Origin: Protonemura montana
Taxonomy: Eukaryota; Arthropoda; Insecta; Plecoptera; Nemouridae
NCBI GenBank assembly: GCA_947568835.1
Contig: OX387610.1
Coordinates: 5,620,001 to 5,684,000 of the forward strand
DNA: 64,000 bases
Direction of reading: 5' to 3'
Part shown: positions 1 to 64,000 of the stretch, in pieces
Layout: every line of letters begins with the position of its first letter
How positions within the stretch are numbered: position 1 is the first letter of the stretch
Notes under the pieces: model-generated
The model's database searches: none
What the model was told of the DNA's origin: nothing
The model's input: only the letters and a program-made list of their open reading frames with translations
Made by a program: the position numbers and the translations under genes

Positions 1-712
1 AATTGTCATGTATTATTTTATGTCCCAGGTATATGGCAGAAACGACAAACACATTTTTACCGAATCATCGTAATTAGGGTAATTGGGTGTAAGGTGCCAA
101 TTCACGTACATTTAACTAAAACTCCTTGTTTACCTAGCGTAAACGTTTGGGCAGGTTTATTTTATTTGAAAAACTGACAAAAATTTAAACCTTTTGTTCC
201 TGCTGTCAACTATGCCTGCCCACGATTTGGTCTAAATCATTGTTCCCCCAAACTTTTGACCACTTATATAGGTACTTTTCGTAACACCGATCAAAAACAA
301 ATCGCAGATGGGTAGATTTATGTCAAATCAACACAAAAAATGTTAACCCTTACCCAATTGAAACCTTAAAAACTGTAAGCAAATAAACGGAGTAGGGCTT
401 GGACAGATTTTTTTTTCAAAATTTTATCTCGCTCTGTTCATGCTTAGCAGCCTTCTGAACTTGAGCCATTGAAAAGCATAAAAACGTAGAAATTCAATCC
501 GTGTGGTTGCCCATGCTTATATTAAAAAAAAAAAAGTATTTCTGAGATGTGTCGAGTAGTTTTCTCCAGAAAAGTGCATTACAAACTCCCACTTACTTCG
601 TCGCCTACCTCTGGGGATACGAAGACCACTCTTAGGGAAACAATGCTCTAGATTTACCCCCGGGAATGGTGAGGTTTAAATGTTGGAGAATTTCCATAAT
701 TAGATAAACCTG
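1..712. other. AT-rich non-coding DNA
   Basis: No open frame or RNA gene is recognisable. Near 143-165 there is an inverted copy of the word AACCTGCCCAAAC, which recurs at about 709 and, slightly changed, at about 1187 beside the tRNA-bearing elements. It may be a piece of an older copy of that element. Confidence 0.6.
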
Positions 713-905
713 CCCAAACCTTATTAGGATGAAATCTTATTTAAATTGCAAACGCTTGCAATTCGCGGGGTATTTTTAACCGTCTCAAAAATCGATGCCC
801 AAACGGGGACTCGAACCCCGATCTCCACCTATCGCGGGTGTGGCTCTAACCCATTGAGCTATTTGGACACCGGCTTTTTGAGACGATTTTAGTGTATTTG
901 ATGAG
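713..905 (+). mobile_element. tRNA-bearing inverted-arm element, copy 1 (complete core)
   Basis: This short element begins TTAGGATGAAATCTTATTT, then AAACGCTTGCAA, a CGCGGGGTATTTT word and the arm ACCGTCTCAAAAATCGAT. The core is a tRNA-like sequence (796-869), and the second arm (TTTTTGAGACG, then TTTTAGTGTA) is the inverse of the first. The same arms occur at 1037-1196, 24600-24755 and, diverged, 33573-33695, which defines a dispersed family. There is no coding capacity, so any movement would be non-autonomous. A palindromic DNA transposon that captured a tRNA and a tRNA-derived SINE with foldback ends are both possible. That the family exists is seen directly; the mode of mobility is inferred. 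Confidence 0.65.
796..869 (-). pseudogene. tRNA-like core of the inverted-arm element
   Basis: Read on the minus strand, 74 bases fold as a cloverleaf. The acceptor pairs TGTCCAA with TTGGGCA, the D stem is GCTC/GAGC, and the T arm is CGGGG-TTCGAGT-CCCCG with a perfect B box. The anticodon stem has four pairs plus an A-G mismatch, and its seven-base loop is CGCGATA, so the base before the anticodon is G instead of the near-universal T. One base appears extra between the T stem and the acceptor. Because it is flanked by inverted arms and lacks T33, it is more likely a mobile-element core than a working tRNA gene. The polymerase III A and B boxes look usable. Confidence 0.6.
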
Positions 906-1036
906 AATGACAGTTCTCCAAGGAGTAGAACCATGAGGCTGTGAATACTCACAGTCACTCTGATTCTAGTAACGCTATATCACGTCACAACCTGTCAAAC
1001 TCGAATAACTCCAATTTGACGTTGGATTCGTTGCTG

Positions 1037-1196
1037 TATTAGGATGAAATCTTACTTAAATTGCAAACGCTTGCAATGCGCGGGGTATTTTATTATAAAC
1101 AACACTTTAACCGTCTCAAAAATCGATGTCCAAAAATGCATCGATTTTTGAGACGGTCATAGTGTAGTTAATAATAAAATAACTGCCCAAACCTTA
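1037..1196 (+). mobile_element. Inverted-arm element, copy 2 (core almost lost)
   Basis: It has the same left end (TTAGGATGAAATCTTACTT, AAACGCTTGCAATGCGCGGG) and arms as copy 1. The arms ACCGTCTCAAAAATCGATG and CATCGATTTTTGAGACGGT form a near-perfect hairpin. Only about ten bases of the tRNA-like sequence (TGTCCAAAAA) remain at the tip. The right side continues GTGTAGTTAATAATAAAATA and ends at CTGCCCAAACC. It lies about 130 bases after copy 1 in the same orientation. Confidence 0.65.
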
Positions 1197-2135
1197 CTAA
1201 ACCATAACGAGTACGTGAATCGGCAGCCCATTGGTTTCTACCGGGCACATGGCGCACTAATTACACTAACAATCTTTTGTTATCACTTGCTGTGGTTGAC
1301 AGCGTATGTCAGTGTCCATTTTATATATTTTTTTTCTTACACAATTCTGCCAAAAATAGGTAAAGGTCGAACAAATATTCTGCTACTGATAATGCCAGGT
1401 GACAATGTGGCACAACGGTGCAAGTATTGAAATCACAATACCGATACAATTACATAATCAAATAATTGATTGTGGGCTTTGTCGCGCTAATGCCATTAAT
1501 GCCATTAATCAATTAACAATCCACAAAATTAATTGATTCTAATTACAGCGAATCGAATCGGTGGTTGTGAACGTAAATTATAGTATTTTGATCAGATCTA
1601 AAACGGGATAATCAACGAGTTTATGTATAAATATCATTAATAAATTAAATCCAGTAATGACGATTTTTAGGAATTAAAACTATGCCATTAAAAGTGATTA
1701 GTATTTTAGATTGCAGGTAATCGTAGTTTAAAATGTCACTGTATAAGTATGTTATTTTGTAATCTACCGTAGTTGATGACCCTATCGACGCAGACACCCA
1801 TTACCATGGGTGTAAAATTGACAAATCCAATGATCCAATCAATTATCGATCCAATCAACTCGGTGTGATTGGTGAGAGCGACGATTTATGATTGATAAAT
1901 TACATAATGACATTCCCGTCATAGCGCCAAATTCAGTGATGTGTGACTGGCTCGCAATTATCTTTTCTCACCTGTACTTATTTAATAACTAAGGTGCCTA
2001 AACTTCAGTGAGGCGATTTCATATGTTGCTAACTTGTTTAATAGGTGGCTTATTTATTCTCTGTTAGATACAAAGTAGGTACAGGTACATTTTCTTGGTG
2101 CTTGAGTGTTATGAAAAGTTTTGAAAACTAGTCAT
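1197..2135. other. AT-rich non-coding DNA
   Basis: A 71-codon frame at 1215-1430 is hydrophobic and matches nothing I know. The word ATGCCATTA is repeated in tandem near 1490-1508. No other structure was seen. Confidence 0.5.
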
Positions 2136-2250
2136 GTTGTGAAATATTATTTAAATTGCAAATGCTTGCAGTGAGCAGAACATTTCATTATAAGAAACAC
2201 CAATAACCTCTCAGAAATTGGTCAATAATAAAACAAATATTTTTTATACA
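2136..2250 (+). mobile_element. Inverted-arm element, diverged copy 3
   Basis: ATTATTTAAATTGCAAATGC and the following GCTTGCAGTG match the left end of copies 1 and 2. Altered versions of the middle (TTTCATTATAAGAAACACCA) and the arm (CCTCTCAGAAATTG) follow, then GTCAATAATAAAAC. There is no tRNA-like core. It is older than the other copies, judging by divergence. Confidence 0.5.
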
Positions 2251-5200
2251 TTTCTGATTAAGAAAAGTCCATAACATTGACCGAACATTTACCAAACCAA
2301 TTTTTAAGAAGTTATTTGTGTTTCTAATAATAAAAAACTCCGAGATTCATCTACATGTGATTGAAATAAGCCACCCGCTAGTAGACCATTAAGATGAATA
2401 AAGTTAATATAATTTCAAATTACTTGCTAACCAAAAAAAAAAAAACTCAGTTATGTTGGAAGAAGCCCCACAATTATTTGCAATAACAAGCAAATTTCAA
2501 GAGTAAACCCGCTATTCCTCTCTGTGGTCGAAACAAGGCGCCACGTCTAGCCCTGTACCATATGACCAGATCACACTTGATTTTGTAACCTAATAGAAAG
2601 TTCCCTCTATCGACAACGGCGTCGTCTGGCTATAACCATGCGCCGTAACAGTTTCCGTAGCGCGTCTGCGATCTGGTCAATTATGTGCGCCGACATTTTA
2701 CCATCTGCTCCGATCCGCCCCTAATTGGGACAGATTCGCCGGCCCGATTCGACACTTGCGCCCCGAATCGGCATCACTGTGTCCAAAATATGATGAGGGA
2801 TTTTTTTATTTGAAATTTTGACCGTTTTTAAGTGTTGTTCCCGGGCTTTTTCCTGCCAAATGTGGTCGATTTTGTTGTACCTTTTCAGCTAAGTAGCGTC
2901 CTGTACCTATTATGCAAACGATATTACATGGGTAATTGAGCGAAATCTGAAACAACTATCTTTTTGCATTACCTGTACGAAGATAACTTCAATTTTATAC
3001 TTTAATACTATTATTTTTTATTCAATTTTTCTTTGATTATTTTTTAGATAAAATTGCTTGTATATGAAAATTTTTTTTTCAATCATTTGTTCGTGAACCA
3101 ACCAATGCCAATGCTGTTTATTTGGGTCAGAAAAATATTACACAATGCATTGAGTACAGACTCTTATTTAGAGATCCTTTAAGATCTTTACAACGTTATT
3201 AAATTGTCATGTGTGCAATTGTGAATACCTATTCTATTCTGTTGATCTCGTTTACAAGTAATTTATTGCCCTTTACAAGTAAGCAGCATTTTCAATGTTT
3301 CTACTGCAATTTTCTACTTATATAGTATATCAGTTCAATGGCAGCTGCATTTTACAGTCATTAAAATAAATGCTTTGAAAACGTCCCATAAGTTAGAGAT
3401 TCTTAACAAGATAAAATCATCCATATCGGGAGGTGTTTGATAGAATCCCGCTCGCTCTAGAACTCTGGGCATGCTCTCATTTCCGCCAGATTCCCGGTGA
3501 GATCTGACGACTTTGAACCCCAACCCCTCAATGAATCTTAAATTCTATTTAATAAAAAAACTGATTTTTAAACATTTATTTCAATATCTCGACTGGAATT
3601 AGCATAATTGTGTTTTTTTTTAGGATTATCAATGTGGATCGTTCAAATTTCAAAGCAATTTTGGTAAAGACTTTGCCAGAATTATATATATATATATGTA
3701 TTATTGTTGAAATACCTCAGCTATATTAGTACCGCGATTAACATTATTTTCAATAATCTTTACCTTTCGTCTCGCTGTCCCTAACCGATTTTGTGAGAAA
3801 TGAAGATTTTTGAAGATTTCTTGCAACATGGATTATTGCACGAAACTTTGAAAACAGACAGGATAAATTTCTCTGAAGGCCAGATGACCTAATTTTTTTT
3901 CACAGTTCCCTGCAATGCAACCATTTTTTCAACAAGAAAAAACATGGCCATTACCAAATGGTGTAACCCCGAACACCTCTAAAATCCAGATCTTTTGCCA
4001 TCTGGATCTGAATTGTAATCAGCACACCAGACATCGACTTACAAAGCACCAATTGAAATTCTCTCGTGACCAATAAAAAACAATATCTGGTCAATCTTTT
4101 GCATGACGCGGCCATTTTATATAGTGCTCATCAATTAAAAACAAAAGTCAAACACAATCAGCTTCATCTCCATCATTACAGCGATCTACGTACAGCTGTG
4201 AATCGATTTGCTTTTGCCTTACAATACGAGGACCACGTTAATCAATGTATGTATATATAAATTGTAAAATTAATTGCATCGCTCACTTTTAATGACGCTC
4301 ATTATTTAGACTAGAAAGAGAACAAAAGAAAAAAAAAAAAAGAAAAAAAAAATCGATTGAAGTGATATCCATCAGAATTTTACAACGTGCACTAATCTGC
4401 CATATCGAACATGGCCGACAATGTGAAAACGTACACGGTGATTACCTATTGAAAAATCGAGATGTATCGATTTATCGCACGATATCGATCCGTTACTTTC
4501 GATCACGATTACGACGACGGAGAACATCGCGATGCCAATGTACCAGTCACGTGATCTCGGATACTTAACCCGACATATGATATGATTGTGAAAATCTATT
4601 GTCGTTTGTCTATGAGCTAGGGTATTTACAACAATGAGTTACTATCATTTGATCTTTGCCGGTGTCATGCGAATCTGTTATCAATGTGCTAGGAGGAGGA
4701 TCGTGGTAATTTCAGATGTGATAGATTATACTTATATTGATTGATTGATTTTTGACGATTTCATTATCTTTATCAGAACTTTTTCATGTCAAAATCTATG
4801 TAACTAAATGTCTCTCCCATTGAAAGTCTATTTCGTAAATTTTTTTTGTAGCTCATCTCTGAAAAATCTTAAAAAATAAACGCCTGTCCACGTTTTAAGA
4901 AGCAAATGCAGATTTCCCTCGTTGTAAAGTGGAACAACTTGAACCGGAAACGTCATCGAAAAGATCTCGTATCACGTATAGCACCGAAATGAAATCAATC
5001 ACAGAATGCGAAACATGGAACAAATTCACGAAGCATCACATTCATTATCTTCAACTTCCTTCTTTATTCTCACGTCTTTATTCGCCTCCGTACTGCACCC
5101 ATCTATCGTCTCACTCGCACCTCAGTAACGCCGAGTAGTGTTCTCTCGCTCGGTCTCCCGGCGGCAACTAACTGTACAATGACTCCGAGCCTCTTTGATC

Positions 5201-5261
5201 TCCGACGTTGAGGTCTCTTTGACTCCATTGCCGCCTGGCAGTTATGCTGCCTGCGATGGCT
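2251..5261. other. Non-coding DNA with one CpG-rich patch
   Basis: Mostly AT-rich with short homopolymers. About 2525-2770 is GC- and CpG-rich but has no sustained frame. A short TA microsatellite lies at about 3687-3700 and an A-rich tract (A runs broken by G) at about 4328-4352. Frames of 62-69 codons at 3335, 4066, 4362 and 4929 have no recognisable domain. Confidence 0.5.
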
Positions 5262-5645
5262 TGATTTGTTGTGTTCAACGACGTAACGGTGTGACTACAG
5301 GTTCTGTTGCACTGGTCGAATTCTGTCAGTAAATTAGTGAATAGTGATGATCCTAGCCTAACAGGAAGGAGGGGAAACTCGGTGCTGTCACGTAAAGGGA
5401 ACCATCGGCTTAACGTCCCTTCCAAATGACGATAAAACGCGAACAACAGGATTCCTTCACAAATCCATGCTGTCTAGAGGTTGATAAGCAAGGCGAGTGA
5501 AGTTGCTGTACTAACTTTCCTTCCGTCCAGCCTCTCTCCCGAACAGAAATGGTCATGTGTATGATAGTCACCCATCCAATACCTGACCCAGCGCAGTGTT
5601 GCTTAACTTCGGTGATCTCACGATGACTGGTGTTTCCAACACGGC
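5262..5645 (-). mobile_element. 5S-derived SINE, near full length
   Basis: On the minus strand it starts at a GTGTTGGAAACACCAG-like leader. A 5S rRNA-derived head follows (GATCACCGAAGTTAAGC..., then TATTGGATGGGTGAC), which carries the A-box and C-box equivalents of the 5S internal promoter. The body holds GGACGTTAAGCC followed by ...GGTTCCC..., and the 3' tail runs through TTAACGACG-type words to AATCAA. A deletion or rearrangement is visible near the tail. SINEs with 5S heads are transcribed by polymerase III and need a partner LINE, which is not seen here. Confidence 0.85.
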
Positions 5646-6259
5646 AAACCGTTTGGAAAAGTCCTCGAATAAACAAGGCTGTTGCTAAGTGCTGTCAGTA
5701 CTGTCAGTGCTTTATTATCTTCTTTACCTGCTAACGATTTTCGGTACAAATGAAGCAACTTGAAGCTATTTGTGTAATTTTAGCCTTTAGAAATGTGTGA
5801 AGGTGTGACACTTTTCTTAAATCTTGATATTTTAAAACAAGTTACTTGATTTTGCTGAAAAGCACGGTGGATACAAGTTGATAACACGAAAAGGTATTTT
5901 GAAATTTGCATCAAAATTAGAGCAGCTATTTTTCCGGGACGTCGATGCAAACTAAAACAGAACGAAGATAAAAAAAATCTGAATCGCACACATGAAATGA
6001 CTTTTTATCTACATGAAAAATTGGTGACTTTTTCTTAACTTCTAAATTGAATAACTACACATTTCTTTACATAGTTAAACTGACAGATCGGGAGCATCAA
6101 TTCATAACCACGATTGAAAACGAAGACGATCATCTCAGCGATTGATTCCAGCAGTGAGTGCTTCAATTGTCTGGCTTCTTTTTCCCCGTCAAATCCCACA
6201 ACGGCGTCCATCGCTTCTCACGACGAGCAAGTCGTTCGGCTCATTCTTTAATTGTTCGA
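5646..6259. other. AT-rich non-coding DNA
   Basis: Directly repeated CTGTCAGT words occur at 5692-5712. Nothing else is recognisable. Confidence 0.45.
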
Positions 6260-6399
6260 TCAATCTCGCTTTATCGGCTGCAGGGGAACCTGATCGCTCC
6301 TCAATTGCCTCCCGGGCGACGAGATTTGGACGCCTAAGTAGAAGCTTCTTTCGGGAACTGCGAACTTTATGGTATCTTCAGGAGTGCATGGTCCAGTGA
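6260..6399 (-). CDS. Possible exon of an unrecognised protein
   Basis: On the minus strand a good 3' splice site (CTAATCTTATCTAATTTCAG, with branch-point-like CTAAT and a pyrimidine tract) ends at 6400. From there a frame with two leading bases stays open for 45 codons, beginning TGPCTPEDTIKFAVPERSFY, and stops at about 6260. An overlapping second frame (about 6190-6376) is open for about 60 charged, helix-like codons. Two protein-like frames in a stretch of nearly even base composition weaken the case, because stop codons are rarer there. I recognise no family. It could be a terminal exon, a decayed exon or chance. Confidence 0.22.
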
Positions 6400-6539
6400 C
6401 TGAAATTAGATAAGATTAGTTTGTTCTATAGTTAGCATTGGGAAAAAAATATCATCGAATTTCTTCACAATTTTTCTTGGAATACAGTTACGTCATCGCA
6501 CTCCAGGAAAACGACCACAAGTAAACATGGCGGACTCAG

Positions 6540-6720
6540 CCTTTTAACAACATTCCCTCATTAGTGCTAATAGCACTGAGTTTATAAGCACAGAAAGAGG
6601 GCCAGCGTTACTGTTAAAAATCATTTTTTAACTCTCAAAAAGACTCGGATCCTCTATTTTTTTCGGTAAAGAAGTCAGTTGGCGGCCATTTTTCGCGAAA
6701 TCAGGTCCGAAGTATACCAA
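6540..6720. mobile_element. Fragment of small-element family A
   Basis: TAGCACTGAGTTTATAAGCA followed by GAGGGCCAGCGTTACTGTTA matches one end of the dispersed family best seen at 12505-12815 and 39005-39320. The interior is missing. The tail (TTTTTCGGTAAAGAAGT) resembles sequence beside other copies. Confidence 0.5.
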
Positions 6721-7779
6721 GAAACATTTAAATCATTGTTTTTTTTTGTTTGTGGGGAGGGAGGAGGGGTTGGATAGACTATTTTGCGGTGAATGGAGAA
6801 TATCTTCGTCATTTTACCAAATTGTATTACAGTTTCCAGAAAAAATGCTCACTGAATTTTATCACCATCAAGATACTAGCGTCTCCTTTAGCTTGTGCGC
6901 GAAACTTGCTCCGGCTCAGACACCTTGTCTTATCAATTGCTGCCACGACAAGGAATTGAACTCACTTACTCTTGCATTAGCAGTGCAATTTTCTTTAGCA
7001 CTTGCTTCAGGCGGTTTTTTTTTTCGGTTTCTTTCCCATCGGAGTTTCTCTCTCACTCCGGCCTTCACCAGCGAGGAAAGCGATGGATTTAAAATTGGTG
7101 GGAAATAACTGGCTTCATCTAAAAGAAGTTGTTGCCAATTTGCCAATTGCCAATCGATTGAGTTGCCAACGAAATGGCGTCTGCTGTGGTATTGCATTTT
7201 CTGATACACCTTTTTTGCCACGTATTTCAAAGCTTTCAGCACGTTAGTCGAATTTGACCAAAAGTTCTCGTTCTCTTAGCTGTCAGTTCAAAGTTCAAAC
7301 AAACAGGGGGTTCGAAAGATTTTCAGATGTATAACACCGTTCAAATTGTCCAAACTATCAAGTTGAAAGTTTTTACGAAAAACTTTATACGATCGTCAAG
7401 ACAATCAAACTAAAAAAAAGGGCATCCCCTGTGTCGGTTTAAATCACCGCTGGAAAAGTTTCCGTCAGTTTTCTCGGGGAAATTGTCTGGCCCGGTGGTG
7501 GAAAACCCTTCGTTCTGGGTGCCGCGAAATCGGTGTCCCTTGCAAGGGCCAGTGAGTTCAATTGATATTGTATTTTCTTTGGCATACAACTGTGTGAGGG
7601 TCGTTCTTATTGGGTTCTTGGTCCAGAGAAATTTTAAAGTTACCCCCAATACCGTATCATTTGATTTTTTTTTCTGTTCTAAATACATTTTTCTATGTTT
7701 CTAATATAAACGTGCTGCCATAACTCTAACGTTAAACGGTCTTCACGAAAAATGGCCGCCAATCGACTATTTTATCGAC
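6721..7779. other. Unassigned DNA with overlapping short frames
   Basis: Frames of 65-120 codons overlap on both strands between 6746 and 7247, and others lie at 7410-7704. The longest (120 codons, plus strand, 6746-7108) has irregular composition and no recognisable domain. Overlap on both strands suggests these are chance frames. Confidence 0.4.
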
Positions 7780-8040
7780 AAAAATGGAGGATGCTACTAG
7801 AGATGAAGTCACTGTCGTTTCCAGTGTTAAGACATTTTTTTGGTTATTTCTCGCAGATTACTTGCACTTGAGACTGGTTTACGCTCGATTCATCGTTCGT
7901 CACATGCATCGATATTTTGAGTCGTATCAAAGGTTGTAGAGGTTTGTTAACAAGGATAGCCGCAAGCGCCATCGGATGGTACGCAACCGTTACCATGTGA
8001 TAACATTGTAACATTAATGCTGGCCTTTTGAATATACCGA
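7780..8040 (+). mobile_element. Small-element family A copy
   Basis: It starts GATGCTACTAGAGATGAAGT and contains the family words TTATTTCTCGCAGATTACTT, GAGACTGGTTTACGCTC, CGATATTTTGAG and GCCGCAAGCGCCATCG. It then jumps to ACATTAATGCTGGCCTTTTG, with the CTCGTTTGCTCAGCAG segment deleted. There is no coding capacity; it looks like a non-autonomous DNA element. Related copies lie at 12505, 20790, 29215, 39005 and 53760. Confidence 0.65.
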
Positions 8041-9073
8041 TACACTCAATGGTATAAATATGTTAAATTATTTTCGTGCTCGGTCCTGAACTGAAAATGA
8101 AGTGAAATTGTACAAATATAACAAAACAATTCCTGCGATTTATCATGATTTTTCACTAAACATTTTGTGTTTATGATATCCATCACATGCTCATCAACCA
8201 GTACCGATATTGAAGTTACCAATAGCATTGTTAGATCAACATTAATTTTAATGATCGCTAATAATTCCCATTTATTACCTTATTTTACCTGATTTACCTT
8301 ATTGCCGCATTTCATTACCTTAATCAATTACCAAACAATTTTAATATTCCATAAAAACTAGAAGCATTTCCATTTCAAACCATTGCAAAAAAAAAGATTA
8401 TTAAACGTAGTCCGTGCCAACTAGTTCACGTAACGTGTATAAACTGAAAACAGCTGTGCTCTCTCAAAACTAAATCAAAAGTCAACTCAAAACATCGTTC
8501 TAAAACGAATTTCCTCTGCCAAAAACTATTTTAACCTTGCAGATGTTTTCATCCTTTTTAGTTCAATGCCAAATACCAATATCAGGAAGTAAACATTGAC
8601 AGAATCTTCTCACCACTTTATGATACCGCTATCTATTACGAGAAAATTGCCACAAACATCGTTGCGATCGTCAAAATTTTGTATTCTCCATAAACACCGA
8701 TCGCTTTTATCACTTATTCACACGGCAATTTCCCAGACATGTACATAGAGTGTGTTCAGTGAACTGGTTGGCGGTGCGCTAATGGCGTATAGTGTCTGCA
8801 TTACATATAAGTAGCATGGGAGCATGTTTAGTCGGCGTTATGTAAAGCAAGCTTTAAATAAGCTGTCGTATAAGCTGTTGCGCTTTTCCTTGTTTTCTCC
8901 TTGGGCAGCAGCTTTAATAAGTTCCCATGGTTACCGTGCAGGTTATTACCGACAAAACAGTGGACAGAGTGCTTTGAAATTTTAGTCGTTTTGGAATCGT
9001 TGTCAGTATATTTGAAATGTTCGGGTCCGGTGATCAAAGGGTTTTAAATTACCGGGTCTCGTCACCTGCAGTG
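8041..9073. other. AT-rich non-coding DNA
   Basis: No RNA gene or convincing frame. ATTACCTTA words are common at about 8270-8330. The last 70 bases before the tandem array have no clear match beside the other 41-bp arrays. Confidence 0.45.
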
Positions 9074-10240
9074 TAGGATCCTGCCAGCTGATCCCAAATA
9101 ACCTGGATAGAGCATAGGATCCAGCAAGCTGATCTCAAATAACCTGGATAGAGCATAGGATCCAGCCAGCTGATCACAAATAACCTGGATAGAGCATAGG
9201 ATCCAGCCAGCTGATCTCAAATAACTTGGATAGAGCATAGGATCCAGCCAGCTGATCACAAATAACCTGGATAGAGAATAGGATCCAGCCAGCTGATCTC
9301 AAATAACCTGGATAGAGCATAGGATCCAGCCAGCTGATCTCAAATAACCTGGATAGAGCATAGGATCCAGCCAGCTGATTTCAAATAACCTAGATAGAGC
9401 ATAGGATCCAGCCAGCTGATCACAAATAACCTGGATAGACAATAGGATCCAGCCAGCTGATCTCAAATAACCTAGACAGAGCACAGGATCCAGCCAGCTG
9501 ATCTCAAATAACCTGGATAGAGCATAGGATCCAGCCAGCTGATCACAAATAACCTGGATAGAGAATAGGATCCAGCCAGCTGATCTCAAATAACCTGAAT
9601 AGAGCATAGGATCCAGCCAACTGATCTCAAATAACATTGATAGAGCATAGGATCCAGCCAGCTGATTTCAAATAACCTAGATAGAGCATAGGATCCAGCC
9701 AGCTGATCTCAAATAACCTGGATAGAGCATAGGATCCAGCCAGCTGATCTCAAATAACCTGGATAGAGCATAGGATCCAGCCAACTGATCTCAAATAACC
9801 TGGATAGAGCATAGGATCCAGCCAGCTGATCTCAAATAACCTGGATAGAGCATAGGATCCAGCCAGCTGATCTCAAATAACCTGGATAGAGCATAGGATC
9901 CAGCCAGCTGATCTCAAATAACCTGGATAGAGCATAGGATCCAGCCAGCTGATCTCAAATAACCTGGATAGAGTATAGGATCTAGCCAGTTGATCTCAAA
10001 TAACCTGGATAGAGCATAGGATCCAGCCAGCTGATCTCAAATAACCTGGATAGAGCATAGGCTACAGCCAGCTGATCTCAAATAACCTGGATAGAGCATA
10101 GGGTCCAGCCAGCTGATCTCAAATAACCTGGATAGAGCATAGAATCCAGCCAGCTGATCTCAAATAACCTGGAAAGAGCATAGGATCCAGCCAGCTGATC
10201 TCAAATAACCTGGAAAGAGCATAGGATCCAGCCAGCTGAT
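9074..10240. repeat. 41-bp minisatellite, locus 1 (about 28 units)
   Basis: The unit reads CTGATCTCAAATAACCTGGA then TAGAGCATAGGATCCAGCCAG. Spacing was checked by position (for example 9785 to 9826). Each unit contains an inverted repeat, CTGGAT - ten bases - ATCCAG, enclosing GGATCC. Variants (GATCACAAAT, CAACTGATC, GATTTCAAAT) are spread through the array. Because 41 is not a multiple of three and the minus strand lacks stops in most units, frames of 65 and 112 codons arise there; I take them as by-products. The same unit occurs at 32327-32718, 59651-60926 and once at 27290-27322. Confidence 0.95.
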
Positions 10241-10496
10241 CAAATTTGAAGTCAGGCAATCTATTGTTGGCAACAGGTAGGAGTCCCTAACTCCAAGGCG
10301 TCTCTATGATTTCAATGCTGGTAGAAGAGTGTTTGAAACACTTTTTCAATCAATTTTGACCATTAAAGTGGTGAAAACTACAAAAAACACGGAAACTGCT
10401 GATGGGCTCTTCGAGAGTACCCAAAATTTAAACACTTCAAGATGGCGGCATAAGTTTCAAAGTATCTATATGGCAACTGTTTTGTAGGTTATTGAC
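10241..10496. mobile_element. Right arm shared by the 41-bp arrays
   Basis: AGGCAATCTATTGTTGGCAA followed by CAGGTAGGAGTCCC directly follows the array. It is matched at 60935-60970 after the third array. Similarity continues through a GTTTGAAAC...CAATTTTGA segment and ends near ATCTATATGGCAACTGTTTT (about 10467-10486), paired with GTCTGTATGGCAACCACTAT at about 61068-61087. The start of the arm is also seen, inverted, just left of the second array. The array and this arm therefore moved or were copied together. Confidence 0.65.
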
Positions 10497-11050
10497 GTCA
10501 GTGGGATAACCTTGCCAATCATAGTGCAACACATTTGAAATATCAAACTCCAAACGGCAGCAATGTTTTAACTTCCATCGGCCAACCTCTTATCGCTCGT
10601 GTCCCGTCCAGGGCATGGCTTCGCTTAAGTTCTCCATCCAGATTAGGGGATGGAACAAACCACCCCTTTAAACAGACATTCGATATTCTAACCTTGTCCG
10701 GCTTCAGCCAGTTTGCTGGAATAACATTGCTGGAACATTGGGGATTATCCTTCAGACGGAGAGGATTATAATACTGTCGAGGTCAACGATTTTGTTTTCT
10801 TTTATGAGACTTGAGAATACGATTGCAATAATAGATTGCGATTTTAATGTTATTTAAGCCACTGGCTTATTTAGCAATTGCATAGATTTATCGGTTTATT
10901 AAACCCTATGGGTTTCGTATTGAATATATAAAGGTAAGGTGCTTAAGGTTAGTTTACATAGACCTGAGACTAAAAAACACTAATTTTAATATGAAAAACG
11001 TTTTGAAAAATATATAACAAAAACAATTCGACCGAAAATTTATTTTTAAT
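10497..11050. other. Unassigned DNA
   Basis: A 78-codon plus-strand frame at 10535-10771 lies in a stretch of more even composition. I recognise nothing in it. Confidence 0.4.
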
Positions 11051-11132
11051 TGTGGTATTTGACGACGCACTGTTTTTTTCTCGTTGAATGGCGTCGGTAG
11101 AGAGGTGGGTGTTGACTAGGATAATGATAATA
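11051..11132 (-). mobile_element. 5S-SINE 3' tail fragment
   Basis: TGTGGTATTTGACGACGCAC and ATGGCGTCGGTAGAGAGGTG match the tail of the SINE in minus orientation. The rest of the element is missing. Confidence 0.6.
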
Positions 11133-11802
11133 CCAGTGGCATAGGTTTAAAATTTCCTGACAAATTTGTGTAAACGTCAAAAACAAATTAACCACTTCAA
11201 ATATGATCAACATCAACAAAATGTTGTATTATCGTTAAAACGTTAAACGACAATGAAAGTCTAAGCTGCCATATAAGCCCTTAACAGAAATAAAGTTGAT
11301 ACCAAACATTGCTCCTTTAGAATTACACTGGAAAATCATCTGAGACAACCTCGTCAAACAGCACTTCCAGACCTAATCAGATAAAACCCTCCTCGTCCTA
11401 TATTCCCCTTTTCCCCCCAACTTTCCCACGTGCCCCAAAGAATCTGTTAATTAAATTTCGCCCGCCGTCTTTTTGTCTTCGACGCTCTCAGGAAGCGTCC
11501 CTTGTCACGACGGCGACGCCATTGATCGACCCCCCCCCCCCCCCCCCCCCGTCCCTTCATCTTACCGTATCATCGGCCCGGGCCACGTCGACATCCTGTG
11601 AATGACAAGCAAAGGAGACTTTACGCCACTGAAAATTGCAGATAGAGCTCCTGTCCGTTAAATTTCGGAAATATCTAATATAATCATTGTCTTTCAAATG
11701 AACTCGAATAGGTGTCTTAGAAGTTAGAATATTCATAGAACTCCAATCAAAATTACTGTCAGGCACGTGCTGCTTTAGACTGTGCTTCTTTGGGATGAAT
11801 CA
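11133..11802. other. Unassigned DNA with a C homopolymer
   Basis: An uninterrupted run of 21 C lies at 11530-11550, within a pyrimidine-rich stretch from about 11395. No gene seen. Confidence 0.6.
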
Positions 11803-12095
11803 GGTCTTTGCCAGAATCAGGTTTTTGACAGAATCAGGTTTGTGACAATATCAAACCAATTGCCGAATCGGGCCTTTCTGGTTCGGGCCATCGTAATTCG
11901 GGAATTATCGATTCGGGTAAATGATTTGGGTCGTGATTATTTGGGCCTTTGCTGATTCGGGCTTTGCTAATTCGCGCAGTGATAATTCGGGCTTCTATTA
12001 TTCCAAACATAATGATTTTGGGCCGTTATTTTTCGGGCCGCGGTGTTTCGGGCCGTGGTGTTTGGGACCGTGATGAACCGCAGGCCGTTATGAAA
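11803..12095. repeat. Degenerate short-period array built on TTCGGGCC
   Basis: GAATCAGGTCTTTGCCA-type words grade into ATTCGGGCC/ATTCGGGCT/TTTCGGGCCGTGGTG words, repeated about every 15-25 bases with many substitutions. The unit drifts along the array from AATCAGG to TTCGGGCCG. It looks like an old, decayed minisatellite. A 143-codon frame at 11949-12380 starts in the array and crosses a G homopolymer, so I do not call it a gene. Confidence 0.6.
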
Positions 12096-12226
12096 CTAGC
12101 CGCCAACAAACGGGCTCCGTTGCCGCCGCGTTGGCGTTTTGCCCTCGATTCGCTCTCGACTGAAATTCAGTCGACGACGATGCGAATTTTATGGAAATCG
12201 CTTCGGGGGTACGCGCCGAGCCCCCG

Positions 12227-12228
<2 letters not shown>

Positions 12229-12258
<30 letters not shown>
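12229..12258 (+). repeat. Poly-G run (30 G)
   Basis: Thirty uninterrupted G follow CCCCCGTT. This is the longest homopolymer in the window. Run length may not be reliable in the assembly. Confidence 0.85.
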
Positions 12259-12260
<2 letters not shown>

Positions 12261-12504
12261 ATAATTTTTACTATCTGTCCGAACCAGATTGTTTGGCTTA
12301 ATTTATATATCGAGTCGAGTTGGTTTGGGGCCATTTGCCGCGAAAGTCGAGGAACAATTTTATTAGTTGAAACTCTTTGAAATTGAGTTCGAAATGGCTG
12401 CAGGCATTTTTCTTGCTTGAATTCGACTTTTTTTGTATAAACAAACTGTACGAATAAAGTATTCTAGGTTTCCAAGAACCCTTGCTTCTGTCGGTGACAA
12501 GATT

Positions 12505-12815
12505 GTGAGTACTTGATGATACTAGCATCGAGTTTATAAGTAAACTCAGAGGACCAGCGTTAATGTTAAACTTTCTGCTGAGCTAACGAGCCGGTGACAC
12601 GTGGTAACGGTAAGTGCCTTCGATGGCGCTTGCGGCTGGCCTTTTTAACAAGCCTCTACAATTAAGTAATTACTACTCTAGATATCGGTACATGTTTATC
12701 GAACGTCGAGGCACTAAAAATATGAATTGAGCGTAAACCGGTCACAAATGCAAGAAATCTGCGAAGTATTACGAAATCAAATTTCTATTACCTATATTCA
12801 ACTTCATTTTTTTTC
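12505..12815 (-). mobile_element. Small-element family A, long copy
   Basis: It runs from GATGATACTAGCATCGAGTT through GAGGACCAGCGTTAATG, GCTGAGCTAACGAGCCGG, ACGTGGTAACGG, GATGGCGCTTGCGGC, AACAAGCCTCTACAA, GATATCGGTACATG, TTGAGCGTAAACCGGTC and AAATCTGCGAAG. It is one of the two most complete copies. The family's ends carry ACTAG words (GATGATACTAG here, CTAGTATTATCATCG at 39300), hinting at terminal inverted repeats. No frame. Confidence 0.7.
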
Positions 12816-12818
12816 GGT

Positions 12819-12992
12819 AAAGCCGGTGGTCACCTTGGTACTCACAATACAAGAGTCCGCTCTGGGTTACCCCGCTCCCTTTTAGGCTAGGTTAGGTTCC
12901 TCATCATCCTGATCCAACCATTCTCAGTCTCATTAGACCAGTGCCGCATGTTTCGTTGGCAAAACAGTGCCTCGTTGATCCATAACAATCAA
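12819..12992 (+). mobile_element. 5S-SINE 3' half
   Basis: AAGCCGGTGGTCACCTTGGT, then CTTTTAGGCTAGGTTAGG, TTAGACCAGTGCCGCATG and ACAGTGCCTCGTTGAT match the distal half of the SINE. It abuts family A with no gap, suggesting insertion of one into the other or a shared breakpoint. Confidence 0.75.
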
Positions 12993-13366
12993 GAATTCCG
13001 GTAAAAAATGTTTATTAAGGCACTGAAATGCAATTATTTTACACTTTCAAGCATCTGTTTACAAAATTTACAAGCCAACATCATTATCACTAACATCAAA
13101 AACGTAAAAGGGCGAGCCACATCCTTGAAACTCACTTTCATCCATATCCCAAACGCACTTAATTTCCCAATTTCGGAGGCTGTAAATCGAGTTTGCCGGT
13201 CGGCCACAAAGAGGCGTAATAATCCCCCCCGTATGCCGAACAACACCGAGCGCTAGGGCGCGTTAACACGGGGGGCAAAGATTGCAACAAGCCCGTTGCT
13301 TCGCCGGGGGCGGTACTTTTTAAGGGGGTCATCAACTACCGACAACAATCTAATAATGGCGTCGGC
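12993..13366. other. Unassigned DNA
   Basis: Overlapping frames of 82 (plus) and 70 (minus) codons at 13008-13256 mirror each other and have no recognisable domain. Confidence 0.4.
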
Positions 13367-13392
13367 GGGGGGGGGGGGGGGGGGGGGGGGGG
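13367..13392 (+). repeat. Poly-G run (26 G)
   Basis: Twenty-six uninterrupted G follow GGCGTCGGC. It is the third long G/C run within 1.9 kb. Confidence 0.85.
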
Positions 13393-14808
13393 TGGCGGGA
13401 ATTTGTAGGGCTCCTTAGTTGGGCTAGGCTTATCATTTCGCGTCAAGGGTCATAGCTCTTTTTAAGGTGCTGTGAACGTCCGGTTTTTGGGTTGCAAACT
13501 CAGTTATCGTGCCCCGCTAGGAAAAGTTTTTAAATATTTTGATAGTTAGATTCATATGACATGAAAATTTAAGTATTTTCATCAAAAATGAAAAAAAAAA
13601 AAAACAGTTAAGTTTACTAATAAAATATATGGTTTCATTCGACCGATCAAATGAGCTATTGGAGCAAAGTTGACCGGATGACCTTGAGAAAAAATTAAAA
13701 AGTTACTTCAATGTTAAATTGGCATATTTTAGCAACCAAAATTTCTGGTTCGTTTTTTCCACAAGTTTTTCTTGTATTTCAAAATGTTTTTTACTTTTCT
13801 ACGAAAGTATTACCCGGAATTACCCAGAAACATTACCCGGATGGGTTTTTGGCGGAAAAGAAAAATCTTCACTTCGATAAAAATTTGAATTTGAAAAATA
13901 TCAAAGCTTCTTTATTGCCTCCGCTTGGTAGAATTATTCTCAGAAAATTGTGAAACAAAATCCATTTTTATCTTAATTACAAAGCATCTTTTGCTGAAAT
14001 GTATTAATAAACCCTGCTTATAATTTGCCTATAATTTTAATATTGCTGGACTATCATAGCAATGAAAGATAACTATTTTCTTCTATGTAACAGGGAGTTA
14101 ATTAACTGGCGTATGAGGCTCCCTAAACTTAAAATGCTGTTTTGTCTCTCTTCTAAGCTTTTTTTTTTCAGCAAACATGGTTTTTTGACATGTTTTTCTT
14201 GCGTTTGCAGTGCTAATTTTTTTCACCGCTTGACGTTTTGTGTATTTTGTGGGAAATTTATCAAGGCGACGTTGCCTCGGGCGCTCTGTCTTTTGTTGTT
14301 CTTGCTTATTCCACCGAATTTTCTGCAAAAAAGAAAATTGTTATATTTTTTATTTTTTTTTCGCTGATTCGGCATCTGGTTTTTGAATTTGTAAAAAATA
14401 TCTGTCTCAGTCGCGCTGAACTGTACGACCATGGAACTGTGTTTTGAAAGGCCGGCAAAAGAAGTCGAAATCGCGGTCGATTTGGACCGTGATATTATTG
14501 TAAAGTGAATTTGAATTGTTGGATATTTATAGATTATTTATATTTTACTTTTATGGTCTTATTGGAAATAGCCCGAGGAACTTTATTATGTAAACTGTGA
14601 GGTCATGCACGGAAAAATATGATTACTATACAACCAAATCAAACATGTTCCAACGCATAATAAAAATTGAAAATACATTTTTTGATGTTCAAGAGAAAGA
14701 TAATTACTTGTAAATGTGTATTTCTGTAGCAGATCTGAGATAAAACAGTTAAACAATCGTTCATTCTGTGTGAGATCTTTTTACCTACTCAACATCGAAC
14801 GAGATTGC
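13393..14808. other. AT-rich non-coding DNA
   Basis: Short frames overlap on both strands at 14062-14447 and look like chance. A strong acceptor-like tract (TTTTTTTTTTCAG) ends at 14171, but the frame after it stops within a few codons. Confidence 0.45.
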
Positions 14809-15125
14809 GTGTTAGAAACACCGGTCTTCTTGAGATCACCGAAGTTAAGCAACACTGCGCTTGGTCAGGTATTGGATGGGTGACCATCATACACATGACC
14901 AGTTCTGTTCGGGAGAGAGGTTGGAAGGATGAAAGTTAGTACTGCAACTTCATTCGTCTTGCTTATCAACCTCTTGACAGCATCGATTTTTGGAGGAATC
15001 CTGTTGTTCGCGTTGTACCGTCCTTCGGAAGGGACGTTAAGCCGGTGGTCCCCTTGGTGCTCTTCGACAGTTGTAGACTACGTGCCGGCACCAGGTTTCT
15101 TCTCTTCCATTCTAGGCTAGGTTAC
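14809..15125 (+). mobile_element. 5S-derived SINE, tail truncated
   Basis: The leader (AGAAACACCGGTC) is followed by the 5S head GAGATCACCGAAGTTAAGC, TATTGGATGGGTGACC, and the body with GTTCGGGAGAGAGGTTGG, AACCTCTTGACAGCATCG, CCTTCGGAAGGGACGTTAAG and CCGGTGGTCCCC. It ends soon after CTAGGCTAGGTTA; the CCATTAGACCAGTG tail is missing. Confidence 0.85.
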
Positions 15126-17569
15126 AATGAATATAAACTCATTAACCGAAGCAATCAGCAACACAACAAAGAAATATATCAATTTTATGTACTAAACACA
15201 TACAAGTTTTAAATGTGTAACATTTTGACATGTTCAAAATCCCCTACGCACGGTTCAATCGCACCCCTAGAATTCAGAACCGCGTTTTGCGAACCAAAAA
15301 TGTATGTATATCGAAAATGAAATCTCAGACAAGCGGCCGTCCGATTACACAGAACGGACATAAAGGCGCTGTGAATTTCAACCCTTTTCATGCCACCCGA
15401 CGCTAAATTTAGATACAATTTACACGGTGTCAAGGGGTTGGGGCAGAACTGTCACCCCCAACTCCCTCCCCCTTTCACCCCTCGTCCACCCACACTCCCG
15501 TGGCAGAATATTGCCGAGCCGGCGCCTGGAGAGATTAATTGGCTTCCCTGTTTTAATTCCATTTAAAAGTCGATTATTTTAGGGTGGTGGTACGCGCGTT
15601 TTGCGCCATTTGGTTGGTACGTCCGGAAACGTTTTTGTCTGTGACGGCCGCAGGTGTGAGGCCGGATATTTGGTAGCGCTCGTTTGTTGGTTTTTTTTTT
15701 GGTTATTTTAGCGGTTGGCAAGAGTGATTTTGGTTATCTGTGTTGAAGATATCATGTGTTCCGAATCTGTAAGTTATGTTTTTTTTTAAACACATTTTTC
15801 CTTTTTTTTTGTGTTTGCATAGTGACAAAATGTGTAAAACTATATGTTTATACTCTCAAAAACTTTGAACTTTTGACTTATTTTAGTCCAAAAATTAGGC
15901 TCTTTGAAAGTGAAAATCATCTTTTGGCTTGAACGCGTTAAGAATTTTTACAAGAAAAAGAGTCCACTAAGAAAAATACCCCTTCGGAGTTCTCGCAAAT
16001 TGTGACCGAACATTTCCTCAATCGGTTGTAGACATCAACTGTTTATTTTCCGCCTCGCAAAATGTTCGCTAATATTTTCGTAATTTTATCACCCGATATC
16101 ATAAAAAAAAATCCGCGGTATCTCAATCACATTTTTCGTTTCTCACACCGAGCGCCAAACTTTTTACAACATCTGCCACATGGAAAACTTGTCTACACTT
16201 ACCGCCTACGTGTACACAGGTACCACTCTCTTTGCTCTTGTATTATCCACCTTTACGACACAAAACATGCAAACATTTACCTTTTATAAGTTTCCTCTCC
16301 GAGGTATTAAAACTCAAAAGTAATAAAAACCATTCAGCCTTGACTGCAAATGATATCACAGAAAACAACCGCAAGTCTTGTCGACAATCACTGCCACGAG
16401 AGTGTCTCAGACTGCTTTTTTTTTTTAAAGAAAAAAATAACGAAACAAGCCACATGTATAATCCAACGTTGTCCGTGCACTTGTCCATTGTTTTGTAGTT
16501 GGCGATTGTTAGTAAACTGGTTCTGCTACTGTCACTGCAGGGTTTGCATTGTCAATACTAATTACTCTTAGATACCTTGTTTAATAGCCGTTTTCTGGGT
16601 TTGAGCGACGGTTTGTTTCAAAGCGTTTGAAAATGTTAGTTCCATATTGGCCGCTTGGGTGAGAATAGCGCTAGCACGGCAAGAATGGCTGGTGTTTGGT
16701 TATTTTTTTTAAATTTCGTTGCTGAACTTTTTTAGCTTTGCTTCATGTCGCCGAGTTGCAATACTTGCAGAGTTGGTAATGGTGAGGATTAGGTAGTCTT
16801 TTTCTGTTTTCTACAGAAAAATTGAGTCCAATCATAAAAATACACGATTTATTTTAGTTGCAATGTTGCCAGTTGCTGGTTTCATGACTCTAACATTTGA
16901 AAAAGAATCTGTACAATTCCTAGGAAGGAGTTTTTAAAGAGTTTTATGTATAAAAATCAACAGCAACGGTTTAAAAAAATAGAAAACAATTTCAAAAAGC
17001 TGATACTTTTATGAGAACGGCATTTTTTGTCACAATTTTCGAGTCTTGACCTAGGCATGACACATGGCCTAGTCTTGTCAAGCATGACCATGAAAATCGC
17101 CATTATGACCATTATAGACGTATATACATTTTTCAATTTTGCACCAAAACTGTAAAATTTTCGAAGATAAATAATTTTAACATTTCTATTCCTAATCCAC
17201 GTACTAATTACAAAGAATTACAATAAATACCTCCTGTTTTTGACGCAGCAATCAACAGATTGTCAGAGCAATGTTCAATATACAAGCCGCTACAACAGGC
17301 TACATACCGATGTAGATGGCTATAACATGTGCATCCTTAAGAAACACAGGCTGTTGTGGAACTTGTAAAAATGGTTAATTAATATTAATTAATGATATTT
17401 TTTTTTATTAACATTAAACAGAACTGTTAAATAAATTAGTGGGACATATACTTCCCACTAATACTCAGTCGAAAAATATACCCAAATAAAGTTGCACAGC
17501 GATTTGATAAATGGGAAAACGTGTTCGCACTAACCAAGAAAAAGAACAACCATCTATAATTACATAATA
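15126..17569. other. Unassigned DNA, AT-rich with one GC-rich patch
   Basis: About 15420-15660 is GC-richer (CTCCCTCCCCCTTTCACC) without a frame. Frames at 15209, 16062, 16232 and 16350 overlap one another and look like chance. No RNA gene was seen. Confidence 0.45.
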
Positions 17570-17690
17570 ACGAGGTAAAGTATCGATACGTGTATTTGAA
17601 TCGTGGAAATTAGTGTCAAAGACGATACGTTTTAGCGCAAACCACGCTCATATCCGAGTAATCTGTGAGAAATTATGAAAACAAATATTT
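17570..17690. mobile_element. Family A fragment
   Basis: GTATCGATACGTGTATTTGA, GCGCAAACCACGCTC and CCGAGTAATCTGTGAGAAAT match the inner and end part of family A. The rest is absent. Confidence 0.4.
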
Positions 17691-17703
17691 TACCTTTCAA
17701 AAA

Positions 17704-17932
17704 GACGTTTATGATGGTTTTTAGACTCATGTCTACTTGATTTATCCTTAGCACTAGTTTTAAGAAAAACTATTTGAAATGAGTTTTGAATGCTAAGTAA
17801 AGGACTAAGTAAGCTAAGGACTGCTCTAACCCTTGAAGAAGTAACTATTATATGTTACGAAACGTCGGGAAATTTAGTTGTCCTTTACTTAGCATTCAAA
17901 ACCCATTTCAAATAGTTTTTCTTAAAAAAACG
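17704..17932. mobile_element. Foldback element, family B copy 1
   Basis: The left arm TTTTAAGAAAAACTATTTGA, then AATGAGTTTTGAATGCTAAG, is repeated in inverse as CTTAGCATTCAAAACCCATT, then TCAAATAGTTTTTCTTAAAA. The core between the arms includes GTTACGAAACGTCGGGAAAT. It starts GATGGTTTTTAGACTCATG, as does the copy at 30098. There is no coding capacity. The arms could form a hairpin of roughly 50 base pairs. Confidence 0.75.
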
Positions 17933-18035
17933 GTTACTCCATCTAGTAGCTACTACCATATATAGCCGGTGATCGGCCGGTAATTTCTATGGTTGGGTTT
18001 TTCCAAAATGTTTAACTATAAGTAATTGATCTCTA

Positions 18036-18160
18036 GCCCACAGAAACATCTGAATTTCACTGCATGTGATTGGAAGTCGCCATGGCAATAATTTCAACTA
18101 ACACTTCAACTAGGAGGCGAGATTTTAGTAAAAGCTTACCTAACTAAACCTATAAACCCA
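18036..18160. repeat. Dispersed repeat C, copy 1
   Basis: CACAGAAACATCTGAATTTC, then TGATTGGAAGTCGCCATGG, AATTTCAACTAACACTTCAA and GCGAGATTTTAGTAAAA match 54135-54250 along the whole stretch. No function is apparent. Confidence 0.65.
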
Positions 18161-18279
18161 AAAGTTTCAGTTTTATTTCATCTCAAGCCTGAACAAACTC
18201 TAGTCGTAGACCGCATAATCTTGTCATCCAGTTCTTGAGAACAAGGTAGTGATGGCAACCGAAGGACGTGGCCAGCATC

Positions 18280-18420
18280 GTAAAGTGCATCTTACGTGCA
18301 AGTGCAATTGCACCCGAGTGCAAGGATGCATGCCGAGACCACGATGCACCGTGCGATTGCACTTCATGGGCATTTCGATGCGTTTGCTGGCTAGGTTGTG
18401 TGATTTCAAGCAGCATTTAG
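18280..18420. other. GTGCA-rich patch with a 12-bp palindrome
   Basis: The perfect palindrome GTGCAATTGCAC lies at 18302-18313 and is surrounded by GTGCAAG, GATGCATG, GATGCACCG and GCGATTGCAC words. A similar patch with the same palindrome is at 20559-20570. Overlapping minus-strand frames of 77 and 61 codons are probably chance. Confidence 0.5.
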
Positions 18421-18540
18421 TTTAATCATCGAGTTTATAGGTTTTGTCAGAGTCTCAGCGCTGATGTTAAAGTGTCTTCGCGAAAATTACCGACCGTTGA
18501 CCGAAAACTGGTGATGCGCACAGATGGAGCCACCATCAGT
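18421..18540. mobile_element. Family A remnant, interior deleted
   Basis: AATCATCGAGTTTATAGGTT, AGTCTCAGCGCTGATGTTAA and, after a deletion, AGATGGAGCCACCATCAG are the two ends of family A brought close together. Confidence 0.5.
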
Positions 18541-19431
18541 TTGTGCGTTTGAAATTCATTCCGTATTTTTTTTTCATATTTCTATAAAAAAAAGCCCACA
18601 ATTACTGGTATTCCAGCAATATAAAACTCATTTCACAAAACTTTCATACAACTAACACAATTTATTTGAATCTGCCATTAACTATCCTGTGATTTGCAAT
18701 AAATAAATTTTTTATATTTACACAGTGGCTAATTAAGACACTCAAACTAAAATCTAAAACTAAGAATCAGAAAGTAACAGCGAAATGTGTCCAAGAATGC
18801 TATGAAAAACAATAAATGGTCGTTTCTGAGTAAGAATGGGTGATTTAAATATGTCTTTAGACCCACCAGTAAATGCAGAACGAGCTGCATCTGTAAAAAT
18901 GCATTGTCGGATGCACCTGACAAGTCTGCTTGCAAGTTCCATGATGGATCGAGATGAGATTTAAACCACGTATCAAGCTGTATATGACAATCTGACCACG
19001 AGTCTGTCGATCGGTTTTCTAGCTGTCGGATCGGCTTGGGGTCGCTAAGTTTTGATTTGTGAAGCGATTCGTAAGTAGGAATATCACGTGAACATAACCT
19101 ATATCTTGAAACTGGGTGAAATGTAGGTTGGAAGCTCCAGGAAAAATTGTCTCATAGATAGTATAAGAATTTTTTTTTTTTAATTTTTTTAGAATTTTGC
19201 TTGATGTGCTTATGTATGATTTTGCCACGCCTTTTGCTTTTGGAGCCATAAACCATAAACCAAAAGCCATTTTATCCATTTCCAGTGATGGACTTCTTGT
19301 ATTTGCGACACAATTTTAAAATTGCGTCATTTAATTCTTGAAATTGTGCAATAAAAATATATTCTCGACTTGCAATGTCTTGCATACATCCTGTTTTTGT
19401 AAACTAATGATTTGTTTATTTCTTGTTTCAG
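18541..19431. other. AT-rich non-coding DNA
   Basis: Overlapping minus-strand frames at 18747-18942 and 19019-19279 show no domain. Nothing else was seen before the candidate splice site at 19431. Confidence 0.4.
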
Positions 19432-19509
19432 GTAAGCTCATTACTCTTGGTACACTGACCTCGGTTGCAGTCGTTGCAAATTGAAGGCAATTATTTTCGA
19501 TCACTTCGA
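19432..19509 (+). other. Candidate recursive splice site with 78-base cryptic exon
   Basis: The tract TTTGTTTATTTCTTGTTTCAG ends at 19431 and is followed at once by GTAAGC. The junction CAG|GTAAGC is therefore both a 3' and a 5' splice site, the form of a recursive (ratchet) site. A second donor, CTTCGA|GTAAGT, begins at 19510, enclosing 78 bases. All three frames in those 78 bases contain stops, so a coding exon is unlikely; a non-coding exon or recursive-splicing exon fits better. Recursive sites are known in long introns of flies and vertebrates. The motif is seen directly; its use is inferred. Confidence 0.35.
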
Positions 19510-20540
19510 GTAAGTACACGCATGGATACCAACTGGAATTTAGGTGAAGGAGGAGGAGAGGAAATTATATTTTGTCCACGTTGATAGCTCGAACTCAGAT
19601 TGTCTGACAGTGATACAAATTTCTGCACCACTTTTCCCAGCTGTAACGTTGCTATTACAGTTGTTTCTTTGATATTATTTCAAAGCGACCTCTCTGGTGG
19701 GAGGGGGTACATTGTCCTTTGACCCCCCTCCCCCCTACCCCCTTATCAACACGATGCCCAAGGGAGAATTTAGGGACCGAAGGCTAATTCGAGATGAAAG
19801 GTGAACGCGCCATTTATTTTCCAGTATCTTATGATTAAAATTAAATAAACAAGTCCGCGAGGATTTCGCTTCTCTAACATCTTAAAGAAAGTGATATTAA
19901 CTTTTATAATTAAATTTGTGTCCGTATATTTTTTACGAGATTTGTTTGAAATGGTTGTATAAGGGTGGACTCAGCAGTCTTTGATATTTCATTAAAATGC
20001 GACGAAAATAGCAAATAAGGATTACCCAAAATATCAAACATAATTTTTGTGACAATTACATATCCTTGTGAGAGTGACAGTTTCAGGGTTCCTACTCAAA
20101 TTTGGAGAAAATTCTTCTGTTTTCTCCCTTGGATTCCTTTACCCCAAAATCTGCCCTCTCCCTCTCTCTATCTGTAGCTTTTTTTTAGTCACCTTTCTTC
20201 TAGTCGATGAGCCACACTTTACCTATGTACAGAGAATGTCAATGTCGATTACCTAAATATTTGCCAATCAAACTTTTTGCTAACCCTAAAAAAAAATCTT
20301 CAGTTACATATTTATTCAGGTGGTAAATTTTTAACCACCCCTGCCACCAAACGGATTTCTTTTCACTTCGAATTTTCATTCTCGAATGAAATTCAATTTT
20401 CCATCATGGTTCAAAATGTTTGTACATACCTAGAGACGTTAAAATACCTTCTTTGATAGTTTTCTTTTAGAATAAAGCCAATATAAGTAAAAAGACCAGC
20501 ACAGAACTTGCCGAATGATAACGAAATTCCACACGATTGG
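19510..20540. other. Unassigned DNA
   Basis: A pyrimidine-rich, C-run-broken stretch lies at about 19720-19743. Otherwise AT-rich with no gene. Confidence 0.45.
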
Positions 20541-20720
20541 GTTTTACTCGACGGGAAAGTGCAATTGCACTTATAACAACAGCTGCACACACGTAGACGT
20601 CAAACGTATTTTTAGATGCACTCAGAAAATGTACTCGAATTGCATTCGACTCGCGATGCACATATATCACGAACGATGCATTTTTACGAATTGCAGTTTG
20701 ATATTATATCGACCGTGGCT
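20541..20720. other. Second GTGCA-rich patch with the same palindrome
   Basis: AAGTGCAATTGCACTT surrounds the palindrome at 20559-20570. Words such as GATGCACTC, AATTGCATTCG, GATGCACATA and GATGCATTT follow. A third, looser patch (AGTGCAATGAACTGCATCA, GTTGCACTC, AATGCATGG) lies at about 21380-21610. Confidence 0.45.
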
Positions 20721-20789
20721 CGGAGCTATCGATGTGTTCTTGAAAAGAATCTTAAGATGGTTCATAAGATGGAAATGAACTCTTATAGG

Positions 20790-21060
20790 GCGATCAAATT
20801 CATCACCACTGGGTTTTTAGTTGGTCAGAGTCACAGCGCTAATGTGCCCCTTTTTTCAGGAAATATTTACAATTAATTAATATCGACTCCAAATATCGAT
20901 GCATATGTATAAATCGTTAAGTTTAGCATTAATAAGGATTAATTGTGCGTAAACCAATCTCAAATACGAGTAATCTGCGAGGAAAAACGAAATCAAATTT
21001 CTTTAACACACGAAACGACGGTGACTCCATCTCTTAGTAACCACCATTTTTGTCGGTAAA
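20790..21060 (-). mobile_element. Small-element family A copy
   Basis: It runs from TTTTTAGTTGGTCAGAGTC, ACAGCGCTAATGTG, through ATATCGATGCATATGTATAA, TAATTGTGCGTAAACCAATC, CGAGTAATCTGCGAGGAAAA and GACGGTGACTCCATCTCTTA to GTAACCACCATTTTT. The GCCGCAAGCGCCATCG segment is missing. It has the same orientation as 12505 and 39005. Confidence 0.6.
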
Positions 21061-22530
21061 GTAGTTAAAGGTTGGTACTTTTTGAGAAGACAGTTTGCAG
21101 TGCTGAGACGTGCTAAACCTGTTGGCCAGACTTTTGGCCTGATAAAGAGATAAACAAATTCAAAATATATTGTATTAAATTCGTTAAGTAAAGTCGGGTC
21201 TTCGCTCCGCTCGCTGTGTGAATGTCCAGGTATATGAAGACCATTACCTTAGACTTTTACCCTTTAAGATCACAAAAAAAAAAAATCTCTAGCTTATCAT
21301 CTCTCGTCATGACCGCATCAACATCTTCGACAAACGCGTTACCTCCCGACCTTCCTAGAACCAACCAGCCTCCACGTACAAGTGCAATGAACTGCATCAT
21401 ATACACTACAAAACTGAACGCTTAAAAGTGCATCCATCGTTGCACTCACCGGGGTGTTCAAAAGTGACCTTCACGCTTGCAATGCATGGTTGTAGCGCTA
21501 CATGCATTCATGGACCTTGGCAGCTGGCTGGCGACAACGGTCTTGACTTAGCTATTGTCGCCAAAATGGATACGGCTGCTTTAGGCAAGGCTTCGGTGCA
21601 ACTGCATATTTTGCTACAAGTTATGCGAGTTTAACGGAGATTCCCAATAAGGTCAGCTTGCCAGCTAGGTTGATTATAGAAATAAAAGACAGAAGGTGGA
21701 TTGTGGATATCTTGTGCAACGGATTGGAAGTTTGGATTCACCACTAGAATGGTACTTGGGATATTGGTATTGTCATCTTTCTCATTATAGAACTTAAAAT
21801 TGTACGTTTCGGAAATAATGAGCACGGTGTTTTGGCTATTATCTTTCACTATTTATTGATGTACTACTTTATTTGATTGGGGATTTACTTTTGTCATTAT
21901 CGAGTGAAACTTCTAATAAAACGCTAAATACATTCAATTATTGAAACTGGGAATTTTTGGAACCAGTAATACCTACTTAGAGAGCGAGTACATAGAGAGT
22001 TTATGGTTATAACCGCCACTCATAAAGGCCTATAAGACTTTATGGGGGATTGTTAAGTAGCTTAGAAGGCTGTGAGACGTCCATTTTGCTTAGAAAACGA
22101 GATGAAACCTGCTAGTATTTGTCAATATCTTGGTCAGGAACTTTGCAATTGGTTTTGTAGTACCATTGCAAAATTACCTTTTTATGTTCCAGAAGACTCG
22201 AACAGGTAAAACCCAAAATCATCGACCCATGAGGTCACAAAACTCGGCATAACGTCGATAAGCACAGAAAAGCGCCAGACTTGCACTTAGTCGAGATCGG
22301 AAAGGTTAGGTACACCCGAGTGGCGTTCCTTCTTATTCTTCATCTTCTTGGGCGTCGCGGTCGCTCGATTTATAGCTTGCCATTATTTCTCATCGACGAT
22401 TCAGCGCCGGAAATACTGATCCCTTTGGCGGAGCAATTCGGTCTTTCTATGGCCCACCCAGGGCTATGGCTAGAGGGCCACTACTGAAAAGAATGGACTT
22501 GTTCGTTTGGTTATATTTTCACAGTGCAAA
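21061..22530. other. Unassigned DNA
   Basis: Short frames at 21222, 21428 and 22281 (68 codons, in a GC-richer stretch) match nothing I know. The GTGCA-rich words noted at 21380-21610 fall here. Confidence 0.4.
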
Positions 22531-22925
22531 ATTGATTAAATGGTTTTGACGACGGCGTCTGGTGCTGGTTTAATGGCATCGGTGAATGAGTGGGTGTTGA
22601 TTACGATGGTGAACCCAGCCTAGGAGGAAGAAGGGGAAACAGTATGTCACAAGTAATATGTCGAAGAGCACAGAGGCGACCACCGGCTAGACGTTCCTTT
22701 CGAAGGACGGTACAACGCGAACAACAGGATTCCTCCACAAATCCTCGCTGTCGAGATATTGATAAGCAAGACGAGTGAAGTTGCCGTAATAACTTTCATC
22801 CCTCCAACCTCTCTCCCAAACAGAACTGGTCATGTGTTTGTTGGTCACCCATCCGATTCCTGACCCAGTGCAGCGTTGCTTAACATCAGCGATATCACGA
22901 GGACCGGTGTTTCCAAACACGCCAA
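22531..22925 (-). mobile_element. 5S-derived SINE, near full length
   Basis: On the minus strand it has the GTGTTTGGAAACACCGGTC-like leader, the 5S head (GATGTTAAGCAACGCTGC, ATCGGATGGGTGACC), GTTTGGGAGAGAGGTTGG, the GGAACGT body word and a tail with ATTCACCGATGCCATTAAAC. Substitutions are spread evenly. The tail beyond the ACGACGGCGTC word is poorly preserved. Confidence 0.85.
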
Positions 22926-24599
22926 TTGGTCTAACGCGTTCCGAGAGGACTTTCTGGGATGAGTTTTTTAAGATGACTGTGTGGTCCGCCATGTTTTCTT
23001 ACCACTCTTAGAAAAAATAAACTGTATTTGGCGGCCATCACCCAAATCTTCAGTATTCACACATAAAAGTTTATTGACCAAAATCATTCCGAGCGCAGCG
23101 TTCCGGTCGGTTGCAAGGGTGTACGAGTTACAAACCTGTCTAGGGACCGTACCACGGCGTTACAACATTTTAAACTCTTTGTTTTTATGAGCGTCGTTCA
23201 GAAACTAAATGTTTTTCACTATGTTTGATTGGCAGTCACCACTTAACTCCCCGTTAAGTTTAACGGCCAACGGCAGTTAACGAAACAGTCGAATACTTGC
23301 GTTTTTTTTTTTCTTCTTTCAACAGTGGTCTGCAAATATCAGCAAGTTTTAAGAAACACTTTTCAAGATGGCCGTACACACAGCCTTTTTTTGAAGTTGC
23401 TTTATAGGTTAATGTTGCAAGAAGGCTATGATATCTACCTATGTAATTTTTTATTTTAGCACATGCTATTTTGAAATACATAGGTACTCACATTAAATAT
23501 ACTCACACATCAAATAATGATATTAACAAAGGTACAATTACAGATGATACATCAGATTATCAGATACAGATGTTGTTAATTTTTCTGAGTTTTAAGCATA
23601 AATACTGTTATAAAATTTGAACTAACGGCTTTTTGAGATAGAAAAAACACATTACCAACCCTACTTCCTTTCTTCATATCACTAATTCTTTCTGATATTA
23701 CTTCTATTTCAATTTTCCGACCCCCCGACAAAAGTCATAAAGCAAATAATCACCATCCACGCACGCGCATACAATGGCCAGTGCTACCAACATCACGCTC
23801 GAATAACCCGCTGGCTGATGGTTTAGAGCAAATCATAAAAATCTTTTAGATGAAATTAAATAAAAATGCAATGACGCTCGTAAAAAAAAAAAAAAACCCT
23901 AGACTGGGACCACGCCGTGTGTTAAAAAACCGAGTAAGCTCGTAAAACTTTCAAGATTATGGCTTCATGTTCGTTTAATAGCAGCCGTGAACCCCCTATG
24001 CATTATGTTGCACGCCTCACCTCGGCCTGTCTAGGGAACACATGCCCCGGTAGACGGGAATCCATCGATGACTGCCGCTGACTTGGTATAGACATTTATT
24101 TTGATTGTAATTGGTAAAGCTTCTAGAGCGGACAGGCTGGCAACAGCTGCGGGAATTGAGCTTGTTGAGGATCGTTAAAGTCGACGTCCCAATTCCTGGT
24201 TTACTAGGTTTGGGACGGACTAAGGTTAGAACTTTTTTACTCTCGTTACAACGTTTTTTTATTTGTTTGTGCGGTTTTTAACGTTTGGATGAATACAATT
24301 ATCACATTACCAATTGCCTCGATGAGTTGATTTACTCAAAAATGTATCTAATATGTATTATTTTGTAACTTTTTAAAAATAGTCTTTTATCATCGCCATA
24401 AACCCACGTTGCGTTTATTTTTTCATTAAAATAATTGAAGATTTTTATTCTAATAAAGAATTTAACCGCATTTTTTCACGTGAGCGTAAAATCCTTCGGT
24501 TCAAGGCCAATCAATAAAATTTCATGATCGAACGTAATGCACAATTGCCGAATGCGTGGATGTTTAGCAAAGATTCGTTCAGAACAAACAGCATGTTAA
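22926..24599. other. AT-rich non-coding DNA
   Basis: A GATACA/CAGATTATCAG-rich stretch lies near 23540-23575 and a 15-base A run near 23881-23895. No gene was seen. Confidence 0.45.
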
Positions 24600-24755
24600 C
24601 TTTTTTACTATTAACAACACTATCACCGTCTCAAAAATTGATGCCCTAACGGGGACTCGTCAGTTTTTGAGACGGTTATAGTGTTGTTAATAATAAAATA
24701 CCCCGCGCATTGCAAGCGTTTGCAATTTAAATAAGATTTCATCCTAATGCAGCAT
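24600..24755 (-). mobile_element. Inverted-arm element, copy 4 (core cut to 18 bases)
   Basis: In reverse orientation to copies 1 and 2: TTAACAACACTATCACCGTC, TCAAAAATTGATG, then CCCTAACGGGGACTCG, which is the T-arm side of the tRNA-like core, then TTTTTGAGACGGTTATAGTG and GTTAATAATAAAATACC. It ends CGCGCATTGCAAGCGTTTGC...AAGATTTCATCCTAA. It is an intermediate between the full core of copy 1 and the near-empty copy 2. Confidence 0.7.
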
Positions 24756-24869
24756 GTCAACTTAATCTTAACAATACAGATCTTTTTATAGGACCATGAA
24801 AAACTTGTATGGACAGAAAATGTCCCAATAAATAGCCTGTCTTTTTTAGACAAGTCATTTAACAACTAT

Positions 24870-25440
24870 ACTAGCCAAAGAAACATACTCCTCTATAGCT
24901 GCTAAACACACGCAACCAACTCAATTTCCATCTCCACGCTTTTCCGGCTTTTCCACGCCGACGTCCTCGCGCCAAGAAAGACGCTGCTGTCACCGCGTCG
25001 GAGTCAGGTGGCTGCACCGGAAAGACAATTTGTCCCTTGTCACCTCGGGACACTTTCATCCCTCCCGGACGGCTGCCCGAAATTTCAATGAAATTCCTGT
25101 CCGCCTGTTATTGGGGCGGCTAGAGAGGGTGGGCAAACTTGTCGGACTGGACACTTTAGTTTCCTATTGTTGTCCTGAAATTGCTGGCGCCTCTCGCTGG
25201 ACGTCCCTTTCGTCTCCAAACTCTTTAAAGCCATTGTGATGTTCCGTTTCATTTACACCTACCTCTTGCCTGGCTCAGTAGATTCCCCCCCTAGTTCCCC
25301 CTTCCATCTCACCCTCCTTATCTTGCACACGCCGAGCCTGGATCTGTCCCGAAGAAAACTGACCGAAGGACCAAAGAAATTTCAAAAGCAGGCCTTTTTA
25401 AGTTTCCGAAAAGAAGCTATACTACAATTTTTCTAAGGTA
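24870..25440. other. GC-richer island with short protein-like frames
   Basis: Base composition rises clearly between about 24890 and 25350. On the minus strand an ATG at about 25231 in good context (ACAATGGCT) opens a 49-codon frame beginning MALKSLETKGTSSERRQQ. A 62-codon frame lies at 24871-25059, and there are plus-strand frames at 25030 and 25236. None has a recognisable domain. It could be a first exon with a CpG-like promoter or simply GC-richer DNA with few stops. Confidence 0.25.
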
Positions 25441-25466
25441 ATTTTCAAAAAAAACTTTCAAGCATA

Positions 25467-25886
25467 TGCGGTTCAATGGTAGATTCATCGTTTGGTAGCC
25501 ATGGTGATGCTGAGATTGCCTGACAGAGCTTCTCAATTCTGCTATCTTATGTTACCACGGGTATATCATGGCCTAGCATAGGAGGTTCAATGGCAGATTC
25601 AACGTTTGGTAGCCATGGAGATGCTGAGATCACCTGACAGAGCTTCTCAATTCTGCTATCTTATGTTACCACGGGTATATCATGGCCTAGCATAGGAGGT
25701 TCAATGGTAGATTCAACGTTCGGTAGCCATGGAGATGCTGAGATCACCTGACAGAGCTTCTCAATTCTGCTATCTTATGTTACCACGGGTATATCATGGC
25801 CTAGCATAGGAGGTTCAATGGTAGATTCAACGTTCGGTAGCCATGGAGATGCTGAGATCACCTGACAGAGCTTCTAAAATTTACCT
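25467..25886. repeat. 114-bp tandem repeat, locus 1 (3.6 units)
   Basis: The unit starts GGTTCAATGGTAGATTCAAC and contains TAGCCATGGAGATGCTGAGA, CACCTGACAGAGCTTCTCAA and a TATCATGGCCTAGCATAGGA end. Unit starts at 25470, 25584, 25698 and 25812 give an exact 114-base period. The last unit breaks off after GACAGAGCTTCT. The same repeat is at 55009-55578 in the same orientation. Stops interrupt the frame read through TTCAATGG, so it is not coding. Confidence 0.9.
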
Positions 25887-26371
25887 TCTTATCCCACCGG
25901 GATTATGTCGTGAAAATGTCCTATTCAAAGTTGTCTTCGCTCTTGTAAAGGAATGTTGCAAGAAGTATGTTTTTTCTTTTAATCCTGGAAATACTATTTG
26001 CATCGGATAAACTGTGAATAAAATGAACAAATGATAACTGCAACACTAACCTGAAAGCTCATTAAAGAAGGCTGTGTGTTTGTATGGTCGTCCATTTTGA
26101 ACGGTTCTTTGCCTAAAAACACTTAGCGTCGCTCTGAAAATTGATCAATATCAAGTAAATATCGGCAGCAATGTAGGTCGCCAATCTTGAAAATAAAGAG
26201 AATCAATTATTTTGCTTATTTTTATTTTTCCGTCTGCCATTATTTGTATTGTTTGACTGACTGAGTCAAAAGATGTCGACACCACAGCAGCACTCGTGTC
26301 ATCTCAAGTGTCAACATTACTCATAGTCCAAGGAAGTGGTTGCTATTTGACTTTATCTTAGTGCCTCTTAC
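25887..26371. other. AT-rich non-coding DNA
   Basis: No repeat or gene was recognised. A short homopurine/AT mixture. Confidence 0.4.
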
Positions 26372-26574
26372 CTATCCGAGATTTCTCTTCATTGTCTCGT
26401 GCAGCTTTGTGAAGAATTCCTTACTGGGAAGTCCATTTCCGACAAAGCTTACCGCCAACTCATCTTGCTTGTCGCTAGAGTCCACTCTGTCAGCTGTGGG
26501 TATGGGAGTGCCTATCAATGTTTTTTTTTCTTCAAATTTAACGGTGATTTTTGAAAATTTTCCGATTTGGTCAC
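26372..26574 (-). CDS. Candidate exon or decayed gene piece, 66 codons, unrecognised protein
   Basis: On the minus strand, CATTTAGTCTTTTAG|GTGACC gives an acceptor-like start. After two bases the frame is open for 66 codons: a lysine-rich start (GKFSKITVKFEEKKTLIG), then TPIPTADRVDSSDKQDELAV, then SFVGNGLPSKEFFTKLHE, ending KRNLG and TAG. The stop is followed at once by GTAAGA, a good donor. Length, charge pattern and the switch to GC-richer third positions all look coding. It has no upstream ATG. I recognise no family. It may be a last coding exon, an exon with a mutated end, or a fragment of a dead gene. A SINE lies 30 bases upstream of the acceptor. Confidence 0.35.
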
Positions 26575-26604
26575 CTAAAAGACTAAATGGCTGTTGGTGT
26601 CATT

Positions 26605-26782
26605 CGATTGATTTGTGTGTTTAACGACGCACTTTTTTTGACAACTTGCTCTGTGGGACTGGTTTAATAGCGTTGATGAATGGTGGATGATGATGAAATT
26701 AAACTAGCTTAGAAGGGAGGAGGGGAAATCCAGTGCCTGCAGGTAGCCTACTCCTGTCGAAGGGGACCCCGGTTTAACAATT
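26605..26782 (-). mobile_element. 5S-SINE 3' half
   Basis: TTTGTGTGTTTAACGACGCA, the GGGACTGGTTTAATAGCG word, AGCTTAGAAGGGAGGAGGGG and GTAGCCTACTCCTGTCGAAG are the distal half of the SINE in minus orientation. It stops at GGGGACCCCGGTTTAAC; the 5S head is absent. Confidence 0.8.
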
Positions 26783-26825
26783 TCCGGATAAACACAAAAG
26801 TGCGGTCAATTTGAAAATCATGGAA

Positions 26826-26940
26826 ACAGAGTTGAAGATTAGCACTAAAGCTTAAATATGATCAGCCAATCACAGACGGTGTTTCCAGATTTTTAGGGTT
26901 AGTTACCATGGTGATAACAATTTAATCTCCAAATTTAGAG
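26826..26940 (-). repeat. Dispersed repeat D, copy 1
   Basis: Read on the minus strand, ATCACCATGGTAACTAACCC, TAAAAATCTGGAAACA and CCGTCTGTGATTGGCTGATC match 27889-27960 on the plus strand. The pair forms a divergent inverted repeat about 1 kb apart. Similar CCATGGTAA and TGATTGG words occur in repeat C. Confidence 0.5.
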
Positions 26941-27282
26941 GGATTAAGCTTCAAATTTTCTTTCTGATTCCGGCAAACAAAAAAATATCTAAGAACATTC
27001 TGAATTGCCACCAAGACTTAAATGATACTTTTGCGTGATCTTTCTAAACCAAACGAGATCTTTCGGCCAAGATCAGTCTCAAATTTCAGTACTAACATTG
27101 CCATTTCGGTCGTAGCATACAGAGATCGCCGCTCTTTGGCCGTACGCGGCCCTCGCCAGCCTTGCTTGAAAGTGGACAGCACGCACTATGTCAACACGCA
27201 ATGTCCGTGCGGTCACGTGACCCGCGAGCGAGGAATGCGTGCTTCCGCCTACGCAACGTTCGCCTCACACTTGACCGCTAAG
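26941..27282. other. Unassigned DNA with a GC-rich end
   Basis: A 97-codon plus-strand frame at 27022-27315 runs through a CpG-rich stretch (27110-27280) and into a 41-bp minisatellite unit. No recognisable domain. Confidence 0.35.
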
Positions 27283-27325
27283 ATCCAGTGGGAGCAGCCC
27301 ACTGATCTCAAATAACCTGGATAGC
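27283..27325. repeat. Single 41-bp minisatellite unit
   Basis: CCCACTGATCTCAAATAACC followed by TGGATAGCGATTG is most of one unit of the 41-bp repeat, outside any array. It lacks the AGGATCCAGCCAG end. Confidence 0.75.
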
Positions 27326-27840
27326 GATTGTCGTAGAGAGACTTTGAAGACAAGGCCGCCATCTTGTGAGTTTTCTCTAAGAGCTCGTGCTATTGTTAAG
27401 TGTTTTATTAGTGGTTTTCGTAGTTCAATGGTCAAAATGTGTCACGTTTTCGGGTAACTAATAAATATTTTTTTGCATTTGATATGGCGTGACAGATATT
27501 TCAAAACTGAATGACCTTAACGCCTAATATATGATTTTTATAAGCTAATTTACCTGAACTCTTGCCATGGGCCGATGCTCAAAGTGCCGCCTTCTTTTCT
27601 TATGTCTTTAGCGCGAAGATCTGAGATGTCTTCATCAGCAGATCTGTTGCTTTGTAAAGGAATGCCAATGAACGTCACCGAAATTAAATATCTGACAAAT
27701 TTTAAGGTCGTTAAACTTCGAAAATGTCGACGACTTTGAATTTATGAGCTACTTTATTTTACATATTGATGCGTTTTGACCATAAGGGATAGTACGGTAC
27801 ACGTATGTTTTTTTTTTTATTTTTAACTTGATTTCTATAG
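27326..27840. other. AT-rich non-coding DNA
   Basis: Nothing recognisable apart from a short duplicated AGATCTG word near 27620-27645. Confidence 0.4.
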
Positions 27841-27965
27841 GCTGGTTCAGCACAAAGCACAGTTGAAGCTAAACTCCCATTTATCTGGGGGTTATGTTTT
27901 CATCACTATGGTAAGAACCCCTGAAATCTTAAAAAAACGTCTGTAATTGGCCGATCATTTATAGA
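27841..27965 (+). repeat. Dispersed repeat D, copy 2
   Basis: GGGGTTATGTTTTCATCACT, then ATGGTAAGAACCCCTGAAAT and GTCTGTAATTGGCCGATCAT align with the minus strand of 26826-26940. Confidence 0.5.
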
Positions 27966-29214
27966 ACAACGGTGAAACCGCCCCAAGAAAGTCAAGGCAG
28001 ATGCATTCTTTGTCTTTAGGGCCATAATGGAATTAAATTACCTCAATTGCAAGCATCTATACCAGAATATGGACGGCGAGCTAGACTTGCTTGCTGGTTT
28101 CAGCTTCCTAGTGGAATCACCCTGCAATCTACCAGAATCTGTAACATTTGACACAATTCTTCAAAGTTTTTACCTCATATATCATGATATTTCCTCAATA
28201 TTTTATTCTTCTCGCAATCTATTAGACAAATAACACAGTTTATTACCACATATTTCAAACCACAACTTAATTACACAAATATCTATCAATCCAGTACACA
28301 AAAGAATTCGCTCGATTATTTCTTCGATATATATGGTACATATCATGGCAGACTTTCTATACATAAACCCGCGTGAAATTGTCGTGAAAACCAATCCAGC
28401 GGTAAAACCTAAGTACATTCACAAACGCTGTTGTAATTGCCTTCCTATGTACATGCAACAGACATAAATCTATTTACCTAACAATGCACCAGAGTCACGC
28501 TGCTTTCTTTCCATAGCTACATAACACATTCACGATGGACCTATCAATTTTCAAATAACACATCTCTCCTCTCTCAACTTCGTAATGCCTGTCTTATTTC
28601 TTTATGGTCTTTCTCTCTGCTCGTAATCTTTGAAAAGGTGGAACTAAATCCATCCATGACCCACTTGATCGGTACAAACCACTTCAAAGGCGATTTTATT
28701 TTTTTCAATATGGCGTCGGTGCTGTGTTATAATGTGTTTGGTAAGAAAGAAACGAGTATTATACATATTCATGATATTCATGAAGGGCGCTGTGATCTCT
28801 GAAGATTTTGTTTGTTGTGCTTGTCGTTGTTGTTGTGAATCGTGTTGCATCTTTGAAGCTCGAGGTGTTTATTTATTTTCATTATAAGTGCATGCTTCGA
28901 TAGAAATCGGCGCCGAAGAGCAACGGGGCGAGCACGAAAATTATGGGTGGACGCGAAATTTCTGATTTTGACCGGTAATTTATACGGTTTGAGTTAAAAG
29001 AGATGGTTTTACTGAAACGATTGAACGCTTTCTGTTATTATGTTTGATTCAACGCTTAAAAAGTTGCTGTATTTTTATTTCATTTGGAATAAAATCGATT
29101 ATTTTAAGGATAAGGTTAAGAACTACATGTAAAAATGACTGAAATTAAGCAAGACTGGGGCAGGTTTAGTCAGAAAAGTCTTTTGCAAAGAAATACCAAC
29201 TGATCTGATATTAA
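27966..29214. other. Unassigned DNA
   Basis: A short TTGTTGTGC/TTGTCGTTGTTGTTGTG tract lies at about 28809-28840. Frames of 68-71 codons at 28027, 28203 and 28644 have no recognisable domain. Confidence 0.4.
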
Positions 29215-29515
29215 AACGAAGAAAATGGTACTTATTAAGAGATGGAGCCACTGTTGTTTCGAGTGTTAAGAAATTTTATTTCGTTATTTCTCGCAGATTA
29301 CTCGCTTTTGAGACTAGTTTACGCTTAATTAATCTTAATTTATAGTAACCTCAACGATTGATCTACATGTACCGATATTTGGAAGTTGCAATTATTTAAT
29401 AATGTCGAGAATTGTTAAAAAGAACGGCCGCAAGCTCCATCGAATGACATCTAACGTTACAACGTGTTGCCGGCCTCGTTTGCTCAGCAGAGAGTTTCAA
29501 AATAGCACTAGGTAT
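29215..29515 (+). mobile_element. Small-element family A, long copy
   Basis: AAGAGATGGAGCCACTGTTG, TTATTTCTCGCAGATTACTC, GAGACTAGTTTACGCTTAAT, TACATGTACCGATATTTGGA, AAAGAACGGCCGCAAGCTCC, AACGTGTTGCCGG and TCGTTTGCTCAGCAGAGAG occur in order, ending near AAAATAGCACTAG. It is in the opposite orientation to 12505 and 39005. Confidence 0.7.
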
Positions 29516-29823
29516 CTGACAAAATCTACAATTTTTTCAATTTATTAAAAGCGTTGTAATAGGAGATTTGTAAATATTAATTTCTATCTGTGAATTCACC
29601 GCAGAAATGTCTATGAAACTCAGCCATGGTGAACCATCTTACAAATCGTAAGATGCATTTTCATCACGTCTCACCTAAAATACCAATTGCACCTATTTGC
29701 CCATTCGCCCGCTCTCGGAGAGAGCTTTTACGACGCGCAATCAAAAATTTATATAAACTGAATGGTATTGTTTTGCTAAATTTATCGCCGAAGAAACCTT
29801 TGTGTAGCTTTGCTTATAAATAA
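29516..29823. other. Unassigned DNA between two family A copies
   Basis: A 65-codon plus-strand frame at 29626-29823 has no recognisable domain. Confidence 0.4.
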
Positions 29824-29925
29824 AAATCATCAAGTTTATAGGTATAGTCAGAGGGTCAGCGTTAATTTTAAACTTTCTGCTGAGCAAACGAGCCGGCAAC
29901 ACGTGGTGACGGTATGTGCAACAAC
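29824..29925 (-). mobile_element. Family A end fragment
   Basis: ATCATCAAGTTTATAGGTAT, AGAGGGTCAGCGTTAATTTT and GCTGAGCAAACGAGCCGGCA occur in order, ending at ACGTGGTGACGGTATGTGC. It is followed immediately by a lone 54-bp repeat unit. Confidence 0.65.
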
Positions 29926-29985
29926 CTAGCCCGTGAGAGAAGGTACCAGTACAAGGACAGCCCCCCTCAGCATCACTACCAACTT
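29926..29985 (-). repeat. Lone, diverged 54-bp repeat unit
   Basis: On the minus strand, GCTGTCCTTGTACTGGTACC followed by TTCTCTCACGGGCTAGGTTG is one unit of the repeat arrayed at 47627-48391 and 48881-49164, with a few changes. It sits at the broken edge of a family A element. Confidence 0.75.
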
Positions 29986-30097
29986 ATGAATTATATGTCA
30001 GCTATGTTTTCATTAGCGTGATTTCAAAATACTTGCGATTTCTGAAAACAATTCCTAAAATTGTTATAATAGGTATCACCGGAGAAGATTTGTAGTG

Positions 30098-30325
30098 TTA
30101 TGATGGTTTTTAGACCCATGTCTACTTGAATTATCCTTAGCACTAGTTTTAAGAAAAACTATTTGAAATGGGTTTTGAATGCTAAGTAAAGGACAACTAA
30201 AATTTCCCTTTACCTAAAATTTTACTTTACCTAAAAATTTCCCTTAATATGGGAAATTTTTAGTTGTCCTTTACTTAGCACTCAAAACCCATTTCAAATA
30301 GTTTTTCTTAAAACTAGTGTTCTTT
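30098..30325. mobile_element. Foldback element, family B copy 2
   Basis: Left arm GATGGTTTTTAGACCCATG, CACTAGTTTTAAGAAAAACT, ATTTGAAATGGGTTTTGAAT, GCTAAGTAAAGGACAACTAA; right arm is the inverse, TTAGTTGTCCTTTACTTAGC through AAGAAAAACTATTTG-complement to AAACTAGTG. The core differs from copy 1, with CCCTTTACCTAAAATTTTAC and similar duplicated words. No coding capacity. Confidence 0.75.
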
Positions 30326-30609
30326 TAAAAATGACAGTTGGCCCACGTGTCACTCGAAACGACCGGTGGCGCTCCTACTGGGAAACTTACGTGCTATGGC
30401 TGAAAGATATTGCACTTTATATCTTAGAACGGCATGCACTTTCAGTTCAGTTTTGCAGAAGGTTTCATGTCGAACGTCTGCGGTCGTGTACCCATATTAG
30501 GATCATCAGGATGCGGAGGATGCAGGTCTAGTCTCGATATTATATTGTGGTCGCTTTACGTGCCGGGAGCTTGGGCAAGAGCCGTCGATATCGACAACGT
30601 GCTTTGAGA
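30326..30609. other. Unassigned DNA
   Basis: A 66-codon frame at 30331-30531 (arginine- and tryptophan-rich) lies in DNA of more even composition and resembles no family I know. Confidence 0.35.
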
Positions 30610-30790
30610 AGGTCCTTTTTTAACAGACATGCCGTAGCGCTAATTTGCCCGCCCAAATGAATACTTCACCGCGTTAAAAATAGAAGATGCCACTATAAGG
30701 TGTCACCGTCGTTTTTTTTTTTAGTATTTCAGAAATTTAATTTAGTTTTTTTCTCGCAGACAACTCGCATTTGAGCCTGGTGTACGCTCT
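30610..30790. mobile_element. Family A remnant, rearranged
   Basis: GCCGTAGCGCTAATTTG, GAAGATGCCACTATAAGG, GTGTCACCGTCG, TTTTCTCGCAGACAACTCGC and ATTTGAGCCTGGTGTACGCT are family A words with the middle replaced. Confidence 0.45.
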
Positions 30791-32326
30791 ATACCTGTTT
30801 TTACCTTCAAGTTGTTGGTTGAAAGACCAGCGACTTTTCCAGGTCTCCCCCTTGGCACTGAGAGGTAGTAGGGAAGGGGTGGGCACCTTAATCAGCCCCA
30901 TCCCCAACCCCGGGGGCTCAGCGTCATTATTTTCGCCTCGTTCGCGAATTTTCGAGTAGCTTTCTGTCAATGGTAGCGAGTTGTGATGTCGTCTTAAAGG
31001 CGAACTAGCGTTATGTGAACTTAAATGAAAACTATCTCGTATTTTTACTATTTATGGATGAAAATACTAAAAAAGAATCTGGTGTAGTGTTTTGAAATGG
31101 TATCTTCTGACTTTAGATTCACAAATAAAGATTGGAAACAAAGTCAAAATGCATCATAAATACATGTTTATTTAAAAAATATATTAATATTTCTACTTAT
31201 CTTTCCAAAGATATTTGATGACCATCTATGCTGGCAGCTGTATCAAACCCAAGGCTTGACTTCCAGTCTTCTTGTTAAAGAGGTGTTGGGGTGGGGGAGG
31301 GTAGGCAGGACGCTACGACGGAGTCGTTCACCGTAATTATACTCGAGTCCTCATTAAAAAAATTGCCTTGATTGTTGTTTAGAAAGGGTGGATGGGCGAT
31401 GACACCGTATCGCATCACGGTGTAATGAAAGGAGTGATGCCATGCTTGCACTCTTCTGTTTCTGTCTTACTCAGAAAAGAGGTCGGGGGGGGCCGGGGGG
31501 GCCGGGTGGGGGGTGGAATTAGGGAGGTTAGATTTTCCCATTTTTCCCCTCGACGTGTACGAGTTTTGGTTTAAAAATCAAGTATCTCATTCTTTGTTAC
31601 ATACACTTTGTTATGACATTCTCACATGTTATAATTTGAAACTATTTTACTAAAAAACCAAGGTGTAATTTCGAACACTTATTTGGTGATTAGGAGTAGA
31701 CAGAGTTCCAGTGCTAATTTGATCTTCACTCTCCGCTTTTGACGGCAAAGGCGTCTGATTTTGAACGGCACTTGGATTGTCGGCCATCTTGGATGTGTGT
31801 TCACTTTCATTTGCTCGTTAGCGTGGCCCGGTGGGGGGGGGGGGGGGGGGGGGGGTCACGGGGTTGGGGTGTCAATCTGTGGGATGATCTCTATCCCGGG
31901 CAAGCGCGGGTGAACACGAAGTGCTGAATCGGTGTGCTGTGTTTTAGTTTGATTTTTTTAGCGCGTGGAATGGCCGTGCGTTTGAGTTGATGTTTTAATT
32001 TTTGGTAATAACGGTTTTTTTAGAATGATAGGATGTGACCAAAGACTGATGTGGCTTTCTGAAGTTTGAAGGGTTTTTGGTTTTTCTGGTGATTCCACGG
32101 GGGACCTGAAACCAGCAAGCGAGGAATGGAAATGTTGCTAATTGATACGAAATTGTTTTAGAAAAGGTCATGTTACTTATGGAAATAAGATGACTGGGGT
32201 TCTAAAATTTACAAATTGTTTAACTTTTCACATCTTGTAAAGCAGGGCTTGGTAATTTAAAGGGAAGGATCCATGGAGTTTATTTGACTCAAACCTAGAA
32301 CAGCCGTTAACAATGGATTGCCTGAC
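30791..32326. other. Unassigned DNA with G-rich tracts
   Basis: GGGGGGGCC repeats lie at about 31486-31516 and could form a G-quadruplex. An uninterrupted run of 22 G lies at 31834-31855. The frames crossing them (31392-31574, 31739-31927) are low-complexity. The last 50 bases carry the start of the 41-bp array's arm in inverse (GGATTGCCTGAC). Confidence 0.55.
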
Positions 32327-32718
32327 GTTATTTGAGATCAGCTGGCTGTATCCTATGCTCTATCCAGGTTATTTGAGATCAGCTGGCTGGATCCTATGCT
32401 CTATCCAGGTTATTTGAGATCAGCTGGCTGGATCCTATGCTCTATCCATGTTATTTGAGATCAGCTGGCTGGATCCTATGCTCTTTCCAGGTTATTTGAG
32501 ATCAGCTGGCTGGACCCTATGCTCTATCCAGGTTATTTGAGATCAGCTGGCTGGATCCTATGCTCTTTCCAGGTTATTTGAGATCAGCTGGCTGGATCCT
32601 ATGCTCTATCTAGGTTATTTGAGGTCAGCTGGCTGGATCCTATGCTCTATCTAGGTTATTTGAGATCAGCTGGCTGGATCCTAAACTCTATCCAGGTTAT
32701 TTGAGATCAGCTGGCTGG
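32327..32718. repeat. 41-bp minisatellite, locus 2 (about 9.5 units, inverted)
   Basis: It has the same unit as at 9074, here on the other strand (GTTATTTGAGATCAGCTGGC then TGGATCCTATGCTCTATCCAG). Unit variants include CTCTTTCCAG and CTCTATCTAGG. The array-to-arm junction at its left (GGATTGCCTGACGTTATTTG) is the inverse of the junctions at 10240 and 60926, though the arm soon becomes dissimilar. Confidence 0.92.
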
Positions 32719-33572
32719 TCAAATTTTAATCCTTTATCTACAACAAATTAAAATTCTAGCATCGTTAATCCAATCTAACGGCCGAAAAACCTCTGTAAAA
32801 ATTTGTCTGAAACCTTCCCCTGAATCGATTGATCGCCCAAAGCTTGACCATCTTGCCCAGAAAGCAGTTAACACAACAATCTTCCCGCCTGCAAGCGAGA
32901 ACATGTCAGCAAAAACAACAGGGGTGCCTGAAACAGGAGCCGTCTGCCCGACTTTTCCAGTACGCTCCCGGCTACTCCAGGCCACCAAGTCACGTGTTCC
33001 TGGAAGAAAGCTGGACATGTGCACGCCAAGTTTGTCACGTGATACAGCCATAGGAGATGTGTGTGTACGCTCATCGTTAAGTGGAGTAGAAAGGGGTGCG
33101 AAATGTGTATGTGTGTGGGGTAAAAAGATAGCTCTATGTTTGTTTGTTTGTTTGTTTGGGCTGAGAATGTCCCCTTGTTATGTCAACGAACGTCGTGTGT
33201 TTGAAGAGGATTGTTTTTGTTTACCTACATGGGAATGACCACAGTTTCTCGAGGAATCCGTTTCCGGATTGTCGTTGCGTGTTATCGTTTCCTGGTTCTG
33301 GGATTGTATCAATTTCGTTGTTTTACTTCTAGCTGAGTGGGACAGACAATTTGATGATATGAGTGTTATATCAACTGGACGTCTTATCAGTCAATAGAGT
33401 TTTTTTTGTGCGTCAATTTTCTTCCAGTTATTATCTTTTGAAACTCCATGTCTGCTTTATCGTAGCATTCGTACCAGTTACTTACACCTGGTTTTTTAAT
33501 GGTCCGGTAAGAACCTAACAGTTAGTTATTTTTTTTATGTACTTTGCTACAGCCAACTAGCCTTTTGTACAA
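32719..33572. other. Unassigned DNA with overlapping frames
   Basis: Frames of 68-111 codons overlap on both strands at 32734-33238; composition is near even, so stops are rare. None has a recognisable domain. GTTT is repeated at 33139-33158. Confidence 0.4.
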
Positions 33573-33695
33573 ATCCTCTCAAAAATGCTTCCTCCGATTA
33601 GCCGAATTAATTAGAGCAACCCCCGCGATTAAAGGAGGTCAGGGTTCTAGTCCCCGTTTGGGCACAATTTTTCAGAGGTTCCCTATAGTAAAATA
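33573..33695 (-). mobile_element. Inverted-arm element, diverged copy 5 with tRNA-like core
   Basis: CCTCTCAAAAATGCTTCC, a tRNA-like core, then ATTTTTCAGAGGTTCCCTAT and AGTAAAATAAC match the arms of copies 1 and 4 with substitutions. The core (about 33588-33664, read on the plus strand) keeps GATTAGCC, TTAGAGCAACCCCCGCGATT and the T arm AGGGTTCTAGTCCCCGTTTG. Its anticodon-loop word CCGCGAT is the same as in copy 1, so the core was in the element before the copies diverged. Confidence 0.55.
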
Positions 33696-33729
33696 ACCAA
33701 TCAGAAAATTTTTTTGTTTGCTGAACCGT

Positions 33730-33838
33730 CTTTGTGCTAGCGCCGGGTTTTCCCATCTAAGCTCGGTTAGGTTCATCATCACCACATTCCCCGACGCCAT
33801 TAGAGCCTGCGCCACATCGCCCGTTGTGAAAACAAATC
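33730..33838 (+). mobile_element. 5S-SINE tail fragment
   Basis: GCCGGGTTTTCCCATCTAAG, TCGGTTAGGTTCATCATCAC, CCCCGACGCCATTAGAGCC and CCACATCGCCCGTTGTGAAA match the distal third of the SINE. It lies directly after the inverted-arm element. Confidence 0.7.
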
Positions 33839-36800
33839 AAAGAAGTAACAAAGTTACCTTTTAAAGCAACATGTAGTCATTCTTCCTGGTGTTCGCATCC
33901 CTTGAGTGACATACAGGGCTCTGTGCATTTCCTGGGACAAACTTGCAGACGAGCACACGGCTTCCTGTATTCACGCTGTAATTTGCATGTCATTGGCACA
34001 CTTTTATGTCGCTCACAACTCTAGGTTGCCGTGAACGAAATGTGAATTACCTTACTCGAGTTTGTCTATGTCTTTTGCATAAAAGGTACTTTTTTTTTTT
34101 TTTTTTTTTTTTTGGTAAATAGTTGAAATTGGCGGTTGGAATATGTTATGAAGTTAATGTCTGCTAGTTTTTTTTTTTTAAGTTGATTTTGGTTCTGTCT
34201 TGATGACAGAAAGATGGCGCAGTTTTCGGTTGCTATATAAACACTCGAAGATTCGTTGCTTGTCGCAGATGCTTATGAAACCATCACTTTTTACAGAATT
34301 CATCAACAAATTACTGCAATGCATCTCTTAACGCTTGAAATGTAGATTTTGCTCCATGTTTGGGTTCAAAATTTAGAACATGTTGGCTTTGACTGTTTAA
34401 TTGTTTCATGAAGTCATGAAGTCTTAACTAAAAACAATGAAAATATACTCTTCAGCATATTGCCGAAGACTGCCGAAGATTGCCGTTGTACATGGGTTGC
34501 TATTAGACTAAATTTCAATGTTTAAATTTTTCCCTTTACTATGGTGGCGCTCTCAACGGCGTACGCGAGAAACGAAAAAAGTCACATGTTAATCACGAAA
34601 CGTTCTTGTTGCCAGAGGGTTTCTGATAATCGTTTTGGAAATTCCAAAAACTCTTACGAATACCTCGAGGAATTACGCTCATTATTATATCCATTGGCGT
34701 TTTTTTTTTTATGTGCTTTGACCTGGTTTTAAGATACAATAGCTGAAGAATATTTAATATATTGGCTAGAAGATGTCACGCACAATATTTTAAATAAGTG
34801 ACAGTTACTAGTGAATTCAAAAGCAAGATGTAAAATAATTCTACGGATAAGCTAGTTGAAACGATGGGTTAAGATCAGTAAATTTGTCTCACAGTTGTGT
34901 TAATTTAATAGATTCCATTTGAAAATACCCGTAACCTTGACCTCCAATGACTTTGGTAAATTTAAAATTATATAGCTTATCTTTATTGCATTATACGATG
35001 GAGGTATATTTACGATTAAATTACAGGTAGGTACGTTTCATAAAATTACCGATTCGAACTTGTAAATACCTACACCTATAATTGTAGGTCGTTAAGAAGG
35101 TAATTGGCTTTGCGTTCGAAATAATACGATGTTCTTGAAAATGGACAAATTTCAGGGAAATTATTCTGAGAAAAATCGAGAAAAACTCTGTGCTCCAAAA
35201 AATATTTTTCAAACGGGATTTTTTTTGTTTTTTCACAGTGTTTTGTAACATGTGCACTGCAGTTATCTCTTTGCCTAGGCTTCCTGGATGCCTGTTAACA
35301 GATTTCAAGGTCAATAGTTAAAAAAAATTAACGCATTTAAATCAACTAACGCAAATTCCACTAACATAATATAGCGTGATGTTTCCAAGTTGTCTGAATT
35401 TCTGGATGGGTTCGGATGAAACCTACAACTAACGAAGAAAGAATTAGATGAGCCCAAAATTCGTATACCCCGTGAAACAGAGGTTTCCACCGGATGTCCC
35501 CTTTCCACACCCCTTAACGCCGTGCCTTGTGTAATAAGGAGCGGTACTCAAACCCCTCCCCCCCCCCCCCCGCCTCTCCTACCCCACGCCATCCCTATTC
35601 AGTTTTTTTGATACTCATATGAATTCCCCGTCGTAGTCCCCCCTTTCGAAGACACAAAGGAGATTGTCACAAGGGAGAGACTTTTCCGAGCGAGCGGGAA
35701 AACTGGCTTAGTCGCGGAAAATCAGGGAGTGCGCGTTATGGACTTTATGCACTAGGTGGAAAATTTCAGGCGTTCATTTTCATTTGGGAACAGTGGGATG
35801 CACGTTATTCGGGATGAAAAGTTGGTTGGGGGAAATTTTTTTTATCTTACCCTATATGTAGGAATTTATTGGTGCGGTTCTATAATATATTTTGGTGTCT
35901 AAATGGTGATTTTTAAGATTTGTGTAGTCAAGCTTCCAGGATATCTTCTCGGCCTCCTGCCTCGGACTCTGCAGGAGCGAAAGTTTAATATAGGCAGCCA
36001 TCTGTAAGAGTGTAAATATGTGGGTTTTTTTCTCAAAATTTAACCTAAATGGAGAGAGCAGTTGGATTGAAAACCTAACCTCAAAATGTATGTCGAAAGT
36101 CCAATCTTTATCGCTGACGACTGCTCTTTTGTTTGTCAGTTTTTAACTGTTTTAAAGAGCAGAAAAAAAATCAAACTATTTGTGGAATTTGCTTTAAATT
36201 TCAAATACTTCCAATGGGCAAAATAGTTTATTATTGGGAACAATTTTACCTGTCGTTAAAGTTTAATGAAAGATGTCGTAGTCAGCGGATCACTGTACAA
36301 ATTTGTTAGCAAAAAAGTTGTTTTCAGATTGAGCAAAAGAAAATGATTTTCTCTTAAATATCTATTTTTTTGGCAAGTTGCACGAGAAAATCATAAAAAA
36401 AAAAATGTCTTGGTTTTGTTGGAAATCTTTTCCTCGACACTCTGTTCTCTCGTTTCAAACGTTCAAACGTTAATTCAAGTATCGCAGTGCCTAGTCGACC
36501 GTGAAAATTATTCGACGAATAACAGCGATTTTTCCGCCCTCCGAGAGCCAAACGACTTTTCTTTCGTCAACTGCCGCGCAAAACGTTCAGGAAAACGCGC
36601 TTGATGTGAAAGTAAATAGGGAAGATAATTTTTTATGACAAACCCGCGCCCTGGAGAGCAAATAGGATCAGTGCTTTTGTGCACGCGAGGAAAAAGTTCT
36701 CTTGAGAAGATTTCCTCGGCGATCATTTTCCGAGTTGATTTTTTCCGTCCGCTTTTCCGCTGGTTTGAATGGCCGAATCAATATTCGTTCGACTTACGGC

Positions 36801-36881
36801 TGGGATGCTGAACAAGAACATCGCAAGATGTTTACGAGAAAATTCACTCACATTTCCTAGCAATATTTTACTCGATTTTAG
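33839..36881. other. AT-rich non-coding DNA
   Basis: Long T runs at 34088-34113 (26 T) and about 34169-34179. A C run of about 14 near 35559-35571. Frames of 63-97 codons at 34541, 35021, 35311, 36354, 36410 and 36508 partly overlap one another and lack recognisable domains. Confidence 0.45.
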
Positions 36882-36945
36882 TGTTTCTGAAGTTAAGCAA
36901 CACTCGAGTGGAGACGGGTGTTGGTTGGGTGACCTCAGACTTAAA
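36882..36945 (+). pseudogene. 5S-like head without SINE body
   Basis: TTTCTGAAGTTAAGCAACAC and GTGTTGGTTGGGTGACC resemble the 5S head of the SINE (or 5S rRNA), but nothing of the SINE body follows. It is either a SINE truncated at its 3' side or a separate 5S-derived fragment. SINEs copied by target-primed reverse transcription normally lose the 5' side, so this truncation is unusual. Confidence 0.5.
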
Positions 36946-37497
36946 TCTTGTTTTTTTCTTTGGTAGACATGGAACGAGTTTGCCGGTGATTGGTTTAATC
37001 GCTTTTTTCCCTAACACGTCCTGAATATCCTTCATCAACCAAGGGAAGTTCTTAAAGTTGCATATTTTTGAGATTTTTTTTTGAGTCTATGCAATAGTTC
37101 AAAAAAATGCTATCGAAAAATAGTTTCCAAAATTTGTTTTACAAAATTTGTGACAGGTACTAAGTTCTTTAAAAGGATAATTTTGCTCGACCGACTTGAC
37201 ATCCCATCAGAAATAACCAACAAAGGGGTGCCTTCAAATTCAAAAGTTTATTTTTATTTTATTTTTTTACTTTATTTTTTTAATTAAATTGCGAAATAAA
37301 CCACTCATCTCTGGGCATAACGTATTATGGCCACATGACCCTGTTCATCGACTTTTCTAGCCCCCAAATGTCGGTTAGCTTTGACATAACCCCAAAGCTC
37401 AATTACCGGTCAAGCCCATGCACCACAAACCTATTAACAGGTCCAAGCACTTAGTTAATCCTGAATCCTGAATTGGTAGGTCCTAATGGAATTTCGT
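36946..37497. other. AT-rich non-coding DNA
   Basis: A T/A-rich low-complexity tract lies at about 37245-37290. No gene was seen. Confidence 0.45.
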
Positions 37498-37925
37498 GTT
37501 TCCTGTCCATACACGTGTTGGAAACACGGTGTACGTGAGATCGCCTACACATGACCATCATACACATGACCATCATACAAATGACCATCATACACATGGC
37601 CAGTTCTGTTCGGGAGGGAAGTTAGGAGGGATAAAAGTTAGTACAGCAACTTCATTCGCCTTGCTTATCAACCTCTCGACAGTATAGATTTGTGGAGGAA
37701 TCCTGCTGTTCACGTGGCACCGTCCTTCGGAAGGAACGTTAAGCCAGTGGTCCACTTGGTGCTCTTCGACAGGAGTAGGCTACGTGCCGACGCCTGCGTT
37801 CCCCTCTTCCCTTCTTGGCTAGGTTAGCTTCATCATCATCCACTTATTCACCGACGCACCAGTGCCACATGGCCTGTAGTAAAAACAGTGCGTCGTTAAA
37901 CACAATAATCAATCAATCAACCAAA
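37498..37925 (+). mobile_element. 5S-SINE with lost internal promoter and 15-bp reiteration
   Basis: The leader (GTGTTGGAAACACGGTG, GTGAGATCGCC) jumps directly to four copies of about 15 bases, TACACATGACCATCA, then CCAGTTCTGTTCGGGAGGGA and the complete body and tail to AAACACAATAATCAATCAAT. The 5S segment carrying AAGTTAAGC and TGGATGGGTGACC is absent, so this copy should not be transcribable from its own promoter. The tail is otherwise one of the best preserved. Confidence 0.85.
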
Positions 37926-39004
37926 TAAATCACTTCGAAATGCATAGGTCTATCGAATTGATGATATTTTCACTAGGGATTTAATGTTTTCAGCAGAAAG
38001 CAATATCATCGAAGTCATCTAAAAAAAAGCTTGACATCATTTTAGTCTTGTATTCTCTTTGTATGTCTCATGTTCATTTGTTTAGTGATACTGAGATGAA
38101 AGGAGATCGTGGATGAAAGAGGTCTCGGTAAAAGCAGGCGACGGACAAAGTGCACGTGATGATAGATATGGGTACATGAACGGGAGGGGTTGAAATATTG
38201 ATGAAAAATCCCTGCATATGTACCTTGGAGAAATTTAGATGGAGTCCTTTGACGATTTTTGTCCTGATAAAAACATGAAAACGCGTTATGAGGCGTATAT
38301 ATATACTATAAAACTTGACGTCAGGGGTTGGATCGAAGAAATTGGCTTTAAATTGTCGGTACAAAATTTTAATTTTTTTAATATTAGACGCTTTCTGTGG
38401 AAAAGTCTTTGAAAAATATTATCATCAAGTCTTTTGAAAAATGTTTTCCTTTTATTAAATATTTCGAAACGATTTTCTGGGTGGTATTTCTTGCGCTGCC
38501 TGCCTGCGGATTGGATCCGTTGACTTGCCAATCCGTGGTCAACGCAAGGATTGGATATCTCCAATACCGATCCGAAACCATATCCAATTCGCGATTTTTC
38601 TATATTTGATCAACTTTTAACTTACATTTAATTGTACCGTCTTTCATAAAATTAAGTACATGTTGGCTACGAAGTTCTTAAGTAATAAACCGGGTTACCG
38701 AAAATGAACTCCTACACCGTTCGCCAGCGACGGTGCGGGGCACACCAGCAGAATTCACTCTTTGAAGCTCGAAATTCTTTCAAACAAAATGAGTTACTCT
38801 GTGATCTCTTTTATGCTTTACACTCTTGTAATTAGACACTCGACGGATGTTTAATTGATCTTTCTAGAAGTACAGAAGCCAGTGTAATTAGCCTCCTCAC
38901 AACTTGTTTCCCAATTCTCAGTCCCGGCTCATTCCAGTGGCGTCGGGTACGGTCGCGCAAACACCTTTGCAATTGGGATGGTAACGGGTCTTTTATTGTT
39001 GTAT
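37926..39004. other. Unassigned DNA
   Basis: Frames at 38074-38609 overlap on both strands; none has a recognisable domain. A direct repeat of GGATTGGAT lies at about 38508-38557. Confidence 0.4.
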
Positions 39005-39320
39005 TTGTCACCTTTGGACATAAAGCTATAGGTTAAGTCAAAGTCACAGTGCTAATGTTAAAAGTTCTGGCTCCTTGGTAACGGTAGTGACCACCCGATG
39101 GCGCTTGCTGCCGTCCTTTTTAACAAAACCTCTACAAATCAATAAAAACTACTTAAAACTACCGATCTGTGTTTATCAATCGTTGAGGTTAGCATAAGTG
39201 AAGATTAATTGAGCGTAAACCAATCTCAAATGCGAGAAATCTGCGAGAAATCACGAAATTAAATTTCCCAACACTCAAAACGACGGAAACCACACCTAGT
39301 ATTATCATCGACTACCCTAC
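39005..39320 (-). mobile_element. Small-element family A, long copy
   Basis: AAAGTCACAGTGCTAATGTT, CTCCTTGGTAACGGTAGTG, GATGGCGCTTGCTGCCGTCC, AACAAAACCTCTACAAATCA, ACTACCGATCTGTG, TTGAGCGTAAACCAATCTCA, AATGCGAGAAATCTGCGAGA and CACACCTAGTATTATCATCG occur in order. Its right end is the inverse of the left end at 12510, which supports terminal inverted repeats. Confidence 0.72.
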
Positions 39321-41766
39321 TTTTTTGCGGAGACCATGTTTAACATAAGCGATGAAACTCCAGACCATACTTATGGACCTAATGGTAATAATGAGTGTAC
39401 CAATTTAAAAGCTAACGAAGATGACTGCCAGCGACGCCACTGCCACCGGAGGGCAAACCAACAACTTTAAATCGCAGCAGCATTGGCATCCGCTACTGTG
39501 CCTTCCTATCTCACCTATATCGAGAACAGGAAGGCGTTTGGTTCTGAAAAGATTTCTGTTCTTCTAAGTGATGGACATTTTTATAATTATTTGTATTCTT
39601 TTGAAGAGCATTGAAACATTAGAGGTGTGGATTCGCACTGTTTTAACTTTAACAGATAAAAATCAGAATGGCAAGGAAACTTTGTTTCTTTAAACATCAA
39701 TGAACGAACTACCTTTGTAATCAAGTCATGCTCTTTTCTAAATGTCAATTCTTTGATATGGTAAGTGTTTAATATTTTCTTTTAGCGCGCTTTTCTATTA
39801 TTATAATTAAAAAAAAAGTTAAATGGCGGCACTTCTGCTTTGATCTAGACTGTAGTATAATGTTCAAACTTGGACTTAATGGACAATGATAAGAAATAAT
39901 TTTCACAATAAAAACCATACTGAAAAAATTAAGGAGTACCGGAATTGGTGCGAAAATTAATAATGCAGTCACTGGATTTCCCGTCTTCTCAGCAGCAACA
40001 AGTTTTGCCTTCTAGTTCTGAGTTCACCTATCTTGCAATTAGACATGTAATATCTTCACCCCGAGATCACGAAGACGCTGCTGGTAACCTGAGCCGGCTG
40101 GTAATTAAGGTTTAACTCTCGATGTTAATTAAAAGTTAAAAGTGATCTCGCTTTGAATGTAGACTGGGAATTCGACTCGGATTTGCTGAGAGGGGACTGG
40201 GTTTTAGTTCGTTTTGAAGACAGAGAAGTTTTGTGTTTTGCTATTATAATGAACTTCAGTGCTGGGGCTGGGAACGATGGGATTGAGACGGTGGGTTAAG
40301 GTTTACTGGAGACGGAATTTGGGGGTTTGTGCAAACGTTCCGAGGAGAACGCTGAGCGTTGGGTAAATTGTAAAATTCTCACGTGATTTTTCGAAACTAA
40401 CAATTAAAAAACTTTTCTATATCAATTTGTGCGCATTAAAAACATACGTTTTGTGTTTTTGTAAGATTTTTATTTGCAGATTTATGTATTATTATTATTA
40501 TTGTTGTTTGCTCGTGCCTTTTTTGCAAACATCAACTGTCAGCCACGTCAAATTTGCCAAATTCTTTCAAAAAATGTCTGGTAATCGAGTATTTTTTTAA
40601 CTGCAGCGTTAAGAAAAATGATTTGTATATTTTGATTTCTGTAACGTTTTTTTTTGACAATTTGGCAAGTGACAATTTGCTTATAATTGAATGTCGATTT
40701 CAAGACCATTCAGTATCAGCAAGTATCAGCGAGTTCTTAGTTAGTGCCCTTATACCTGTTTTGACAAGCTGTAGGGTCGGACTCAAACAATGGATTTTGA
40801 TTTCCAGATGGCAAATCTTGCGCGTCGTAAAAAACAGACAGAAAAAAAACAGATCAACTTTATCTACACTTGGGAAAAATTAAAATAATCTACATTTGAT
40901 CGTGGAGAGACAGTCTCCCTGTCTCTCATTGCCCTTGCCCCTCTACCAAGCCGGTCCCCCAAATACTCTATCAAAAAAAAAATGAATGAAGACGCTTGAA
41001 GATTTTCAATAACCATGAAATCTCCTTTTAATGATTGGCCAACTTCAAACTTGTTTTTATTGTATTCTCGAACAAAAAAAAAATCTCAAAAACTTTTCTA
41101 AAGTCTCCTCCAAACCACGGCTAAAAAAAATCTCTTATTTACACCCTATTTTTTGACATATTTCCTCGAGTGCTGTCATCTACACCCTTCGACACAACGC
41201 TCCCAGCGCAATTAGTCTCCGACCCCCCAAACGTTGATCCCCCTAATTTAGGCACTCGCTGCCCTCTCCACGTCAAATCCACACCACTTGTAGCTCGATC
41301 ATGGTTACCGGTGAAAGGGGCGGAGCATCTCATGGCCACTCGATCAACCAACCACCGCTCTGTGTCTCGAGGCCAACCTTTTCGCCAATCACTGAGCCGC
41401 TATCAAAAAATATACAAACTCAAAGAAGTCCTTGAAGGGTTGTTGGCCTCCCGTGGGACCACATCAAACAGGGTCACCCTTTTTTTATGAGCTTTGGCGG
41501 CTTCCTTTATACCGACGGATGCACAGACTTTTCCTTTTTTTTATCCGGGAATTTTCGGCGTCGACTTTCATTCTCTGGTTCACAAAAACCTGACAGAGGT
41601 GTTTCCTTTTATAAAGCTGCTACTTCATTTCTTTTCTGAATAATTAAACTTGATATGACAAACCACTCAACTGAGTTCAGTTTCATTTTTCTTTGCCGGT
41701 GTAACTGTAAGATATGGCGCATCCCAAAAACACAAATGCATTGCTTTTTAAAGTTGGGAAGTGTTT
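39321..41766. other. Unassigned DNA
   Basis: An ATT microsatellite lies at about 40487-40501. The longest frame, 106 codons on the plus strand (41170-41490), overlaps a 70-codon minus-strand frame (41139-41351) in DNA of even composition. I recognise no domain in either. Confidence 0.4.
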
Positions 41767-42070
41767 GATTCGTGTTTATCTGGTCAGGTGTCAACATTTT
41801 AATTCGTCTCGACTCGACCATCTACGCTTTTTTGCCAACTCGCAAACGTACCCCCACTTTTTCCCATCAGGTAAACCAGTGATCTTAAAAAAAATGTATT
41901 ACCTTCGATGGGAGATACATTTGACAACGACACCAAATCAGTCAATTCTAACAGCAAACATTTTTCAGAGGTATTTAATTCTAAAAATGAGTGAAAAACG
42001 ACCCGTCATTGGAAATCAATACACGTCGAGATTTTGGGATACACTATACGAGCAATATTTTCATATTTCT
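41767..42070 (+). repeat. Dispersed repeat E, copy 1
   Basis: GATTCGTGTTTATCTGGTCA, CTCGACTCGACCATCTACGC, ACCAAATCAGTCAATTCTAA, GAAATCAATACACGTCGAG and TTTTGGGATACACTATACGA have counterparts in order at 49288-49553. A 146-codon frame (41714-42154) covers it, but the second copy has no such frame, so the frame is probably not coding. Confidence 0.6.
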
Positions 42071-42693
42071 ACCATCAAAGAGCTTCGTTTTCTGTACCTT
42101 TTTGCTATGACAGCCAAGAGCCGCGGCCAGAATTTTAAACGCAAACTGAATTGATTAAGTCCCTCACAGAACTTCACGTTTAACTGGCATGGTAACGACA
42201 AACATTTCCACATTTCAAAGCGGAGAGCGACGTTAATTTTAAACGCAACGACTTTGCAGACGATCGGTGAAATGGATCTCAATGCGATTTAGTTGCCGAG
42301 CGCGATACCGTCTTTTAACTGCTTTTATGATGGCCGATAATTTCTTATCCTAAAAGCTTTTCTACCCTTATGTGTCAAAGCCCTCGAGGTTTTCTTGCAC
42401 AAACTCTCAAGACTTTACATATCTATAAAACATGATCACTTAGAATGTTAATTTGGTAATTTATTTTGCAATCAAGTTTAATTAGAGATGTTTTAACATG
42501 AGATTTAAACCTAGTTTAATTGAGTCAATTTAGGCTACGCCTAACAAGGACTCATCCCTCCTTATGGATTTTGACTTAACATCTCATTTAGGCCATAGTT
42601 AAATTCCATGACGTGCGGTTAGGTTACACTTGGAATTGATCATTTCGAACTTTGTCGACAAATTTTTCATTATTCTGGCGCCTTTGGTTCGAT
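42071..42693. other. Unassigned DNA
   Basis: ATTTAGG, TTTAATTAGAG and CATCTCATTTAGG words are repeated between 42470 and 42600. No gene. Confidence 0.4.
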
Positions 42694-43281
42694 AAATGGA
42701 ATATCGGTGTGAGCTTTATCTGCGGTAGCCTTTGCCCCTAACTGATGGAATATCTGTGTAAGAAGCTTACATATAAAATATCCGTGGTAGCCTTTACCCC
42801 ATAAGAATCGAATATCAGTGCAATCTTTATCTGAGGTAGCCTTTACCCCATAAGAATGGAATAACTGTGTAAGCTTTATCTGTGGTAGTCTTTGCCTCAT
42901 AAGGATGAAATAACTGTGTAAGCTTTATCTGTGGTAGTCTTTGCCTCATAAGGATGGAATAACTGTGTAAGCTTTATCTGTGATAGCCTTTACCCAATAG
43001 GAATGGAATATCTGTGTAAGCTTTATCTGTGGTAGCCTTTGCCCCTAGCTGATGGAATATTTGTGTAAGAAGCTTACATGTACAATATCCGTGGTAGTCT
43101 TTACCCCATAAGCATGGAATATCTGTGTAAGCTTTATCTGTGATAGCCTTTACCCAATAGGAATGGAATATCTCTGTAAGCTTTATCTGTGGTAGCCTTT
43201 ACCCCACAAGAATGGAATATCTGTGTAAGCTTTATCTGTGGTAGTCTTTGCCTCATAAGAACGGAATATCAGTGTACAATA
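42694..43281. repeat. 49-bp tandem repeat (about 12 units)
   Basis: The unit is GGAATATCTGTGTAAGCTTT, ATCTGTGGTAGCCTTTACCC, CATAAGAAT. Starts near 42858, 42907 and 42956 give a 49-base period. Two irregular units carrying AGAAGCTTACAT and AATATCCGTGG lie about 307 bases apart (42761, 43068), so part of the array looks duplicated as a block. Minus-strand frames of 76 and 85 codons cross it but are interrupted and unlike any protein I know. Confidence 0.9.
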
Positions 43282-44854
43282 TTTACACCTTGTCAACCCT
43301 GTGATTTCCCTTGAACACAAGAGCCGACAACCCCTCCCCCTCGAACGCACCCTGCCGGGCACGCATTTAAAACAACGTGAGAAGCCGGCACATATGGCCC
43401 CACGCCACCCTGCAAACAAAACAGTAGCACAACCCCCCAAGGCAAGCTATTTTCAGTCGCTGGCAGTGAACAAACCAAAACGCTGCAGCCAGTGGTATAC
43501 CGACAAAGAGAGATTTTGCCAGTGAACAATTTTACATAGTCTTCTTTATTTACATGAAAGTTTACATATCTTTGAAAAACGTATCAGGAACTACCACTTA
43601 TCTTTGAATATTTGTTGCAAAAGTTCACCCTACCGCGTTTAGGCAGTCGCTAGGAACGAATTCAATTAAAAAATAAGATAGAATTTATTTAAATAAAACA
43701 TCCCCTATTGCAAATTAAATGAACGCTAACTGGATTCTAAAAATTTTGTGGAGCTGTGTAAGAATTTACCTCTGGAATTTCTCTACACTGTATGCCTATG
43801 TCCCGAGCGGCTAGTTTCCGCCGTATACAAGTTAGTCAATCAAGGGTGTGGCTGTTTAGGGGTAGATAAGGGTGGCTGCCCCATCCGCCCACGCACCCCT
43901 CCCTTCCTTAAACCGGGGGTGTCTTATCTGAGACAATATGGTGGTATCGGGACGTACGACAAGTCCGGGATGATATTTTCATGTAGATGGATATTTTTTA
44001 TTATTCATTGAGTAAAGGGGACGATATCTTGGTCGGCCATGATGGTAAGGAGCCTAAAACTCAAGTATCTTCGCAAAGGCGCAGCAACGGACCTTTGTGT
44101 CCAGGCTGCAAAGTTTTCAAATGAGTGGGTTCATTTCAATTAAGAAAATAGTTGTTCCAATTTTAAAATATTTTGAAGGTAAATTACTCACGTTTTCTCT
44201 GAAATTTAGAGTTTTTGGATTTTCAACAGAATTACATTTTTCGTAAAAATACTTAATCATTTATGTCATATTAAAACGTAAGACGGCATTTCGTATTCTC
44301 GGTTAAGCTAGGTACGGTTCGTTTCTGTCTATGGTAAGGTTAGGTTTGATTAGGACCCAAAAGCATGCTTAAATGTTGTTACCCTTTGCTGAGGTGCGAA
44401 AAAAGTGATGGTCCAGGCATCTTGTACTAAAGTGTATCGATATTTCTGTGATCGTTTTGGGCAATGATGGTCGAAATTTGGACGACGGACAGAATGTTCG
44501 CTTGCGAAATATGATCTCGTGTGGTTGAAACGGGATAGTGTACGATAAGAGTGGCACTTTTTTCTCTTCAACTGTTTCTCGACTGTGAAATACTGCAAGA
44601 TAGTTTTGGGAAAAAAAAAACGGGATTGGATCTCTTCGTGTTCAGGTCGCGTCGTGTAGAGTTGGTTTCAACCATTTTTTGTCGCCCCGGGAATAGCTTA
44701 CGACCAAAGTTTCGAAATTAGCGTCACTTCAATTTTGTGTTTTTGAGTCGCGAGTGAAGTTTCTCTAATCTGTGAAGCGATTACCTAGAAATTGAAGAAT
44801 TCACGGAGCGTTCGCAATCATTGTAGACACAGAAACAACCTTAAGAAACTTTAT
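43282..44854. other. Unassigned DNA
   Basis: Opposed frames at 43183-43529 overlap in GC-richer DNA. An 87-codon frame at 43748-44011 has no recognisable domain. AGGTACGG/AAGGTTAGG words lie at about 44310-44345. Confidence 0.4.
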
Positions 44855-45283
44855 AAACGGTTCTCGTGAGATCACCGAAGTTAAGCAACACTGCGCTAAG
44901 TCAGGTATTGAATGTGACCACTGACCGTCATACACATGACCAGTTCTGTTCGGATGAGAGGTTGGAGCAATGAAAGTTAGTGTACACTGCACTCGCCTTG
45001 CTTATCAACCTCTCGACAGCATGGATATGTGGAGGAATCCTGTTGTTCACGTTGTACCGTTCATCGGAAGGGACGTTAAGCCGGTGGTCCACTTGGTGCT
45101 CTTCGACAAGAGTTAGCTATACCTACTGGCACCGGGTTTCCTCTCTTCCCTTCTAGGCTAAGTTAGGTTCATCATCAACGTCATAAGCATCCATTAAATC
45201 CCCGATCGCCATTAGACCAGTGCCACACTGCCCGATGTGAAAACATTGCATCGTTAAACCTTACAAACCAAATCAACTGTACA
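44855..45283 (+). mobile_element. 5S-derived SINE, near full length
   Basis: GTGAGATCACCGAAGTTAAG, CAACACTGCGCTAAGTCAGG, a shortened C-box region (ATTGAATGTGACC), then GTTCGGATGAGAGGTTGG, the GGGACGTTAAGCCGGTGGTC body word, CTCTTCCCTTCTAGGC, CATTAGACCAGTGCCACA and GCATCGTTAAACC. The GGATGGGTGACC word is damaged. Confidence 0.85.
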
Positions 45284-45777
45284 GCAGTTAGAAAATAAAT
45301 TTTTCCATAATCGACTTCTAAGACTTCTCAACTTTGATAGCAACATATACTGCAACTGCAGAAAACCTCAAAGTGTAACGATTTGCACCGAAAGAAGTGC
45401 ATCCAGTAGTTCTATGTCACGACGCCACGATGCATTTCATCTCTCACGACTCGCAAGTTGGTCCCTAGCATCGTTGTAATTAACTATTAATTGGGGCCAC
45501 CTAGCTAATTGGACGGCGACGACGACGACGTCGTCGTGATCTCGTGAGATCTGACTCCTCTACACGTAACTGCGCCCCGTGTGTTCCGTGCACTTCGGAG
45601 CTTAATTGACGAAGCCATGCACTGAACTAATTTACTTAACCCATTTTGTGAGTGCATCAACCGCTTAGAAGAGCACTAAAGGTGTTAGCAAGAACTGAAA
45701 TAAGTTTCTAGGTGAGTTTGTTTGCTTGGAGATTGGCGGTTGGACGTTTTAGGGCGAGATTTTCAAGCCCAGTTCCT
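45284..45777. other. Unassigned DNA with CpG-rich palindromes
   Basis: Perfect palindrome ACGACGACGTCGTCGT at 45522-45537 is followed by ATCTCGTGAGAT at 45539-45550, in a CpG-rich patch (45510-45600). A donor-like TTTCTAG|GTGAGT lies near 45710. A promoter with a short first exon is conceivable, but nothing else supports it. Confidence 0.3.
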
Positions 45778-46092
45778 GATTGATGACTGATTATTGGGGT
45801 ATAACGACGCACCGTTTTGACAACTAGTTTTTGCGGCGCTGGTCTAATGGCGTCGGTAAATAAGTGGAAGATGATGATGATGATGAACTTTACCTAGCCT
45901 AGAAGTGAGGAGGGAAAACCCGGTGCCGTCAAGTAGCCTACTCCTGTCGAAGAGCACCAAGGGGACCACCAGCTTAACGTCCCTTCCGAAGGACGGTACA
46001 ACGCGAACAAATCCATGCTGTCGAGAGGTTGATAAGCAAGGCGATTGAAGTTGCTGTACTAACTTTCATCCTCTCACCCGAACAAAACTGGT
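45778..46092 (-). mobile_element. 5S-SINE body and tail, head lost
   Basis: ATTGGGGTATAACGACGCAC, CGCTGGTCTAATGGCGTCGG, CTAGCCTAGAAGTGAGGAGG, CCTTCCGAAGGACGGTACAA and GAGAGGTTGATAAGCAAGGC are in minus orientation. It stops at CCGAACAAAACTGGTCC, before the 5S head. It faces the copy at 44855 tail to tail across about 500 bases. Confidence 0.85.
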
Positions 46093-46460
46093 CCACAGTT
46101 CTTGATCGCATAACAAAATAATTGATATTTTTTGGTGAATCTAAAAGGTTTTCCTTTTTTTCCTCAGTTTTATCAAAGACTAGATCGCGAGATACAAAGG
46201 TATTTTATTTGCTACATAACTGATCAATCAAAATCAATAATCAAACTTCCTTTCACAATAGTAGTAACCATTTTTCTTTTGGTTCCTATGAAATTAACAC
46301 CATTGTACTCGCTGTTGGTTTCGCTAGTTCGTTTGGTTCCTCCATCCCAAATCCCCGCCACTCTACGTTTTATTTTGGCAATGCTCCCATTTCTTTTTTT
46401 GCTTCCCGAACGCAACCCGTGGCTGGTAATGTTCCAAAAAATCCTGTTCTGATTTCATCC
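46093..46460. other. Sequence upstream of tRNA-Lys
   Basis: A hydrophobic 106-codon frame (46132-46452) ends just before the tRNA gene. A 63-codon frame opposes it (46224-46415). No recognisable domain; chance is likely. Confidence 0.35.
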
Positions 46461-46533
46461 GCCCGGCTAGCTCAGTCGGTAGAGCACGAGACTCTTAATC
46501 TCGGGGTCGTGGGTTCGAGCCCCACGTTGGGCG
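46461..46533 (+). tRNA. tRNA-Lys (anticodon CTT)
   Basis: The 73-base cloverleaf is complete. The acceptor GCCCGGC pairs with GTTGGGC (two G-T pairs) and the D arm is GCTC...GAGC. The anticodon stem CGAGA/TCTCG has loop CTCTTAA, giving anticodon CTT at 46494-46496, which reads AAG. The T arm is GTGGG-TTCGAGC-CCCAC. A and B boxes (TAGCTCAGTCGG, GGTTCGAGCCC) are intact. TTTTT at 46537-46541 and again at 46548-46552 are polymerase III terminators. There is no intron, and CCA is not encoded, as expected in eukaryotes. It appears fully functional. Confidence 0.96.
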
Positions 46534-47626
46534 AAATTTTTGACCTCTTTTTAGTAGTTGCCCACTGAATCAACTAACTAACATTTGCAGTGCTTTCTTT
46601 TTCGTACTTTACTTGGGTTTATTTTATGCATTTGGATGGATACGATCAAGAATATTTAAAAAGGGAATTCTACGGTAATTAAACTTTCTAATCTGATTTT
46701 GGTATTTCATTTCAAATTTTGGTATGTCGATATTTTCTTTCTCGTTATTTACTATTTGATATTTACACAAAAAATTTCAACTTACTTATACGCGTTGTTA
46801 ACTTTGATGATCAAGAAAATGGTTAGCTGCACACAAGAATTATCGCAAGTTTAAAAAAATAATATAGAAAAAAAAAATCAAAAACATTCTTGTGAAAAAC
46901 ACCTCTTCCTCTTTACACCATCTAAAATATATATATATAAACTGAATCATTCTGATTCACTGCCCACTGTCAATCGATCATAATCGGCAAGCTTCATCTT
47001 TCTGCTTTCCCAGAAAGCCTAGCTAAAATTTCTTACAGAGGGGTAGTTATATCTCCAACGGAGTCTGTCGTTCGGAAATGACGAAGCTATCACGATGTTA
47101 TGATGATACGGGGCAGTGAAACTGGCTCACTTTCCTGCTACCATTACAGCAACAATCTCATTCGGAGAGAGAGGTATTGAGATGTTTTGCTATGCCATCT
47201 CTGGGTGGGGTTGGTTACGAGGGGAAAGCGGAAGAAAAGCCAGCGAACAGAAATGTACGAACCTGTTTTCGTTTATTAAAACGTAACTTTTGAGAGTTTT
47301 GTCGTATATACAGAAGCGGTCTATTTCCAGACAGAAAACAAGTCTGCATGTCATTTTCTTTATGCTCCGTTCAGCGAAAGAACATATTCTTGATGGTAGC
47401 GGCGCCACCGGTCGTTTTTAGGTGACTTGTGGGCCAACTGGCATTTTAAAATCACAGCAAATCATCTCCGCTGATGTCCGCCATGTTTGCTTTGCTCTAA
47501 CGCTTTTGTCGTGCCAAGATTTTTGTTTTTCGAGCTAATAGAAGAACTTTTTACCGATTGTAACCATTTTCGATTTTTTGTTTGAAAATATAATTTGTGT
47601 TTTGAAATGCCTACATTGAAATTTTA
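46534..47626. other. AT-rich non-coding DNA
   Basis: Contains the tRNA terminators and a short TA tract at 46929-46939. A 72-codon minus-strand frame at 47190-47408 has no recognisable domain. Confidence 0.5.
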
Positions 47627-48391
47627 GCAATGCAGGGGACAGTCCTTGTGCTGGTATCTTCTCTCACGGGCTAGACTGTAGCAATGCAGGGGGGCAGTCC
47701 TTGGGCTGGTATCTTCTCTCACGGGCTAGACTGTAGCAATGCTGGGAGCAGTACTTTTGCTGGTATCTTCTCTCACGGGCTAGACTGTAGCAATGCAGGG
47801 GGCAGTCCTTGTGCTGGTATCTTCTCTCACGGGCTAGACTGTAGCAATGCAGGGGGCAGTCCTTGTGCTGGTATCTTCTCTCACGGGCTAGACTGTAGCA
47901 ATGCTGGGAGCAGTACTTGTGCTGGTATCTTCTCTCACGGGCTAGACTGTAGCAATGCAGGGGACAGTCTTTGTGCTGGTATCTTCTCTCACAGGCTAGA
48001 CTGTAGCAATGCAGGGGACAGTCTTTGTGCTGGTATCTTCTCTCACGAGCTAGACTGAAGCAATGCAGGGGGGCAGTCCTTGGGCTGGTATCTTCTCTCA
48101 CGGGATAGACTGAAGCAATGCAGGGGACAGTCCTTTGCTGATATCTTCACACACGGACTAGACTGTAGCAATGCAGGGGACAGTCCTTGTGCTGGTATCT
48201 TCTTTCACGGGCCTGACTGTAGCAATGCTGGGGCAGTCCTTGTGCTGGTATCTTCTCTCACGGGCTAGACTGTAGCAATGCTGGGGCAGTCCTTGTGCTG
48301 GTATCTTCTCTCACGGGCCTGACTGTAGCAATGTAGGGGACAGTCCTTGTGCCATTATTCTCTCCAATCTTCTCTCACGGACTAGACTGTA
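47627..48391. repeat. 54-bp tandem repeat, block 1 (about 14 units)
   Basis: The unit is GCAATGCAGGGGACAGTCCT, TGTGCTGGTATCTTCTCTCA, CGGGCTAGACTGTA; starts at 47790 and 47844 give 54 bases. Variants (GCTGGGAGCAGTACTT, GGGGGCAGTCC, GGGCCTGACTG) alternate along the block. As 54 is a multiple of three, both strands stay open: plus reads CAGIFSHGLDCSNAGDS per unit, minus reads RERRYQHKDCPLHCYSLA. Small length variants break the frames near the ends, so coding is doubtful. Confidence 0.93.
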
Positions 48392-48880
48392 TGTCTGTTT
48401 TTCAAAAGAGTAACAGTAAAATTTTAGATTTTAGAAAAGTCTCGAAGATGGACCGATTATCACTGGTACACTTGTGTAATCCAAATCCTAAAGATTTCCT
48501 TCTTGCCTCAAGCTTGAATCAATAACGTCTTTACTTATCTCACCCCAGCGAGGAGGGTGGTAAAGTTCAACTAGCTAACTAACTGCTACTCGAGAAGTTA
48601 CGGATCTTGGAAATGAATTTGTCCTTTTCTATACGAAGGTGTGAATTTCTAGACGAAATCTCTACGCATTTTGAAGATATTTTTCGCGGTGTGGTTTGAA
48701 GCGAAAAACATTATTAAAAATCGAGGCGAGAATTCTTTACGGTTGTAAAGTTAAGTGGTTTCACATTTCAATTTGGGACTGAAAATTGCCATCCCCCGGC
48801 CCCGAACCCCTTGAAAAAAAAAGATTTTTACACTTCCGCATACATCTTTGGTTTATTTTTAGCCTAAAAAATACACATAA
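48392..48880. other. Spacer between the two 54-bp blocks
   Basis: About 490 bases of AT-rich DNA without repeat units. It may be an insertion that split one array, or unique DNA between two. Confidence 0.5.
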
Positions 48881-49164
48881 AGGGACAGTCCTTGTGCTGG
48901 TATCTTCTCTCACGGGCTAAACTGTAGTAATGCAGGGGACAGTCCTTGTGCTGGTATCTTCTCTCACGGGCTAGACTGTAGCAATGCAGGGGACAGTCCT
49001 TGTGCTGGTATCTTCTCTCACGGGCTAGACTGTAGCAATGCAGGGGACAGTCCTTGTGCTGGTATCTTCTCTCACGGGCTAGACTGTAGCAATGCAGGGG
49101 ACAGTCCTTGTGCTGGTATCTTCTCTCACGGGCTAAACTGTAGTAATGCAGGGGACAGTCCTTT
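48881..49164. repeat. 54-bp tandem repeat, block 2 (about 5 units)
   Basis: The units are more uniform than in block 1, nearly all reading GCAGGGGACAGTCCTTGTGC. Both end units carry the variant GGGCTAAACTGTAGTAATGC. It ends inside a unit at GGGGACAGTCCTTTAGCG. Confidence 0.93.
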
Positions 49165-49287
49165 AGCGTGTATCATATTTATAGAGAGAGAAGATGTATA
49201 TAAATATAAACTCGAGATATATAAAGTGAAAGTAAAAAAACCCTATCCCTATAAAAAGAAATAAAAAAAATATATAGGTATTTTTTC
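49165..49287. other. A/T-rich spacer
   Basis: AGAGAGAGAAG and TATATAAATATAAACTC low-complexity words; no gene. Confidence 0.5.
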
Positions 49288-49553
49288 GATTCATGTTCAT
49301 CTTGTCAACTCGACTCGACCATCTAAGCTGTGTTGCCCCAACTTACGTACCTATGCTCACTCCTTCCCACCAAGTAAACACCAAAGATAATTTAAATTCA
49401 ATGCAATACATTCAATAACGTAGCCAAATCAATCAATTCTGACAGCTGACAAGTTTCAAAGGTAAACATTGACTCCGACAGATGTGTGAACAAAGACCTA
49501 TTACAAGAACTTGATACACCCGAGCTTTTTGGAATACACTGTACGAGGTTTTG
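49288..49553 (+). repeat. Dispersed repeat E, copy 2
   Basis: GATTCATGTTCATCTTGTCA, ACTCGACTCGACCATCTAAG, CCAAATCAATCAATTCTGAC, CAAGAACTTGATACACCCGA and TTTTTGGAATACACTGTACG follow the order of copy 1 at 41767-42070, with small deletions. Confidence 0.6.
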
Positions 49554-49572
49554 TTACCTAAAAGGTTGTGTT

Positions 49573-49615
49573 AATTGATTGTTTCCTGTTTAACGACGCA
49601 CTGTTTTTGAAAACG
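49573..49615 (-). mobile_element. 5S-SINE tail stub
   Basis: ATTGATTGTTTCCTGTTTAA followed by CGACGCACTGTTTTTG is only the extreme 3' end of the SINE, a very short 5'-truncated copy. Confidence 0.6.
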
Positions 49616-50706
49616 GGCCCTTCTAAACACCATGTCAAACACAGCTCGAGACATGTAGAAGATGTTCTTCCAATCTTCCCCGGCGTCCGTATCAGGATGA
49701 AGGGGTTGCGTTTAGGGCACAGTTGGATATAAGGAAAGAGGTTCTGGGAGGCAGGAGGGGGGTTGTTACTCGCGTTCATCCCCTTTAGCCCTGCCCCACA
49801 TCCCCATGGTTACGCGATAAATCCAGAAATGATATTAAGAAGCAAGCTGAACACGGGGAAAACCGGGGAAAGTTTTACAAGAATTTTCTCGATCAGTTTT
49901 CCTTTTTTTTTCGTAGATTTCCCAAACGGTAGGTTGGGACGAGCGAGGAGATATGGCCGAGTGTTATCTTAATAGGAGACGGGTAAACTTTGCGTGTGTT
50001 TTTACATGATTTGGTTAGGATTTTTTTAGGGAAATTGTTGGCATTTTTTACACAAAAATGGAGGAAATGTAAAAAAAAAAAAGTTCCTGTCATTTTTACA
50101 CAAAATAAGAGAAATAACGGTGCTCATTTTTTGTGTTGCGGCCATTATTAACCTTGGTTTGTGTTGTGAAAGTGGAACTACCATGCTAACCAAAGTTCTG
50201 TAACCTCTCGCAGCAATTTTTCAAGGTCAACATGCCCAATTCCGATTTAGCTCAAGATATTGAACCCAAAATCAACTCATATTCTAAGAAAACAACGTTA
50301 AACTCCTACTTATACGATAACATTGTCATTAATTCAGTGCCAACGAACTTGAAGTTGTTACTTTCATTTTTGCACTGTTTTTGTTCGTTATCTACACACT
50401 TTTAAACTTGTTTGGATAGATTTTTGACAGTTTTTAAACAATTTTTGTAAAAGGGAACTCGTCTGAGCAGTTTTACATAGTTACGACTGTTTTGACCATT
50501 TAATTTTTTATAAGCTCTACACAAAAAAAAATGCGCTGATGGTAAAAAAAACTGATTTTCGAAATGGATGTAATATGCTAAACTACAAAAGCATATCAAT
50601 GTCCATTTTAGATTTTTTTTTAACCTGTGTTGAAACTATGATAAAACACTACTTAAGTGTGTCAAAAATATTGTTTACTAACAAATGTATTTCCCTCTGT
50701 TTTCAG
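49616..50706. other. Unassigned DNA
   Basis: Frames of 65-83 codons at 49558, 49763, 49893, 50402 and 50539 lie on both strands without recognisable domains. The last one runs through the splice-like junction at 50706. Confidence 0.4.
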
Positions 50707-50786
50707 GTAAGTGTCGAGTCCTGTGACGCAAAGACTTCACGACAAAGACCTAAGGATATTTTCATCCTTAGACCCTGGGACCGCAA
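50707..50786 (+). other. Candidate recursive splice site with 80-base open exon
   Basis: TTTCCCTCTGTTTTCAG ends at 50706 and is followed at once by GTAAGT, so the junction CAG|GTAAGT is a full recursive-site consensus. A second donor, CCGCAA|GTAAGC, begins at 50787, leaving 80 bases. Only one frame is open throughout, 26 codons (VSVESCDAKTSRQRPKDIF, then ILRPWDR), and its stop would fall inside the donor. The segment contains an 8-base inverted repeat, CTAAGGAT / ATCCTTAG. It could be a small coding exon or a recursive-splicing exon. It is the counterpart of 19432-19509. Confidence 0.4.
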
Positions 50787-51220
50787 GTAAGCTCCTGCCG
50801 CGTTTAGCATTTCAAAGAAAAACAACATAAATCAACCGCGTGAGCAAGCGTGCTCAAGAAATCCCTTTCAAGCTTTGTTTTATTGCGAAATTATGCCCCC
50901 AGGATCGCTGTCCAAACTCTTTGGCCGATCGAGGCGCCCCCAAGTCTTAGCGGAAACTTGGCTAACTGCGTGGAAACTTTCGATGTTACGGTCGGCGAGT
51001 GAATGACCACAAACAGGATGCTTTTACGCACATCCGCGAAACTTTTGCGTGCTAAACTGCGTGGCGGTCTGCGATTGTGATACAGATCGATGGAAAAAAA
51101 GAATATTTCCAAGTTTGATTTTAGGCTGAGTGAGTTTCATCTGTTTGCAATGTCAGTTAAGAAACTGGGCTCCACGTTATTATCCTAGCCTACATTTTAA
51201 CTTGCTTTGGCTTATTAAAA
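50787..51220. other. Unassigned DNA with a minus-strand frame
   Basis: A 73-codon minus-strand frame (50891-51112) contains RSLARKSFADVRKSILFVV and looks moderately protein-like, but lies in GC-richer DNA and has no domain I know. Confidence 0.3.
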
Positions 51221-51583
51221 AAACACTGGTTTTCGCTATAGATCAGCGAAGTTAAGCAACCAGTGCGCTGGGTCGGGTATTGGCTGGGTGACCATCATAC
51301 ACATGACCAGTTCTGTTCGGGAGAGAGGTTGGAGGGATGAAAGTTAGTACAACAAATTCACTCGCCTTGCTTATCAACCTCTCGACAGCATGGATTTGTG
51401 GAGGAATCCTGTTGTTCGCTTTGTACCGTTCTTCGGAAGGAACGTTAAGCCGGGTTTACTCTCGTTCCTCATAGGTTAGGTTAGATACATCTTAATTTGT
51501 ATCGTCAACCACTTATTCACCAGCAGGACTCGTTATCAAAAGTGTGCGTCTTTAAACACCACAAATCAATCAATCAGTAAAGG
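51221..51583 (+). mobile_element. 5S-derived SINE with internal deletion
   Basis: AAACACTGGTTTTCGCTATA leader, GATCAGCGAAGTTAAGCAAC, GGTATTGGCTGGGTGACC, GTTCGGGAGAGAGGTTGGAG, CCTCTCGACAGCATGGATTT, AAGGAACGTTAAGCC. The GGTCCCCTTGGTGCTCTTCGAC part is deleted. It ends TTTAAACACCACAAATCAAT and CAATCAG. The 5S head is intact. Confidence 0.85.
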
Positions 51584-52714
51584 TACTGGATAAAATAAAA
51601 TTGAGATACTCAAAAAGCCTTCCTGCTAGGTCCCCAATTCTCAAGGCGTTACATAGTATAGACGAAACTCGATTCTGGCTTCATTGTTCCAGTCCAACTT
51701 CAGAAATATCGTCTTTCATCTGCAACTTCCGGTTCACCATCTTACCCCACGACCAACAAGATACGCGTTTTTCTCGGCAACTTCCGTTACTCTTTTGTCA
51801 CAACTCTTTTATTTTCTTGCTTGAAAAAGTAGCAAGAAAAGTATTGCGTACACAGATCATTTTCATTGTCAGTGGATTTCCTTGACAAACGCGACAAGAT
51901 TTTAATTTTTTTTTATTGAGTTTTTTTATTGCCGAATCTACTTGTGCGTGTTTACATAAAGTCATGATGTAGAGGGCCATTAACATACATTTGCGTCGAG
52001 TTTATCGACAAAACGCGTTGTAATATAAGCAACACATAAAATAAAAATGAAGAAACAGACACAAAAAATGTAAGCTCTCGCTGACATCGCCAAAAAAGTA
52101 CAATGAAATGTGAACATTTTGGCTGGCCATAAAATTCCAATTTCTTTGCGGGCTAACCTCGCCTACTTCTCCTAAAAACTCGACTTAACGTTTTTTTTTT
52201 TTTGCTGCCAGTCTGAGGGTTGTTTATTTTCTTCTTTTCTTTATAGAGTATTTTTGCCAGTGAAACTAACACATGCGTAAAAATAATTATCATCTGTTGT
52301 CGCGGTAGCGTTGAGAGTTGAAAGAAAAATTATGCAAAGTTAAATTGTTATAAAAAAAAGTAATAAAACTTCAAAAGCAGCGATCCAAGAAAATGAAAAT
52401 AAAATGTGGGTGTTCTGTTCGGTCTTTCTGAAACAAGTTTACAACTTTGAGATCTACCTAAAATGCTCGTTCATCTGCACGTATATAAACCCTAAGCGTG
52501 GATTAAATTGGATAGCAAATTCAAACTTTTTAAACGTTGTATGTCCAGAAAAATTGGCCGAAGTTTATGAAGAAATTAAAAGTATCTGATTGGGTGTGAT
52601 CATGGAGATGATTTTTTTAACTGACCGTTATCTTTTATAATACCGACATTCTTTAACCGGCCATTAATACAAATTTCAAAATATCCTAGAAAAATAGGAT
52701 TAGGATCTGGACAA
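51584..52714. other. AT-rich non-coding DNA
   Basis: Frames at 51601 (94 codons), 51798, 51952 and 52404 have no recognisable domain. A T run lies at about 52191-52203. Confidence 0.4.
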
Positions 52715-52930
52715 AAACCATTTTAACTTGGTTTTTAATGCTCTTAAGTGAAGAACAACTAAATTTCCCAACATTTCGTAACTTGTACCTGTTACTTTTA
52801 GGTACAAGTTACGAAACTTTGGGAAATTTTGTTGTTCTTCACTTAGCATTCAAAACCCAGTTCAAATAGTTTTTGTCAGAACTAGTGCTAAGGTTAGATA
52901 AAAGAGACATGAGTCTAAAAACCTTTATAA
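52715..52930. mobile_element. Foldback element, family B copy 3
   Basis: AACAACTAAATTTCCCAACA, TTTCGTAACTTGTACCTG and the inverse, AGGTACAAGTTACGAAACTT, TGGGAAATTTTGTTGTTC, form a long core hairpin. The right arm (CACTTAGCATTCAAAACCCA, AACTAGTGCTAAGGTTAG, GACATGAGTCTAAAAACC) matches copies 1 and 2. Most of the left arm is missing. The core matches that of copy 1 (TTACGAAACGTCGGG), but both arms of the core are preserved here. Confidence 0.75.
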
Positions 52931-53759
52931 GGATTAGAATCTCTTATTTAAACCTTGCCTATGTAACTTAACTCTCCTGTATTTTATCCCTGAGCCAAAA
53001 ACTGCACTTTTGATTGAAAAAATGCTAATTTAAAATTGAACCCTTAAGCTCCCACAAAAAAAATTTAAAAACATAATCAAATAACTCCACTTTCACCCCC
53101 TAAACAGACGTAGACAGCAAGCCTAACCCTGCATATTAGAGTCAACGATATAGCCTAGATATAGGTATAACCGCGCATCTACCAACGACCCCTTACCACC
53201 CTTACATTGCAATCGCACAATCTCATTTAGGGGTTGCTAGATGGATACCTACAGAACGACGCGGCATCGTACATAGGGGTCGGTGGAATGGCCACTTCCG
53301 CGCCGTTGTCTTTATGACTCCCATGCGGTGTACGGCGGCGGCTTCTGAAACCCAGTGGCGCGGGAACTGTACGCCATTTTATGTTATCTACGTTTTCTCT
53401 TTTACTTGACTTTAAAAATGTATATTTTAACTTCGAACAGAATGTTATTATTATACTTTTGAGAGCGGAGAGTGTATCTTTCTTTTATTTATTGATTCTG
53501 TATTTTAGGTTACATGCATCTAGGAAGCAAGGTTGTTGGTGCTTTTGTTTTGGGGATGTCAAGTCAGACAAGTTTTCTCTCTTGATAAAGTAACTAACTT
53601 TGATTTCTAATTAATTAAAGACCTAAAATTTAAAAAAAAATGTTGGAGAAACCGAAAATTTACACAATTTTCAGTCAAAAACTATCTTTTTAAAATAGGG
53701 AGTATGGTAATGGTGTTCTTGATGGCTCGGGACCTAGTTGAACCTTGGTCGGGACCTTG
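52931..53759. other. Unassigned DNA
   Basis: A CpG-rich patch lies at about 53250-53365. A 70-codon frame at 53381-53593 has no recognisable domain. CTAGTTGAA and GGGACCT words are repeated near 53725-53770. Confidence 0.4.
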
Positions 53760-54012
53760 CTCCTAGTTGAAAACACCGTATTATTCGATATTAATCGCAG
53801 ATTGCTCGCATTTGAGACTGGATTTCTCACAAATAATATTTTTTGAAGCTAACCTCGACTATCAATGTAGGTACATGTATCGATATTTTGAGGCGTTATT
53901 GTTTAATTGTATAGGTTCGTTAAAAAGAACGGCCAAAAGTGCCATGGGGAAGTACCTTCCGTTGCCACGTGTTGCCGCCTCATTTGCCCCGCAGAAAATT
54001 AAAAATTAGCTT
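53760..54012 (+). mobile_element. Small-element family A copy
   Basis: ATCGCAGATTGCTCGCATTT, GAGACTGGATTTCTCAC, GGTACATGTATCGATATTTT, GAGGCGTTATTGTTTAATTG, AAAAAGAACGGCCAAAAGTG and GTTGCCACGTGTTGCCGCC occur in order, ending at AAAATTAGC. It has the same orientation as 29215. Confidence 0.68.
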
Positions 54013-54020
54013 GGGGATTC

Positions 54021-54064
54021 TAATTATTATTTGTGGTGTTTAACGACGCACTGTTTTAACCTAT
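54021..54064 (-). mobile_element. 5S-SINE tail stub
   Basis: TTATTTGTGGTGTTTAACGA followed by CGCACTGTTTTAAC is the 3' extremity only. It is inserted right beside the family A copy. Confidence 0.6.
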
Positions 54065-54134
54065 ACACCTAATGGTACTTTTGCAATTAGAGGTTATGTT
54101 ATACCAACATTTTCAACTGTACGTTAAATCTGTA

Positions 54135-54250
54135 ACTCACAGAAACATCTGAATTTGACTGTATTTTATTGGAAATCGTCACATGGTAATAGTTTCAACT
54201 AACATTTCAACAAAGAGTTGAGATTTTGGTAAAACCGGATCTAAGTCTGT
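54135..54250. repeat. Dispersed repeat C, copy 2
   Basis: CACAGAAACATCTGAATTTG, TATTGGAAATCGTCACATGG, AGTTTCAACTAACATTTCAA and GAGATTTTGGTAAAACC match 18036-18160. Confidence 0.65.
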
Positions 54251-55008
54251 TAATCTGGACGACATGTCTCATTATTTCAAATAATTATCTTTGTAAAATC
54301 AGTTCTGGTTGAGACCTAACAGGTAGGCAATGGTCCCATTGCCAACAAGCTCTGGTCGCCACTGGCTACTAAGGAAGCTGAAGACGCCAGAGGTTATGGG
54401 TGTAAATATTTTGTCAGCGGCCTTTCCCTGCAACGGCGGTGGTACACTGGTAACCAGAGGGTTGTCAAAGCAGCGTTTGAAATGGCGAGACCATCTCATT
54501 TATGTTGCATGTGGACGACGTCCTCTGGCTTCTAGCGGGGTAGCTGGCTGGGAATTGTGCGCGCTGCGGTTAGGGGTTGGTCAGGGTTTTCGGGGGTTAC
54601 TGTTGGGAATTGAATGGGATATGAGGACGATAGTGATTTTAAAATTTTCGAAGGTTCTGTTTGATTGGAACGTTAGTAGTCAATTTTAGATATGGAGTGT
54701 GGAGGTACGTCCGTTGAATGTATTTAAAATTGCTTTAATTACGTTGGTATATTGTTGATTTTTTTTTTTTTTTTGATAAGTGTTTATTTGTTTTATTTGA
54801 TTTTGTTGCTTCAACACTTATGTCAATAAACAATCACATAAATGTGGTTTTTAAGTAATATTTTTCTTTTTAAAACCAAATTCCTGGGGGTATCAAGTGA
54901 TTTTAATAACCGTTAAAATAGCAGATGTTTTTCACAAAAAAACCTGCATTTACTCAAATTTTTCTGAGACGGTAATTTAAAAACAAAAATATATAATCAA
55001 AAATATGA
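54251..55008. other. Unassigned DNA
   Basis: A 119-codon plus-strand frame (54330-54689) and a 66-codon minus-strand frame (54299-54499) overlap in GC-richer DNA; neither resembles a family I know. A T run lies at about 54760-54774. Confidence 0.35.
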
Positions 55009-55578
55009 GATTCCATTGTAGATTCAACGTTTGGTAGCAATGGAGATGCTGAGATCGCCTGACAGAACTTCTCAATTCTGCTATCTTATGTTACCACGGG
55101 TATATCATGGCCTAGCATAGGAGGTTCAATGGTAGATTCAACGTTTAGTAGCCATGGAGATGCTGAGATCACCTGACAGAGCTTCTCAATTCTGCTATCT
55201 TATGTTACCACGGGTATATCATGGCCTGGCATAGGAGGTCCAATGGTAGATTCAACGTTTAGTAGCCATGGAGATGCTGAGATCACCTGACAGAGCTTCT
55301 CAATTCTGCTATCTTATGTTACCACGGTTATATCATGGCCTAGCATAGGAGGTTCAATGGTAGATTCAACGTTTAGTAGCCATGGAGATGCTGAGATCAC
55401 CTGACAGAGCTTCTCAATTCTGCTATCTTATGTTACCACGGGTATATCATGGCCTAGCATAGGAGGTTCAATGGTAGATTCAACGTTTGGTAGCCATGGA
55501 GATGCTGAGATCGCCTGACAGAGCTTCTCAATTCTGCTATCTTATGTTCCAAGGGGATAAAATGGCCTAGCATAGGAT
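55009..55578. repeat. 114-bp tandem repeat, locus 2 (5 units)
   Basis: The unit is the same as at 25467 (GGTTCAATGGTAGATTCAAC, GCCATGGAGATGCTGAGATC, ATATCATGGCCTAGCATAGG). The first and last units share GAGATCGCCTGACAG while the middle ones read GAGATCACC. It ends GGCCTAGCATAGGATCCTG after a changed TTCCAAGGGGATAAAATGG. Confidence 0.92.
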
Positions 55579-58030
55579 CCTGAAAACACTTTGTATTTAA
55601 GAGAAAGATCTGTTTTGATATCTATATTCTATAGGACATCCATTTAATAGTTTGAGAAGATCTCGGGGGAGGGGGCAGCAACACATCCAAATAAGGACTT
55701 TGCTTGGAAATAACATAACCGAATTGTAGTTTACCATGAAACTGATCATTTTAGAGCGTCGTTGTCGTTATTTTCTTCTGAGACAAAGTCACGATTACCG
55801 ACCAAGGACAATTACACTTGGCTAACAAATATTTCTAAACGTGATCTTCTTTCCAACCGGACGTAAAAATCAGCTCAACATCGTATTGAACACATCGCAC
55901 GTCATTGTACTTTATAAGTGAAATCTTCGATGGATTAAAAACCGTACTAATAATGTGCAATACACATCAATAATCGATGATTAATAATTTTGCTTACATC
56001 CTCGTTTCTTTCCGCATGTTTTGATCAATTGATCTTGGCAGAACTGTGCCAACTTTCACGAACCTAACGTGGTAAGGCGAACAATTCAGAAACGTTCACA
56101 AAGTTCCCATGGTGATTTAATCATTTAATGTGGTTACGATCATGTTAAGCAGACAATTAGCATCATTTTAATCGGTGTTCATCTACAACTGACCTAGACC
56201 TTCAATGAAACTGACCCCTAGCACAAAATATTTGACCTTCCGTGTTCGATTTTAAAACTCGATTGTGTGCTCTTTTTTTTTTAAAAAAAGGAGTCGGTTA
56301 TTTTTTTTAGATGGCCGTGAGAGTTGACGTGTGAATGGCGAAACGGTTTCCGACTGGCGTGGTGGTTCTGTTTGAAAAAAAATTACGGCGTTTTGTTTTA
56401 TTATCGCGTCGTGGAAAATGGCTCTGTGGAAATGTGGGCTTTTCTTTAGAGGTTCTGCGCGGCGAGCAATTGGAAAAGCAATTTTCACGAGTTGGTTTTC
56501 ATTGTGTTTCATACGTGATAATGTAACATTTTCCCGATGGTCACATGAGAGAATGCTTGCCAGGCGTATGTGTTTATAGGTTATGTTTTAGTGTTATTGT
56601 TGTTGATTTGGAAATTGCTTCGCGCAGAATAGTAGTATGTGTTCGAATGAGAATTCCGCAAATATTTGCGTGCGCCGAATGCTAAACGAGCGATTTTCCG
56701 CATTATGGCAATAAATACAGTCGATGGAATTCGAAAATGTAATTAAATTTTATGTGATAGCTACATAACCTCTTAATAAAAGGTAACGCAATCTTTAATT
56801 TTACAATGATTACTTTACAGTCGTAGCGAAATCTACGTGCTGAACTTTTTTAATGATAATCTCTGCAATAAAGTTTATATTAAAATGTCTAATTGGGATG
56901 AAGCATGTCCGTGGTGGTGGGAAATTTCTATGCTAAATTGTTACAAGCTAACTCAGCTTTCGGCCGACTGGCAATTTCCCAAACCGTGTGCCGGCTTACA
57001 AATGAAAATTCCAAGCATATTTCCGTTGCCGTCGGGAAAACCTCGCTCCAACGATTTTCATTCAACGCGCGGGCAAATTTCAGCTCTGCTTTTAAAGAAT
57101 CTGTCGCATGTGGAAAATGGTGCAATTACGATGGGAAAAATTTAGAAATTCGTGGAAAATTACACAGATATCAACATTTTGGTAATATCACAGGTGAAAT
57201 GAAAAAACATTTTCTAGTTTTATACCGTCGTTCTAGTAATATTCCATTTTTTTTTCTGAAATTCCTAATGTTAATATAAGTATCTACAACTAATTATAAT
57301 TCAAAATTTCTTGGATACCCAACATAACTTCCAATAGAGATCTGAAAAAAAGGTAACTTCACATTTTAACAAGTCTCATTTTATATCTAACAATAACAAT
57401 TGAACCGATTTATTCCTGCAATGACGATACGGTTATCAAAGCTTAGCAAAAGTCTCCAGTAATATTTCCTAATTACAAAACTCAGCCCTTTTAAATGTCA
57501 ATCATCGAACGCCTCCCTCTACCCGTCAAACAAGCCGGAACCCTCCCCCCCCCCCCTCCCTTTATTTCAAACAGCCCATGCAACGTAAACTACCATGGCA
57601 ACGCGACCAAGTACAGAAATCACGGAAACAGTTGCCGTCGCTACGTGCCCCCACCCCCCACTCTATGTTTTTCCTCGCTGTGGGGGGTGGTAAGCAATTA
57701 GCGCGATCACTGCGACATCTGGCGGCGCGTTTTCCCGGTCGCATTTTCCGCGTGGAAAATCTGTGCGACGATATTTGTGTAAAAATGTGTGTTTACCGAA
57801 ATCGGAAATCGTGGGGTAATTTTGTGTTAGAATTTTGTTTTACAAACGTGCTTATATGTGTGTGACTAGTTGTGGCCCCGCTGCGCTCGCAGCTGATATG
57901 GATCGTGAATTGAAAGATTTTATTGCTGTGAGCTGATTTGAGTGATTGCGGTCTAAGGAAAAGAAGTTAACATTAATATCCACTGTGCTACAAACTTTTG
58001 ACCATTTTAATGCTGGTAGATTTAATGTTT
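55579..58030. other. Unassigned DNA, mostly AT-rich
   Basis: Frames at 56252-56526, 56837-57279 (102 and 124 codons, overlapping) and 57495-57865 lie on both strands without recognisable domains. GC-richer between 57480 and 57740, with a C run near 57547-57556. No RNA gene was seen. Confidence 0.4.
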
Positions 58031-58206
58031 GATTGATTATTGGTGTTTAACGACGCATTGTTTTGACATCTGGTACAGTGACACTGGTCTTATGGCGTCG
58101 GTGAATGAGTGGATGTTGATACGTATGATGATGAACCTAACCTAACCTAGCCTAGAAGGAAGGAGGGGAAATTCGGTACCGGCATGTAGCCTATACTCCT
58201 GTCGAA
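58031..58206 (-). mobile_element. 5S-SINE 3' half
   Basis: TGATTATTGGTGTTTAACGA, ACACTGGTCTTATGGCGTCG, CTAGCCTAGAAGGAAGGAGG and GTAGCCTATACTCCTGTCGA occur in order, then it stops. The CCTTCCGAAGG part and the head are missing. Confidence 0.82.
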
Positions 58207-58531
58207 GTAACCTTTCTGTTCATCTTCAAAGGTAAACGTAATTAATGAAACTTACCATCGCACTATGAAATAATTGTTACAGCGTGAAGATACAGTGCTA
58301 ACAAATATTATTTCATAGCTAGTTGTGTTAAAACTTTTAAATTAAGTAATTTTTCCGCCAGTACTGAAGTACCTAAATATTTCCCCAAAGTTAACTAATG
58401 GTTGAAGGTAAGATAGAATAGACTAGGACTTAAAAAAACCATAACAATGTACGTTTCTTCTGAATTGGACTCAAAATCAAAATTATCAACAACAACAAAG
58501 AAGTTTGTGTATATGACACAAAATGAGTGTC
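58207..58531. other. AT-rich DNA downstream of tRNA-Glu
   Basis: AAAA at 58520-58523 is the TTTT terminator of the minus-strand tRNA gene. A 77-codon frame at 58395-58628 only reads through the tRNA and is not a gene. Confidence 0.6.
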
Positions 58532-58603
58532 TTCCCATGCCGGGAATCGAACCCGGGCCTGCTGGGTGAAAGCCAGCTATCCTAGCCACTAGACCACATG
58601 GGA
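58532..58603 (-). tRNA. tRNA-Glu (anticodon TTC)
   Basis: The 72-base minus-strand cloverleaf begins TCCCATGTGGTCTAGTGG. Acceptor TCCCATG pairs with CATGGGA. The anticodon stem is GCTGG/CCAGC with loop CTTTCAC, anticodon TTC at 58568-58570. The T arm is CCGGG-TTCGATT-CCCGG. It closely follows the usual animal tRNA-Glu sequence, with compensating changes in the anticodon stem. Internal A and B boxes are intact and a TTTT terminator follows 8 bases after the gene. It appears functional. Confidence 0.96.
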
Positions 58604-58769
58604 TTGTTCTTTTCAGCCCCGTAGGCAAATATTCTAGGTATAAAAAAAAATAACCCCTACAAAGTGAAAGCAGCCCTTAAAGACGTAATAGACGAAATAG
58701 CGGGAAAATTAGTTGCATTTGCTAAGCAATCAAAAACCCAGTTTCACTTGTATTTATTTTTGTACACCG

Positions 58770-58886
58770 ATACCACAAACGCCATCGGGTGGCAGCTACC
58801 ATTACCACGAGTTGTCGGCTCGTTTGCTCAGCAGAATGCTTAAATTTAACACTGGTTCTCTGACTTACCATACAAACTCAATGATT
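58770..58886 (+). mobile_element. Family A end fragment
   Basis: AACGCCATCGGGTGGCAGCT, ACCATTACCACGAGTTGTCG, GCTCGTTTGCTCAGCAGAAT and CACTGGTTCTCTGACTTACC occur in order, with AAACTCAATGATTC at the end. It is the mirror of the fragment at 29824. Confidence 0.6.
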
Positions 58887-59650
58887 CTTTGCTAGTAAGC
58901 CTTGTCAGTTAACAATTAGCATGAATTACAGACGTTTTTTTTTTCGTTGTTCCAATCTAATTGAACCTAGCTAATTGTTATGTGATGACGAACGCATTTC
59001 CAAGCAGACAGACAACGTTTATCGATTCAACAGTAGCAACACATGTACACTATGTCGCCGTGATAATTGATTGTTTTAATTGTTTGTTCTGTTTGCTACA
59101 TTGGAATATTTATTGGAAACAGATCAAGCGCTTCAACTTGTTTTTCTTACCATACATGTTACTTTGCAAGTAATGAGTTTTAGTGTTGGCTATCGACTTT
59201 TTGACTCGTCTCGCTTCTTATGTGTAATTAGTTTTAATTAGTGTTTTTAGATGCGAGCTCTGCGGATGGTTTTTAATTACTGTTATTTAAATCTTGTTTG
59301 GCGCACCTTTTGAAGTCAAAAGATAAGGTAAAATGAAATGACATGGTATAAAAGTAGATACGGTAATGGTGTAGTGGTACCAAGGTATAAAGGAAGTAGG
59401 TAAATGTGGTTAAAAATTATGTGTAATGGTCAATACGGAAATGTGTAAGAAAATATAAAGGAAAAAACGTCCGGCCAATGGAAAATGTTCGTATTTCTAT
59501 TTGCTATCAACTCGTAAAGTAAACTTCAAATCAGATTTCAGTGACGGTATTGCAAAAAAATCACCGAATATTTTAACGATATTCGAATCATGCCAACTAA
59601 ATCTAAACTGCAAGTTGCTCTAGGCAAATTCAACACGATAGACGACCACT
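58887..59650. other. AT-rich non-coding DNA
   Basis: GGTATAAA-type words (ATGGTATAAAAGTAGATACG, CCAAGGTATAAAGGAAGTAG) are repeated at about 59343-59402. A 70-codon frame at 58961-59173 has no recognisable domain. Confidence 0.4.
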
Positions 59651-60926
59651 TATCTTAAATAACCTGGATAGAGCATAGGATCCAGCCAGCTGATCTCAAA
59701 TAACCTGGATAGAGCATAGGATCCAGCCAGCTGATCTCAAATAACCTGGATAGAGCATAAGATTCAGCCAGCTGATCTCAAATAACCTGGATAGAGCGTA
59801 GGATACAGCCAACTGATCTCAAATAATCTGGATAGAGCATAGGATCCAGCCAGCTGATCTCAAATAACCTGGATAAAGCATAGGATCCAGTCATCTGATC
59901 TCAAATAACCTGGATAGTGCATAGAATTCAGCCAGCTGATCTCAAATAACCTGGATAGAGCATAGGATCCAGTCAGCTGATCTCAAATAATCTGGATAGA
60001 GCATAGGATCCAGTCAGCTGATCTCAAATAACCTGGATAGAGCATAGGATCCAGTCAGCTGATCTCAAATAACCTGGATAGAGTATAGGATCTAGCCAGC
60101 TGATCTCAAATAACCTGGATAGAGCATAGGATCCAGCCAGCTGATCTCAAATAATCTGGATAGAGCATAGGATCCAGTCAGCTGATCTCAAATAACCTGG
60201 ATAGAGCATAGGATCCAGTCAGCTGATCTCAAATAACCTAGATAGAGCATATGATCCAGCCAGCTGATCTCAAATAACCTGGATAGAGCATAGGATCCAG
60301 CCAGCTGATCTCAAATAACCTGGATAGAGCGTAGGATACAGCCAACTGATCTCAAATAATCTGGATAGAGCATAGGATCCAGCCAGCTGATCTCAAATAA
60401 CCTGGATAAAGCATAGGATCCAGTCATCTGATCTCAAATAACCTGGATAGTGCATAGAATTCAGCCAGCTGATCTCAAATAACCTGGATAGAGCATAGGA
60501 TCCAGTCAGCTGATCTCAAATAATCTGGATAGAGCATAGGATCCAGTCAGCTGATCTCAAATAACCTGGATAGAGCATAGGATCCAGTCAGCTGATCTCA
60601 AATAACCTGGATAGAGTATAGGATCTAGCCAGCTGATCTCAAATAACCTGGATAGAGCATAGGATCCAGCCAGCTGATCTCAAATAATCTGGATAGAGCA
60701 TAGGATCCAGTCAGCTGATCTCAAATAACCTGGATAGAGCATAGGATCCAGTCAGCTGATCTCAAATAACCTGGATAGAGTATAGGATCTAGCCAGCTGA
60801 TCTCAAATAACCTGGATAGAGCATAGGATCCAGCCAGCTGATCTCAAATAACCTGGATAGAGCATAGGATCCAGCCAGCTGATCTCAAATAACCTGGATA
60901 GAGCATAGGATCCAGCCAGCTGATCA
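59651..60926. repeat. 41-bp minisatellite, locus 3 (about 31 units, higher-order)
   Basis: The unit is the same as at 9074, in the same orientation. Marker variants recur in order 533 bases apart, exactly 13 units: GCGTAGGATACAGCC at 59796 and 60329, and GAGTATAGGATCTAGCC at 60081 and 60614. The last marker appears once more at 60778, 164 bases (4 units) on. The array therefore grew by block duplication. The minus-strand frame at its right end is a by-product. Confidence 0.95.
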
Positions 60927-61100
60927 AAACTGAAGTTAGGCAATCTATTGTTGGCAACAAGTAGGAGTCCCAAAATCCGAAATGTCTTAATTGACATTAA
61001 TGTCTTAAAGTCTTTTTTGAGTTTTTGAAACTCGTTTGCAACCAATTTTGATTGGTTGGATTCAAAGTGTCTGTATGGCAACCACTATCTTCGTTATTTG
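60927..61100. mobile_element. Right arm shared by the 41-bp arrays, second copy
   Basis: GAAGTTAGGCAATCTATTGT, TGGCAACAAGTAGGAGTCCC and later GTTTTTGAAACTCGTTTGCA, CAATTTTGATTGG and GTCTGTATGGCAACCACTAT follow the order seen at 10241-10496, with a deletion in the middle. It ends at CGTTATTTGAGATCAGCG, a last piece of a 41-bp unit in inverted orientation. Confidence 0.65.
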
Positions 61101-61401
61101 AGATCAGCGTACACAACTGGTCGAATGTATGCAACCAGCGCAACAAAATTAAAACCAATGCCAAATGAAGACGGCGAATAATTTCTTATGTGTCTTGAGA
61201 TGACGTATTGTTGAACTTTACATCCTTGACCGATGACAGCGCCACATGGGGTCACAGCTGACAGTCTAATCGCACCAATCAGATGGGCTGCAAATAGACT
61301 CATATTAATCATGTGAAAAAATGGTGCAGCATTCATACGAGCGATACTCTGTATTTGATTAAAATGGCAAGTTAAAATGACCGGCCAAGGATGGATCTCA
61401 T
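61101..61401. other. Unassigned DNA
   Basis: A 135-codon minus-strand frame (61094-61501) covers this stretch and runs into the tail of the next SINE, so it is not a convincing gene. Confidence 0.4.
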
Positions 61402-61707
61402 TTGATTGATTATTGGGGTTTAGCACAGATTTTGACATCTGGCCATGTGGCACTGGTCTAATGGCGTCGGTGAATGAGTGGATGAGGGTGATGATGAGCA
61501 TAATCTAGCCTAGAAGGGAGAAGGGAAACCTGGTGCCGGCACGTAGCCTACTAATGTCGAAGAGCACCAAGTGGACCACCGGCTTAACGTCCCTTCCGAA
61601 GGACTGCACAACGCAAACTGAAGTATTTCCTTCACAAATCCATGCTGTCGAGAGGTTGATAAGCAAGGCGAGTGAAGTTGCACTAAATTTAATAGTAGCT
61701 TTCATAG
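61402..61707 (-). mobile_element. 5S-SINE body and tail, head lost
   Basis: TGATTGATTATTGGGGTTTA, GGCACTGGTCTAATGGCGTC, CTAGCCTAGAAGGGAGAAGG, CCACCGGCTTAACGTCCCTT and GCTGTCGAGAGGTTGATAAG are in minus orientation. It stops near TAGTAGCTTTCAT. The 5S head is absent. Confidence 0.87.
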
Positions 61708-62349
61708 CCGATCATTTAAGTTTCTGTTTTCGAACAAAGACACGACAATTTTGACATGCTATTACGTTTTTATTCTGTGAAACAATAAATAGATGCGCTT
61801 TGCATAGAATCCCACTAATTAATTTTTAATCACGTCATAAACGAGGATGATTTAATTTTACCTTAATTACCTTTTCAGCTAATTATTATTGATCGAAATC
61901 GATTAATAATGAAGTGCACATCAATAATCCTATACATTATACACAGTGCCTGCACTTTCCAAGACTTCATGTCGGCATTCATGCAAACATAGTGATCAAA
62001 ACGTACCTGAAGGTGCTATTACCACTTAAATATCTCATGGTAAATTACCCATAATTACCATACTATAACATCGAATTCCGCGTTGCAAAAATAAAACGGT
62101 CTTTCTCATGAAATTCGATTCATTTTGCCGCTAGCAGTTTCGTCGATCATCGATCAAACGACGACCTTCACGATGTCTGTTTTTTTTTTCTTGTACGTTT
62201 TATAGGCCAGACATTGTGCGTTCCGTTCCCGCTTCGTTTTCCTAATTTGGTGCAAAATTTGCGTCGCGGTTTTGGTATTGTTCTTTGTGGTGGTTTTGGT
62301 TTGGGATGCCTAGATAGTGGTCCGTTTCGCACAGACAGGTTATTATTTA
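61708..62349. other. AT-rich non-coding DNA
   Basis: ATTACC and AATTACC words are frequent at 61855-62065. Opposed frames at 62168-62459 have no recognisable domain. Confidence 0.4.
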
Positions 62350-62668
62350 TTTTGTGGTGTTTAACGACGCACTGTTTTGACATCTGGCCATGCGGAACTG
62401 GTCTAATGGCGTCGGTGAATGAGTGTCCGATGATGAGGATGATGATGAACCTAACCTAGCCTAGAAGGGAGGAGGGGAAAACCGGTGCCGGCACGTAGCC
62501 TACTCCTGTCGAAGAGCACCAAGGGGACCATCGGCTTAACGTCCCTTCCGAAGGACGGTACAACTCGAACAGCAGGATTCCTCCACAAATCCATGCTGTC
62601 GAGAGGTTGATAAGCAAGGCGAATGAAATGGCTGTACTAACTTTCATACCTCTAACCTCTCAGACAGG
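62350..62668 (-). mobile_element. 5S-SINE body and tail, head lost
   Basis: TTTGTGGTGTTTAACGACGC, ACTGGTCTAATGGCGTCGGT, ACCTAACCTAGCCTAGAAGG, GGTGCCGGCACGTAGCCTAC and CCTTCCGAAGGACGGTACAA are well preserved. It ends near ACTTTCATACCTCTAACCTC. It faces the copy at 62758 across about 90 bases. Confidence 0.88.
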
Positions 62669-62757
62669 TGGTTACATATGTGTATATGTTTGGAAATAGG
62701 TTTCCTGCATGCTACAATATTTTTTGGGTAACACATAACGGTTTAGCCAGTTGCTGG

Positions 62758-63128
62758 TTACACCCGATATTCGTGAGATTACCGAAGTTGAGCAACACTG
62801 CGTTGGGTCAGGTTTTGAATGGGTGACTATCATACACATGACCAGTTCTGTTCGGGAGCTGAAGGGACCAACCCTTCGACAACATGGATTTGTGAAAGAA
62901 TCCTGTTGTTCGCGTTTTACCGTCCTTCGGAAGGGACGTTGAGTCGGTGGTCCCCTTGGTGCTCGTCGAAAGGACTAAAGTGACCGGTACCGGATTTCCC
63001 GTCCTCCCTTCTACGCCAGACTAGGAGCTCACTCAACTCACTCAATAACCACCTCCATTTGAAAAGTACCACATGACCTGTTATCAAAACAGTGCGTCGG
63101 TAAACACAGCAAATCAATACCAATCAAC
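62758..63128 (+). mobile_element. 5S-derived SINE, near full length
   Basis: CGTGAGATTACCGAAGTTGA, GGTTTTGAATGGGTGAC, GACCAGTTCTGTTCGGGAG, then a deletion of the GAAAGTTAGTAC...CTTGCTTATC part, then CAACATGGATTTGTGAAAGA, CCTTCGGAAGGGACGTTGAG, GGTGGTCCCCTTGGTGCTCG and a tail with CAGTGCGTCGGTAAACACAG. With the preceding minus copy it forms a head-to-head inverted pair. Confidence 0.87.
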
Positions 63129-63585
63129 AACCTTGGCAATAGAGTTCAGTTCTTTTGAAACAGGTTGAGAAATAACCGCCAGTCTAGCCACCTTAACCAC
63201 GTGAATAGTAAAAAACAAAACAAAAACGACAGTTGAAGTTCGCGGGAGAATATAGAAGCTATTTCTGAAGGCCGTGCGCTTTTTGAATTTCGCATTTGAA
63301 ATATCCTTTCATGGGCCGATCGTGTGTGCACTGGGATTGCGTGCACGGCGCAGTTTAATCTTTGGGGCGTTGGACATGAATAACAAAGGGAAATGAAGTG
63401 AGCAAAGATGGCCGATCTTTATCGAGGGTCTCGTGCGAACTTGATTGAGATTAATAATCATCTCCGGCTTAGATTATAATTTACCAATACTTTGTGAATT
63501 TTCCTTTCATCTTCGCTGTATCTCATGTTCTATCGAGTTTCATATTTTTATAAGACTCTTTGTTATCTTTTTTTTTTTCTTACAG
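63129..63585. other. AT-rich DNA ending in a strong 3' splice-like tract
   Basis: GTGTGTGCACTGGGATTGCG and GTGCACGG words lie at 63325-63346. The last 25 bases are a T-rich tract ending CTTACAG at 63585. No gene was seen in the rest. Confidence 0.45.
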
Positions 63586-63659
63586 ACTGCTTGACGCCTG
63601 TAATAAGATAAAAGCACTTGCTAAGTCTTTGACGAAGGAATTTGCGTTAGATTAGCTAA
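63586..63659 (+). CDS. Candidate exon, 74 bases
   Basis: A very strong acceptor, a long T tract ending TTTTTTTCTTACAG, precedes 63586. A good donor, GCTAA|GTAAGC, begins at 63660. One frame starts after a single base and reads LLDACNKIKALAKSLTKEF then ALD before TAG at 63653-63655; it looks like an amphipathic helix. If the frame is used this would be a last coding exon; otherwise a 74-base non-coding exon. I recognise no family. Confidence 0.33.
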
Positions 63660-64000
63660 GTAAGCATGACGTCTAATCGATGAGATGTCGGAATCAGCTG
63701 GCTGATAGCAGCTAATGTGGGCTTGTCAAGGAAGGCCGTTTGCTATCTCACCTTGCGTAAGAATGCTGTGCAATGAACGGAAATACCAATATGTCATCAT
63801 CTATACCTCGCCTACCGACCTACCCTAGTTTAATAGCAATAGCGATGTGATAATTTCAATGAGTGCATCTACCAATGTACCTGCTTTGCATTGTGGCATT
63901 AATACGTTTTAACTCATAATTGAACAATTCTCCTCCACTGGATTTAGGAATTCAGTTTTTTTTTTGCTGTTTCTTCTATCCAGATACCAATATATTATCA
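63660..64000. other. AT-rich non-coding DNA
   Basis: CAGCTGGCTGATAGCAGCTAA at about 63696 resembles part of the 41-bp unit only loosely. Nothing else was seen up to the window edge. Confidence 0.4.

Follow-up and report, generated by a model that had tools for sequence, protein, structure and literature searches.

A tRNA-bearing, non-coding repeat family of the stonefly Protonemura montana that likely integrates as Penelope-like elements do

We report that an insertion close to the left end of a 64,000-nucleotide stretch of Protonemura montana DNA (contig OX387610.1, positions 5,620,001 to 5,684,000; hereafter the window) is, by its sequence, one copy of an abundant non-coding mobile family. 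This family is likely a young, abundant, non-autonomous retroelement that integrates as Penelope-like elements do, and the element probably works like a Penelope element, of which it would be a non-autonomous member. It offers thousands of small footprints in which start sites, target nicks and the meeting place of the cDNAs can be read.

The repeated unit is 331 nt long, non-coding and often found in short tandem runs, with up to 3.3 direct 331-bp units in a row and no open reading frame in the unit. Positions within it (u) refer to a real copy of 331 nt, L005:1502-1832 on the minus strand. The genome examined comprises 258,480,905 bases in 34 contigs; our sample, 90 loci around matches (291,006 bases) plus five further stretches that were looked at, is small, partly ascertained and drawn from a single genome, and word counts are valid at the stated mismatch limits. 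The tail word occurs at 2,862 places in the genome with at most three mismatches (0 for the reversed word), the right arm with A-tract at 4,499, the left arm with the start of the tRNA at 2,685 and the unit-unit junction word at 530. The RNA of the L005 reference unit folds better than 100 of 100 shuffled sequences (z -5.2; opposite strand, z -3.6). In this fold the left and right arms form a 20-bp stem that carries the tRNA-like part at its tip, as a first-pass annotation of the window had surmised, and the tail forms a hairpin; the tRNA-like interior is not a cloverleaf there, the cloverleaf coming from the Rfam and ARAGORN models only. Across 39 young units the arms are paired in 96% of cells, against 45-57% when they are slid, and the units have changed too little for covariation, with just one two-sided change in the arms.

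The window copy is a single insertion at 724-1182 between the two halves of a 14-bp target duplication (710-723 and 1183-1196; Table 1). Read along the minus strand, which is also the sense of the tRNA, it consists of an inverted segment (1181-1138), a partial unit (1134-1037) and a full unit (1036-722), the last of which shares positions 722-723 with the duplication and is without about 16 bases of arm and A-tract found in the 331-nt reference unit. A 55-bp block is repeated at 722-776 and 1037-1091. The word CCGTCTCAAAAATCGAT has 5 matches against 0.23 expected (at most three mismatches), while AAACGCTTGCAA, which sits inside the 55-bp block, does not exceed chance on its own (14 found, 9.7 expected, at up to two mismatches; 16 of 100 shuffles reach 14). 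A second insertion, at 24603-24748, runs from u280 to u224 in its inverted part and then from u242 to u330 in its direct part. The first-pass annotation had placed arms, end box and cores correctly, as judged from the sequence words, the Rfam and ARAGORN calls of the core, the remnant at 24603-24748 and the full core at 33571-33676. What it listed as copies 1 and 2 is one insertion, the remnant copy it saw at 24600 is real, and its bounds of 713-1196 cut three bases from the left target duplication.

Table 1. Coordinates of element features in the window, of core-slice arrays in sampled loci and of the parts of the unit (u, unit position)
Feature	Position	Strand	Basis or remark
Window insertion, left target-site duplication CTGCCCAAACCTTA	710..723	no strand	14/14 identical to 1183-1196
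Window insertion, right target-site duplication, CTGCCCAAACCTTA again	1183..1196	no strand	
Full unit: body, left arm, tRNA-like part, right arm, tail	722..1036	-	u1-331 at 91%
tRNA-like domain	796..868 (ARAGORN 794-869)	-	Rfam tRNA 48.7 bits; anticodon-loop G33/U37
tRNA-stem left arm, preceding the tRNA in minus-strand sense	875..895	-	sequence; reference-unit fold
48-nt tail with hairpin	722..769	-	hairpin from fold; 3' cDNA start site u331 at 722
Second unit, 5'-truncated (u234-331)	1037..1134	-	comparison with unit
Inverted segment u239-282 (5' inversion)	1138..1181	+	near-perfect hairpin with 1086-1128
Second insertion, left target-site duplication CAGCATGTTAACTT	24589..24602	no strand	13/14 identical to 24750-24763
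Second insertion, right target-site duplication CAGCATGTCAACTT	24750..24763	no strand	read from sequence
Second insertion, inverted segment u224-280	24603..24659	-	
Second insertion, direct segment u242-330 with tail	24660..24748	+	
Old copy, arms and tRNA-like core (u148-254)	33571..33676	+	74.8% to unit, E 3e-17
Old fragment u243-323	2140..2220	-	76.5%
Old fragment u243-287, orientation opposite to 2140-2220	2298..2342	+	77.8%
Old fragment u256-313	36193..36250	-	72.4%
52-bp tandem arrays inside element copies	L031:2485-3028, L034:914-1331, L060		
Unit: body	u1-143		
Unit: left arm	u144-162		
Unit: tRNA-like part	u168-241		
Unit: right arm	u244-265		
Unit: A-tract	u266-283		
Unit: tail with hairpin	u284-331		

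Other repeated sequences were seen in the same material. Matches to 5S rRNA lie at unrelated places, window 14794-14914 (50.9 bits) and L005:679-798 (47.4 bits), and may be dispersed 5S genes or repeats derived from 5S. At window 47667-48146 and 48867-49261 there are tandem repeats whose long open frames read YSLARERRYQHKDCPLHC on one strand and CAGIFSHGLDCSNAGDSP on the opposite strand; similar repeats occur in L081 and L083. Minisatellites of period 46-47 lie near element copies (L009:33-825, L031:1-1325, L034:2143-2963).

The window annotation had described a mobile family that is seen losing its tRNA; its mobility is borne out, the loss is not. A foldback element whose tRNA core is progressively deleted could explain why copies with 0, 10, 18 or 74 core bases exist, and L059 does have a small partial deletion within the core (arm spacing 70 instead of 83). 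In the 90 loci, however, the left member of every arm pair spaced by less than 60 nt (12/12) resembles an inverted right arm more closely than it does the true left arm, from which an inverted right arm differs at 2 of 21 bases, so the pairs contradict deletion in our sample and make it very improbable. In the window copies, moreover, the arms of the core-less hairpins run outward into the A-tract, which the true left arm lacks. This A-tract and the closer match to the inverted right arm identify the core-less hairpins as right arm against right arm; their arms are not the two that flank the tRNA, as had been assumed when core-less and full copies were given the same arms. Further against progressive deletion, 119 of 183 left-arm matches, a count that includes inverted right arms, are spaced by 83, as in a full core. 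Some copies have multiplied a slice of the core instead of losing it, and the core is an old, integral part of the element, as the first reading of the window had it: the older unit L094 (87% identical) retains it, and so does the 75% copy at 33571.

Inverted segments begin at u275-285 in 41 of 49 inverted insertions, whereas their inner ends differ from copy to copy. Together with the pairs of right arms, this makes a single insertion event with 5' inversion the best account of a core-less copy, in preference to decay of a full one. The tRNA remnant in its loop would be the stretch between the stopping points of two cDNAs. A foldback or MITE-like DNA transposon would likewise present inverted repeats flanked by direct repeats, but its ends and duplications should not vary as the low-u ends and the duplication lengths (10-20 bp over 32 sites) do here. 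The tandem arrangement of units and the many different lengths of the inverted segments also count against it, and we hold this origin to be extremely improbable.

Insertions end preferentially at two positions of the unit, u~283 and u331. Among 101 clusters, counted after removal of 15 duplicates and drawn in part by the tail word, which favours tails, 43 combine a u283 end with a u331 end, one has u283 at both ends (L020) and none has u331 at both; 24 run from a 5' end to u331, 18 from a 5' end to u283, and 15 have an end at neither start site. The 30 loci obtained with a tRNA-plus-body query, which is blind to the ends but favours complete units, comprise 11 mixed, 0 same-same, 11 5'-end/u283, 6 5'-end/u331 and 2 other cases. 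Were the ends chosen freely, the mixed-ends pattern would arise with odds of about 2.5e-12 in the whole set and 4e-4 in the blind set. An inverted, head-to-head 5' unit is present in 49 of the 73 oriented insertions, and palindromic junctions are head-to-head only, the 90 loci showing 0 tail-to-tail junctions. In 11 insertions the inverted part extends across the boundary between two units, from which we infer a multimeric or circular template; two of these, L050 and L051, lie about 31 kb apart on contig C1, have identical target duplication and structure, and are probably one duplicated locus.

Low-u ends vary and spread widely. At head-to-head junctions (n=112) they peak in the 3' half of the tRNA-like part, with 47 in u222-241, 10 in u242-261 and 7 in u202-221, and 9 of 46 simple 5' ends also fall in u222-241. 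Because this peak is broad, we attribute it to a structural obstacle and not to a cut site. Cutting by RNase Z was considered as a source of the 5' ends and rejected, there being no peak at u242 and the ends being spread over u222-241.

Target-site duplications, which the window annotation had suggested looking for, are present with a score of at least 10 in 33 of 73 oriented insertions, compared with 3 of 730 mismatched flank pairs, and are 10-20 bp long with a peak at 12-13 bp (16 of 32 sites). At a score of at least 9 they accompany 32 of 49 inverted and 6 of 24 simple copies (Fisher P 0.002), a comparison to be weighted lightly as the simple class includes old fragments and ill-placed boundaries (L046, L060, L061, L069); in loci drawn by the tail word only, the figures are 15 of 20 and 1 of 8. 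At score 9 no duplication is seen in 35 of the 73 oriented insertions, 17 of the 49 inverted ones included. Outside both target nicks (32 sites) stands the same A-rich motif in mirror image, with A at -4 to -2 before the duplication in 60 of 96 cases and T at +2 to +4 after it in 62 of 96, against 37 of 96 on each side in controls; positions adjoining the nick were left out, as they are biased by the way the duplication is delimited. Target and element overlap at both junctions of the 29 best-placed sites, by hand-averaged means of about 2.2 and 3.1 bases, with maxima of 6 and 10 bases (some mismatches included); chance overlap is put, by an uncontrolled estimate, at less than half a base.

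These junctions bear on two alternatives. A tRNA-derived SINE that is mobilized by an ordinary LINE and often undergoes twin priming (5' inversion) at its internal A-tract would share the tRNA-like core, the target duplications, the 5' truncation and the inversion with target microhomology at an A-rich tract, and many intact LINE-type reverse-transcriptase frames are present in the genome. Unlike ordinary SINEs and L1, the present family has no fixed 5' end near a Pol III start, its low-u ends being widely spread, and no poly(A) end; its units stand in tandem, the mirrored motif is the same at both nicks and the two start points are used one each. We regard this alternative as unlikely. Self-priming, in which a single cDNA, made perhaps on an antisense template, doubles back on itself, has been proposed for rotifer Penelopes, and the same head-to-head geometry is given this explanation in the portion of that study drawn on here (PMC3846280). 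It would suit palindromes centred, as ours are, in a self-complementary region, but it gives no reason for the fixed outer end at u~283 or for the rule that the footprints show, one tail end with one tail-less end. The element overlaps its target at both the inverted and the tail end, which, like the mirrored A-rich motif outside both nicks, also speaks against self-priming, and we consider it quite improbable for this family.

In the Penelope-type mechanism that we favour, a Penelope-like reverse transcriptase-endonuclease, supplied in trans, would nick both target strands, and the 3' ends so freed would each serve as primer for reverse transcription within an RNA that has several units or is circular. 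Of the two cDNAs, one would begin at u331 and the other at u~283, and they would meet head-to-head. If the 3' half of the tRNA-like fold, a favoured stop, halted both, a core-less hairpin would result; should one run on, the core would be kept. Where the second strand is not RNA-primed, a simple 5'-truncated copy would be left, often without a recognizable duplication. Against this mechanism stand the single u283/u283 insertion, the 15 of 101 clusters with an end at neither start site, the 17 of 49 inverted insertions that show no duplication at score 9, and the failure of our searches to turn up a hammerhead or a protein-coding partner. Matches between target and element at the start sites also point to annealing.

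The tRNA-like core itself is well recognized but is unlike a working gene. On the minus strand, positions 796-868 score 48.7 bits with the Rfam tRNA model (gathering score 29), and ARAGORN calls the window core tRNA-Ser(CGA), as it does tRNA-Ser, mostly CGA, in 15 of the 16 loci given to it. A working tRNA-Ser has U33, a purine at 37 and a long variable arm, and we reject a functional tRNA-Ser gene here, as the Infernal alignment of the core has G33, U37 and a short variable loop in place of the long arm. In 39 near-complete units, variation outside CpG is 0.052 in the core against 0.024 in the body, due largely to a few subfamily sites, and variation in the tail (0.057) and in the A-tract (0.088) equals or exceeds that of the core. 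The base at u231 breaks a T-stem pair in 22 of the 39 units, and 7 of 39 differ at the A of T-loop position 58 (u226); we make no claim of reverse-transcription errors at modified tRNA bases, since neighbouring and subfamily sites vary too. Within ten bases after the core lies a T5 run, at which Pol III would be expected to stop. The domain may serve as a candidate Pol III promoter, as a processing signal or as a passenger. The window also holds two ordinary-looking tRNA genes, Lys(CTT) at 46461-46533 (+) and Glu(TTC) at 58532-58603 (-), whose scores are well above that of the element's core.

Part of the core has also been amplified. A junction word of a core slice repeated with a 52-bp period occurs at 14,008 places (at most two mismatches; reversed word, 0), and on contig C1, among the 100 perfect places listed, 68 of 72 gaps between within-array neighbours are multiples of 52, with one array spanning 2.7 kb. 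Such arrays lie between the arms in L034 (8 periods) and in L060 (three slices and one full core). The element explains the source both of false tRNA-Ser gene calls and of the 52-bp tRNA-slice arrays in this genome.

An autonomous protein-coding partner was not found among the GIY-YIG match, the scored RVT_1 matches and the inspected flank ORFs. The Pfam GIY-YIG profile gave one match, which resembles the host SLX1 nuclease. The RVT_1 profile gave 1,781 candidates, 150 of which were scored, unsorted by clade; many are intact LINE-type frames. The flanks contain 168 ORFs of at least 105 aa, and among the 70 inspected by eye one has a simple reverse-transcriptase motif. Near one end of contig C11, at about 0.05-0.95 Mb, many of the top-scoring reverse-transcriptase matches are located, several of them within long open frames. 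Rfam searches at permissive E-values of window 600-1320 and four loci returned no hammerhead or other ribozyme, and a motif scan of the unit, which degenerate minimal forms could escape, found no hammerhead core motif. Weak microRNA-family matches on the hairpin, far below gathering scores, were dismissed.

These results bring to mind a Penelope-type retrozyme whose hammerhead has been replaced by a tRNA-like module, joined to a two-handed integration, a combination that we put forward as a doubtful conjecture. The host tRNA machinery (Pol III, RNase P, RNase Z, tRNA ligase) would then stand in for the ribozyme, carrying out transcription, cutting and perhaps circularising, and in the two-handed integration one cDNA would start from each of two sites flanking the tail hairpin. 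The Schistosoma S-alpha repeat has a unit of similar length and a tRNA-type promoter, and carries a hammerhead. Metazoan retrozymes, according to the text consulted (PMC7229834), share with the present family a non-coding, highly self-paired tandem unit of about 300 bp and are thought to be moved in trans, but carry a type I hammerhead, of which we found none.

The likeness to Penelope-like elements extends to many features, as far as excerpts of the published work describe them. Penelopes have an inverted, shorter 5' pLTR, a one-sided tail and partial tandems (PMC3846280), so that partial tandem units and a tail-less inverted 5' unit are common to both. With purified Penelope protein, both strands are cut and extended, and reverse transcription begins at two neighbouring internal sites that delimit the tail (PMC11167929), the steps after cutting and first extension being left unvalidated by that in vitro study in the part available. 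Shared, too, are a one-sided tail bounded by two reverse-transcription start sites with a stem-loop nearby, short target duplications, AT-rich targets and cutting of both strands. The present family differs in being non-coding, in bearing a tRNA-like fold on its hairpin and in the lack of any hammerhead found; published Penelopes often carry one in the pLTR, where it is common though not universal. Its tail is 48 nt long against 31 bp, or 30-40 bp, in the sections of Penelope papers used, and its duplications are mostly 12-13 bp, whereas those of rotifer Penelopes are 8-10 bp or none, self-priming being favoured there for palindromes (PMC3846280, in part). Its start sites show overlaps between target and element, whereas the start site of the Penelope protein is not homologous to the cut DNA (PMC11167929, in part).

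Compared with tRNA-derived SINEs, the family has no fixed 5' end, two start sites and tandem units. With these and with SINE-derived satellites (cf. PMC10702118) it shares a tRNA-derived core and the tandem expansion of part of the element; the part expanded here is a 52-bp slice of the tRNA-like core. Among the titles and abstracts that our search returned, none describes a tRNA within Penelope, pLTR or retrozyme elements. A tRNA-like sequence inside the repeat unit of a non-autonomous retroelement is known from Helenus and other TRIMp3 elements, where it lies in the terminal repeat and is unlikely to be a working tRNA (PMC10886601). As described in the part of that paper used here, these are LTR elements with PBS, PPT and 4-5-bp duplications, where those of the present family are 10-20 bp, and they share none of its Penelope-type traits (PMC10886601). 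The tRNA-like sequence inside a unit of Penelope type would be a counterpart to the tRNA-bearing LTR elements represented by Helenus.
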